A DNA stretch of 38,153 nucleotides from positions 1 through 38,153 of IMG/VR virus record IMGVR_UViG_3300025012_000193. The stretch is one strand, 5' to 3'. Every line of letters starts with the position of its first letter. Position 1 is the first letter of the stretch. Below, one piece after another: positions 1 to 38,153 of this stretch. Source of the stretch: a virus. The notes below the pieces were generated by a model. That model searched no databases, was not told the origin of the DNA, and saw nothing but the letters and a program-made list of their open reading frames with translations. A program made the position numbers and the translations under genes.

Positions 1-2
1 CT

Positions 3-1370
3 CTCGGAAAACTCGGCAAGGATTTTTCTCCCGATGCGATTGAGGCGACGGTAGGTGAGGAAAAGCAGATCGGCATACTCGTCGAAGGCGTCCTGCAACG
101 GACGGGCGATCGACGAACGCTGATCTTTTCCGCGACCGTGGTGATGGCAAAGAAGATCGTCGCCTACATCAACGCTCGGTCGCACACAGCGTGCGAGTGC
201 GGTGCCCTCGGCTGGCACGCGAATCTTTCCCTGCATGAAGGCATCGCCTGTGCTGCATGTGGCAAGCTGCTGACGACCGCCGACGTGGACCGATCCGACC
301 AGGCTCGGGAATTGGATGGGAGCATTCCGCATACTGAGCGCAAGTCTGTCTATGATGGCCACCAAGCAGGGCAGTTCCAATTCCTGTCTGTGTGTATGCT
401 GGCGCGCGAGGGCTACAACGATCCAGACGTTTCGTGCATCGCCATACTGCGTCCGATTTCAGAAGATGCATCGAGCCTGGCCGAGCAAATGAAAGGCCGC
501 AGTTGCCGCCCGCTGCGCGGTTGCGTCAACTCTGACATGACGGCCGAACAACGGATAACGGCAATCGCCGCAAGCCGCAAGCCCGATGCGCTGATAATCG
601 ACTTGGTAGGGATCACTGGATTGGCCGATTGCGCCTCGACATTGGATATCTACGCCGAGGGCCTACCAGACGAAATACGCGCCCGCGCACAGCAACTCAT
701 GCTTGACGCCGTTGAACCCATAGCGCCCACGGAGGCCATCGAAGAGGCTGAGCGAGAAGACCGCGAGGCCCGCGCAAAGGCCGCCCGGGAGCGCGAAGAA
801 GCTGAAGCAGCCGCACGCAGACGCCGCGAAGAGGCTGCCAAAGCCGGGATCGAGGTGAAGTACACTGAGCACGAAGTCGGCGTCGTTGACCAGTCCACTC
901 GCGATCCGGCAGCCGCTAGCACGGCCATGCTATCGTTTATGAGATTCTTGGGGCTGGAGATTACCGGGAATGTCTACCTCAAAAAGAAGACGGCGGGCAT
1001 GGCAATCAGTTGGCTCAAGGAAGGATTGAACCCAAACGACGTGGCCGCGAGACTCAGACTGAGCGTGGACGAATGGCGACTCAATGGCCCGACTATGAAA
1101 CAGCGATCAGCCTTAGTGCGAGCCGGCGTGGCAACTGACTGGATCATCACTCGCTACCAAGCCTGCCTCGCTATGTCCTGTTTACGGGAACCGACGAAGT
1201 TTCGTGACGAGATGACCGCTATGCTGAGTGGAGCGCGCACGGCCGCTGAGTTGCATTATGCCGGAGACATTCTCCGCCACTTGCGCCCGAAAATAAATCC
1301 GGAGTTACTGGCCCAACTAGTCGAGGTTGGGAAGACTCGCAAGTCCCAACTGACCCCAACGGAGTTTTGA
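3..1370 (+). CDS. SF2 (DEAD/DEAH-type) helicase, C-terminal part
   Basis: The reading frame is open from the first bases of the window, so the gene is cut at its 5' end and the internal GTG at 138 is not a real start. The visible part begins near helicase motif IV (RRTLIFSATVVMA), then shows a motif V-like stretch (LAREGYNDPDVSC) and a motif VI-like stretch (QMKGRSCRPLRG) followed by DALIIDLVG, the hallmarks of an SF2 ATP-dependent helicase C-terminal RecA lobe. A charged Glu/Arg/Ala coiled coil follows (about residues 245-290 of the visible protein), then a helical tail of the sort phage helicases carry for DNA binding. Four Cys between motifs IV and V (CECGALG and CAACGK) suggest a small zinc ribbon inserted in the lobe. 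The likely role is phage DNA replication or recombination. The ATP-binding Walker A lobe lies outside the window. Confidence 0.85.
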   Translation, partial: LGKLGKDFSPDAIEATVGEEKQIGILVEGVLQRTGDRRTLIFSATVVMAKKIVAYINARSHTACECGALGWHANLSLHEGIACAACGKLLTTADVDRSDQARELDGSIPHTERKSVYDGHQAGQFQFLSVCMLAREGYNDPDVSCIAILRPISEDASSLAEQMKGRSCRPLRGCVNSDMTAEQRITAIAASRKPDALIIDLVGITGLADCASTLDIYAEGLPDEIRARAQQLMLDAVEPIAPTEAIEEAEREDREARAKAAREREEAEAAARRRREEAAKAGIEVKYTEHEVGVVDQSTRDPAAASTAMLSFMRFLGLEITGNVYLKKKTAGMAISWLKEGLNPNDVAARLRLSVDEWRLNGPTMKQRSALVRAGVATDWIITRYQACLAMSCLREPTKFRDEMTAMLSGARTAAELHYAGDILRHLRPKINPELLAQLVEVGKTRKSQLTPTEF

Positions 1371-1373
1371 CCC

Positions 1374-1835
1374 ATGCAACCGATGATTATCCTCCCGCCG
1401 GAGATGATGTCTGAACAAAACATCCAAGCCTTGCGCGACAATGGAATCTGTGTCGTCGAGGCCAAGGACCCGTCAAAAATCAAGTTTGTCGATCCCATTC
1501 CGGCAGTAAGCTCGCGGACGGGCATTGAAAACGCGGCCATTCAACTGTCGCGGTGTGTTCTCAATGGAATGGGCCGTTGCTTGGTTGAAAATGGCAAAAT
1601 GGATCGAGTCAGCATTATGAGACAGTACATCGACTTCCTTGTTGTTGGAACTCCTCTTGACCCCAATCCGCCGCGAGAGCAAATCGAGAGGGAGGTTTTC
1701 GATAAGACAAAGGAAGAGGAAATCCGCAAGATCGCCCGCGAAGAAGCCAGAACCGAGCGGAAGGAAAAGAAAGAGGCCGAGGCAAAACGACTGGCAGAGG
1801 CGAAGAAATCGACAACGAATAAGCCAGCGACGTAG
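1374..1835 (+). CDS. Hypothetical phage protein with charged C-terminal tail
   Basis: A 153-residue protein starts 3 bases after the helicase stop, behind a GGAG ribosome-binding site (ACGGAGTTTT). The N-terminal 45 residues look like a compact alpha/beta fold (IILPPEMM, then ICVVEAKDPSKIKFVDP). The C-terminal 45 residues are almost entirely Lys, Glu, Arg and Ala, a likely exposed helix or coiled coil. I recognise no family. Its position directly behind the helicase suggests a helicase-module accessory protein, which is inference only. Confidence 0.75.
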   Translation: MQPMIILPPEMMSEQNIQALRDNGICVVEAKDPSKIKFVDPIPAVSSRTGIENAAIQLSRCVLNGMGRCLVENGKMDRVSIMRQYIDFLVVGTPLDPNPPREQIEREVFDKTKEEEIRKIAREEARTERKEKKEAEAKRLAEAKKSTTNKPAT

Positions 1836-1853
1836 CTAACGGAGTTCTAAAAC

Positions 1854-2108
1854 ATGTCTACACACGCCGAACGCTGCCAACGCGAGTCCACGCGGGACGT
1901 GGTATTCCTGCTCCAGCGGCAGTCGCTCAAAGAATCCAATATCTGGCTCACCGAAGGCGTCTGGCTTGATCGGACGGAAGCTGAGTCATTTGCAAAGGAT
2001 CATGAGTACAACTACCCCCATGGCTGGCGCGTCTACGGCGTGCCATCCTACGGAGAACTGGCCGCACTGCTGAAGGCGCAGGATACCGCACTAACCACCA
2101 ACCACTAG
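1854..2108 (+). CDS. Small hypothetical protein (84 aa)
   Basis: An 84-residue protein with ATG start and GGAG ribosome-binding site (AACGGAGTTC), nearly the same leader as the preceding gene. The middle of the protein (WLTEGVWLDRTEAESFAK, then HGWRVYGVPS) resembles the small phage proteins that compute a per-request time or depth value, with a beta-strand then helix then beta-strand pattern, but no named family can be assigned. It is in the same tight operon as the helicase. Confidence 0.7.
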   Translation: MSTHAERCQRESTRDVVFLLQRQSLKESNIWLTEGVWLDRTEAESFAKDHEYNYPHGWRVYGVPSYGELAALLKAQDTALTTNH

Positions 2109-2120
2109 GAGCCCCGATCC

Positions 2121-2432
2121 GTGAAGAGATCCCCACCCAAGCCGATCACTCCCAAGCCGATCAAGCCGATAACGCTTGGCGACAACCTCAACATCCGCCG
2201 CCGACAAGGAAAGACAAGCGTGTCTTTCGGCGCGCGCCAGACGTTTACAACCAAACAGGTGATCCATCTTATGCAGGCCGTCGCCGAGCAATCGCTCGAT
2301 GAGAAAACACTGGCCGCCGCCCAGCAAGCCATCGACTCGCTGACGATCGTGCTGGCCGCGACCGCCAAAGGCGACCCCGACCAACCACTGCTGCCGGGCA
2401 TGGAGATGGCGGAGACGCCCCTGGAGGCTTGA
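2121..2432 (+). CDS. Small hypothetical protein with Pro/Lys-rich N-terminus
   Basis: A 103-residue protein with a GTG start chosen because AGGAG lies 10 bases upstream, overlapping the end of the previous gene. Residues 5-18 are a repeated K-P-I-T/K pattern, a basic unstructured tail. The middle (residues 25-50) is beta-like and the rest is helical and Ala-rich (QAVAEQSLDEKTLAAAQQA). No family is recognised. The basic tail could bind nucleic acid, but that is a guess. Confidence 0.65.
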   Translation: MKRSPPKPITPKPIKPITLGDNLNIRRRQGKTSVSFGARQTFTTKQVIHLMQAVAEQSLDEKTLAAAQQAIDSLTIVLAATAKGDPDQPLLPGMEMAETPLEA

Positions 2433-2451
2433 CTGAGAAACCGAGGACGAT

Positions 2452-3198
2452 ATGGGTGACACGAAAATCGAGTGGGCTCAAAAAGTGTGGAATCCAATCA
2501 CTGGTTGCTCTCCCTGCGCCATCGGCTGCGTGAACTGTTACGCCAAGCGGATGGCCAGGCGACTTGCTGGCCGCTATGGATACCCGGCCGATGAACCTTT
2601 TCGAGTGACATTACATCCCGAACGGCTGGACGAGCCCTCGCACTGGAAGAAACCGAGGCGAGTCTTCGGCTGTTCGATGGGGGACTTATTCCATGCGGAC
2701 GTGCCTGATACTTACATCAAGGCGGTGTTCGACCACGCAGCCGCAACACGTCATACGTTTCTGTTTCTGACCAAACGTCCAGAACGAATGGCGAGTGTTG
2801 TTGCGCGTTGGCGCAAATCCGATGACATGCCGCCCAATCTCTGGTTCGGGATATCATGCTCGACCCAGGCCGACCTGGACCGCAACGTGCCACACTTGCT
2901 GCGATGCCAGGCGGCGGTGCGGTTCCTGAGCCTGGAGCCACTGTTACGTGCAATCGACCTATGTAGGTTTATCCCAAGTTGGGCGAGTCTGCTTGGACTC
3001 GACTGGGTAATCGCAGGTTGCGAGTCCGGCCCGAAGCATCGGCACGTCTCGCTGGACGCTTTCTGTTGGCTGCGCGATCAATGCGAGGCTGCCAGTGTGC
3101 CGTTTTTCCTCAAACAGGCGGAGATCAACGGCAAGATCATGAAGATGCCGGCGCTCGACGGTAAGGTGTGGGACCAACTTCCGGAGGTGAAGCCATGA
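2452..3198 (+). CDS. DUF5131 (phage Gp37/Gp68 family) protein
   Basis: A 248-residue protein beginning MGDTKIEWAQKVWNPITGC, the characteristic opening of the Gp37/Gp68 (DUF5131) family found in many phages and plasmids. Cysteines C19, C22, C26 and C29 (GCSPCAIGCVNCYAKRMA) form the conserved metal- or cluster-like motif. Later family landmarks are visible: FGCSMGDLFHADVP, TFLFLTKRPERM, LWFGISCSTQADLD, RFLSLEPLL, DWVIAGCESGP and VPFFLKQ. The length is typical for the family. The Cys motif and the TIM-barrel-like succession of strands recall radical SAM-like proteins, but the biochemical role of this family is not established to my knowledge. It follows the helicase operon by 19 bases. Confidence 0.9.
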   Translation: MGDTKIEWAQKVWNPITGCSPCAIGCVNCYAKRMARRLAGRYGYPADEPFRVTLHPERLDEPSHWKKPRRVFGCSMGDLFHADVPDTYIKAVFDHAAATRHTFLFLTKRPERMASVVARWRKSDDMPPNLWFGISCSTQADLDRNVPHLLRCQAAVRFLSLEPLLRAIDLCRFIPSWASLLGLDWVIAGCESGPKHRHVSLDAFCWLRDQCEAASVPFFLKQAEINGKIMKMPALDGKVWDQLPEVKP

Positions 3199-3245
3199 TA
3201 GGCGACGACCACCCCGGACCCAGCGGCTGGACCGAGAAACCGATA

Positions 3246-3275
3246 TTGACAAGGACGGAACACCGTGGGTATACT
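3246..3275 (+). promoter_or_regulatory. Sigma70-type promoter for the candidate RNA at 3283
   Basis: A perfect -35 hexamer TTGACA (3246-3251) is followed after 18 bases by TATACT (3270-3275), one mismatch from TATAAT. The predicted start of transcription, about 7 bases downstream, falls at 3282-3283, exactly where the 12-base inverted repeat begins. The site lies between the DUF5131 stop and the ParB-MT-A70 gene. Confidence 0.65.
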
Positions 3276-3282
3276 TGATCCC

Positions 3283-3378
3283 AGAGTCGCAGTCACCCAG
3301 AACACACAACCCCCCGTTACGGGGCATTCTGCGTGCGCTGTACGCTGACTGCGACTCTACCCGTAGCGGGGGCCTTTT
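3283..3378 (+). ncRNA. Candidate phage small structured RNA
   Basis: The intergenic segment starts with AGAGTCGCAGTC (3283-3294), which is perfectly complementary to GACTGCGACTCT (3347-3358), giving a 12-bp closing helix. Inside sits a second hairpin CCCCGT/ACGGGG (3312-3317 with 3319-3324). A third hairpin CCCG/CGGG (3360-3363 with 3367-3370) runs into GGCCTTTT, which looks like an intrinsic terminator. With the promoter immediately upstream this is a complete small transcription unit of about 95 bases. It could act as a free small RNA or as the structured leader of the ParB-MT-A70 mRNA if the terminator is read through. It has no ORF of note. Confidence 0.55.
3360..3377 (+). terminator. Probable intrinsic terminator of the small RNA
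   Basis: A short GC-rich hairpin (CCCG, TAG loop, CGGG) continues into GGCCTTTT. The stem is only 4 bp (more if G-U pairs are allowed), and the T tract is 4 bases, so it is a weak or attenuating terminator in front of the gene at 3398. Confidence 0.4.
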
Positions 3379-3397
3379 GTAGCCAACAGGATCGCTT

Positions 3398-4543
3398 ATG
3401 GATGTAGCAATCTCGGAAATTGTCATCGGCAAACGGCACCGCAAGGACATGGGCGACATCCCCGCTTTGGCGGCAAGCATCGAGGCGGTGGGGTTACTGC
3501 ATCCCGTGGTTCTCCGCCCGGACAAGACGCTGGTTGTCGGAGCACGCCGTATTGCCGCCTATCGCCACTTGAAACGGGATTGTATTCCCGCACGCACGGC
3601 GACGAACCTATCCGAACTGGCTGATCTGTTGCGTGCCGAGGCCGACGAAAATGTCTGTCGACTGGACTTTGCTCCAACGGAAGCTGACGCCGTAATGCGC
3701 GCGATACTGCCGGGGTTGAGAGCCGAAGCAAAGCATGCCCAGGAAGAGGGAGGCAAAGCCGGGGCAAGTAAAGGCGGAAAGATGGCAGGAAAGGGACGCC
3801 AGAAGATAGCCCCTAGCAAAACTTTAGCCAAGCGCAAAGACTCGCACGCCAAGCGGGCCCTTTCCATTGCCGCAGCCACCGTTGGAATCACGGCCCCCAC
3901 TGCCGCTAAGTTGATGGCGGTGGTCGATTCGGGCGACAAAGCCCTCATCGCTGAAATGGATCGCACTCGCAAAGTTTCGGGTGCCCACAAGAAGCTCGCT
4001 ATCCGTAAAGCAGTTGAGCAGATCGCCGCCGAACCGCCACCGTTGCCAAAGGGGCCCTTTCGCGTTATCGTGGCGGATCCCCCTTGGCGATATGAAAAAC
4101 GCCCCGACGATCCCAGTCATCGCGGATCGTGTCCGTACCCCACGATGACGGTTGAAGAGATCGCCGCCATGCCCATCGAGGGCCTTGCCACCAAGGACGC
4201 GGTTTTGTGGCTGTGGGTAACGAACGCTTTTTTGCCTGTTGTCTGGCCCATCGTGGAGGCGTGGGGCTTCACCTACAAGACGATGCTGACATGGGGGAAA
4301 CAAAAGATGGGAACTGGCGACTGGCTGAGAGGAAAAACAGAGCACTGTCTCATGTGCGTGAGAGGCAAGCCGACGATCAACCTCACGAATCAGACGACGC
4401 TTCTCCTGGCCGCTGCGCTGGCTCACTCCGCCAAGCCAAACGAGTTCTACGCCCTAGTCGAGGTCCTTTGCCCAGGCTCGAAGTTGGAACTTTTCCAGCG
4501 CGCGCCAAGAAAAAACTGGATCGGCCATGGGAACGAATCCTGA
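3398..4543 (+). CDS. ParB-like / MT-A70 fusion, DNA N6-adenine methyltransferase
   Basis: A 381-residue two-domain protein. Residues 1-60 form a ParB/Srx-type domain (ISEIVIGKRHRKDMGD, HPVVLRPDKTLVVGARR with the G-x-R-R box). A Lys/Ala-rich linker with helices spans about 110-210. Residues 215-378 are an MT-A70 methyltransferase with catalytic DPPW at 227-230 and the family signatures YPTMTVEEI, LWLWVTNAFLP and WGKQKMGTGDWLRGKTEH. The predicted reaction is transfer of methyl from S-adenosylmethionine to the N6 amino group of adenine in DNA. Such fusions are frequent in phages and likely protect phage DNA from host restriction. The 3' end overlaps the next gene by 17 bases. Confidence 0.92.
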   Translation: MDVAISEIVIGKRHRKDMGDIPALAASIEAVGLLHPVVLRPDKTLVVGARRIAAYRHLKRDCIPARTATNLSELADLLRAEADENVCRLDFAPTEADAVMRAILPGLRAEAKHAQEEGGKAGASKGGKMAGKGRQKIAPSKTLAKRKDSHAKRALSIAAATVGITAPTAAKLMAVVDSGDKALIAEMDRTRKVSGAHKKLAIRKAVEQIAAEPPPLPKGPFRVIVADPPWRYEKRPDDPSHRGSCPYPTMTVEEIAAMPIEGLATKDAVLWLWVTNAFLPVVWPIVEAWGFTYKTMLTWGKQKMGTGDWLRGKTEHCLMCVRGKPTINLTNQTTLLLAAALAHSAKPNEFYALVEVLCPGSKLELFQRAPRKNWIGHGNES

Positions 4544-5135
4544 TTTTTACGACACGCCAGAATGGCAACTCGGCGATGAAGCCCAGAAGCGATGGGCAAT
4601 TGCAATCGCTCGCCGTGGGCACGCTGTCCTCCCGTCCTATGAAATGGGACAAACCTCGCCGGAGACAAAAGCTCCGATGATGTTTACCGCCGATGGCCGT
4701 TTGGTAATACCTGATCTTCTCGTGCTCAACAGCAAAAAGCCTCCTCAGTGGCACGAAGTGAAGGCCAAGACCGCCCCGACGTGGCGGATATACAAGTCAA
4801 AAGACTGCAAGTGCTGGCGTGGCCCACGATGGGAGCATGGGATCGACTATGCCCTTATGACTGAATATAGGCGGGTTGCTGACTTATCCGGCGCTCCCGT
4901 CTATCTCGTCATTCACGAACCGCACAGCCCAAAACACCCCACCGCAGAATCACCGTTATCGGGGCCAGAGACATGGTTGCTTATCAGCTTGGAGAACGCG
5001 GAGCGCTTTGGAGATCGCCGAGAAGACTGGCCCGGTGGCAGCAAGGAACCTAATCGCCGTGGCCGTTGCCGACAAGGTGGATGGCTGTGGTCCCGAAACG
5101 TGATGACACCGATCCCGTTTGAAGTACCTGGATGA
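4527..5135 (+). CDS. PD-(D/E)XK-like nuclease, Holliday-junction-resolvase type
   Basis: A 202-residue protein whose core carries a PD-x(n)-E-x-K signature: RLVIPDLLVL, then QWHEVKAKTAP. This is the active-site arrangement of phage VRR/DUF-type and archaeal resolvase-like nucleases, which bind a metal through Asp and Glu and use Lys for catalysis. Residues 20-45 (EAQKRWAIAIARRGHAVLP) match the leading helix seen in that fold. The last 40 residues are Arg/Gly-rich and probably disordered. It begins inside the methyltransferase gene and ends at an ATGA junction with a small ORF. A nuclease beside an adenine methyltransferase could be a recombination enzyme or part of a modification-linked cleavage system; the former is more usual in phages. 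Confidence 0.7.
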   Translation: MGTNPDFYDTPEWQLGDEAQKRWAIAIARRGHAVLPSYEMGQTSPETKAPMMFTADGRLVIPDLLVLNSKKPPQWHEVKAKTAPTWRIYKSKDCKCWRGPRWEHGIDYALMTEYRRVADLSGAPVYLVIHEPHSPKHPTAESPLSGPETWLLISLENAERFGDRREDWPGGSKEPNRRGRCRQGGWLWSRNVMTPIPFEVPG

Positions 5136-5251
5136 ACCAGCAAACCGCTCCAAGCCCGGTCGGGAGCGTAAAGGCCGCGACAGCCGCGAGCCGGGCGGCG
5201 ATAGGCAAGACGACCGAATGCGCGGCCAGCCAGGGCAAAGTTGAAAGATGA
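5132..5251 (+). CDS. Small ORF (39 aa) locked between two ATGA junctions
   Basis: A 39-residue Ala/Lys/Ser-rich ORF that starts with the ATG of an ATGA overlap with the nuclease gene and ends with the TGA of an ATGA overlap with the HNH gene. Having both ends precisely coupled makes translation likely even though the peptide is short and matches no family. Its composition suggests a disordered basic peptide. Confidence 0.5.
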   Translation: MNQQTAPSPVGSVKAATAASRAAIGKTTECAASQGKVER

Positions 5252-5763
5252 CGCGAAGATATAAAGCATACGGCAACAGGAACAACCGATTAAGGCGGCT
5301 TACCGGAATGACGTATGCGCAGTATCTCCAATCGGACGAGTGGCGAACGCTGAGGGCCGCAACACTCGTTCGCGACAATGGGCGATGCGTTATGTGTGGC
5401 GATCCCGCGAGCAACGTCCATCATTCTAACTACGGAAACAGAAACCACTTCACTCACAAAAACCTGTTCTCTCTATGGTCCCTTTGTCGTAAGTGCCACC
5501 ACTATATCGAGTTTGACGACGCGGGCAGAAAAACCAGCATGATAGATATGCGGCGGCGCATGGTAGCACGCGCCGTGCATTTTGATTCGCAAAACGTACT
5601 CGACCGGATGGCCGCACTGGGGTGGTCAATCATCCCGCAGCGTCCTGACGGCTCGATGCGTTCGAGAAAACGCAACAGCATAGGCGACGGTAAGCCGCCA
5701 ACCGGCGGCGAGAACGGATACGCCGACAAGCCCCGGTGTGGGAACCCGGTGACACACACCTAG
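5248..5763 (+). CDS. HNH endonuclease
   Basis: A 171-residue protein with a complete HNH finger: VRDNGRCVMCG, then NVHHSNYGN and KNLFSLWSLCRKCHHYIE. Two CxxC pairs hold zinc and the HH pair with the Asn provides the metal-dependent nuclease site. The preceding YLQSDEWRTLRAATL is the usual lead-in helix of HNH proteins. The last 50 residues are Gly/Pro/Arg-rich and probably disordered. It could be a phage DNA-processing nuclease or a free-standing homing endonuclease; no intron is visible. Confidence 0.85.
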   Translation: MTRRYKAYGNRNNRLRRLTGMTYAQYLQSDEWRTLRAATLVRDNGRCVMCGDPASNVHHSNYGNRNHFTHKNLFSLWSLCRKCHHYIEFDDAGRKTSMIDMRRRMVARAVHFDSQNVLDRMAALGWSIIPQRPDGSMRSRKRNSIGDGKPPTGGENGYADKPRCGNPVTHT

Positions 5764-5779
5764 TAGTCCAACGTGTTCC

Positions 5780-5796
5780 ACCACCCGAAAGGTGGT
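5780..5796 (+). other. Small hairpin in the gap after the HNH gene
   Basis: ACCACC and GGTGGT pair around a CGAAA loop. No T tract follows, so it is not a convincing terminator. The surrounding gap (5764-6014) holds otherwise only a weak promoter candidate and one doubtful ORF. Confidence 0.3.
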
Positions 5797-5816
5797 TGGC
5801 TATGGCGTTGGGCGGC

Positions 5817-5845
5817 TTGCTGTTGTACGGTCGAGTCCTTTTAAT
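5817..5845 (+). promoter_or_regulatory. Weak promoter candidate upstream of 6015
   Basis: TTGCTG (5817-5822) and TTTAAT (5840-5845) are separated by 17 bases. The -10 has five of six consensus bases, the -35 only three. It would serve the gene at 6015 and the cytosine methyltransferase behind it. Confidence 0.25.
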
Positions 5846-5863
5846 AGGTCATCCGGCCACGGT

Positions 5864-5992
5864 ATGCCCGCACCGTGCGGAATAGCGTACCGTGTCCAAA
5901 TTGAAACGGCTCTGCATCCGAAGAAGAACAAGCCGATCGACAAGCGGCGGGATACGGGAGATGGTGGCGACCCATCAACGACCGCCAAATGA
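5864..5992 (+). CDS. Doubtful small ORF (42 aa)
   Basis: A 42-residue ORF with a Lys/Asp/Arg-rich second half (LHPKKNKPIDKRRDTGD) fills most of the gap between the HNH gene and the gene at 6015. The amino acid pattern is protein-like, but no good ribosome-binding site precedes the ATG and no family is recognised. An upstream GTG at 5792 would give 66 residues. Confidence 0.25.
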   Translation: MPAPCGIAYRVQIETALHPKKNKPIDKRRDTGDGGDPSTTAK

Positions 5993-6014
5993 GGATTCAC
6001 GAGGAGGGCGACCC

Positions 6015-6356
6015 ATGAAGAAAACCATCTGGTTGGGAACCAAGGAAGAGTACGAAGACATGTTGGCCGCGCGCCCGAAACTGCCGCCGGTGCCAAGACA
6101 CGAGATCGAGTTGCCACCAGCGCGCGTGGTGGACCCGCCACGATTCGACGGCGCGCGGGAGACGCGCGCGGTGCGCATGGCCAACCACTACCAACCGTTC
6201 CCCGAGGATCAGCAAGAGGCGGCTATGCAGCGGCTGCTGGACCAGATCGACCAGCGAGAGGGGCGCAACTGCGGCACCGTGCTGGGAGTGGCCAAGCGGC
6301 GGCTGACGAGGGAAAGGCTGGCCGTCGTGGACGAGGCGATACGGGCGTACCGATGA
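6015..6356 (+). CDS. Hypothetical protein (113 aa)
   Basis: The ATG at 6015 is preferred over an upstream in-frame ATG/GTG because GAGGAGGGCG lies just before it. The product starts MKKTIWLGTKEEYEDMLAAR, has a Pro-rich middle (LPPVPRHEIELPPARVVDPP) and ends in a basic helix (VAKRRLTRERLAVVDEAI). No family is recognised. It ends in an ATGA overlap with the cytosine methyltransferase gene, so the two are probably co-translated. Confidence 0.65.
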   Translation: MKKTIWLGTKEEYEDMLAARPKLPPVPRHEIELPPARVVDPPRFDGARETRAVRMANHYQPFPEDQQEAAMQRLLDQIDQREGRNCGTVLGVAKRRLTRERLAVVDEAIRAYR

Positions 6357-7402
6357 GGGCTATGCGGAATCTTAGTCTGTTCACGGGTAGCGGCATCGGA
6401 GACTATGCCGCGAAACAAGCGGGAATCACCACTGTCGCCCAGTGCGAGAACGATCCGGCTTGCCAGTTTGCCTTGCGTAAACTGTGGCCTGAGTGCTACC
6501 TATTCGGAAACGTGAAGGATGTATCAGCCAAGTCTCTTTGGGAACGTGGGCTTTGGCCCATTGACATCATCAGCGGCGGATTCCCGTGTACGGACATCTC
6601 CACGGCCGGCAGAGGCACGGGCATTGAGGGCAGCCGCTCGGGTCTATGGCGAGAGATGTTCCGGGTTATCCGCCAAGTCCGACCTGCTTGGCTGGTTGTG
6701 GAGAACGTATCTGTTATCCGTGTGCGAGGCGTCGACCGGGTTCTTGCTCCGCTGGAGAGAATCGGCTACACCTGCTGGCCATTGGTGGTTGGTTCTTGGT
6801 CGGTCGGAGCCCCGCACAAAAGGGATCGGGTCTGGATCGTTGCGCGACGAATGGACGACGCCGACGAGACACGACGGACAACATGGGATGCAAACGGAGA
6901 AACGAGCAAACGATCCGAAGCACTTGGGGCAATGTCTACAGTACGACGTGAAGGTACTCTGGCCAACACCGGACGCTTCGGTGTTTCAGGAGGGCGAGTC
7001 GCCCGAGACCTGGCTTGCCAGGCGGGAGCAACTGAAACAGACGGCGAACAACGGGAACGGCTGCGGGACTCCGCTGGCGATGGCGGTGCAACTGGAGAAC
7101 TGGGGAACGCCCCGAGTGACGAACAAGTTAGTCGCTGGCCAAGTCGCCCCGACGAGCCCCAGCACGCCTGGGAAGCCCCGAGGCTCATTGAATTCGGCGT
7201 GGGTGCGGAGCCTAATGGGCTGGCCGGACGAATACTGGCAAGCCTTGGAAGCGGCGGTAACGGAATACCACCTCACAAAGCCGCCAGCCGGGCGAACAAG
7301 AGCCTCTTGAAAATCATCGGAAATGGGTGGCAGTTTGAGATACCGGCGATGATTTACAGGTGGATTGTGGAACAGAATGCCGCCTTGCGTGACCCGGAAT
7401 GA
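6353..7402 (+). CDS. C5-cytosine DNA methyltransferase (Dcm-like)
   Basis: A 349-residue protein with the ordered motifs of C5-cytosine methyltransferases: motif I LSLFTGSGIGDYAA, motif IV GGFPCTDIS with the catalytic Cys at residue 79, motif VI VVENV (117-119), motif VIII VGAPHKRDRVWIVA and a C-terminal IIGNGWQFEIP resembling motif X. It transfers methyl from S-adenosylmethionine to carbon 5 of cytosine. The variable stretch between about residues 165 and 310, where target recognition should lie, is low-complexity in feel and is also open in a second frame (see 6519-7310). The start at 6353 overlaps the previous stop; an ATG nine bases later is an alternative. It likely protects phage DNA from restriction. 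Confidence 0.92.
   Translation: MRAMRNLSLFTGSGIGDYAAKQAGITTVAQCENDPACQFALRKLWPECYLFGNVKDVSAKSLWERGLWPIDIISGGFPCTDISTAGRGTGIEGSRSGLWREMFRVIRQVRPAWLVVENVSVIRVRGVDRVLAPLERIGYTCWPLVVGSWSVGAPHKRDRVWIVARRMDDADETRRTTWDANGETSKRSEALGAMSTVRREGTLANTGRFGVSGGRVARDLACQAGATETDGEQRERLRDSAGDGGATGELGNAPSDEQVSRWPSRPDEPQHAWEAPRLIEFGVGAEPNGLAGRILASLGSGGNGIPPHKAASRANKSLLKIIGNGWQFEIPAMIYRWIVEQNAALRDPE
6519..7310 (+). CDS. Overprinted ORF inside the cytosine methyltransferase gene
   Basis: A 263-codon frame lies wholly inside the methyltransferase gene in another + strand frame. It starts MYQPSLFGNVGFGP and contains LLRWRESATPAGHWWLVLG, RTKGIGSGS, VLWPTPDAS, NGNGCGTPLAMAVQ and GSLNSAWVRSLMGWPDEYW. From memory these segments match the order of a family of phage and bacterial proteins that have SLF-like starts, W-P-T-P repeats and an L-N-P-x-W-V-E-x-L-M-G-x-P ending and that occur next to cytosine methyltransferases. 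The first third is necessarily shaped by the methyltransferase catalytic motifs, but the last third overlaps a variable region and still keeps the pattern. No strong ribosome-binding site is seen. Confidence 0.5.
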   Translation: MYQPSLFGNVGFGPLTSSAADSRVRTSPRPAEARALRAAARVYGERCSGLSAKSDLLGWLWRTYLLSVCEASTGFLLRWRESATPAGHWWLVLGRSEPRTKGIGSGSLRDEWTTPTRHDGQHGMQTEKRANDPKHLGQCLQYDVKVLWPTPDASVFQEGESPETWLARREQLKQTANNGNGCGTPLAMAVQLENWGTPRVTNKLVAGQVAPTSPSTPGKPRGSLNSAWVRSLMGWPDEYWQALEAAVTEYHLTKPPAGRTRAS

Positions 7403-7560
7403 CGCCAACCCCAGCCATGCGCCGCGCCGCCGAGGAACTCTTGGAAGAGTTGGACGCCGGATGGCTCCACGTCATCAAGGTGCCGTTCGATCAGAGGAAG
7501 ATGCTCGTCTGGCTGCGCGACAGCCAAGCCCAGCAGCACAAGTCGGGGACCACCGAATGA
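7399..7560 (+). CDS. Small hypothetical protein (53 aa)
   Basis: A 53-residue ORF coupled at both ends by ATGA overlaps, to the cytosine methyltransferase before it and the primase after it. The product is a good protein: a charged helix (AMRRAAEELLEELDAGW) then a beta-like stretch (LHVIKVPFDQRKMLVWLRD). No family is recognised. Confidence 0.65.
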   Translation: MTPTPAMRRAAEELLEELDAGWLHVIKVPFDQRKMLVWLRDSQAQQHKSGTTE

Positions 7561-8486
7561 TGGCAGCGGCAGACACAGAACGAGAGTGGCAACGGGTAAG
7601 CAAGGCCGAGCCTTGCCCGATTTGTTCGCACGATTCATGGTGCCGAATCGGGACAAAGGTGGTCCACTGTAATCGGGTTGAGAGTGCGAAGCCAGCGAAG
7701 GGCGGCGGTTGGTATCACCCGCGCACCGACGCAGTTTCACCCCTCCCAGAGATCCACCGCAAGAGACCGCTACCGAAGACAGACGAGGAACTGGATAGCC
7801 GATACCATGTGATGATGGATCGCTGGTACGGAAGTTCTCCTGAGAAGCTGACGGAGCTAGCCCGCCTGTTTGGTGTTAGCGCGACGAGTCTGGACGCACT
7901 CGGCGTCGGGTGGAACGGGTGTTGTTGGGCCATCCCCGAGCGAAGCCCGTCTGGCATGATAACTGACATCAGCATGCGGGCGGTAGATGGCGCGAAGTGG
8001 ATGGTCACCGGCGGTCGACGCGGGCTTGTCTATGCCGATGGTTTCGTGCGTGTTTCGTCGCATTCGATTCTGATCGTCGAGGGCATGAGCGACACGGCCG
8101 CCGCGATGACGCTTGGCTTGGCGGCCATCGGACGGCCGAGTAACTGCACGGGCGGAAAGATGCTGGCCGAATTGCTTCGCGGATGGCAGGGAAAAATCAT
8201 CGTCATGGGAGAAAACGATCGGCGGGAGCCGAAGCCGATTCCTGGCTTTCCTCATCGTGCCTATTGCAACGGATGCCAGCGATGCTGGCCGGGCCAGTAC
8301 GGTATGATGGTTGTGGCGAAAGCCCTGAGAAAAACACTTATTGGCCGTTCTGTGCTGACTCGTTTTCCGCCAAAGGGAGCCAAGGACCTGCGATCATGGG
8401 CCAATGGAGCAATCCGCGATCCTGAGAATGCTGTTGCATGTGCTGCCGTGGGGCAAAGCCTGTTGCGGCAAATCGGTGTGCGGTAA
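7557..8486 (+). CDS. Primase-like protein with zinc finger and Toprim domain
   Basis: The ATG at 7557 is preferred because it forms an ATGA junction with the previous ORF and because the upstream extension of the frame is Arg/Pro-rich shadow sequence. The 309-residue product has an N-terminal zinc-binding segment (PCPICSHDSWCR, then VVHCNRV) and a central Toprim domain (SHSILIVEGMSDTAAAM, then KIIVMGENDRR) with the Glu and Asp that hold magnesium. A second Cys cluster (YCNGCQRCWPG) lies inside the Toprim region. This is the layout of phage primases or primase-helicase N-terminal halves that make RNA primers for replication; no helicase domain is fused. The helicase at the window start may be its partner. 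Confidence 0.8.
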   Translation: MMAAADTEREWQRVSKAEPCPICSHDSWCRIGTKVVHCNRVESAKPAKGGGWYHPRTDAVSPLPEIHRKRPLPKTDEELDSRYHVMMDRWYGSSPEKLTELARLFGVSATSLDALGVGWNGCCWAIPERSPSGMITDISMRAVDGAKWMVTGGRRGLVYADGFVRVSSHSILIVEGMSDTAAAMTLGLAAIGRPSNCTGGKMLAELLRGWQGKIIVMGENDRREPKPIPGFPHRAYCNGCQRCWPGQYGMMVVAKALRKTLIGRSVLTRFPPKGAKDLRSWANGAIRDPENAVACAAVGQSLLRQIGVR

Positions 8487-8517
8487 TCTTGCGAGATTCT
8501 AGGCTGAAAGGAATAAC

Positions 8518-8871
8518 ATGAAACGACTCCGGGTGTATATCGCCAGCCCATATTCCAAGCCAGATCCGTGTATCAATACGCGAGAGGCAATTGATGCTGC
8601 GAATCATCTCTTGGGTGGCGGGCTCATTCCTTTCGTTCCGCACTTGGCCCACTTTTGGCATACGGTTACCCCCAAACCATACGAAGAATGGCTCGCATAC
8701 GATGACGCTTGGATCGACGTATGCGACGCCATGCTTAGGCTACCGGGCGAATCAAGCGGGGCCGACCGGGAGACGGCGAAGGCCAAGGCGTTGGGTATTC
8801 CGGTGTTCGAGACGTTCAAGGACTTATTTGCGTGGCAAAAGGCTGCCCTCGCCCGCGAAAAGACGGCTTGA
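8518..8871 (+). CDS. DUF4406/DUF1937-like nucleoside deoxyribosyltransferase-fold protein
   Basis: A 117-residue protein starting MKRLRVYIASPYSKPD, with NTREAIDAANHLL, LIPFVPHLAHFWH, YDDAWIDVCDAMLRLPGES and a closing LGIPVFETF. This succession is typical of the small nucleoside 2-deoxyribosyltransferase-like proteins (DUF4406/DUF1937) common in phages, which are thought to act on nucleotides or nucleotide sugars. AAAGGA lies before the ATG. Its last codons contain the -35 box of the promoter at 8868. Confidence 0.8.
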   Translation: MKRLRVYIASPYSKPDPCINTREAIDAANHLLGGGLIPFVPHLAHFWHTVTPKPYEEWLAYDDAWIDVCDAMLRLPGESSGADRETAKAKALGIPVFETFKDLFAWQKAALAREKTA

Positions 8872-8895
8872 CTCGCGTAGAACCTGTGGTATAAT
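8868..8895 (+). promoter_or_regulatory. Strong sigma70-type promoter with extended -10
   Basis: TTGACT (8868-8873), 16 bases, then a perfect TATAAT (8890-8895) preceded by TGG, an extended -10 element. Predicted transcription starts near 8902. It drives the tRNA-like element at 8978-9101 and the XRE regulator gene at 9123. It is the best promoter by eye in the window. Confidence 0.75.
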
Positions 8896-8942
8896 GCGAC
8901 GTATTCGGTATCTGCGAAATCCAACCGTGAAGGCTAGTATCG

Positions 8943-8959
8943 AAAGGGAAGAGATTTGA
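8943..8959 (+). repeat. Left copy of a 17-base direct repeat flanking the tRNA-like element
   Basis: AAAGGGAAGAGATTTGA here and AAAGGGAAGAGAGTTGA at 9110-9126 differ at one position. Each contains a purine-rich ribosome-binding site followed at the same spacing by a TTG. The right copy initiates the XRE gene; the left copy would initiate a 22-codon ORF (8956-9024, MSYWGEVWSGG...) that runs into the tRNA-like element. Confidence 0.7.
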
Positions 8960-9024
8960 GTTATTGGGGCGAAGTTTGGAGCGGCGGCGTGAAAGAGCAC
9001 GCTAGGACAAGTGATCGGCTGTGA
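8956..9024 (+). CDS. Possible short leader ORF (22 aa)
   Basis: TTG-started ORF behind the left copy of the duplicated ribosome-binding site, encoding a 22-residue peptide that ends inside the central arm of the tRNA-like fold. If translated, ribosomes would disturb that RNA, so it could be a regulatory leader. No homology is recognised. Confidence 0.25.
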   Translation: MSYWGEVWSGGVKEHARTSDRL

Positions 9025-9101
9025 CGTATCTTGGAAATGCGAAATGACCAGCCTGGAGTCCGAGTAACCTATACCAGCCGGTGCAATTCCGGCCCGCTCC
9101 A
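8978..9101 (+). ncRNA. tRNA-like structured RNA with an extended central arm
   Basis: A perfect 7-bp acceptor-like stem joins GGAGCGG (8978-8984) and CCGCTCC (9094-9100). Stacked directly on it is a 5-bp T-arm, GCCGG (9077-9081) with CCGGC (9089-9093), around a 7-base loop TGCAATT that differs from the T-loop consensus mainly at its second base. A D-like arm GCGT/ACGC (8987-8990, 8999-9002) follows the acceptor at the normal distance. In place of a 17-base anticodon arm there is a long stacked arm: GGAC/GTCC (9005-9008, 9058-9061), GGCTG/CAGCC (9017-9021, 9049-9053) and CGTAT/ATGCG (9025-9029, 9037-9041) capped by loop CTTGGAA, which would place a UGG (proline) anticodon. The D-loop lacks GG and no CCA is encoded. 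It is too long for an ordinary tRNA, so it may be a tRNA mimic or a decayed tRNA. Confidence 0.55.
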
Positions 9102-9109
9102 CTATATAC

Positions 9110-9126
9110 AAAGGGAAGAGAGTTGA
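9110..9126 (+). repeat. Right copy of the 17-base direct repeat
   Basis: One mismatch from 8943-8959. This copy supplies the ribosome-binding site GGGAAGAG and the TTG start of the XRE gene. Confidence 0.7.
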
Positions 9127-9338
9127 CACCACAGATACTTCAGCCACGGTTCGGCGAACGGCTCAAACTGGCCAGAGCAAGATCGAAGCTGACGCAGCGT
9201 GAAGCGGCGAAGCGGGCGAACATCATCCCCATGTATTTGTGCACGTTGGAAAAAGGGACGGCCGTGCCAAGCATGGACTGTGCGGCCCGGTTGGCGGACG
9301 TGTTGGGGACAAGTCTGGCGTGGTTAGTGAAGGTGTAA
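9123..9338 (+). CDS. XRE-family helix-turn-helix regulator
   Basis: A 71-residue protein with TTG start, chosen because AAAGGGAAGAGAG lies directly upstream; the open frame further up runs through the tRNA-like element. Residues 10-65 are a complete lambda-Cro/XRE helix-turn-helix: FGERLKLARARSKLTQREAA, then LCTLEKGTAVPSMDCAARLA and LGTSLAWLV. It probably binds operators near the 8868 promoter and regulates early genes, perhaps including itself. It is the only Cro/CI-like protein visible. Confidence 0.88.
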   Translation: MTPQILQPRFGERLKLARARSKLTQREAAKRANIIPMYLCTLEKGTAVPSMDCAARLADVLGTSLAWLVKV

Positions 9339-9378
9339 CGCGAAATGACCCATATTGATTCGAGAAAGGAACCGAGCA

Positions 9379-9909
9379 ATGAAGCTGACTGGGTATCAAT
9401 TACGAGAGGCCCTTCGCCGTTGGGAATTGCGGCGGAAAGCAGCGGAAGCCCAGTTCCGGGAGTGCATTTGGGTTTTCCCCGGAGAAGAGAAAATTCACCC
9501 GAGGGAGGCAGGCGGGGAGTTGGCACTCTGCGAGGATGCGTGTGCTGTGATCCAAGAGGCGCAGCAACGCTACAACATGATCGTGCCTCTTGGAAATCCG
9601 CCGCTAAAATCACTGGCCTATGGCGTGAAAGCGATCGGAGGCTACGGCCGCCTGGAAAAGCTCTGGCGTGATACGGCTGTCGAGCACAAGGACCGCTACG
9701 AGCAACGCGAATCAAGGCAGCGGACGGCCGACTCAGTTCATGCTGTAAGGCAGATCAGCGTCCGGGATGCCCTGAAGATAGCGCATAAGGCGGCGGAGAC
9801 AGCGGGAAACATTCGGGCGGCCATAGGCTCGGCAAATAACACGGTGGTAGAGAGTGACAGACTCAACCTAACAGAGGAGGACTGTGCGACATTCTTCGGG
9901 ACAGAATGA
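9379..9909 (+). CDS. Hypothetical helical protein, DIP1984-like N-terminus
   Basis: ATG at 9379 is preferred over 9355 because AAAGGA lies 10 bases upstream. The 176-residue product is mostly helical and charged: LTGYQLREALRRWELRRKAA, then ALCEDACAVIQEAQQRYN. The first 70 residues vaguely recall DIP1984/DUF6847-type coiled-coil proteins, which I cannot confirm. The C-terminal part has no match. It follows the XRE gene. Confidence 0.65.
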   Translation: MKLTGYQLREALRRWELRRKAAEAQFRECIWVFPGEEKIHPREAGGELALCEDACAVIQEAQQRYNMIVPLGNPPLKSLAYGVKAIGGYGRLEKLWRDTAVEHKDRYEQRESRQRTADSVHAVRQISVRDALKIAHKAAETAGNIRAAIGSANNTVVESDRLNLTEEDCATFFGTE

Positions 9910-9920
9910 GGTCCCGAGGG

Positions 9921-10096
9921 CAGAATGGGAGCGATCATTAACTTTCGGTGCGAACCGATGGCGGCATACGATTGGACGGGCCCACACGATGTAGCTCATT
10001 ACTCCGTGACGGTAATGCCGGTACATGGAGCGACTAGCCGGGCACTGTGAACAAACGTAGAGCATAGCTTCGAGCTGTCTCCCATTCTGTTTTTTT
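9921..10096 (+). ncRNA. Candidate structured RNA closed by an 11-bp helix and ending in a T tract
   Basis: The 220-base gap after the previous gene holds CAGAATGGGAG (9921-9931) perfectly complementary to CTCCCATTCTG (10079-10089), followed at once by seven T (10090-10096). Between them are local hairpins, for example 9997-10017 (CATTA/TAATG with inner CCG/CGG) and 10066-10076 (AGCT, TCG loop, AGCT). A long closed domain ending in a helix plus T run resembles an independent small RNA that carries its own terminator. No clear promoter is seen, so it may be processed from the upstream mRNA. Confidence 0.5.
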
Positions 10097-10129
10097 CCTG
10101 AAGACTATTAGGTGAAGGTGTAACGCAAG

Positions 10130-10483
10130 ATGGCCTACTCTGACGCCACCGTAGCATGGGCCGAGCTATGGTCGTCGTGCTGGATTTGCGGCCACCGTGG
10201 GGAATGGCCCCGGTCTCTCGTCTGTCACCATTTTGTAAGAGGGTGCAATCGGAAAACGAACGACTTGGCGACAATCGCCATCGTGTGCGAAGCGTGCCAC
10301 CAAAAGGAACATGACGGCGCCGGGCTTGGGTTGGTAGGATGGATGGCTCTCAAAATGCTCCACGACCCCAGATACTTTGACCGCGAGAAGGTGAACGAAC
10401 TACGGCACCGGGCAAAGAACGCCGTTTCTGAGAAAGAAGTGGCGATCGTGGTGGCAGCGCTATTCCAGAGGGCGCGAAGATGA
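10130..10483 (+). CDS. HNH-like zinc nuclease, second copy
   Basis: A 117-residue protein with CWICGHRGEW, VCHHFVRGCNRKTNDL and VCEACHQKEHDG, giving two CxxC pairs and a central HH, the HNH arrangement. It differs from the HNH protein at 5248 and is not a duplicate. The C-terminal half is helical. The ATG is preceded by a GGTGAAGGTGTAACGC leader, 14 bases of which are repeated at 9328-9341. The role may be DNA processing for packaging or homing. Confidence 0.8.
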   Translation: MAYSDATVAWAELWSSCWICGHRGEWPRSLVCHHFVRGCNRKTNDLATIAIVCEACHQKEHDGAGLGLVGWMALKMLHDPRYFDREKVNELRHRAKNAVSEKEVAIVVAALFQRARR

Positions 10484-10511
10484 TGTTCTGCGCATATCAC
10501 CGGAGGGTGAC

Positions 10512-10703
10512 ATGACACGGCTCAAACTATTTGATAAGGCCAGGCAACGGGCGGTCAAGTTGGTCGACTGGACTGCGTACTGTAGCGACGCCGACTTTCA
10601 GGCATTTAAGAAGGTCGGGGATGAGGAACTGGGCGTGCTGCGGCTGGCAATTCATTTTCTTGAAGCCGCTATTACCGAAGCCCGGTATCAGGCGGAGAGT
10701 TGA
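10512..10703 (+). CDS. Small hypothetical protein (63 aa)
   Basis: A 63-residue mostly helical protein (FDKARQRAVKLVDWTAYC, then LGVLRLAIHFLEAAITEARY) behind a good GGAGGG ribosome-binding site. No family is recognised. It is the first of a run of tightly packed small genes up to 13.4 kb. Confidence 0.65.
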   Translation: MTRLKLFDKARQRAVKLVDWTAYCSDADFQAFKKVGDEELGVLRLAIHFLEAAITEARYQAES

Positions 10704-10705
10704 CC

Positions 10706-10918
10706 GTGGACGCCAAGACGAAGAGGAAGCGGTGCCGTGCTGGCGTGTACCACCGCGACACCTATCGCCGTATTGGCCGTGGGAAATCGGGATTTTCGAT
10801 GCACTACACCCGTGAGCAATGCACCCGTGCGGCGAAGGCAGATGGACGATGCTGGCAGCATCCTCACGATGGCGGAGTTTTGGACGCGGAGTGGGCGCAG
10901 GAATTTATAGAGGAATGA
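10706..10918 (+). CDS. Small basic Cys/His-containing protein (70 aa)
   Basis: GTG at 10706 is chosen over TTG at 10700 because GGAG at 10694-10697 is 8 bases before it. The product is strongly basic at its N-terminus (KTKRKRCRAGVYHRDTYRR) and has two later Cys with His (EQCTRAAKADGRCWQHPH), which may bind zinc or nucleic acid. It ends in an ATGA overlap with the next gene. Confidence 0.6.
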   Translation: MDAKTKRKRCRAGVYHRDTYRRIGRGKSGFSMHYTREQCTRAAKADGRCWQHPHDGGVLDAEWAQEFIEE

Positions 10919-11097
10919 TCGCCAAGACGCTAGGCCGCTGTGCGACGTGCGATACAGAGGTATCGCCAGAGCTCGCCCTGCGGTGGCGTGGCTACTGGTG
11001 GCACTGCCCGTGCTGGCGGTATACGTTTCCTACGCCGGGCCAGGTGATACCGCCAACGATACTGACGCCGTTGGAGGACATGCCGGATGGACTCTAG
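10915..11097 (+). CDS. Small zinc-ribbon-like protein (60 aa)
   Basis: ATG at 10915 gives an ATGA junction with the previous gene. The 60-residue product has two Cys pairs, GRCATCDTE and WHCPCWRY, spaced like a zinc ribbon. The Pro/Thr-rich tail overlaps the next gene by 11 bases. The function is unknown. Confidence 0.6.
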   Translation: MIAKTLGRCATCDTEVSPELALRWRGYWWHCPCWRYTFPTPGQVIPPTILTPLEDMPDGL

Positions 11098-11569
11098 GAC
11101 CGCAGCCCAGCTTCGCGCCGCCGGCATCCCCCCCAGCCGCGTGCCGCCGGGGACTTTGTTGGGCGGGCGCCCGATCGACGCGGCGGAGGAGACGCCAAAG
11201 GCACCCCGGGGGCCGAACAAGACCGAACGGGCGTGGATCGCGCACTTGGATTGGCTCGTGTCAGTCGGCAAGGTGCAATGCTACTGGTACGAACCATTCC
11301 GCCTTCGCCTGACCGACCCGGACCCGCAGACTCGACGGCAGACATTCTTCGTACCAGACTTTTTGGTCGTCATGGCCATGGCGTGGCAATACGGCGATCC
11401 GCGGCCGCGCGTAGTGGAGATAAAGGGGGGCTGGGTGCGCGATGATGCCTCCGTCAAATTCAAGCTCGCCATGGCAGCCTACGGCAAGGCTTTTCGGTTT
11501 TCGATGGTGCAGAAGGTGAAGCTACTCAACTGGCAGACGATCCTCGGGGAGGATTGGTGTGAGCGATGA
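11087..11569 (+). CDS. DUF1064 family PD-(D/E)XK nuclease
   Basis: A 160-residue protein with the DUF1064 layout: NKTERAWIAHLDWLVSVGK, YWYEPFRLRL, TFFVPDFLVV, RVVEIKGGWVRDDASVKFKL and a closing FRFSMVQKV. The PD, E-x-K and downstream Asp/Lys are the metal-binding and catalytic residues of the restriction-like nuclease fold. DUF1064 proteins are frequent in phage replication modules and are thought to be recombination or Holliday-junction nucleases. It starts inside the previous gene. Confidence 0.85.
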   Translation: MDSRTAAQLRAAGIPPSRVPPGTLLGGRPIDAAEETPKAPRGPNKTERAWIAHLDWLVSVGKVQCYWYEPFRLRLTDPDPQTRRQTFFVPDFLVVMAMAWQYGDPRPRVVEIKGGWVRDDASVKFKLAMAAYGKAFRFSMVQKVKLLNWQTILGEDWCER

Positions 11570-11660
11570 TCCTTTTCCCGCGTCCGACGCTTCGGCTTCA
11601 CCCTCGCCCGATACTGACGATTCCGCCGCGCACGCCGGCGAAACAATTCCTGCCGAGTGA
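11559..11660 (+). CDS. Possible small acidic ORF (33 aa)
   Basis: A GTG-started ORF overlapping the end of the DUF1064 gene encodes an acidic Ser/Asp/Pro/Ala-rich peptide (DDPFPASDASASPSPDTDD). In this stretch the competing frame starting at ATG 11566 gives an implausible Arg/Pro-rich sequence, so this frame is the more likely coding one. No family. Confidence 0.35.
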   Translation: MSDDPFPASDASASPSPDTDDSAAHAGETIPAE

Positions 11661-11670
11661 AACGGCTACC

Positions 11671-12039
11671 ATGGGAATGCCACGATACTGGATTGATCGC
11701 AAACCACGCCCTCTGGAAGTCGGGAATCGTGAAGCACGCGCCAAATGGCGGGCGTCCCTACCGAAGGCAGAACTGGTTACGGTCTGCTGGCTGGTGACTT
11801 CGGCTAACGGCAAATCGAAAAGCAAGCGGGCGCAAACATGGCGAATAGCCGGCCAGCCTGGATGGTGGGCGGAATGGGGCTATCAAGGCTACGATGATGC
11901 GGTAGGTGCGGAGGAGATGCCGTCGTACAGGTGCATCGCCATGCGCCCTTACGGTAAGACTAGCGGAATGTCGATTTTGTTCGAGCGAGTTACAACGATT
12001 CCCGAGGATGCTGAAGAGCAGCGCGATGGGAATGTTTGA
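11671..12039 (+). CDS. Hypothetical protein (122 aa)
   Basis: ATG at 11671 (MGMPRYWIDRK) is preferred; an ATGA-coupled ATG at 11566 would add 35 Arg/Pro-rich residues that look like shadow sequence. The product has Trp-rich beta-like stretches (ELVTVCWLVTSANGKSK and WWAEWGYQGYDD) and ends in an acidic tail. No family is recognised. Its 3' end overlaps the next gene by 14 bases. Confidence 0.6.
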   Translation: MGMPRYWIDRKPRPLEVGNREARAKWRASLPKAELVTVCWLVTSANGKSKSKRAQTWRIAGQPGWWAEWGYQGYDDAVGAEEMPSYRCIAMRPYGKTSGMSILFERVTTIPEDAEEQRDGNV

Positions 12040-12424
12040 CGATGTTCGCTGCCTCTATCCACTTCCATGGCCCAAAGTTCAGGATGCCGTTTGGCAATCG
12101 AAGTGCACTCCGGCTCAATTTTGCGATCAGTACGAGATTCGCGCTGACGGTACGCTCTGGCACCAAGCCTATGATGTTCGGATTGAGGAGACTGACAAAG
12201 CGCCGCTGGGATTCTTTCTTCATCAGGACAATCCGCGATGGGAACAAGTCCCATGGGATGGTGAACTGGAAATTCATAAATGTATCGAGCACAACGCTTA
12301 TCTGCAATTCGGGGGTACGTTCTACAGCGCACGGTTGTGGTTTCGTGATGGCGTCGTGAGGGATATGATAACTTCCAAGACAACGTATGGAGAGCAAGAG
12401 GAGCGACGCGATGGGAATACCTAG
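12026..12424 (+). CDS. Hypothetical protein starting MGMFDDVRC (132 aa)
   Basis: ATG at 12026 within the end of the previous gene. The opening MGMFDDVRCLYPLPWPKVQD resembles a known class of small phage/bacterial proteins that begin MGMFD and have strand-rich folds (IRADGTLWHQAYDVRI, EIHKCIEHNAYLQF). No function is assigned to these. The leader GCGATGGGAAT is repeated at the start of the next gene. Confidence 0.65.
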   Translation: MGMFDDVRCLYPLPWPKVQDAVWQSKCTPAQFCDQYEIRADGTLWHQAYDVRIEETDKAPLGFFLHQDNPRWEQVPWDGELEIHKCIEHNAYLQFGGTFYSARLWFRDGVVRDMITSKTTYGEQEERRDGNT

Positions 12425-12635
12425 TGACAGGATTATCTACGAAATTGAGCAACTGAGGGACGCAAGTGACAGGGTTGTCTACGAAATTGGGCGACTGAGG
12501 GGCATTGAAGCCGATGCAAGGGCCGTGGTGACTTACTGGCAACGTGAGCCAAATAGTTGCTCATCGCTAACGCTAGCGGCGTTCCTTCGGAGGCTAGCTG
12601 GGAGAATCAAGGAAATTGAATCAGGAGGTAAATGA
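12411..12635 (+). CDS. Small coiled-coil protein with internal repeat (74 aa)
   Basis: ATG at 12411 is chosen (an in-frame ATG at 12387 lies inside the previous gene). Residues 5-30 contain two near-identical copies of S-D-R-(I/V)-(I/V)-Y-E-I-x-x-L-R, a heptad-like coiled coil duplicated at the DNA level. The rest is helical (SSLTLAAFLRRLAGRIKEIE). It ends with GGAGGTAA that serves as ribosome-binding site of the next gene. No family. Confidence 0.55.
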   Translation: MGIPSDRIIYEIEQLRDASDRVVYEIGRLRGIEADARAVVTYWQREPNSCSSLTLAAFLRRLAGRIKEIESGGK

Positions 12636-13027
12636 TGGGACAAGGACACTATACCCAACTAGGCTTTGGTGTGATTGATCCGCCGCTCTGCGGTGATGAG
12701 GATGCGTGGGATGAACTGTGGTGGAAAGCTGAGAAGACATTTCCAAAGTTGGCATACGGGTTGCGCCAAGCCTACGAGTGCGAGCCTGACTTCCTGCTGA
12801 TTTGCCTCGCTGTTGATGACGAGTTTTTGCAGGACGAACGAGGTGTCCCGGCACTGTCCGATGATTGCCCGCGAGTAGGCAAGCGGCAATGTCGCTACGT
12901 GGATGTTCCATCGCAGATCGTGTCGAGAGAGGTGCGCCAGCAATGGGCCTGGCTGAGAAAAGAGGCAGCCAAGTTCGCGGTTGTCTTGCCAGCCGGCAAG
13001 CTGGTATTGGCGGCCGATTGGGACTGA
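12632..13027 (+). CDS. Hypothetical protein (131 aa)
   Basis: Starts in an ATGA junction behind GGAGG, a very good ribosome-binding site. The 131-residue product is Trp- and acid-rich (DEDAWDELWWKAEKTF, LICLAVDDEFLQDE, QQWAWLRKEAAKF). I recognise no family. It sits among small accessory genes between the replication and lysis modules. Confidence 0.65.
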   Translation: MMGQGHYTQLGFGVIDPPLCGDEDAWDELWWKAEKTFPKLAYGLRQAYECEPDFLLICLAVDDEFLQDERGVPALSDDCPRVGKRQCRYVDVPSQIVSREVRQQWAWLRKEAAKFAVVLPAGKLVLAADWD

Positions 13028-13048
13028 GATAACCAAGGAATTTTCATC

Positions 13049-13342
13049 ATGCCGATGCTGAGCCTAGAAAAGCGCGAGCGGATTCTCGCCATGTTCCGAG
13101 AGGGCCACGGGCGAAACGAAATAGCACGGAAACTCAAGGTAGGACACTCGACCGTCACTGCCATCGTCAAGGCGGATCGCAAAACACCGGCGTACCTGAT
13201 GACGCAGCGGGACAAAGGGCGTATTGTGCGGCTTGCTGCCGAGGCGGCTATAGGGCGGACGCTGATGCTCGTTCAGGCGGGGATGGTCGCGGTGGATGAT
13301 GATTGGGCAGAGGAAGATTATAGATCGGAGCCGAAAGAGTAA
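13049..13342 (+). CDS. Helix-turn-helix DNA-binding protein (97 aa)
   Basis: A 97-residue protein with a resolvase/transposase-type helix-turn-helix in residues 8-42: RILAMFREGHGRNEIARKL followed by GHSTVTAIVKADRK. It is long enough only for the DNA-binding domain and an acidic tail, so it is a regulator rather than a recombinase. Sitting just before the lysis/structural half, it could be a late-gene activator, which is inference from position. Confidence 0.75.
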   Translation: MPMLSLEKRERILAMFREGHGRNEIARKLKVGHSTVTAIVKADRKTPAYLMTQRDKGRIVRLAAEAAIGRTLMLVQAGMVAVDDDWAEEDYRSEPKE

Positions 13343-13396
13343 AACCGCTATGGCCACTACCATGGATCAATTTGTCGCCGGAGGAGAGGTGAAGCG

Positions 13397-13693
13397 ATGA
13401 AACTGCCCGGATGGAAGCCGCTTGGTTTCGCGGTGTACGAACACGCCAGCGGCATTCGGGCTCACGCCTACGGCGTCTGCGGATTGTCACCCGGGCCGCT
13501 GGTGTGGGGCACGCAATGGCCAGAGTCGATGGTTCTCGATCGGTTCATCCGCCAAAACGGCGGGAACCGGCGACGCGGTGTGCTGGCTTGGGCGATGCAC
13601 TTGATGCGGAGCGGGAGATTCGAGGCCATGACACCGCTCTTGACACCCGCCCGCAAATTGGCTAGGCTACCCATTATTAGGGGAGTGCAATGA
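13397..13693 (+). CDS. Hypothetical protein (98 aa)
   Basis: A 98-residue protein behind a strong GGAGGAGAGG ribosome-binding site; a 16-codon ORF (start near 13350) lies just before it. The product has a strand-rich N-terminal half (GFAVYEHASGIRAHAYGV) and a basic C-terminal half (ARKLARLPIIRG). No family. The last codons contain a promoter candidate for the next gene. Confidence 0.6.
   Translation: MKLPGWKPLGFAVYEHASGIRAHAYGVCGLSPGPLVWGTQWPESMVLDRFIRQNGGNRRRGVLAWAMHLMRSGRFEAMTPLLTPARKLARLPIIRGVQ
13640..13668 (+). promoter_or_regulatory. Promoter candidate for the lysis/surface module
   Basis: A perfect TTGACA (13640-13645), 17 bases, then TAGGCT (13663-13668), which keeps the three most conserved -10 positions. 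Transcription would start near 13675, 15 bases before the ATG of the permuted-papain hydrolase gene. Confidence 0.45.
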
Positions 13694-14286
13694 TCCGACA
13701 GGTGATACCCTACGCCCAGTCGCGTGATCGAATCCAGAGCGGTGACGTGCTCTTATTCCGAGGCACGGGGTCCGTTGCGTGGTGCGTTTCCGTGGTCACG
13801 AAATCGCCCTACAACCACGCCGCTCTAGCCGCTTGGTGGGGCGACGTGCTGATGTGCGTCGAAACTCGCGGGCTGCGAAACGCTCGGGCTGTGGTGCTCT
13901 CATCGCAGGTACGGGCCTATCCGTGCCGAATCGACGTGTACCGTTATGCGTTGCCGACGAGGTTTCGGATCGAAACGCCATCTATAGTCCCGGGATCTCC
14001 GCTTCCCGCTCGGGCGGCGGCATGGGCGATTCGGAAAACTTGCACAACTTACGGATGGTGGGCAATCGTGCGAGCATTGGTCCAGAGGTTCCCTGGCTCC
14101 CGGCTGATCTGGCGGCCATCGACCAACGACACTCGGCCCGGCCCCTTGGATTGCTCGGCCTTGTGCTCTAACTCTTACCGCCATGCCGGCGACGATCTCT
14201 GCCCGGGGCTTTCGGATACGGATACGACGCCGGCTGATCTGGCGACATCGAAGAAACTCAATTACGTTTTCACGATCGGGAGATAG
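13690..14286 (+). CDS. YiiX/NlpC-P60-like permuted papain-fold hydrolase
   Basis: A 198-residue protein beginning IQSGDVLLFRGTGSVAW, then SPYNHAALAAWW with the candidate catalytic His43, VLMCVETRG, RIDVYRY and PLDCSALCSNSY with the candidate catalytic Cys155. This H-before-C order and the L-x-x-G-D-x-L-x-F-R-G opening are typical of permuted NlpC/P60 (YiiX/DUF830-like) hydrolases, which cleave amide or thioester bonds. It starts with a GGGGAG site in front of the lysis/surface module, so it might act on host peptidoglycan or lipids; no signal peptide is seen. It overlaps the previous gene by 4 bases. Confidence 0.75.
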   Translation: MIRQVIPYAQSRDRIQSGDVLLFRGTGSVAWCVSVVTKSPYNHAALAAWWGDVLMCVETRGLRNARAVVLSSQVRAYPCRIDVYRYALPTRFRIETPSIVPGSPLPARAAAWAIRKTCTTYGWWAIVRALVQRFPGSRLIWRPSTNDTRPGPLDCSALCSNSYRHAGDDLCPGLSDTDTTPADLATSKKLNYVFTIGR

Positions 14287-14288
14287 CA

Positions 14289-14498
14289 ATGGCTGGTCGA
14301 ATTCGGAGGGCGGTGGAGACGACGGCTGCGGACATTTCCGGGACGGCGGCTCTTGCCTCGGCCTTGCTCCAGGAGGCCATGGAACGCGGCCTGGAATTCT
14401 CGTTGACAATCTACGGCAAGGAAATCCCGCTAAAGCTGAAGTTGCGGGTGCCCGACGAATCGCCCGGAGCGGAGAACGAAGAGGCAGGCGGTAACTGA
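14289..14498 (+). CDS. Small hypothetical protein (69 aa)
   Basis: A 69-residue protein starting 2 bases after the hydrolase, behind GGGAG. A helical first half (AADISGTAALASALLQEAME) precedes a beta-hairpin-like stretch (LEFSLTIYGKEIPLKLKLRV) and an acidic tail. No family. Confidence 0.6.
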   Translation: MAGRIRRAVETTAADISGTAALASALLQEAMERGLEFSLTIYGKEIPLKLKLRVPDESPGAENEEAGGN

Positions 14499-14506
14499 GG
14501 AATGAT

Positions 14507-14523
14507 CGGGCGGTGTTCGCCCG
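14507..14523 (+). terminator. Hairpin after 14498, weak terminator candidate
   Basis: CGGGCG and CGCCCG pair around a GTGTT loop, followed by TTGCGGTTTGTTTC. The T content is moderate and interrupted, so termination would be partial. Confidence 0.35.
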
Positions 14524-14558
14524 TTGCGGTTTGTTTCACACACGAAAGGGTTAGGACA

Positions 14559-14894
14559 ATGGCAGGAAGAGTAGGCAGAAGTTGGAGCAACGACAAGGAC
14601 CTTATGGCCCGTGGCCGGCGCAACAAGCGATTCGAGAAACGGTCCAAGGACCTCGCCAAGGACTGCGGACTGGACTGGGTGACGCTCAACAAGTTTCGCA
14701 AGGACAACGAGGAGGATATCGGCACCCTTATGGTCAGTGGGTTCGATGAGACGCCGGCAGTGGCCATGAGGTCGAGTCGCCGGTTTCTCCAGGAGAAGGC
14801 CGCTGCGGCCGGGATCGACTGGACCGCCTTCTTGGAATTTCTCAAGGGGCTCATGCCGATCATCGCTTCCCTAATGGCGATGTGCGGAGCCTGA
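14559..14894 (+). CDS. Hypothetical protein with hydrophobic C-terminus (111 aa)
   Basis: ATG at 14559 is preferred over 14502 because AAAGGGTTAGGA lies just upstream and the extension spans the hairpin at 14507. The product has a basic N-terminal half (ARGRRNKRFEKRSKDLAK) and ends in a hydrophobic segment (LEFLKGLMPIIASLMAMC) that could sit at a membrane. No family is recognised. Confidence 0.6.
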   Translation: MAGRVGRSWSNDKDLMARGRRNKRFEKRSKDLAKDCGLDWVTLNKFRKDNEEDIGTLMVSGFDETPAVAMRSSRRFLQEKAAAAGIDWTAFLEFLKGLMPIIASLMAMCGA

Positions 14895-14907
14895 AGGAGA
14901 AACACCA

Positions 14908-15600
14908 ATGAAGCGAAATACATTCTTGCGTGTGTGGGCCGCTCCACTCGCCATGGCGGTTTGGATGGCAGCAGCTCTTTCGGACCCCATGGCGAGCGCG
15001 GCTCCACCTCCGAAGGCTGATGCGCCAGCGTTCACTGTCTCGGTATCGCCGGATGGCAAGACTCTTGTTCTCACGCCGGTTCCTCCGATGAAGTTCCGCG
15101 TGGTAGGCACCGGCCCCAACGCGGCGAACGGGTTCATCCCGGTTCTGGTCAACGACATCCCGGATTTGCTGGACTGGAATCTGCTGGTGACGTTCGGCGG
15201 ACAGCCTGGTCCGCAACCGAATCCGAATCCAGTTCCACCACCGCCACCTCCTCCGCCCCCACCGCCCGTGCCAACGGTGCTGTTCGGGATAATCGCCGAA
15301 GAAAGCAAGGAACGGACACCAGCTCAGGCCGTTGTGATTCTCAGCCCGAAGGTCGAGGCCCTGTTCAAGGTAGGCGGCGGAAAGCTGGAGATTGCCGATC
15401 CATGGAAGGATGACGGCACGCGGTACGATCTGGGCCCGGTGATGAAAAAGTACGTGGACCGGGCAATCGAACTCAAGATCAAGCCGGCCCTTTTCATCGT
15501 GTCGCCGGCAGGGGTGGTCTATTTCGAGGGCCCGCTCCCGGCGAAGCCTGAAGACGTGGAAGCCCTTATTGCCAAAATCAGGAAAGGAGGCCGGCCATGA
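14908..15600 (+). CDS. Secreted protein with signal peptide and polyproline hinge
   Basis: A 230-residue protein with a basic N-terminus, a hydrophobic core (WAAPLAMAVWMAAALS) and a likely signal peptidase I site after MASA, so it should be exported. A run of 11 prolines at about residues 110-120 separates a strand-rich N-terminal domain (FTVSVSPDGKTLVLTPVPP) from a C-terminal alpha/beta domain (KPALFIVSPAGVVYFEGPLP). It ends in an ATGA junction with the cysteine peptidase gene, suggesting joint action outside the cytoplasm. No enzymatic motif is visible. Confidence 0.75.
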   Translation: MKRNTFLRVWAAPLAMAVWMAAALSDPMASAAPPPKADAPAFTVSVSPDGKTLVLTPVPPMKFRVVGTGPNAANGFIPVLVNDIPDLLDWNLLVTFGGQPGPQPNPNPVPPPPPPPPPPPVPTVLFGIIAEESKERTPAQAVVILSPKVEALFKVGGGKLEIADPWKDDGTRYDLGPVMKKYVDRAIELKIKPALFIVSPAGVVYFEGPLPAKPEDVEALIAKIRKGGRP

Positions 15601-16319
15601 TTGACTCCTCAAACCCAACCATCGTTTATCCGAGCAACCGAATCGCCGGATGCTTGCCGCGAAAGTTTCGCCCCGGCGAGAAATGCCCGATGCTGGCCAG
15701 CCGGATCAAGATCATCCCGTCCGGCGATTGGGCCGCTGCGGCAAAAGAACTCGGCGACTCGCTTCGTCGCAAGGTTCCAGTGGTGCTGGACCAGGGGTCA
15801 ATCGGTTCTTGTGCGACGGAAGCTACAGCGGGCGATGTGATGATTAATCGCTCTATCGCTGGGTCCCCGTCCGTGTTGCTCAACCCTCTTTTCATCTATC
15901 ACCACACGTCGGGAGGCAGCGATAACGGGTCTTCAATCGACGAAAACCTGGCCTTTGTTCGTGACAACGGCATTGCCCCCGAGGCTGTGTGGCCGCGCTC
16001 GAAAGGATTTAGGATAAAGCCGCCTGCGGATGCTTATGAGGCCGCTAAGGACTTCAAGATCGAAGAGTTTTTTGACATCGGAACCGTCAACGAGTTCGTC
16101 TCGGCGTTGCTGAAAGGATTCGCCGTCGTCTTCGGATCAAACGGGCACGCAATCCTCGCCGTCCAGCACATGGGGAGTTACCCTCTTATCTTGAACTCAT
16201 GGGGTGACTGGGAGGACGGAGGCTTCGGCAAGTGGTGCTCGTACAACGCGATCAACTGGGGGTACGGTGCGTTTGCGGTACGGGTTCCATCACAGAACTT
16301 TTCCTCAATTGCTGCGTGA
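15597..16319 (+). CDS. Papain-family (C1) cysteine peptidase
   Basis: A 240-residue protein with the papain order of catalytic residues: Q66 and C72 (LDQGSIGSCATEA), H184 (NGHAILAVQHMG) and N200 (LILNSWGDWEDGGFGKW). The N-S-W-G-x-x-W-G-x-G ending is close to textbook for C1 peptidases, which cleave peptide bonds with a Cys-His pair. A GGAGG site and ATGA coupling tie it to the secreted protein upstream. No signal peptide is seen. Phage-encoded C1 peptidases are uncommon; a lysis, receptor-processing or virion-processing role is possible. Confidence 0.88.
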   Translation: MIDSSNPTIVYPSNRIAGCLPRKFRPGEKCPMLASRIKIIPSGDWAAAAKELGDSLRRKVPVVLDQGSIGSCATEATAGDVMINRSIAGSPSVLLNPLFIYHHTSGGSDNGSSIDENLAFVRDNGIAPEAVWPRSKGFRIKPPADAYEAAKDFKIEEFFDIGTVNEFVSALLKGFAVVFGSNGHAILAVQHMGSYPLILNSWGDWEDGGFGKWCSYNAINWGYGAFAVRVPSQNFSSIAA

Positions 16320-16327
16320 GGTGAACC

Positions 16328-16915
16328 ATGAATGGGATGCTGCTCAGTCTATTGTGGATGATCTGCGTACCAGAACCGCAGTTCATTCCGGTGCCCCAGT
16401 TTGTTCCGATTCCGGCGTTCAATTCACCCTGCCCCGGCGGCGTCTGCCCGGTTGAGGTAGCCCCAGCGAAGCGAACGGAACGCACCTGGGGCATCACAGG
16501 CTGGACGCAAGGCCGGTGTCCATCGTGCCCCGCCACGCCCCAGTATGGATGGATCGAGTCAGAAGTCGAGACCGTCGCCGAGGCAGCCTCGAAACTCCAG
16601 GGCTGGCGGGCGCTACCGGACGATGAGGTCAAGCGGTTGGCGGAGATCGTCGACGCGCCGGCGGTGGCCAAAGCAATCAGGCAGGAGTATGATATTGCTT
16701 CCTGCGGCATGGTTTGTACCGCGCACGGAAGTCGGCTCTACGACGTGTTCGAGGATGGATCGGTGGCGTTGGCGAAAGAACAAGGTGAGAGCGGAGGCTA
16801 CAGCAGCGGTGGCGGCTGGTATCCTGGCAAGTGGATTGGAAAGAGCGGAGGCTACAGCAGCGGTGGCGGCTGGTATCCTGGCAAGTGGATTGGAAAGATC
16901 GGAGGGCGGCGGTAA
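16328..16915 (+). CDS. Exported protein with C-x-GG-x-C motif and tandem duplication
   Basis: A 195-residue protein with a short hydrophobic start (MLLSLLWMICVPEPQ), a Pro/Phe-rich stretch and a CPGGVCP motif, then an AE-rich helical middle and a Gly/Tyr/Trp-rich tail. The tail holds two perfect copies of an 18-residue unit (S-G-G-Y-S-S-G-G-G-W-Y-P-G-K-W-I-G-K). The signal and composition suggest export or surface attachment. Small exported CxGGxC proteins remind me of planctomycete proteomes. No enzymatic family is recognised. It overlaps the following gene in a TAATG junction. Confidence 0.7.
   Translation: MNGMLLSLLWMICVPEPQFIPVPQFVPIPAFNSPCPGGVCPVEVAPAKRTERTWGITGWTQGRCPSCPATPQYGWIESEVETVAEAASKLQGWRALPDDEVKRLAEIVDAPAVAKAIRQEYDIASCGMVCTAHGSRLYDVFEDGSVALAKEQGESGGYSSGGGWYPGKWIGKSGGYSSGGGWYPGKWIGKIGGRR
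16788..16898 (+). repeat. Perfect 54-base tandem repeat, two copies
   Basis: The segment 16788-16841 recurs without change at 16842-16895 and the first bases of a third copy follow before the sequences diverge at 16899. The period is 54 bases, 18 codons, so the reading frame is kept. Identity at every base, including third codon positions, points to a recent duplication. Confidence 0.95.
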
Positions 16916-17174
16916 TGTTGATTCCGGTCAAGTATTACTGCCCGAAACGGTAGAGTGTCTTGCGGCGGCGTATGAGGACGCCCAGGGCGCGTCATTGGAT
17001 GATGGCGCAGCTTATGGCGGGGCTTTGTACGTTGCTCGACAACGACAGATGCGACCGCAAGGAGCAGCTTATCCAAAGGAGCCGGCGGTTGCTGCGTTGT
17101 TCGATGTTTGCGGACCGGAGCGAGAGGTTGGCCTTGGAAACCCGTACCGGCCGGGTGAGTATCCGGCGGGATGA
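16915..17174 (+). pseudogene. Frameshifted small gene
   Basis: A TAATG junction starts MLIPVKYYCPKR, which stops after 12 codons at 16948-16950. From there the -1 frame is open and protein-like to the TGA at 17172-17174 (TVECLAAAYEDAQGASLDD, then YGGALYVARQRQ and VGLGNPYRPGEYPAG) with a strong G-first codon pattern but no start codon of its own. Joined, they give a natural protein of about 85 residues (YYCPE-TVECL). A missing base near 16943 would explain it; no canonical slippery heptamer is seen at the junction. It may be a pseudogene, a sequencing error or recoding. Confidence 0.5.
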
Positions 17175-17181
17175 TGTAGTG

Positions 17182-17373
17182 ATGTCTTCTCGTTGCATAG
17201 ATTGCCTAGAGCCGATGCTCGACTCGGATGCCAAGATCACGTTGGTTTGTCCAATGTGCCAACGATTGAAGGGACGGCCCCCGATGCCAGTGCGGGATGG
17301 GCGGACGGATAAGCAGCGGCGCCCGGTGGTGTATCAAATGAAACGTGCGTTTTCCTACCCAGAACAGGAGTAA
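17182..17373 (+). CDS. Small zinc-ribbon protein (63 aa)
   Basis: A 63-residue protein with paired Cys (SRCIDCLEPM and LVCPMCQRLKG) forming a likely zinc ribbon and a basic C-terminal half. The frame stays open upstream to about 16951, but that part is Arg-rich and overlaps the better frame of the preceding gene, so ATG 17182 is chosen. The function is unknown. Confidence 0.55.
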   Translation: MSSRCIDCLEPMLDSDAKITLVCPMCQRLKGRPPMPVRDGRTDKQRRPVVYQMKRAFSYPEQE

Positions 17374-17377
17374 AGTA

Positions 17378-17656
17378 ATGCGTGGAATTCTGATCGTGCT
17401 GTGTGTCCTGTGCCTCGTCCTTCTCACCTCTACGGCAACCGCTGGCCCGCTGGGATTGCTGGAGCGTGGTAGCGGCTCTGCCTGCCATGGCGGATCGTGC
17501 GCCGTACCAGTGACGGTTACAATTGAGAAGGCTGCGGTGGTCGAGAAGACGAAAGCCGTCGCCAAAAGCGTAGTTGCCAAAGCCGAGGACGTGGTAGAAT
17601 TGGGAAAGGGTCGCGTGCGGAAGCTGATCGGGAAGCTCATCCACCGGCGGAAGTAG
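17378..17656 (+). CDS. Small exported basic protein with C-x-GG-x-C motif (92 aa)
   Basis: ATG at 17378 behind CAGGAG. The N-terminus is a classic signal peptide (MRGILIVLCVLCLVLLTS, cleavage after TATA), followed by SACHGGSCAVPV and an Ala/Val/Lys helix that ends very basic (RVRKLIGKLIHRRK). It is the second exported CxGGxC protein of this module. The amphipathic, cationic tail could interact with membranes, but that is inference. Confidence 0.7.
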   Translation: MRGILIVLCVLCLVLLTSTATAGPLGLLERGSGSACHGGSCAVPVTVTIEKAAVVEKTKAVAKSVVAKAEDVVELGKGRVRKLIGKLIHRRK

Positions 17657-17664
17657 AGGCAAGA

Positions 17665-17747
17665 TCGGTGGGTGCGATGGTTCCAGAGATTGTCTCAAGA
17701 GAGCGTCGGTGGAAAGCCGGCGCCATCGCACCCACCGAGTAACTCGG
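17665..17747 (+). promoter_or_regulatory. Intergenic structured element with two competing hairpins
   Basis: TCGGTGGGTGCGATGG (17665-17680) pairs perfectly with 17723-17738 over 16 bases; inside, TTCCA/TGGAA and a small GAGA/TCTC hairpin continue the fold. The last four bases of the long helix are shared with an alternative hairpin CCGAG, TAA loop, CTCGG (17735-17747). No T tract follows. The two folds exclude each other, as in attenuators, but this could equally be an mRNA-stabilising 3' structure of the gene ending at 17656. Confidence 0.5.
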
Positions 17748-17803
17748 TCCCAAAGTGAAAGCAATCAGCTTAGTCAAGAGCGTAGGGTTAGGGTCGCCAT
17801 GCA

Positions 17804-17832
17804 GCCCGGCCACGAGCAGCTCGTGGCCGGGC
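17804..17832 (+). promoter_or_regulatory. Perfect 13-bp hairpin upstream of 17856
   Basis: GCCCGGCCACGAG and CTCGTGGCCGGGC pair over 13 bases around a CAG loop, ending about 10 bases before the GAGGAG ribosome-binding site of the next gene. Without a following T run it is more likely an mRNA processing or stability element, or a protein-binding dyad, than a terminator. Confidence 0.5.
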
Positions 17833-17855
17833 GATTGGTGAATGAGGAGAACGCC

Positions 17856-18131
17856 ATGGCTAGACTAGAACATCCAACAAGCGTGCATAATCCTGGCACG
17901 CCAGACGATGATCTCCAGCCCGAACGACTCCAGGGGCGTCTCGCGTACCGAGCCAAGATGCGTCCCGAGGCCCCGTTTTCAATAAAGGATCGGATCGCCT
18001 GGTATGATGGCTGGTTCGATGAACCGCTTGGGATGTTCTACGGCCGCCCATCTCCGTCCGGGCGTGAACATTGGTTGGAGCATTGCCGGGCCAACCACCC
18101 GCGAAAACGAAAAGAGCAAGAGGACGAGTAA
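17856..18131 (+). CDS. Hypothetical protein (91 aa)
   Basis: ATG at 17856 behind GAGGAG; the open frame upstream spans the intergenic hairpins and is not used. The product has a Trp-rich acidic middle (FSIKDRIAWYDGWFDEPLG) and basic end. No family is recognised. It overlaps the next ATG by one base (TAATG). Confidence 0.6.
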   Translation: MARLEHPTSVHNPGTPDDDLQPERLQGRLAYRAKMRPEAPFSIKDRIAWYDGWFDEPLGMFYGRPSPSGREHWLEHCRANHPRKRKEQEDE

Positions 18132-18325
18132 TGGCTGACGCGGCGCATTGCTACGGTTGCGACTGTACGAGTTGCCGAGCGGCTACAAACAGTTGCGCCG
18201 TCTGGCAAGGACCACAATCGAGTCGAGAGTTCGCCCCGGATGAAACCAAGCAGCAAGCATCGCGGCGGGGATTCCATGAGTTTCTGGCAAGTTTGCCAAG
18301 GACGAGGTTCCCTCATCGGAAATGA
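18131..18325 (+). CDS. Small Cys-rich protein (64 aa)
   Basis: A 64-residue ORF in a TAATG junction with the previous gene. The first 25 residues hold five Cys (HCYGCDCTSCRAATNSC), a likely zinc-binding knuckle. The rest is basic and helical. No family. Confidence 0.55.
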   Translation: MADAAHCYGCDCTSCRAATNSCAVWQGPQSSREFAPDETKQQASRRGFHEFLASLPRTRFPHRK

Positions 18326-18395
18326 TTTACCGGACGGGCTGTGAAGAGAAACCGATATCTCAGCCAGGCACAGTGAGACGCAAAAGGGATTGCGG

Positions 18396-18665
18396 ATGAC
18401 CAACGATGAACGCGATGAGGCGATCAATGAGATTCGAGTCTCGGTGGCGACGATCGTGGCCCGGTGTCCAGGCTGCCAGGGCACGCTTCAAGAGCATCAT
18501 GTGGCCCTTGACGGCAACGGCTCCCGAGGTCTGAAGACCCGCGTAGCTGCTGTCGAGCAGCACGTCAACTGGCTATGGGGCTTGTTGGGTGCAATCGGGA
18601 CGGCTGCGATTACGGCTGTCGCAGGAGTGGGATTGATGCTGTTGGAAAAGTGGCTGGGAAACTGA
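18396..18665 (+). CDS. XhlA/holin-like membrane protein
   Basis: An 89-residue protein with an acidic coiled-coil first half (NDERDEAINEIRVSVATIV), a Cys pair (RCPGCQGT), a second helix (GLKTRVAAVEQHVNWLWG) and one C-terminal transmembrane segment (LLGAIGTAAITAVAGVGLML). This soluble-coil-plus-C-terminal-anchor layout matches hemolysin XhlA and similar holin-associated proteins, which take part in membrane permeabilisation at lysis. The neighbouring peptidases fit a lysis module. Confidence 0.65.
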   Translation: MTNDERDEAINEIRVSVATIVARCPGCQGTLQEHHVALDGNGSRGLKTRVAAVEQHVNWLWGLLGAIGTAAITAVAGVGLMLLEKWLGN

Positions 18666-18693
18666 AGGGTCTTTCGACTGGGAGGAAAGAACG

Positions 18694-18744
18694 ATGAGGA
18701 AGTTTCTGCAAAAGGGGTGGAATCCATGGCTTTGTCCTATGTGA
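18694..18744 (+). CDS. Possible leader peptide (16 aa) overlapping the next gene
   Basis: A 16-codon ORF behind an excellent GGAGGAAAG ribosome-binding site, with the sequence MRKFLQKGWNPWLCPM. It ends inside the next coding sequence (start 18726) in another frame. It may couple translation of that gene. The peptide itself matches nothing I know. Confidence 0.3.
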   Translation: MRKFLQKGWNPWLCPM

Positions 18745-19160
18745 CGTATCAGCGACTTCTTGAGCAGGAGTATCCCCAGCTACTCCACAATCGCCTGAAG
18801 CAGATCATGGTTGTTGAGAGTGACGGCCCCAAGGCAAAGCAAGAACTCTCGGATTGCAGGGCTGCTTGGGAGATTAGCGGCCGAACTTGGGGCAATATAC
18901 TTGCTCTGCACGCGAGATTGGCAGCGGCTTTGAAGCAGATCGAGGCCACGAAGACATCGGTAGACCAGAGCCTCGCAGACCTCGATTCTATGGCGACCCG
19001 GTATGCCGGCTTGCTGGCCGATCTTGAAACGGAGACCAAGGACAACCCCAGCAACCAGCGAGCGAAGGGGTGGAAACAAGCGGCCGATGAGATCCGAAGC
19101 GAGCACCAATTATTGCGGCTGCGAGCCGCAGCCGTGAAGACGTTGTTGGAGCAGGTCTGA
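18726..19160 (+). CDS. Helical coiled-coil protein (144 aa)
   Basis: ATG at 18726 (MALSYVTYQ) with AAGGGGTGG upstream; GTG at 18717 is an alternative. The product is long-helical throughout (LALHARLAAALKQIEATK, DSMATRYAGLLADLETE), typical of phage structural or chaperone-like coiled coils. No family is recognised. It shares a TGATG junction with the LamG-like gene, suggesting a virion or tail-fibre partner. Confidence 0.6.
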   Translation: MALSYVTYQRLLEQEYPQLLHNRLKQIMVVESDGPKAKQELSDCRAAWEISGRTWGNILALHARLAAALKQIEATKTSVDQSLADLDSMATRYAGLLADLETETKDNPSNQRAKGWKQAADEIRSEHQLLRLRAAAVKTLLEQV

Positions 19161-20215
19161 TGGCCGTTATCGTGCCCTCGGGTTGGGGCAACTACAAGGT
19201 GGTGACGATCAGCGCCGCCACCGTTGACGAGGCATTGACTGATTTTCCTCTGCTTCTAGCGGCAGACGATGATACTGGCATCGGTGCACACGCAAGGGCG
19301 GACGGGCACGACCTGCGGGTGCGCGGAGAGGATAGTGAAGTCGATCTTGCCTACGAGCGAGAACAGTGGGATGTTTCCGGCGGGGCAACTACGCTGCGCG
19401 TTTGGTGCTCTGTGCCGTCGATTTCCGCGATCGTGGATACGGTGGTGTATTCGATCTACGGGAAGAGCGATGCGAGCGATGGGCAGAGCGCATCGAGCGT
19501 GTGGGACAGTAACTTCAAAGGGGTGTGGCACGCCAAAGAAGCCACGGGCGTGAACTGGGCGGATTCAACTTCAAACGCTAACACTGGAACGAATAACGGC
19601 GTGACGGCGACGACGGGGAAGGTAGATGGGGCGGGGAGTTTTGATGGTGGATATGACTATGTTCAAACAAGTAATTCGCTCTTAGTAAATACCGCTGACC
19701 CAGAGCAAGGAACGGTGTCTGCCTGGGTACAATTGCGAGGATACAACTCCTACAGCCATATTTTTACCAAAGGAGTCTACTACTTTGACGTTAATGTCGG
19801 TAGCGCCGGGTACATAGCGATCTACGTGGACCCGGTGGGGACATACACTTCCACGGCTATTATCCCCAGTAATAACACTTGGCATCATTTGTCTGTTACT
19901 TGGAACGCTGATGGTTCGATCATCTATCTCGACGGGGGTGTGGCAGGCACTAGCGCGGTCACTCACGATGACATGACCGCCGCTGGGAACAGTGGAAATG
20001 TCTATATCGGTGGTCTTCTCAATTATAGCGGGTACACCATCAACGGCACTCTCGACGAACCCCGCATCTCTGCTATCGCCCGCTCCGCCGCGTGGATCAA
20101 GTTCGAGTACGCGAACATGGGCAACGCAGGCAATGAAACGACGTGGGGAAGTGAGCAGTCGGCAGGAGTGCCGTTTTACCCGTGGATTCACCGCCGTCGT
20201 CGCAGAGCGGCTTAG
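19160..20215 (+). CDS. DUF2341 / LamG-like (concanavalin-fold) surface protein
   Basis: A 351-residue protein. Residues 10-110 fit DUF2341 (YKVVTISAATVDEALTDFPL, GHDLRVRGED, VYSIYGKSDASDGQ) and 115-330 a LamG/concanavalin-like jelly roll (GVWHAKEATG, GAGSFDGGYDYVQ, TVSAWVQLRG, WHHLSVTWNADGSIIYLDG, LDEPRISAIARSAAWIKFEY). Such domains bind carbohydrates. It ends in a run of Arg. In a phage it is probably a receptor-binding or baseplate-associated protein, although it lies before the terminase rather than after the tail genes. Confidence 0.8.
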   Translation: MAVIVPSGWGNYKVVTISAATVDEALTDFPLLLAADDDTGIGAHARADGHDLRVRGEDSEVDLAYEREQWDVSGGATTLRVWCSVPSISAIVDTVVYSIYGKSDASDGQSASSVWDSNFKGVWHAKEATGVNWADSTSNANTGTNNGVTATTGKVDGAGSFDGGYDYVQTSNSLLVNTADPEQGTVSAWVQLRGYNSYSHIFTKGVYYFDVNVGSAGYIAIYVDPVGTYTSTAIIPSNNTWHHLSVTWNADGSIIYLDGGVAGTSAVTHDDMTAAGNSGNVYIGGLLNYSGYTINGTLDEPRISAIARSAAWIKFEYANMGNAGNETTWGSEQSAGVPFYPWIHRRRRRAA

Positions 20216-20228
20216 GAGCACGATAATC

Positions 20229-20780
20229 ATGCAGATGCGAGCAGCAGTCGCCGATCAATCCGTTTCCTTCGGTGCGTGGACCACGGCCACCGGGGCAGCA
20301 GTCACAGTCACTGCGGCCACCGCTGGCCTCTCGCTCTGGTACCGGCGCGGCGTGGCCGGGGCCAAAACAGCAATCAGTGTGAGTGACCTTGCCACTCTAA
20401 TCACCGCGCACACAGACGGAGGCATTCTCGTTATCGAGGGCCAGGAGCACCGGCTGGACCTGCCCGATGCGGCAACGCTTGCGGGCGTGACTTCGATCGA
20501 GTGGGGCGGCACGGCGACGGGAATCACGATTGACGGCGGGCGAGCGGATTTGATTGGACAGGCGAATACGACCACGGATATTTCGCACGCACTGGGCCGC
20601 GCCGTCGGCGACGTAGGCGTGGGCAACACGGCCCACCTGCTGCAATCGGCGGACAGCGGGGCGACGGCCGTGGCCCGCACGGGAGCCGATGCCGATACGC
20701 TGGAGACGCTGAGCGATCAGTTGGATGGGGTCGCAGCCCAGACCGACAAGCTGAGTGATACCACGGAAGTGACGCCATGA
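20229..20780 (+). CDS. Hypothetical structural-type protein (183 aa)
   Basis: ATG at 20229 follows TAGGAG; the longer open frame upstream is a shadow of the LamG-like gene. The product is Ala/Thr/Gly-rich with strands (VSFGAWTTATGAAVTVTAAT, GGILVIEGQEHRLDLPDAA) and ends in a coil (LSDQLDGVAAQTDKLSD), the make-up of phage fibre or needle proteins. It partners the LamG-like gene and is ATGA-coupled to the ParB-like gene. Confidence 0.6.
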   Translation: MQMRAAVADQSVSFGAWTTATGAAVTVTAATAGLSLWYRRGVAGAKTAISVSDLATLITAHTDGGILVIEGQEHRLDLPDAATLAGVTSIEWGGTATGITIDGGRADLIGQANTTTDISHALGRAVGDVGVGNTAHLLQSADSGATAVARTGADADTLETLSDQLDGVAAQTDKLSDTTEVTP

Positions 20781-21553
20781 GCATCCGCGACCGGATCAAG
20801 GAACTGCGTCGGGTCCGGGCCGGGGATCTGGTGCCTAGCCCGGACAATTGGAGAACACATCCCCAGTCGCAGCAGGACGCCCTGCGGGGCGTGCTGAGTG
20901 AGGTAGGCTACGCGGATGCCCTACTGGCCCGGGAGCTACCGGACGGCAGTCTGGGGCTCTTGGATGGCCATTGCAGACGAGACCTCGATCCCGAGCAGGT
21001 CGTGCCCGTGCTGGTGCTGGACCTAGACGAGGCGGAGGGCCGCAAGCTGATGTTGACGCTTGACCCGCTGGCGGCCATGGCCGGGGCGAACGCCGAGGCC
21101 CTCGATGCCTTGTTGCGGGAGGTAGACACAGGGGACGCGGCGGTACGGGCGATGCTTGATGACATGGCGGCGAAGGCCGAACTGGATTCGACCGAGGCGT
21201 TGTCGGAATCCGACATGCGGGAAGACAACCCAAAATTGAAGGCATTTATCGAGGCCCGTGAACTCAGCCGGGCAATCGGCCAGGATGTCAACGAGGTCAA
21301 CTTTTGGGTTTGTTTGGTGTTTGGATCGTGGGACCAGAAGCAAGAGTTTCTAAAGCAGATTTCCGACGTGCCGACGCTCTGGGGCATGTACGTTGATGGC
21401 GAGACGCTGGCGACGGCGATCAGCAAGCCAGTAACGCCGGCAGGGAAACCTTTCGTGAGTCGCGTAAACAAAAAGCTGGCCGAAATGGCCCTTGGAAACA
21501 ATCCTTCGGAGGCGGTCTCTGGCGGATTGCAGTTGCAACCACTCTCTAGTTAG
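20777..21553 (+). CDS. ParB/sulfiredoxin-like protein
   Basis: A 258-residue protein whose first 120 residues are a ParB/Srx domain: LVPSPDNWRTHPQSQQDAL, LGLLDGHCRRDLDPEQVVPV and VLVLDLDEAEGRKLMLTL. The D-G-H-x-R box is the nucleotide/phosphate site of this fold. The C-terminal part is helical with a separate domain (FWVCLVFGSWDQKQEFLKQ). It is immediately upstream of a PP-loop protein; ParB-like and PAPS-reductase-like proteins also pair as IbrB/IbrA and next to phage terminases. The role may be DNA modification or regulation; it is not a plasmid partition ParB. Confidence 0.75.
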   Translation: MSIRDRIKELRRVRAGDLVPSPDNWRTHPQSQQDALRGVLSEVGYADALLARELPDGSLGLLDGHCRRDLDPEQVVPVLVLDLDEAEGRKLMLTLDPLAAMAGANAEALDALLREVDTGDAAVRAMLDDMAAKAELDSTEALSESDMREDNPKLKAFIEARELSRAIGQDVNEVNFWVCLVFGSWDQKQEFLKQISDVPTLWGMYVDGETLATAISKPVTPAGKPFVSRVNKKLAEMALGNNPSEAVSGGLQLQPLSS

Positions 21554-21564
21554 GAGAATGTATC

Positions 21565-21627
21565 ATGGCTAAGCAAACGAGTCTCAATGTGCCAGGTGGA
21601 AAGGGCGGCGGAGCGGGTGGTGGTTGA
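21565..21627 (+). CDS. Possible 20-residue Gly-rich ORF
   Basis: TTAGGAG lies 9 bases before the ATG, the only good ribosome-binding site here. The peptide (MAKQTSLNVPGGKGGGAGGG) ends inside the start of the PP-loop gene. It could couple translation of that gene, or be joined to it by a frameshift. Confidence 0.35.
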   Translation: MAKQTSLNVPGGKGGGAGGG

Positions 21628-22609
21628 AGGTACGCTCAAGACCCGTGCGCTATGCGAGGAAATCTCTCGTCTAGCGCACGGAGTCTGTTTACTCGGTTTT
21701 AGTCGCGGCAAGGATTCGAGTGCCGCGTGGTTATACCTTCGTCAGTTCTTCGAGCGAGTGATTCCCTTTCATGTCGCGGCTGTGCCACACTTGAAGTTTG
21801 CGGACGAATCGCTGGCCTATTATGAATGCAAGTTCGGCGTGCCGATAGAGCGGTTCCAGTGCGGTCATGCGTTGCACGCCTTGGCGTGCTCGGTTCACCA
21901 GCCGTTAGAAGATCGGGAGGCGATTGAATCGTTGGAGGTGTCCCGCTACGATAACCACGATATAGCGCGGGTGTTACGGAGAATGTACAAGGTGCCCGGG
22001 GCGTGGTGTGCTTTTGGAATTGGAATGGGCGATAGTATCGACCGCAGAATTTACGTGAAAAGAAATGAAGGCAGAAATCCAGCAAGACGCACGTTTTACC
22101 CGTGTTTCGATTGGACGGCCGCACAGGTGCTCGATGCGATCCGATCGGCTGGCCTGTTGTTGCCTGATGACTACCGTTTCGCGGCTCGCTCGTTTGCCGG
22201 AGTGCCGACGTACAGGGCCGTCGCACGAATGTCCGAAGTCTGTCCCGACGATTGGGAGCGAGTGAAAACGTTTTGGCCATTCATCCCGGCACAGATTGCG
22301 CGAAACGAGTTCCGCGTAATGCGTCAGACGGCCGCGGAAACGGCGTCAATCGGGGCAACCGATTCTGAGATTGGGGCGAAAATGATCGGCACGTCGACCG
22401 TGAAGATGCCGAGCATCCCCCGCACGGGCACGGGCACGATAATACGGGGGGAACCGAGCACCCAAGCCCAGAGTGTGGGCCATGATTCATCCTCGGTTGC
22501 CCAGTCGGTGGCCGAACCTCCAGCCGTGGTTGCATCGGCCGGCAAAAAAGTTCGGCAGTCCAAGAGATCGACAATAGCCAACGCCACGCCGGCAGGGCCA
22601 AGAGCATGA
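21617..22609 (+). CDS. PP-loop ATPase, PAPS reductase-like
   Basis: GTG at 21617 is preferred; 21587 is an in-frame ATG with no site. The product (330 residues from the GTG) has the PP-loop LLGFSRGKDSSAAW (variant of S-G-G-x-D-S), then FHVAAVPHLKFADES, a Cys-containing segment (RFQCGHALHALACS) and WCAFGIGMGD, typical of phage PAPS-reductase/adenylating PP-loop proteins. It should bind ATP and transfer AMP or sulfur. The last 80 residues are low in complexity and lie antisense to the ASCH gene, so the functional protein likely ends near residue 250. It pairs with the ParB-like gene. Confidence 0.72.
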   Translation: MVVEGTLKTRALCEEISRLAHGVCLLGFSRGKDSSAAWLYLRQFFERVIPFHVAAVPHLKFADESLAYYECKFGVPIERFQCGHALHALACSVHQPLEDREAIESLEVSRYDNHDIARVLRRMYKVPGAWCAFGIGMGDSIDRRIYVKRNEGRNPARRTFYPCFDWTAAQVLDAIRSAGLLLPDDYRFAARSFAGVPTYRAVARMSEVCPDDWERVKTFWPFIPAQIARNEFRVMRQTAAETASIGATDSEIGAKMIGTSTVKMPSIPRTGTGTIIRGEPSTQAQSVGHDSSSVAQSVAEPPAVVASAGKKVRQSKRSTIANATPAGPRA

Positions 22610-22740
22610 GGCACCTTACTCGCGCAGATCAAGAGCGGCCCCCGGTAGTTTGTCCGCCGAGTGCGCACCTCGATTATCTTTTCGCCGCGGGCGATCATCC
22701 CAGCCCATGGCTGACATATACTAAGGGCATGAAACTGCAT
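22324..22740 (-). CDS. ASCH-domain protein (only minus-strand gene)
   Basis: A 138-residue protein on the minus strand, ATG at 22740 behind a perfect GGAGG site (CCTCC at 22748-22752 on +). It starts MQFHALSICQPWAGMIARG, then KIIEVRTRRTNYRGPLLICA and GVALAIVDLL, the signature of ASCH domains (P-W-A, G-x-K-x-x-E-x-R, T-N-Y-R-G). ASCH proteins bind RNA or nucleotides; some are amidohydrolases acting on modified cytidine. Downstream residues AWVLGSPRIIVPVPVRGML complete the barrel. It has its own promoter and overlaps the PP-loop gene 3' end over 286 bases. It resembles a separately expressed accessory (moron) gene. Confidence 0.88.
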   Translation of the reverse strand: MQFHALSICQPWAGMIARGEKIIEVRTRRTNYRGPLLICASKVPHALGPAGVALAIVDLLDCRTFLPADATTAGGSATDWATEDESWPTLWAWVLGSPRIIVPVPVRGMLGIFTVDVPIIFAPISESVAPIDAVSAAV

Positions 22741-22765
22741 CTTTCTACCTCCATTTGGCATGGCC

Positions 22766-22793
22766 ATTATACCCCGTTTGATACAAAACGTAA
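22766..22793 (-). promoter_or_regulatory. Promoter of the ASCH gene
   Basis: On the minus strand a perfect TATAAT (22771 to 22766) stands about 20 bases before the ribosome-binding site. The -35 region (near 22788-22793, TTACGT) is poor, so an activator may help. Start of transcription would be close to 22759. Confidence 0.5.
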
Positions 22794-22827
22794 GTAGGGG
22801 CAGAAAATAGCCGTAAGTGATTAACCA

Positions 22828-22839
22828 GTAACGAGTTAC
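22828..22839. promoter_or_regulatory. Dyad between the ASCH gene and the terminase genes
   Basis: GTAAC and GTTAC form a 5-bp dyad separated by GA, next to two direct CGTAAGT copies on the + strand at about 22789 and 22813. It is a possible operator in the divergent region between the minus-strand ASCH gene and the + strand late genes. Confidence 0.3.
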
Positions 22840-22847
22840 GTTCAGAT

Positions 22848-22934
22848 ATGCCAACTCCTGATTACGCAAAAAAGGCAGAGCGAGAGCCCGAGGCCCGCAA
22901 CCAACACCAACCAATAACCCTGCCGGGTGTCTAG
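22848..22934 (+). CDS. Possible small ORF (28 aa) before the small terminase
   Basis: A 28-residue ORF (MPTPDYAKKAEREPEARNQH...) that ends 8 bases before the ATG of the terminase small subunit. It fills the intergenic gap and reads like a protein, but no clear ribosome-binding site is seen. Confidence 0.3.
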   Translation: MPTPDYAKKAEREPEARNQHQPITLPGV

Positions 22935-22941
22935 TGTAAAG

Positions 22942-23502
22942 ATGGGTAGACCGAAGATTCCAATCGACGCGAACGTGATCGAAGGCATGGCCCGGGTGTC
23001 ATGTACGACGGCTGAGATGGCCTCAATCCTGGGGGTCGGACGCCGGACGATCGAAGACCGTTTCCGCCGTGAAATTGAGAAAGGTCGGGCCTCGGCACGA
23101 ATGAGTCTGCGGCACATGCAGTGGAAGAAAGCCCTTGAAGGCAATATCGTTATGATGATCTGGCTCGGCAAGAACGAGCTAGGGCAGACGGATCGTGCGG
23201 CCATCGAACTCAGCGGGCAGGTCGACGCGCAGGTCTTGGTCGGCCACGTGGCTGCCGTGTTGAAGGTCATCGAGGAGACCCCTGAATATGTCGTCTTCGC
23301 CCGTGATCGTGCCACCCCAGATGAGTCCGGCGTGCTTCGCCTGCTATGCGAGCCGAGGGCGGTGGAAGCTGGCACCGCACTTGAGCCTGATCGACACGCT
23401 CCTGTTATCGGTGGCAACGGGGAAGCCGTTACCCCGCCACCTACGGGCAGCAATGGCCAGGACAACGGGTCTGCGGCCGGAGGAAATGGATCGGCCCATT
23501 GA
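22942..23502 (+). CDS. terS: Terminase small subunit
   Basis: ATG at 22942 (MGRPKIPIDANVIEGMA); an in-frame GTG lies at 22927. Residues 10-50 form a DNA-binding helix-turn-helix (CTTAEMASILGVGRRTIEDR), followed by ASARMSLRHMQWKKALEGN and MMIWLGKNELGQTD, the standard terminase small subunit pattern that recognises packaging sites and oligomerises. The C-terminal 60 residues are Gly/Asn/Pro-rich and overlap the large-subunit gene by 215 bases. Confidence 0.85.
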   Translation: MGRPKIPIDANVIEGMARVSCTTAEMASILGVGRRTIEDRFRREIEKGRASARMSLRHMQWKKALEGNIVMMIWLGKNELGQTDRAAIELSGQVDAQVLVGHVAAVLKVIEETPEYVVFARDRATPDESGVLRLLCEPRAVEAGTALEPDRHAPVIGGNGEAVTPPPTGSNGQDNGSAAGGNGSAH

Positions 23503-24823
23503 TCGGCTGCTTGTGGAGCTTCCACCTCGGCACGGAAAATCACAGCTAATTAGCAAGTATTTCCCGGCGTGGTTCATGGGGATGTACCCGGATCGGGACT
23601 TCATCCTGACGAGCGCGACCGACGATCTAGCGCAGGTGTGCAGCCAAGAGGCCCGAGATCTGGCGATTGAATACGGGCCGTCGGTGTTCGGCCGGAAGGT
23701 ACGGCCGGATGTACGGGCGACGCATCACTGGCAGATGGAGGCGGGAGGAAGCGTCCAGGCGGCCGGAGTGAACGGCGATATTATCGGGCGTGGAGCCCGC
23801 TGCCTAATTGTAGATGACTTCGTTCGCAACGCGCAAGACGCACTCAGTGAGACGGTACGCGAGAGTCAGGACCGCTGGTTCATGTCGACGGTCAGGTCTC
23901 GTCTGGCCCCGGCCGGGGCGGTCGTCATCATGGCAACGCGCTGGCACCGCAAGGACCTGATCGGCAAGCGGCTGGCCGAAATGTCGCAAGGCGGGGACCG
24001 ATGGGCCCGCGTGCGGTTGCCGGCCTTGGCAGAGGAAGATGATCCGTTGGGCCGGAAGCCGGGTGAGCCTCTGTGGCCTGCGATGTTCTCGCTCGACTGG
24101 CTGAATCGGACCCGCAACAGCTATGTGGTGAGCGGCTACGATTGGATGTGGGAGGCCCTGTACCAGCAGAATCCGCCCGAGGTGCTCGACAGCGAGTTCT
24201 CCCCCTCGTGCTTCGGGGATCATCTATGGTTTGACGAGTGGCCACCGGAGGATTCGCAACTGCTGCGCGTGATTGCGATCGACCCGAGCGTTACCGGCAA
24301 GGACCGGGCGGACTATTCGGCGATCGTCATGCTGGTCTATGATGGGCACTTCTGGTATGCGGATGCCGACATTCAACGGCGTGATGCCTTCCGAACGGTA
24401 GACGACGGGCTAGCCTGCTATCGCCGATTCCGCCCCTACACGATGGCCGTTGAGTCGGTGGCGTTCTCGGCGATGCTGGCACCGATGATGCGTCAGCGTG
24501 CGGCGGAAATCGGGCTGGGCGGCGTGAAGGTATTCCCGTTGCCGGTGACTCGGGATGATATCCAAGGCATCCGGCCGGACAAGCGGGAACGGATTCGGTA
24601 TCGCTTAACGGAGCGGCTCAACAAGCGGCAGATCAAGTTCATGCGCGGGTCGCCTGGGGCTTCATTGCTGGTGGAGCAGATCCAGGGGTTCCCCTCGTGC
24701 AAGCATGATGACGGGCCGGACGCGCTGGAAATGGCCCTCTACTGCGATCAGCAAATACGCACGGGTGGCGGGCAGGAGTCGGCGGATGGTGGGGTGGAGT
24801 TTGAGCAGGCGGCGGGGTGGTAG
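23288..24823 (+). CDS. terL: Terminase large subunit
   Basis: A 511-residue ATPase-nuclease. The N-terminal RGRWKLAPHLSLIDTLLL precedes Walker A PPRHGKS (residues 79-85), Walker B CLIVDD (172-177) and motif III MATRWHRKDL. The RNase H-like nuclease domain has VIAIDPSVTGKDRADYS (Asp332), AVESVAFSAML and a closing FPSCKHDDGPDALEMA. The length and domain order are normal. It translocates DNA into the prohead through the portal and cuts it. Its first 70 codons lie inside the small-subunit gene. Confidence 0.95.
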   Translation: MSSSPVIVPPQMSPACFACYASRGRWKLAPHLSLIDTLLLSVATGKPLPRHLRAAMARTTGLRPEEMDRPIDRLLVELPPRHGKSQLISKYFPAWFMGMYPDRDFILTSATDDLAQVCSQEARDLAIEYGPSVFGRKVRPDVRATHHWQMEAGGSVQAAGVNGDIIGRGARCLIVDDFVRNAQDALSETVRESQDRWFMSTVRSRLAPAGAVVIMATRWHRKDLIGKRLAEMSQGGDRWARVRLPALAEEDDPLGRKPGEPLWPAMFSLDWLNRTRNSYVVSGYDWMWEALYQQNPPEVLDSEFSPSCFGDHLWFDEWPPEDSQLLRVIAIDPSVTGKDRADYSAIVMLVYDGHFWYADADIQRRDAFRTVDDGLACYRRFRPYTMAVESVAFSAMLAPMMRQRAAEIGLGGVKVFPLPVTRDDIQGIRPDKRERIRYRLTERLNKRQIKFMRGSPGASLLVEQIQGFPSCKHDDGPDALEMALYCDQQIRTGGGQESADGGVEFEQAAGW

Positions 24824-24833
24824 GACGCAATAA
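24822..24833 (+). repeat. AGGACGCAATAA motif in the leader after terL
   Basis: AGGACGCAATAA occurs here and at 36910-36921; AGGACGCAA also occurs at 29500-29508 and 36923-36931. All copies are in intergenic leaders of late genes, each upstream of a start codon. Confidence 0.5.
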
Positions 24834-24852
24834 CTAAAGGGAGGGCGAGTCA

Positions 24853-24912
24853 ATGACCGATCGAGAGTTCCTGCTGGAGTTGGTAGGAGACGCGAAGGAG
24901 CTGCCAACTTAA
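24853..24912 (+). CDS. Small acidic ORF (19 aa)
   Basis: A 19-residue ORF (MTDREFLLELVGDAKELPT) behind AAAGGGAGGG, and joined by a TAATG overlap to the next gene. The peptide is helical. The good site and tight coupling support translation. Confidence 0.45.
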   Translation: MTDREFLLELVGDAKELPT

Positions 24913-25133
24913 TGACCACACGCCGCAACCGCCGACTTTCCGCGAACCTTACGCCGACTCCCACGGATGCCGGCGTGGCTCCGGCAATTCGCTACCAGGC
25001 GATGACCGATGGGCTGCATCGTTCAATTGCCCGGATGCTTGCGGTCGGGACTTCGATCCGGTCGACGGCCCGGTACTGGGGCGTGAGCCGTGCGACGGTG
25101 CGGAAGGTCCAACGCGAAGTGCAAGGAAACTGA
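24912..25133 (+). CDS. Helix-turn-helix protein (73 aa)
   Basis: A 73-residue protein with a resolvase-type helix-turn-helix at its C-terminus: ARMLAVGTSIRSTARYWGVS then RATVRKVQREV. An Arg/Thr-rich tail leads at the front. It sits between terminase and portal, a place where a DNA-binding protein is unusual; it might help DNA packaging or regulate late genes. Confidence 0.65.
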   Translation: MTTRRNRRLSANLTPTPTDAGVAPAIRYQAMTDGLHRSIARMLAVGTSIRSTARYWGVSRATVRKVQREVQGN

Positions 25134-25201
25134 CTTGACACCGTACCCACTTGCCGGGTAAACCTAGAGCATAACCAATGAGAGGGGGCCGGAGGACGAC
25201 C

Positions 25202-25465
25202 ATGGATCGACGCAACTTCATTCAGTGGCTTGCCGCGATTCCCGTTGTCGGGTGGGCAGCAAAGCCGAAAACACGTACCCCGTTTGCGCATGTTGTGCGA
25301 TGCCCTCCAGACATGGAACGGCTGATTGGACGGCGTGACAATAGGGCGACAGGCGGGACGTTTACGCTCAGTTTTATCGGGAAAAACGGTGCTAAATTCA
25401 GCACCAAGCCGCTACGGGCTAATGCAACCGCAGAAGAGGTCCAGGTCGCCATTGACTTGATTTGA
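25202..25465 (+). CDS. Small protein with Tat-like signal (87 aa)
   Basis: ATG at 25202 behind GGAGG; 25178 is an alternative. It starts MDRRNFIQWLAAIPVVGWAA, which has the twin-Arg, Phe-x-x-W and hydrophobic core of a Tat signal peptide. The mature part (GGTFTLSFIGKNGAKFSTKP, then TAEEVQVAIDLI) resembles the strand-rich repeat of cell-surface proteins. A secreted protein between terminase and portal is odd; it may be a moron gene. TTGACA at 25135-25140 could be part of its own promoter (-10 unclear). Confidence 0.6.
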   Translation: MDRRNFIQWLAAIPVVGWAAKPKTRTPFAHVVRCPPDMERLIGRRDNRATGGTFTLSFIGKNGAKFSTKPLRANATAEEVQVAIDLI

Positions 25466-25471
25466 CTACAA

Positions 25472-25495
25472 GGGGGCCGGCAACCGCCGGCTTCC
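25472..25495 (+). terminator. First of two similar hairpins upstream of the portal gene
   Basis: GGGGGCCGGC and GCCGGCTTCC pair (with two G-U pairs) around an AACC loop. No long T tract follows. It resembles the hairpin at 25550 in sequence. Confidence 0.45.
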
Positions 25496-25549
25496 GAGCG
25501 GCGTGTCTGGGTAATTACCGGACAAAGACGCCTTTACCGTCGTGCCCGT

Positions 25550-25579
25550 AAAGGGGGCTGGCGATTGCCGGCCCCCTTT
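25550..25579 (+). terminator. Second, stronger hairpin upstream of the portal gene
   Basis: AAAGGGGGCTGGC and GCCGGCCCCCTTT pair over 13 bases (one G-U) around GATT, ending in TTTCCTCTTTG. It looks like an intrinsic terminator or antitermination target just ahead of the portal start at 25600. The gap 25466-25599 holds nothing else. Confidence 0.6.
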
Positions 25580-25599
25580 CCTCTTTGATAGGCACGACG

Positions 25600-27660
25600 A
25601 TGAGCCGAAAGCATCGGCGGCAACCACAGCGAATTGCGGAAGGCAACGGGCATGCGGTCAGTACCGCAGCCGTCGTTTCGCCGTCGAGCCAACCTTCTGA
25701 ATTCGATCCCGCCCGCATCGTATGGGACGCCTTCCGCGTCCATGAACTCCGCGAGGCGTTTGGCGATTACGTCGACCCGCTAGAGTACCTGCGGGACACG
25801 CCCGGATTCTACGGCGGATCGGCTTACGGCGGGTATGGTAGTGCAGGCGGTGGGAACCTGAACGACCGCAATCGGGGCCAGCTCGGGCCGATCTTCACCA
25901 CGGAGCAGGATCTCGCGGTGATCCGTGGCAATGCCCGGTTGCTCTGTGACGTGTCGGTCCATGCCAAGGGGGCTCTACGAACACTCGGCAGCTACGTGCT
26001 CGGCAAGGGGCTCCGGGTGGCAGTGAAGGACCGGCAGAAGATTCGCAAGCCGGAAGATGCCGGCAGCGATCTAGCACGGGCGGCCGACGCGATTGTGACG
26101 GAGTTCATGGCCCGCGATAAGTGGGAGCAGAAGAATCGGGAGGAGGAGCTATTCACGCGGCTTCATCGGGATGGTGAGATCGTGCCAACCCTCTGGCCGG
26201 CGGGCGGCGGGAGGGCCGACTTGCGGTTCCAGGAGCCGGCTGCGCTTCGGGCCCCGACCAACGCGCGTGAGCTTGAGGAAGGGCTCGGCCTGGAGGTCCC
26301 GGTCGATTGGTCTTTCGGTATTTGCACCGAGGCCGGCGACACGGAAACGGTTCTCGGCTATCACTTTCAATGGTCTGAAAACGCAGCCGACTTTTCGGTT
26401 CTGAAGCCGGAGCGGGTGCCCTACGCGAAGCTGAATGTAGACTCATGCGTCAAGCGTGGGCTGTCTGATTTCTATCCGGTCCACCGCTACCTGGACCGAG
26501 TAAGCAAGTTGCTCGGCAACACGCTTGGTGGGGCGGCGGTACTGGCCGCGATCGCTGCGATTATCGAGCATCCGCCTGGAACGACTCAGAGCCAGGTCCA
26601 GAATTTGCAGGGCACCCAAGCCTACGATCAGTACAACAAGGCTACGCCGCTGGGCACGAAGTCACAGTACGTTCAGAAGTACGGTGAAGCGACGATGCTT
26701 CACGTCAAGAACGGCCAGAAGTACCAGTCGTCACCGTTGGCCAATGCGGGTGTCGCTGGGGCCGCTGTCCAGATTATCCAGGCCGGTCTTCGGGCGGTGG
26801 GGGCAAACTGGAACATGCCGGAATTTATGATTTCCGGCGATGCTAGCAATGCCAATTATGCGAGCACGATTGTGAGTCAGTCGCCGTTCGTGCTCTTCTG
26901 TTATCGGCGACGGCAGTTTGTCGCCTCGTGCCTCCGGTCGATCTTCTGGGCAGTAATCCGGATCGCATGGGAGGCGGGCCGGTTCAACGTCTACGGTTCG
27001 CCGGGGTGGGATGAACTGCAATCAATTCTGGAAATCCAGATCGAAGGCGATCGCATCGAGACGCAGAATACCACCGAGGAGACGGCCCGCGAGGAGTCGC
27101 TCCAGATTGCGGGGCTGTTGAGTGACCGCACCCGGGCGGCGCGGAACGGGTTGGATTATGAGCAAGAGCTGACCAACGGGGCGAAGGCGAAGGAAGTACA
27201 GCCGGCAGCCTATCTGCCGTTGCCGGGACCTGCTGTTGCTCCGGCAACCGATGCCACTGCCGTTCCTGCTGTTGTTCCTCCGGCTGCTGACGGGGCTGCC
27301 GTTGCTACGGCGTCCAGCGATCAGGAGGTGAAGGTGGCGGCTGATCTGGTCCTGAACGGTGCTCAGATAGCGTCGGCCTTGCAGATTGTCCTTGCCGTGG
27401 CCGGCGGTGAACTGCCGCGCGATACGGGTCTAGGGCAGCTTGAGGTACTGTTCAATCTGACGGCGGAACAAGCCCTCACGATCATGGGCTCGGCTGGCAC
27501 GGCAACGCCAACGACTCCGAACCCGAAGCCGCCGACTGCGGGGGACGTTGGTACAGCATTGCCAACCGCAGTTGCAACCGAGTCGCTGCGGGCCCGGATC
27601 GACAAGGCTGCTGCATTGCTCTGGGGTAAGGGCGAAGGAGGCGAACACGATCATGCCTGA
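25600..27660 (+). CDS. Portal protein
   Basis: ATG at 25600 (MSRKHRRQPQRIAEG). The 686-residue product has the phage portal layout: N-terminal arm, then CDVSVHAKGALRTLGSYVLG, ARDKWEQKNREEELFTRLH, VDSCVKRGLSDFYPVHRYL and NMPEFMISGDASNANYAST, ending in a Pro/Ala-rich tail (from about residue 535). It forms the dodecameric ring through which DNA enters and leaves the head. It follows the terminase genes as usual and overlaps the minor head gene by 8 bases. The long C-terminal tail may hold a barrel or linker extension. Confidence 0.85.
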   Translation: MSRKHRRQPQRIAEGNGHAVSTAAVVSPSSQPSEFDPARIVWDAFRVHELREAFGDYVDPLEYLRDTPGFYGGSAYGGYGSAGGGNLNDRNRGQLGPIFTTEQDLAVIRGNARLLCDVSVHAKGALRTLGSYVLGKGLRVAVKDRQKIRKPEDAGSDLARAADAIVTEFMARDKWEQKNREEELFTRLHRDGEIVPTLWPAGGGRADLRFQEPAALRAPTNARELEEGLGLEVPVDWSFGICTEAGDTETVLGYHFQWSENAADFSVLKPERVPYAKLNVDSCVKRGLSDFYPVHRYLDRVSKLLGNTLGGAAVLAAIAAIIEHPPGTTQSQVQNLQGTQAYDQYNKATPLGTKSQYVQKYGEATMLHVKNGQKYQSSPLANAGVAGAAVQIIQAGLRAVGANWNMPEFMISGDASNANYASTIVSQSPFVLFCYRRRQFVASCLRSIFWAVIRIAWEAGRFNVYGSPGWDELQSILEIQIEGDRIETQNTTEETAREESLQIAGLLSDRTRAARNGLDYEQELTNGAKAKEVQPAAYLPLPGPAVAPATDATAVPAVVPPAADGAAVATASSDQEVKVAADLVLNGAQIASALQIVLAVAGGELPRDTGLGQLEVLFNLTAEQALTIMGSAGTATPTTPNPKPPTAGDVGTALPTAVATESLRARIDKAAALLWGKGEGGEHDHA

Positions 27661-28372
27661 CCTTGCCAGTCGCCCCCAACGAGAAGCCGCATTGGCTACC
27701 ATGATCCTTGCCCTCTGGCGAGAGCAGGGTGGAGACCTTGCTGCGTTGGGCGACCGGGCGAACTGGCCGCGGATTGAGTTGGAGTTTCGCTCGCTGATCG
27801 TGCCCCAGTTGCGCGACGTGTTTATCGAGGCCGCCGAAGCGATGGCTGCTGTCTACGGTGTTCCGTACAACCCCGAGCACCTGGCCGCGGCCTCGGCTCA
27901 ATGGGCCATTGCCAACGCCCGGACTGTGGCAGAGCAGGTGACGGCCACGACCCGGCAGCACGTCGCCTATGCGATCCAGAAGGCCCGTAGTGAGCATGCC
28001 GGAGAAGAGGCGTTGATCCTCTTGCTGCTCTTGGGAATGTCGGACGTTCGGGCGGAGGGTATTGCGATTACGACTACCACGGGGACGGTGAGCGCCGGTG
28101 AGCGTTGGCTGGCTGCAGAGTTCAATCGGCAGGGCACGGGAAGTGGTGCGAGCAGGGACGGCGGCGGGCCGTTTGGCGGCGGGGGCACCGGGGAGCAGTT
28201 GGTGCCGTTTTGGCATACGGAACAAGATGGTTTGGTCTGTAACATTTGCCGTCCGCTACACGGGCAGCCGGAAGAGGTCTGGTCCATCGTGGCACCGGCA
28301 GGACCTGAGGCCCATCCGAGGTGCAGGTGCTGGTTGCGGTGGGAGAAGCGGACGACGGCCATGGCGGCGTGA
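27653..28372 (+). CDS. Minor head protein, Mu gpF-like
   Basis: ATG at 27653 behind GGAGG; the longer frame upstream is a shadow. The 239-residue product is helical at first (ATMILALWREQGGDLAALG, AASAQWAIANARTVAEQV) and ends with HTEQDGLVCNICRPLHGQ and EAHPRCRCWLRW, the C-x-x-C, H-x-R-C-x-C ending of Mu gpF/SPP1 gp7-like minor head proteins. It attaches near the portal and may help assembly or DNA injection. It shares a GTGA junction with the following frame. Confidence 0.8.
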   Translation: MPDLASRPQREAALATMILALWREQGGDLAALGDRANWPRIELEFRSLIVPQLRDVFIEAAEAMAAVYGVPYNPEHLAAASAQWAIANARTVAEQVTATTRQHVAYAIQKARSEHAGEEALILLLLLGMSDVRAEGIAITTTTGTVSAGERWLAAEFNRQGTGSGASRDGGGPFGGGGTGEQLVPFWHTEQDGLVCNICRPLHGQPEEVWSIVAPAGPEAHPRCRCWLRWEKRTTAMAA

Positions 28373-28401
28373 ATGAGAAGGAAAGGATCACGGGTATCAC
28401 A

Positions 28402-29439
28402 ATGAGCAAGCAGACGCCAAAAAGTGACGGCACGATTCGACTCCTGGAAATCGCCGTCGGTGGTGACTTCCGCATTGACGAGGAGCAAGCCGTGCTGCGC
28501 GACGTGCGAATCCTCGGGCCCGACTCACGCAACGGTCGCACGTATCTCCCCGCAGCGATGTCGAAAGGGCGGGGGCTGTACGAGAACATCCGCGTCAACG
28601 TGGATCATCCTGCCCCTGGGGACCAGGGTAAGGATCGCTCCGTAGCATCCCGCTTTGGGTGGCTTGCCAACGTGCGGGAAGCCGGCGGTGGCCTGATCGG
28701 CGACTTGCATTACCTGAAGTCGCATCCGAACGCTCCGCAGATTATCGAAGCTGCGCGGCGTCGACCCGACTTGTTCGGGCTGTCGCACAACGCAGACGGC
28801 AAGAGCCGGCGCGAAGGCGGCAAGCAGATCGTGGAAGAAATTACTCGGGTTCGGTCGGTCGACATTGTGTCCGACCCGGCGTCGACCCGTTCCCTCTTTG
28901 AGAGTTTGGAGAACGAAACTATGGACCCCGAAACGGCTCCCCCGACTGAAACGATTGCCGCTGGCGACCCGATCAAGGAAATGCTGCTGGCGAAGATCGC
29001 AGAAATCTACGACGGCGAAGGCGACCCGGCGACGAAGGCCAAGGCCATTGGTGCTGTGGCCAAGGAAGTGCTGAAGGTCCAGGACGCGATTGACGCGGCA
29101 ACTGAAGTCGCGCCGGCTGAAGGCGAAGCGGCGGCCGCAGCGGCAACCGAGTCCCTCCGCCGCGAAGTCGGCCAACTCAAGACCCGCCTGGCCGTCCGGG
29201 AACTCCTGGAGTCCGAAGGCGTTGCCGCGAACCCAGCCGTCATTAAGGCCCTGGAATCGCTCGGCAACGACACGGATCGCAAGGCCCTGTTGGCGGTGAT
29301 GCCGAAGGCTGCCGGCGAAACGACCAAGGCGCGAAGCACGGGACGACTTGCTGAAAGCGTCGGCGCGGGCGGCAACACGTTTGCCGAGCCGAAGAATACT
29401 AAGGACTTCGCCAAGCAATTGACCGGCGGACGGCGATAA
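28402..29439 (+). CDS. Prohead protease / scaffold-like protein
   Basis: ATG at 28402; a GTG at 28369 forming GTGA with the previous stop is an alternative. The first 190 residues hold RLLEIAVGGDFRIDEEQAVL, RILGPDSRNGRTYLPAAM, NVDHPAPGDQGKDRSVASRF, LFGLSHNADGKSRREGGKQ and RVRSVDIVSDPASTRSLF, a pattern of head maturation proteases. His in VNVDHP and LSHNA and the Ser/Asp in SVDIVSDP are candidate catalytic residues. The rest is an Ala/Glu-rich helical scaffold (ATESLRREVGQLKTRLA). It would cleave itself and head proteins during assembly. Confidence 0.8.
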   Translation: MSKQTPKSDGTIRLLEIAVGGDFRIDEEQAVLRDVRILGPDSRNGRTYLPAAMSKGRGLYENIRVNVDHPAPGDQGKDRSVASRFGWLANVREAGGGLIGDLHYLKSHPNAPQIIEAARRRPDLFGLSHNADGKSRREGGKQIVEEITRVRSVDIVSDPASTRSLFESLENETMDPETAPPTETIAAGDPIKEMLLAKIAEIYDGEGDPATKAKAIGAVAKEVLKVQDAIDAATEVAPAEGEAAAAAATESLRREVGQLKTRLAVRELLESEGVAANPAVIKALESLGNDTDRKALLAVMPKAAGETTKARSTGRLAESVGAGGNTFAEPKNTKDFAKQLTGGRR

Positions 29440-29456
29440 GCCTCTGCCGGAATCAT

Positions 29457-29473
29457 CCCGCGAAACCCGCGGG
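29457..29473 (+). terminator. Hairpin after the protease gene
   Basis: CCCGCG and CGCGGG pair around AAACC. No T tract follows. It lies in the 86-base gap before the glycosyltransferase gene, which also holds one AGGACGCAA motif (29500-29508). Confidence 0.35.
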
Positions 29474-29525
29474 CATACCGCTGATAGTGTGATTCAGACA
29501 GGACGCAAAACCAGAGGATAATTCG

Positions 29526-30491
29526 ATGAATGCTCCAAGCTTAGTTGCCGAGCCGGTTGCCGTTTCCGATTCCAACATGTACCCTCAGCAAAATCCGCCG
29601 TCTCAGTCGCAACGTGCCCACGTATTGGTTGCTATGCCGGTATCCGGCGGCGAGACCGAGATCTCGTCTGCGTTGTCCGCGGCGGTGCGCGCTGCCGAAC
29701 GTACCCTCGTGTCCATCAAGCCGGAGGGTGGATCATGTTTGCCTCACGTCTTCAATCGGCTGTGGGTTGAAGGGCTTGGGAGGGCCGGCAATCCGTACAC
29801 TCATTTTGCCATGCTTCACAACGACGTGGAAGCCGCGCCGAACTGGGTGGACACGCTGATCGACGAAATGGACGCGACCGGCGCGGTAGTCATGTCGGCT
29901 GTCGTTGGCATCAAAGACCCCAAGGGTGTGACGAGTACAGGAGTTGGATCGCCGGACGATGAGTATGACTACCGGCGAATCACCGCCACGGAACTCCACA
30001 AGCTGCCGGAGACATTTGGCTTGTCGCACATTGCCATGTCCGGCATCTGGCCAGCGGAATATACCGCTGGCAAGCGGCTGTTGGTGAATACCGGCTGTTG
30101 GATCACGCGCCTCGATTGGCCTGGCTGGCACGCGAAGGATGCGGATGGTTTTCTGAAGTTCTTCTTCGAACAGCGGTGCCGAATCCAGGTCTGGCCTGAC
30201 GGCCATTACTGCCCGGAGTTCTCGCCGGAAGATTGGCGGATGAGTCGCTACGTCGCCCGCGAGGGCGGTCTGGTTATGGCGACGCGCAAGATCAGGACCG
30301 TCCATTATGGCAAGTACGGCTTCGCGTCGAATAGCCGATGGGGTGCCCCGACCGACGTGGAGATTGACGGCTTCAATGCACAAAAGCGGTTGGCGTTTGC
30401 GGCGGCGATTCAGGACGAAGGCGGGGGCGAGATCGGGAGCAGCAAGACGCAGAAAGATCCCGTAGAGGAAGCATCATTGTGCTCAGTCTGA
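29526..30491 (+). CDS. Glycosyltransferase (GT-A fold, family 2-like)
   Basis: A 321-residue protein with HVLVAMPVSGGETEISSAL, THFAMLHNDVEAAPNWVDT, GAVVMSAVVGIKDPKGVT and a closing segment with NTGCWITRLDWPGWHAKDA. The HND acidic site replaces the D-x-D metal-binding motif of GT-A enzymes, and the WP-GWHAKD part is acceptor-side sequence. It should transfer a sugar from a nucleotide-sugar. It stands between the head protease and capsid genes, so a virion protein is a plausible acceptor. It overlaps the next gene by 13 bases. A related phage group of such enzymes decorates heads or tails. Confidence 0.75.
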   Translation: MNAPSLVAEPVAVSDSNMYPQQNPPSQSQRAHVLVAMPVSGGETEISSALSAAVRAAERTLVSIKPEGGSCLPHVFNRLWVEGLGRAGNPYTHFAMLHNDVEAAPNWVDTLIDEMDATGAVVMSAVVGIKDPKGVTSTGVGSPDDEYDYRRITATELHKLPETFGLSHIAMSGIWPAEYTAGKRLLVNTGCWITRLDWPGWHAKDADGFLKFFFEQRCRIQVWPDGHYCPEFSPEDWRMSRYVAREGGLVMATRKIRTVHYGKYGFASNSRWGAPTDVEIDGFNAQKRLAFAAAIQDEGGGEIGSSKTQKDPVEEASLCSV

Positions 30492-31270
30492 CGCAATTTC
30501 TGATTTTCGAGTTGGGTCACGAGTGCAACCTGAGGCACTCATGGTGCCCCAACGTGCGCCCGGATCGTTGGTACCGGCTCGATACGTCAATGCCGCTGGA
30601 TGACGTCGTGATTCTCGCGTCGGTCCGCAAGGCGTACCGGCGGTACGGGTTTGTAGGCATGGTGGGCTGGCACTTCCACAACGAGCCGCTAATGCAGGCG
30701 GATCGGATGTTCGGGCTCATGGAGCAAATCATCCGCGAGGTCCCCGAAGCACGGTTTGTGCTCTGGACGAACGGGCTACTGCTCCCCGACGATTGTTCGC
30801 GGTTCGCGGCGTTCGATCTGGTCCATTGCACCTGTTACGACGATGCGGATGAAGCCTCGCTCAAGGCGAAGCTTGATTCGATTCCTGGGTTTCAGACGGA
30901 GAAGGTGCTCCATGTTCACACGGTCCCGGATGGCAGGTTGACTCGCCAGTCAGGGAGCCGGCATGCCCCTTGCCGCAAGCCGTTTGTCGAGTTCATTCTG
31001 GACGCATACGGCAATCACCATGCCTGTTGTTACGACTGGCAAGGTCAGGCGAGTCTCGGCAACGTCTACGCCGATGGGTTCGACGTGCTCGTAAGCCAAT
31101 GGCACGATCTACAGGGGGCGTGCGTTGGGGGCTGGATGCACGAAACGGCTCCGCTGGCGTGTCTGGAATGCGGGCACAAGGAAGTAGAGTGGAGTTACTT
31201 TGTACCCGAGATCGCGGAACGCCAGAGCGCATTCATTGATGACGTGCAAGCTGCGGGGGTGCTGACATGA
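30479..31270 (+). CDS. Radical-SAM-like protein with atypical cluster motif and SPASM-like end
   Basis: A 263-residue protein. It starts with IFELGHECNLRHSWCPNV, where radical SAM enzymes have C-x3-C-x2-C; here C16 and C23 are spaced C-x6-C, so the normal cluster motif is missing. The next landmarks fit the family barrel: MVGWHFHNEPLMQ, ARFVLWTNGLLLP and VHCTCYDDADEASL. The C-terminal part has several Cys (SRHAPCRKPFVEF, HHACCYDWQGQ and LACLECGHK) as in SPASM auxiliary-cluster domains. It may still bind a cluster or have a non-radical role. It is in an operon with a glycosyltransferase and a methyltransferase. Confidence 0.65.
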   Translation: MLSLTQFLIFELGHECNLRHSWCPNVRPDRWYRLDTSMPLDDVVILASVRKAYRRYGFVGMVGWHFHNEPLMQADRMFGLMEQIIREVPEARFVLWTNGLLLPDDCSRFAAFDLVHCTCYDDADEASLKAKLDSIPGFQTEKVLHVHTVPDGRLTRQSGSRHAPCRKPFVEFILDAYGNHHACCYDWQGQASLGNVYADGFDVLVSQWHDLQGACVGGWMHETAPLACLECGHKEVEWSYFVPEIAERQSAFIDDVQAAGVLT

Positions 31271-31830
31271 GCGGCATCTTCGAGCATGGCTGTTGGACGG
31301 GGGTAGACGGTTTGCCGCATCGTCACGATCCCGCTTTGGCGGATGCTTTGGCGGCGTTGCTTCCAGAGGGTGAATCGGTAGCGGACCTCGGCTGCGGGGA
31401 TGGAGCCTACGTTCGTCGGCTACGGGAAACGAATCTCGACGTTGACGGATACGACGGCAATCCGCAAACGCCGCAATTGACCGGGGGAATGTGCTGCGTC
31501 TTCGACTTGGCGGGGGACTATGAATTAGGGGACGTGTGTGACACGGTGCTTTGCCTAGAGGTCTTGGAGCACATCCCGGTGGAATACGAGGGCCTCGCGG
31601 TCCTACGAGTGTGCCAAGCCGCGAGGAACCGGATCATTATTTCGTGGGCTCACCCCGGGCAAGGCGGGTTGGGGCACTACAACTGCCGTCCACTTGATTA
31701 CGTCCGTGCGGTCTTCGCGGCCCACGGCTTCATTGCAAACGAACCGGCCACGGCCGCCTTACGAGAACGGGCGACGCTTAGCTGGTTTCAGTCAAACTTA
31801 CTCGTTCTCGAAAAGGAGACTTCAGCATGA
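31267..31830 (+). CDS. SAM-dependent methyltransferase (class I)
   Basis: A 187-residue protein with motif I SVADLGCGDGAYVRRL, the acidic strand end VDGYDGNPQ and motif IV VLCLEVLEHIPVE, as in the Methyltransf_11/UbiE-type small-molecule or protein methyltransferases. It is ATGA-coupled on both sides. The C-terminal half has PGQGGLGHYNCRPLDYV, likely substrate-binding. The target is unknown; with the preceding two genes a sugar or virion-protein modification is plausible. Confidence 0.82.
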   Translation: MSGIFEHGCWTGVDGLPHRHDPALADALAALLPEGESVADLGCGDGAYVRRLRETNLDVDGYDGNPQTPQLTGGMCCVFDLAGDYELGDVCDTVLCLEVLEHIPVEYEGLAVLRVCQAARNRIIISWAHPGQGGLGHYNCRPLDYVRAVFAAHGFIANEPATAALRERATLSWFQSNLLVLEKETSA

Positions 31831-32912
31831 CTCGGGAAATCTCGACTCCCAAGGCCGCTCTGGACCGGGAGTACCAGTACGGGCAGCGGTGGGACTTCAC
31901 CAAGCTGCCGAAACGGCAATCGGCTACGGCGGTTGTGACTGCCGGAGCCAATGCTAACGATGATGTAACGGCGTTCCCGTTCTTTCTGACCGGGGCGCGT
32001 CCGATCCTCGTGGTAGACGCCTTCTGTGTCGCGAGCGCCAATAGCACCGCCCTCGCGGCCGGCGATCTGTCAACCTGGACCATTACCACGTTGGGTGGTA
32101 CCTCGGTCGCGGCATTGGCCCGGGCCTCGGATTTTGTTGCCGATACCGATGTGAACATGGGGGCGATCACGAGCGGTTACGTTGCCGCTAGTGACGGGCT
32201 CAAGCTCGGGATTGTCAACGGCACGAACGCCGATCTGAATTCCGCGGTCTGCGCCGTGACGGTTGGGTACTATGATGCCCTCGATATCATGGACGGGCTG
32301 GCCGTCGTCGCCACGAATGGCGGCGGTGTCACTGTTTCCGATGGCGTTCAAGGCGGACTGGCGATTACTGCCTCCGATGCCTCGGTTGCCGACAATGACG
32401 AGACCTACGTATTCGGTGCCGTTGAGCTGTACAAGTTCGCAGCGGGTAAGACGGTCGAAGCCGAATGTCGCTTGAAGTGGACCGAGGCAAACACCGATGA
32501 TGCCAACGTGTTCGTCGGCTTCATGAATGCGTGGGCTGCGGATGCCCTTGTAGACAACGGGGCCGGGCCGAAAGCGACTGGAGACTACATCGGCGTGTGG
32601 AAGGTCGACGGCGGTCTCCAATGGTACGCCGGTGCGCAGGCCAATGGGACAGCGGTTCCGACTGTCGACGCGGTGATTTCTCCCAATGCAAACGGCGGTG
32701 GTGGGACGTTCCAGACGATCCGGCTGAAGTGGGTAGGACTCACCAGCGCGATCGGGCAACTGACCGTGCAGATCGACGGCGTGAACGTCGCCGACATTCA
32801 GCATGCCTATGCCTCGGCAACCGAAATGGCGTTCGGCATCGGCCTGAAACTTGGCGGCGCTAATGCCGAGACCGTAACCGTTCAGAAAATGTGGGCAGAT
32901 CAGGTGATCTGA
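31827..32912 (+). CDS. Probable virion decoration/head-fibre protein
   Basis: A 361-residue Ala/Gly/Asp-rich protein with many strands. The front (LDREYQYGQRWDFTKLPKRQ) is followed by a two-domain beta fold (FFLTGARPILVVDAFCVAS and TVEAECRLKWTEANTDDANV) with a concanavalin-like end (TVQIDGVNVADIQHAYASA). It lies between modification genes and the major capsid gene, where decoration or head-fibre proteins are usual. It could be the acceptor of the glycosyltransferase. No catalytic motif is seen. Confidence 0.6.
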   Translation: MTREISTPKAALDREYQYGQRWDFTKLPKRQSATAVVTAGANANDDVTAFPFFLTGARPILVVDAFCVASANSTALAAGDLSTWTITTLGGTSVAALARASDFVADTDVNMGAITSGYVAASDGLKLGIVNGTNADLNSAVCAVTVGYYDALDIMDGLAVVATNGGGVTVSDGVQGGLAITASDASVADNDETYVFGAVELYKFAAGKTVEAECRLKWTEANTDDANVFVGFMNAWAADALVDNGAGPKATGDYIGVWKVDGGLQWYAGAQANGTAVPTVDAVISPNANGGGGTFQTIRLKWVGLTSAIGQLTVQIDGVNVADIQHAYASATEMAFGIGLKLGGANAETVTVQKMWADQVI

Positions 32913-32928
32913 CAGACACCAACCAACC

Positions 32929-32956
32929 GGGCGTCAGACGATCGGGTCTGACGCCC
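32929..32956 (+). terminator. Perfect 11-bp hairpin before the major capsid gene
   Basis: GGGCGTCAGAC and GTCTGACGCCC pair around a 6-base loop, followed by CCCTTTA. It is a terminator or mRNA processing element separating the modification/decoration genes from the capsid gene, and could raise capsid expression relative to neighbours. Confidence 0.55.
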
Positions 32957-32979
32957 CCCTTTACAGGAGAAAGATTACC

Positions 32980-34155
32980 ATGGCTTTTGTCAAACGCCGG
33001 GAGCTTACCCGGATGCTGGAAGGGATGGGGCCGCAGAAGTTTCGGTCCCACCTCGTCGACGCCCTTCGCGAGAAGGACTTGAAGCCGGCCGACTTTTCGT
33101 TCCGTGATCTATTCGAGACCACGGTTGAAGGCGGCCGGGAGTTGATCGAATCGTTCAACCCGGAAGAGTCCCGCTCGGGGCCGATCCTGGAAGCGGTCGA
33201 TAGTTCACTGTTCAAGTCGATTTCCGGGCAGGTGGTCTACACGGAAATCCTTGAGGCGTACAACGCCCCGATTTTCCTTGGGGCCCGCTTGGCTCGCACG
33301 GTGCCAACGCGGCTTGACGGCGAGAAGCTGCCGGGCGTCGGATCGATCGGCGATCAGGCTCAGTCGGTCAAGGAAGGCAAGGATTACCCGGAGGCCGGGA
33401 TCACTGCCGACTTTATCGAGACTCCGCAGACCACGAAACGGGGCATGATCGTTTCAGTGACCAAGGAAACGATCTTCTTTGACAAGACCGGGCTCGTGCT
33501 GGATCGGGCTGCCAAGGTGGGTGAAGCCCTCGGTATTCTGAAGGAGAAGAATATCATTGACGCGGTGATCGGCGTCACAAACACATGGAATCCGCAAGGC
33601 AAGGGTGCGCTGAGCAGCTACAGCAACTCAACCGGGCTTCACGGGTTCGACAACCTCTCCAACTCCAATGCGCTGGCAACGTGGGCGAATGTTGACACTG
33701 CGTTGCAACTCTTCGATGCGATCACTGACCCGTTTACGGGCGAGCCGATCGTGATCGACGCGCCGCTGCTCCTCTGCGGCCGGGCCTTGGTCCAGACAGC
33801 CAGGTACGTCGTCAACGCCACGGAGGTTCGGCAAGATCCGAACGCCAACGCCGGCACGGCGCAGACGTTGACGATCTACAACACCCCGCCGGAAGTCAAG
33901 CGGCTGGAGATTCTCACCAACGCCTACGTCGGCTCGCGGATGACGGCGGGTTCGGTCAATACGTCAAGCTGGATTCTCGGCGATTTTCAGCGGGCGTTTC
34001 GGTACATGGAGAACTGGCCGATCACGGTCACGCAATCCAACGAAGACTCCGACGCCGGGTTCGAGAAGGATATCGTTGTCCGGTTCAAGGCCAGCGAGCG
34101 GGGTGTCGCGGCGTGCGTCAATCCGCGGTATGTCGTGTTCAATAGCCCGGCCTGA
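32980..34155 (+). CDS. Major capsid protein (HK97-fold)
   Basis: A 391-residue protein preceded by ACAGGAGAAAG. The sequence has the head-protein layout of a helical N-terminal arm (MLEGMGPQKFRSHLVDAL), an E-loop and P-domain region (KLPGVGSIGDQAQSVKEGK), a long spine helix (GLVLDRAAKVGEALGILKEK) and an A-domain (FDAITDPFTGEPIVIDAPLL, ITVTQSNEDSDAGFEKDIV). Length and position after protease and decoration proteins are standard. The gene stands between strong hairpins at 32929 and 34191-34254. Confidence 0.88.
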   Translation: MAFVKRRELTRMLEGMGPQKFRSHLVDALREKDLKPADFSFRDLFETTVEGGRELIESFNPEESRSGPILEAVDSSLFKSISGQVVYTEILEAYNAPIFLGARLARTVPTRLDGEKLPGVGSIGDQAQSVKEGKDYPEAGITADFIETPQTTKRGMIVSVTKETIFFDKTGLVLDRAAKVGEALGILKEKNIIDAVIGVTNTWNPQGKGALSSYSNSTGLHGFDNLSNSNALATWANVDTALQLFDAITDPFTGEPIVIDAPLLLCGRALVQTARYVVNATEVRQDPNANAGTAQTLTIYNTPPEVKRLEILTNAYVGSRMTAGSVNTSSWILGDFQRAFRYMENWPITVTQSNEDSDAGFEKDIVVRFKASERGVAACVNPRYVVFNSPA

Positions 34156-34190
34156 TAGCTGGGGAATAGTGCTTTGCGTCCTGTGGGCGT

Positions 34191-34254
34191 GCCCGCGGCT
34201 GGTGCCATCCTCGAACCAGCTTGCGGGCCGCCCCGGTCGCTTTGCTCGGGGCGG
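34191..34254 (+). terminator. Two hairpins behind the major capsid gene
   Basis: First, GCCCGC with GCGGGC and inner GCTGGT with ACCAGC (34191-34228) make a strong bulged stem. Second, CCGCCCCG with CGGGGCGG (34228-34254, sharing its first C). No T run follows, so they more likely stabilise the capsid mRNA or attenuate. Confidence 0.5.
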
Positions 34255-34270
34255 ACACGGAGGCAGGATC

Positions 34271-34504
34271 ATGGCGAAAACTGATGAACAGGTCCGCACG
34301 GCTCTGTTGGCGCGGCGCGATGCCGTTCTCGATGCGCTGGCGGGGTTGACGGCGACCACTGCCGGAGGTGGGATCAACTCGCAACTCGGGGGTGTGGATC
34401 ATCACGCCAAGCTGAAGCTGTACTACGAAGAGCTGGCCTTGTTGAATCAGCAGCTAGCGACCTACGAAGACCCGTTTGAGATTGCTGTCGAGGGGGTCAC
34501 GTGA
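34271..34504 (+). CDS. Small head-tail joining-type protein (77 aa)
   Basis: ATG at 34271 behind GGAGG. The 77-residue product is helical (DEQVRTALLARRDAVLDAL, KLKLYYEELALLNQQLATY). The size and position after the capsid gene fit lambda gpW/FII-like joining proteins, but no family signature is clear. It is coupled by GTGA to the next gene. Confidence 0.55.
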   Translation: MAKTDEQVRTALLARRDAVLDALAGLTATTAGGGINSQLGGVDHHAKLKLYYEELALLNQQLATYEDPFEIAVEGVT

Positions 34505-34839
34505 CCACTATCGCCGAGCAACTACAGGGTGAGCATGCCCACATTGACGGCGTAGAGACAATGACGTTCACGCCGGACGGCGGCTCGGCAGTTACGACAG
34601 CCAAGGGGCATTACTCGGAAAAGACGCTGGCGGAAATCAGTATTGCCGCTGCGTTGGGAATCGAGGCGACGACGGCCGTGGTTGTGCTTTGGCATTCAAC
34701 GCTTGGGGGCTCGACCCCACGGAGTCCCGACACGATCACGGATTCGGCCGCTGTGGTGTGGGTGGTGCGCGCGGTAACGACGGATCGGTTTGGGTCAACG
34801 GCGATCAAGCATCGGTGTGTATGCTCGAAACAGGTATAG
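34501..34839 (+). CDS. Head closure/connector-type protein (112 aa)
   Basis: GTG start in a GTGA junction. The product is strand-rich (ETMTFTPDGGSAVTTAKGHY, IEATTAVVVLWHSTLGG) and ends basic. Its order between joining protein and morphogenesis protein suggests a head completion or stopper protein. The family assignment is uncertain. Confidence 0.5.
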   Translation: MTTIAEQLQGEHAHIDGVETMTFTPDGGSAVTTAKGHYSEKTLAEISIAAALGIEATTAVVVLWHSTLGGSTPRSPDTITDSAAVVWVVRAVTTDRFGSTAIKHRCVCSKQV

Positions 34840-34842
34840 CGG

Positions 34843-35322
34843 ATGGACTTTACCCCTCAACAATTCGCCGCTGCGATGAAAAGCCGGGCTCAGTCCTTGG
34901 CGACTGATTGTGTGCCGATTCAGGAGCGGATCGGGGAATTACTGCGAGAGGGGCTGGATCGCAACTTTCAGAATCGCGCGAGGGCATCGGGTGCCGCATG
35001 GCCGCCGCTTTCGGCGGAGTACATCAGGCGAGTTGGGCCCCATCCGATCCTGGAGTTAACTGGTGCCATGCGGGCTGCCACGACGACGCAGACCGGAGGC
35101 CATATCAGCAACCGGCCGGATGGCATGACGGTGGAAGAGGGAATCAATCCAGACGCCTTTCCCGAAGACGAGGGGGCACACTGGGCGGGTGTGCATGATG
35201 CCGGGTCGTTGGATGGCCGCATACCGCAACGGGCGTTTGTCGAGGTCGACGGCGAGACAGTGGACCAGATCGTTGACGTGGTTGCGGATTATGTCGCGCA
35301 GACGTTTGCGGGTGGCGCATGA
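34843..35322 (+). CDS. Phage virion morphogenesis protein (Mu gpG/P2 gpS-like)
   Basis: A 159-residue protein with the family landmarks AAWPPLSAEYIRRVG, HPILELTGAMRAAT and IPQRAFVEV. This family of tail completion proteins helps join the tail to the head. The Pro-Gln-Arg-Ala-Phe ending is typical. It is ATGA-coupled to the next gene. Confidence 0.8.
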   Translation: MDFTPQQFAAAMKSRAQSLATDCVPIQERIGELLREGLDRNFQNRARASGAAWPPLSAEYIRRVGPHPILELTGAMRAATTTQTGGHISNRPDGMTVEEGINPDAFPEDEGAHWAGVHDAGSLDGRIPQRAFVEVDGETVDQIVDVVADYVAQTFAGGA

Positions 35323-35978
35323 CCTACCGCTTGAAAGACCCGGCGACTGCAACCCCCGGCCAATACCGGTGGACCGCTGCGGCGCTGGCAACGATCAAGG
35401 CGGCGCAGCTCGCGGCGGACGTGGCTGAGGTGCTCGCTTCGGCCGGCTGGATCGTTACAGGCCACACGATCTTGACCGTTCCTGGCACGTTTGGGACTGC
35501 GGCATCCGGGGTATCGGGGGCAATCCACTACACGTGCTGCACGGCGATCCAGGCCCTCGTGCAATCGTTGGCGTTAAGCGGAATTGCGAATGCCAGCGTG
35601 CTCTTGCACCGCGTGCCTTTGACGAGCGACGTGCAAAAGCCGGCCGGCGTTGGATTCCCTGCGATCATCGTTGCCCCGGCCGACCGAATCGAGCAACGCA
35701 CTGGCACTACGGGGAGCGACGACGTTGCCTACGGTGTCACGGTGTCACTTGTCAGGGCGGACAACCTCAAGGTGGTTGACGACGCCACGCTCGATAAGCA
35801 CTTGCTGCAACTCCAGGACCTAGCCAAGCTCTTCCGAAACAAACGACTCACTGCCGTGGCCTCAAACATTTACTGCCGCGTCGAACCGGGCAACCCGGTC
35901 AACTTCCCCGAGTGGCTCAAGCAGTGTTTGGCAGGAACTATCACCGTCCGCTGCGTTTGTCGCACGGGCAGAACGTAA
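35319..35978 (+). CDS. Tail terminator-like protein
   Basis: A 219-residue protein in which the C-terminal 120 residues resemble tail terminator/tail completion proteins: SDVQKPAGVGFPAIIVAPAD, DDVAYGVTVSLVRADNLKV, LQDLAKLFRNKRL and YCRVEPGNPVNFPEWLKQ. These cap the tail tube and set its length. The first 60 residues look like a separate small domain. It precedes the tail tube gene by 12 bases. Confidence 0.65.
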   Translation: MTYRLKDPATATPGQYRWTAAALATIKAAQLAADVAEVLASAGWIVTGHTILTVPGTFGTAASGVSGAIHYTCCTAIQALVQSLALSGIANASVLLHRVPLTSDVQKPAGVGFPAIIVAPADRIEQRTGTTGSDDVAYGVTVSLVRADNLKVVDDATLDKHLLQLQDLAKLFRNKRLTAVASNIYCRVEPGNPVNFPEWLKQCLAGTITVRCVCRTGRT

Positions 35979-35990
35979 AGGACCCATCGT

Positions 35991-36887
35991 ATGACCGCCT
36001 CTCTTCCGCACCAAACGCAGTATGCCGCCGGGGCAAACACCACCTACACCCGGCGGTTCTCCGTCGTGTCCGATACCGTGTCCAGCCAAAACCGAGTGCT
36101 GGAACGCGACGGCTTGCGAGGCAGCCGGACGCCACGATCCGGCGACGTGGCCGCGGCGTTTCAGTACGTGCCCCAGGGTACGATCGTGATCGAGCCCTCG
36201 GCAAACGACATCTTGTTTTGGCTGCCGTTTATCCTGGGTGGATCGGCCAACGTCGCCAGCTATCCGCTGGCCGAAACCGTACCGACGTTCGCGTGGCTTC
36301 GGGACGAAGATGGGGCGATGATGCAATTCCCTACATTGAAAGTGAACAGGGCAACGCTGTCTGGTTCGCAGACTGACCCCGTAATGAAGCTCGCGCTGGA
36401 TGTAGTGGGTGGGACTGAAGCCAGCGTCAATAGTTTCTCGAACGTGGCGGCTACGTATGAGCGGCCGTTTCTGTTCAGCGACTTGACGCTCAACCTGACC
36501 AGCAATGCTGCCAGGCAGCCATTCGACTGGCAGTGGAGCGTCGATAACCAACTGATAACCGATCGCTTTCTCAATACGCTAACTTTGACCGCTGTACCAG
36601 AGGGTGAGCGAATCATTCAGATGGCCATGACGTTGCCGTATGGGGACAACACGGCCCTCTACCCATGGGCTGCTGCTGGGGCAAACGGCAGTTTCAACAT
36701 GGCGATCGCCAGCACCAATAGCTACCTGGCCGCCAGTTTTCCGCTGCTCTTCGGTCCGCCGACGACGCCTGCCGTTCCCGACCGCAATGAGAATCGGCTG
36801 TTGCTGACGTTGCGGACCTACGCAAACAGCGCGGCGAACGGTGCGGATGGGAGTGAGTGTGTAGTGACGGCTTCGGGCAACGCCTAA
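35991..36887 (+). CDS. Major tail tube protein
   Basis: A 298-residue strand-rich protein (VAAAFQYVPQGTIVIEPSAN, DILFWLPFILGG, RPFLFSDLTLNLTSNAA, EGERIIQMAMTLPYG), with the length and position (after the tail terminator, before the chaperone genes) of a long siphovirus tail tube subunit. No metal or catalytic motif. The 49-base gap behind it contains two AGGACGCAA copies. Confidence 0.75.
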   Translation: MTASLPHQTQYAAGANTTYTRRFSVVSDTVSSQNRVLERDGLRGSRTPRSGDVAAAFQYVPQGTIVIEPSANDILFWLPFILGGSANVASYPLAETVPTFAWLRDEDGAMMQFPTLKVNRATLSGSQTDPVMKLALDVVGGTEASVNSFSNVAATYERPFLFSDLTLNLTSNAARQPFDWQWSVDNQLITDRFLNTLTLTAVPEGERIIQMAMTLPYGDNTALYPWAAAGANGSFNMAIASTNSYLAASFPLLFGPPTTPAVPDRNENRLLLTLRTYANSAANGADGSECVVTASGNA

Positions 36888-36909
36888 GCCGATTGTGTTT
36901 CGATACCGA

Positions 36910-36931
36910 AGGACGCAATAAAAGGACGCAA
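36910..36931 (+). repeat. Double AGGACGCAA motif before the tail chaperone gene
   Basis: AGGACGCAATAA (36910-36921) and AGGACGCAA (36923-36931), 13 bases apart, right before the ATG at 36937. The second copy holds AAAGGA, probably the ribosome-binding site. Confidence 0.5.
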
Positions 36932-36936
36932 GAACT

Positions 36937-37383
36937 ATGGCAAGCATGACCTGCCACCTGATCGACGATGGGTACGATTATCCGGGGTTCATTGCAGAGC
37001 GACCGGGGATTCACCCGGCTCTGCGGTTCCGCTACCGGCCGGCGTTACCCGAGGAGCGGGAGGAAGTAACGCGGTACCAGGGGCGGGCCTTCATTGTAGA
37101 GGTGACTGACCTCTTGACGACGAAGGTCATCGGTTGGGAGGTGCGAGATCGGCAAGGGCTGCCACGGCCGGTCGCTTCGGATACGTTGCGCCGGCTACAG
37201 CCGGACCTCTTGCAGGCGATGATCGGCGTGGTGCTTGGCTGGCGTCCCAACGACCCCGATCCAGCCGACGCTGCTCAGCGGGTTGAGGCGAAACAGGACC
37301 GTACCGAGCGGGCGGCCGGGCAGGCACCGGGCGATGCGAGGCTACTGGAAGCGGGAAAAAACTCCGCAGCGGCCTCCGGCTGA
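36937..37383 (+). CDS. Tail assembly chaperone, short form (gpG-like)
   Basis: A 148-residue protein (MASMTCHLIDDGYDYPGF..., RFRYRPALPEEREEVTRYQG). It lies directly upstream of an ORF in the -1 frame and of the tape measure gene, the invariable place of lambda gpG-type chaperones. These bind the tape measure protein and recruit tail tube subunits. The tail (DAAQRVEAKQDRTERAAG) is helical and disordered-looking. The slippery site sits near its 3' end. Confidence 0.85.
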   Translation: MASMTCHLIDDGYDYPGFIAERPGIHPALRFRYRPALPEEREEVTRYQGRAFIVEVTDLLTTKVIGWEVRDRQGLPRPVASDTLRRLQPDLLQAMIGVVLGWRPNDPDPADAAQRVEAKQDRTERAAGQAPGDARLLEAGKNSAAASG

Positions 37384-37769
37384 TCTTGGCTCATCCCGAG
37401 GTCGCGTTTGTCAATTGCGAGGATTGCCGTGTTTGGGAATACGAGCATGGGCGGCGGGTCGTGCGAAACGGGCAGAGTTTTCGTCGGTCCAAGCCGCCGC
37501 CTTGTCGCGGGTGCCCCAAGGTGGCCGATGAGCCGGAAGCCACTCGGGGGCCGGAGGCAGGGAAGCTGCGGACGATCAGTCGGCGGAATTGGACAACTAT
37601 CGAGCGGTATTGGGAGCAACAGGCGTGCGGTGGGCAAGTCATTGATCGACTAACACGACGAAACTTCGGGATTATTCACGAGACACTAGAGTGGCATCGG
37701 TTGGCGTTATCACAGTTGACGGCTACCATGCCCGGTTTTCGGGTTATTGAGGCACCACGTGGCCGGTGA
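36937..37769 (+). CDS. Tail assembly chaperone, frameshifted long form (gpGT-like)
   Basis: A -1 slip at 37353-37362 fuses about 142 residues of the short form to about 135 residues from the -1 frame, giving a protein of about 277 residues. The extension begins LRSGLRLILAHPEVAFVNCEDC and has two Cys pairs (NCEDC and PCRGCPKV) and helices (WTTIERYWEQQACGGQVIDR). A TTG at 37386 could serve as an independent start, but the slippery site makes fusion more likely. The GT form binds the tape measure protein and is present in small amounts relative to G. Listed as one join; the coordinates span both frames. Confidence 0.85.
37353..37362 (+). promoter_or_regulatory. Programmed -1 frameshift site
   Basis: GGGAAAAAAC contains two canonical slippery heptamers in the correct zero frame: G GGA AAA (37353-37359) and A AAA AAC (37356-37362). 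The -1 frame is open from here to the TGA at 37769. The zero-frame stop TGA (37381-37383) is 21 bases past the site. This is the standard recoding arrangement of siphovirus tail chaperone genes. Confidence 0.92.
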
Positions 37770-38153
37770 AGCAACCCGCAATCTGACTATCCGGTATACT
37801 GCGGAGGCGGATCAATCGGTGATCCAAGCCGCCGACAAGATGGCTGCGGCTGCGCTGAAGATGGAACAGGCGTGGAAGAAAGCCGTCCAGGGGGCGCAGA
37901 GCAACCTCAAGACGCTGGCCGGCGAAGGGGCTCGGACGGCTGGGGGAGTGGGCGGGGCGGGCGTTGGAGCCGTTGCCGGCCGCGGGGGCGGAGGTGCAGC
38001 AGCGAACCGGGAGGCCGAGAAGGCTGCCCGCGAGGCTGTACGGATCGAGGACCAGAAATGGAAGGCGATCAATCAGCAAGACGCCAAGCAATTTCGGGCC
38101 AGGGCAAAAGCCATATCAGATCGCGAGCGAGACGAGAAGCAATCAGCAACCGC
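37759..38153 (+). CDS. Tape measure protein, N-terminal part
   Basis: GTG at 37759 overlaps the chaperone stop by 11 bases; the frame is open to the window end. The first 130 residues are a strand (NLTIRYTAEADQSV) followed by long Ala/Lys/Glu helices (ADKMAAAALKMEQAWKKAVQ) and a Gly/Ala-rich stretch, the usual start of tape measure proteins. They set tail length and are ejected with DNA. The gene continues beyond the window. Confidence 0.8.
   Translation, partial: MAGEATRNLTIRYTAEADQSVIQAADKMAAAALKMEQAWKKAVQGAQSNLKTLAGEGARTAGGVGGAGVGAVAGRGGGGAAANREAEKAAREAVRIEDQKWKAINQQDAKQFRARAKAISDRERDEKQSAT

What the first reader, a model, noticed from the sequence alone, without database searches (positions are those of the whole stretch)
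8978..9101. tRNA-like RNA with an elongated anticodon-position arm
Acceptor (7 bp) and T-arm (5 bp, 7-base loop) pair perfectly and stack directly, and a D-like arm is at the normal place, but the central arm is about 57 bases long and ends in a loop with U33 and a UGG triplet. A strong extended -10 promoter stands upstream. Length, missing GG in the D-loop and missing CCA argue against an ordinary tRNA. It may be a tRNA mimic acting on host tRNA enzymes, anticodon nucleases or the ribosome, or a leader of the XRE gene.
Basis: partly seen in the sequence, partly recalled or inferred. Interest (0 to 1): 0.7.

Follow-up and report, generated by a model that had tools for sequence, protein, structure and literature searches.

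The report
tRNA-like phage RNA with swappable core
This short stretch of a virus genome encodes a small RNA built like a transfer RNA at both ends but with an unrelated, exchangeable folded piece where the code-reading arm should be; it belongs to a large, apparently undescribed family carried by environmental bacterial viruses.

Summary
The tRNA-like element is real. Window 8977-9101 has an 8-bp acceptor stem (U-1:A73 plus 7 bp), a CG linker, a 5-bp D-like hairpin and a perfect T-arm. A covariance model built from 39 relatives, with the window left out, finds it at 55.1 bits, E 1.5e-13. More than 100 distinct members were recovered from uncultivated phage contigs. All three scaffold stems covary (95.8% of cells paired, 142 double-change cells; slid controls collapse). 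The family is not matched by Rfam and was not found in 50,697 phage records or in plasmids. Members cluster with genuine tRNA genes, always on the same strand at short range: 9 of 126 lie within 40 nt, against 0.5 expected. Seven of 72 tabulated members encode CCA.

No anticodon arm exists across the family, and the window's centre folds no better than shuffles. The centre (29-350 nt) instead comes in discrete structured types, exchanged between phages.

Best reading: a phage effector RNA in a tRNA-like scaffold that host tRNA enzymes mature and stabilise, with the exchangeable core doing the work. Processing and target are inferred, not shown. It is not a specific leader of the XRE gene.

The parts
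8868..8895 (+). sigma-70 promoter TTGACT-16-TATAAT with extended -10 (TG at 8887-8888), overlapping the end of the upstream gene
   Evidence: 11 of 12 matches; best of 124 upstream regions, z 5.4
8938..8959 (+). upstream copy of a 22-nt direct repeat (Shine-Dalgarno plus TTG start); a 22-residue leader ORF with this start runs 8956-9024 into the RNA
   Evidence: only two copies in the window, 0.23 expected; sequence read directly
8977..8984 (+). acceptor stem, 5' strand (U-1 plus GGAGCGG)
   Evidence: alignment; covariation of this helix in the family
8985..8986 (+). CG linker, conserved in 68 of 72 tabulated members
8987..9002 (+). D-like hairpin GCGUG-AAAGAG-CACGC (family consensus loop GACAGUGA)
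   Evidence: ensemble pair probability 0.98-0.99
9077..9093 (+). T-arm GCCGG-UGCAAUU-CCGGC
9094..9101 (+). acceptor stem, 3' strand CCGCUCC plus discriminator A; no CCA encoded
9105..9126 (+). downstream copy of the direct repeat; Shine-Dalgarno and TTG start of the XRE gene
9123..9338 (+). small HTH (XRE-like) regulator gene, probably co-transcribed with the RNA; not a conserved partner

Best explanation
The element is a stand-alone phage noncoding RNA, here called TLR. It has the acceptor stem, D-like hairpin and T-arm of a tRNA, but the anticodon arm is replaced by an exchangeable structured core. Inferred working: it is made as part of a phage transcript, alone or inside a tRNA array. Host tRNA enzymes cut it out (RNase P behind U-1, 3' trimming to A73, CCA added where not encoded), which leaves a stable tRNA-sized RNA. 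The scaffold supplies maturation and stability, and the core binds a host or defence factor. Competition over that target would explain why cores are swapped between phages while the scaffold is kept. Shown here: the family, its covarying scaffold, its place among tRNA genes, the discrete core types with compensatory changes, and the exchange of cores. Inferred: processing, stability, and the core as the active part. Target unknown.
For: Membership: R1 without the window hits 8976-9102 at 55.1 bits, E 1.5e-13. Scaffold: covariation score 0.55 against 0.15 shuffled and at most 0.10 slid; 8 of 9 acceptor pairs, 3 of 5 D pairs and 3 of 5 T pairs change on both sides. tRNA-like maturation: U at -1 in 57 of 72, A73 in 51 of 72, CCA encoded in 7 of 72. 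Nine of 126 members sit within 40 nt of a true tRNA against 0.5 expected, all on the same strand. Core: the last helix before the T-arm is enriched (mean z 0.66 over 83 centres). Type D has 4 double changes in one 7-bp hairpin; type C has 3 in one hairpin and 1 in a crossing helix GGUCA/UGACC; type G has 2 in GGUUA/UAACC. Exchange: L121, L274, L140 and L132 share 67-77% identical flanks but unrelated cores, while L055 and L120 share the core type of L031, and L023 that of L119, without detected flank homology. The acceptor keeps pairing but not sequence, so no synthetase identity is visible.
Against: No transcript, processing or target data exist. The window's own core is a singleton whose fold is no better than shuffled, so nothing about its core is shown. 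Its D-loop has 6 nt instead of 8. Most members encode no CCA. Most cores are too sparsely sampled for covariation, and conserved pseudoknots could not be separated from other helices statistically. No conserved upstream promoter is seen in the family.
Confidence: 0.5

Rival explanations
1. Decoy of tRNA: the elbow and acceptor end themselves are the active part, occupying host tRNA-binding enzymes (RNase P, CCA-adding enzyme, EF-Tu) or tRNA-cutting defence nucleases, and the core only varies to escape recognition.
For: The tRNA-like half is what is conserved. [quoted passage not shown]
Against: No anticodon arm in the family: 1 of 98 against 0.6 expected. The acceptor has no sequence identity left. 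Discrete, compensated core types are shared between otherwise different phages, which a passive core would not need.
Confidence: 0.2
2. Antisense or guide RNA: the core base-pairs with phage or host mRNA and the scaffold only protects its ends.
For: Constant ends with a variable interior, two scaffold types; several copies with different cores in one phage (L128, L033, L016).
Against: Cores match their own phage genome antisense hardly better than other phages' genomes: mean excess 0.6 nt, driven largely by one 18-nt match next to a further weak copy in the same phage. Cores show compensatory helices, which argues for structure. Host targets could not be tested because hosts are unknown.
Confidence: 0.12
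3. Cis-acting leader or processing element of the downstream gene (here XRE), for example controlling its expression by cleavage of the transcript.
For: In the window the RNA lies between a strong promoter and the XRE start, inside a duplicated Shine-Dalgarno region.
Against: Neighbours vary freely: terminase, portal, SSB, methyltransferases, kinases, tRNAs; HTH is rare. Several members are followed directly by a tRNA, not by a coding gene.
Confidence: 0.06
4. Degenerate or intron-carrying tRNA that would still decode after splicing.
For: Near tRNAs; one member (L100) holds a tRNA-like segment in its core.
Against: Helices closing the core start at variable offsets, not at anticodon positions. 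Linker CG instead of U8 A9; ARAGORN and the Rfam tRNA model do not match. The D-hairpin is constant and covaries, unlike decay.
Confidence: 0.04

Closest known systems
Bacteriophage T4 stable RNAs C and D (species 1 and 2, rnaC and rnaD)
   Same: Small stable phage RNAs, 119-139 nt, encoded beside the phage tRNA cluster (function unknown, to my knowledge); rnaC carries a T-arm near its 3' end.
   Different: No match to the family model at E up to 10; no GCGUG-GACAGUGA-CACGC hairpin or CG linker; no exchange of cores known.
YrlA bacterial Y RNAs
   Same: tRNA-like domain without decoding function; proposed inhibitor of an anticodon nuclease (PMC7790460).
   Different: From general knowledge: the ends of YrlA lie in the Ro60-binding stem and it accompanies Ro60. 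Here the ends are at the acceptor and no such gene was seen nearby.
GOLLD and ROOL RNAs
   Same: Phage RNAs of unknown function near tRNA islands; GOLLD has conserved and less conserved regions and sometimes tRNAs inside (PMC12286853).
   Different: Many GOLLD RNAs exceed 800 nt (PMC12286853) and have other structures; no Rfam match here.
tmRNA
   Same: tRNA-like acceptor and T-arm around a long insert.
   Different: No tmRNA by ARAGORN, Rfam permuted tmRNA only 14.9 bits against a cut-off of 47; the D-like hairpin here is a true 5-bp stem, and core lengths vary freely, so no conserved tag frame is expected (not tested further).
Class II tRNAs and tRNA-Sec (8+5 acceptor/T helix)
   Same: 8+5 helix in 51 of 72 tabulated members and a helix directly before the T-arm, like a long variable arm.
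   Different: No anticodon arm, no U8/A9, no D-loop GG in the consensus.

Membership tests
TLR family defined here | covarying acceptor (7-8 bp), 5-bp D-like hairpin, 5-bp T-arm with UGCAAUU loop | tested here: met
   55.1 bits, E 1.5e-13 with a model that excluded the window
TLR family defined here | D-loop GACAGUGA (typical, not universal) | tested here: not met
   window has AAAGAG; other members with deviant loops exist (GUUUAGGGA, GAAGGAA, GUGGGAA), so it is not treated as a defining feature
Ordinary tRNA | anticodon arm of 5 bp with 7-nt loop at positions 27-43 | tested here: not met
   ARAGORN 0
Ordinary tRNA | match to the Rfam tRNA model | tested here: not met
Ordinary tRNA | aminoacylation | not testable with these tools
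   needs biochemistry
tmRNA | ARAGORN or Rfam tmRNA match | tested here: not met
T4 RNA C/D | sequence and structure homology to rnaC or rnaD | tested here: not met
   no hit at E up to 10 with R1
T4 RNA C/D | stable RNA made in infection | not testable with these tools
   needs RNA-seq or northern
YrlA Y RNA | Ro60-binding stem formed by the RNA ends, Ro60 gene in context | tested here: not met
   ends form the acceptor stem; no TROVE or Ro60 domain among the neighbour families shown (one search lists the top 25 of 31)
XRE leader or riboswitch | constant downstream gene family | tested here: not met
Phage tRNA counter-defence (against PrrC, retron-Eco7) | functional anticodon loop of the targeted tRNA | tested here: not met
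   the requirement for anticodon and stem-loops is reported for retron-Eco7 in PMC11555353

The most novel reading that the evidence does not exclude
Many environmental phages carry arrays of tRNA-like RNAs of at least two scaffold types, each holding an exchangeable folded core. They would be an RNA arsenal, comparable in role to sets of anti-defence proteins, that borrows the host's tRNA maturation for its production.
Probability: 0.35. Interest if true: 0.9.

Novelty: new variant of a known kind. Interest (0 to 1): 0.7.

Why it matters
tRNA-like stable RNAs of unknown function have been known beside phage tRNA genes since the T4 work, but without relatives their role is hard to study. This family has over a hundred members, a covarying scaffold and discrete core types, so it can be defined, annotated and tested. 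If the core is an effector, phages use the tRNA scaffold as an expression platform for functional RNAs. It also shows that phage 'tRNA clusters' can contain non-tRNA units that current annotation does not report.

Tried and rejected
Rfam at gathering and permissive thresholds and ARAGORN: nothing. Near relatives of the window phage through the neighbouring genes and terminase: one contig with an identical terminase (L184) is a fragment without this region, so no direct comparison of the window's core was possible. Pattern with the window's own D-arm: two hits, neither a member. Antisense to the own genome: negative. Common pseudoknot in the core: raw counts looked enriched, but conditional on the last helix a crossing helix is not preferred over other helices, so not claimed. 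Dedicated promoters across the family: none, although the window has one. Direct repeats flanking other members: essentially only the window and the duplicated L128. Apparent hits in Variovorax, Cereibacter and other GC-rich genomes from the genome scan are D-arm look-alikes without a T-arm. A hit in an isolate-numbered contig (L286) looks like coding DNA. Ascertainment: members were found by an exact T-arm or D-arm pattern, so conservation of the searched half is inflated; the other half is free in each search. The 72 tabulated members all have perfect stems by construction.

Full report
Observation. The window is a 38,153-base record of an uncultivated virus with terminase, portal and head-protease genes. 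Between a DUF7768 gene (8518-8871) and a small HTH gene (9123-9338) lies a 251-nt gap. It holds a near-perfect extended sigma-70 promoter at 8868-8895 and the element at 8977-9101. ARAGORN and Rfam report nothing there.

Family. The T-arm sequence GCCGGUGCAAUUCCGGC occurs in 105 stretches of the viral collection. Many of them share a layout not contained in the query: acceptor strand, CG, hairpin GCGUG-GACAGUGA-CACGC, a variable stretch, an A, the T-arm, and the acceptor's other strand. A search with the D-arm found further members whose T-stems differ by compensatory changes (GCAGG/CCUGC, GUCGG/CCGAC, GCACG/CGUGC). On 39 members without the window, 95.8% of cells in 19 pairs form standard pairs, 142 cells are changed on both sides, and the covariation score is 0.55, against 0.15 for shuffles and at most 0.10 for slid partners. 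The model R1 from these finds the window at 8976-9102 with 55.1 bits, E 1.5e-13. It finds over a hundred distinct members in all.

Distribution. A representative member has no match in 50,697 phage records or in 72,556 plasmid records; these were nucleotide comparisons and could miss divergent members. R1 fires in 1 of 143 Legionellales genomes, in no further genome of a class sample of 369, and in 3 of 294 Planctomycetota genomes. One of these lies on a 995-kb contig. The contigs in the Planctomycetota, Chloroflexi and Legionella bins found first carry tail-fibre and helicase-loader, RNA-ligase, or terminase and portal genes. The element is therefore phage-borne and rare in cellular genomes.

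tRNA-like maturation features. The acceptor has 7 or 8 bp. U precedes it in 57 of 72 tabulated members, A follows it in 51 of 72, and CCA is encoded in 7. Members lie within 40 nt of a true tRNA gene in 9 of 126 cases (0.5 expected, maximum 4 in 500 placements), always on the same strand. The acceptor keeps pairing but almost no sequence, which speaks against recognition by one particular synthetase. That RNase P and the CCA enzyme process it is an inference from these features.

The core. Its pairs are improbable in the ensemble, and across 98 distinct cores an anticodon-like arm at that place is found once (0.6 expected). What recurs is a helix ending one to three bases before the T-arm (mean z 0.66 over 83 cores). 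Cores fall into types. Phages with homologous flanks can carry unrelated cores, as L121, L274, L140 and L132 do. Contigs without detectable flank homology can carry the same core type, as L055 and L120 do with L031, and L023 does with L119. Within types, helices show compensatory changes: type D GAUUUGC/GCAAAUC, GACUCUU/GAGAGUC, GUCUCGU/GCGAGGC around a constant loop; type C AUUG/CAAU, AUCU/AGAU, GUCU/AGAC plus a crossing GGUCA/UGACC or GUUCA/UGAAC; type G GGUUA/UAACC and GAGUA/UACUC. These sets are small (two to four sequences). Cores are not antisense to their own genomes.

Context. The genes next to members differ from phage to phage, so the RNA is not a leader of one gene family. In the window the RNA is bracketed by a 22-nt direct repeat (19 of 22 identical) that contains the Shine-Dalgarno and TTG start of the HTH gene. 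This suggests that the unit was inserted with a duplication, or that the start region was duplicated around it; it is nearly unique in the family.

Mechanism. The most economical reading is a tRNA-like scaffold that gives processing and stability, with an exchangeable structured core as the active part. Conserved, swappable core types are what one expects of an effector under changing selection. The target is unknown. The strongest rival is a decoy in which the elbow and acceptor act by themselves.

Novelty. Phage RNAs of unknown function near tRNA genes are known (T4 RNA C and D; GOLLD and ROOL, PMC12286853), and tRNA-like domains in bacterial RNAs are known (YrlA, PMC7790460). This family matches none of those tested, and literature searches found no description. 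The paper library is incomplete, so an earlier description elsewhere cannot be excluded.

Noticed in passing
L075 (upstream of the member at 7678-7799, minus strand), L383 around 4000-5200, L384, L090 upstream of 3252: A second RNA-like unit with constant ends and variable interior: UUUAUGGCCGACGAUACU...(GGG)AAAAUAGGCCA, usually followed by CCA; ends pair, with variants in L010 (UGUCC/GGACG) and L038 (GAUCC/GGAUU). Its 5' pattern occurs in 39 viral stretches, several in arrays with TLR.
   Followed up: partly
L055 around 6459-6590 (minus), L041 1-130, L044 minus strand upstream of 4790, L033 minus strand upstream of 12096: Further CCA-ended units with acceptor-like end pairing that are neither recognised tRNA nor TLR, separated by GUUUA spacers.
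   Followed up: no
L007 minus strand, 4363-4466 and just downstream: A TLR-like unit with a canonical T-loop UUCGACU, followed by a tRNA-like sequence whose anticodon arm seems to have a shortened loop.
   Followed up: no
L100:3055-3250: A TLR inside a tRNA array whose core holds a tRNA-like segment (D-arm and T-arm).
   Followed up: no
window 8938-8959 and 9105-9126: 22-nt direct repeat carrying a Shine-Dalgarno and TTG start on both sides of the RNA; the upstream copy opens a 22-residue leader ORF (8956-9024) that runs into the RNA.
   Followed up: partly
window 9036-9049 and 9337-9350: 14-nt near-repeat (13 of 14) between the RNA's core and the start region of the gene after XRE; may be chance.
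   Followed up: no
L256:11523-12413 (minus): A phage RNA ligase gene near the TLR of a Chloroflexi-binned contig; the only such case seen.
   Followed up: no
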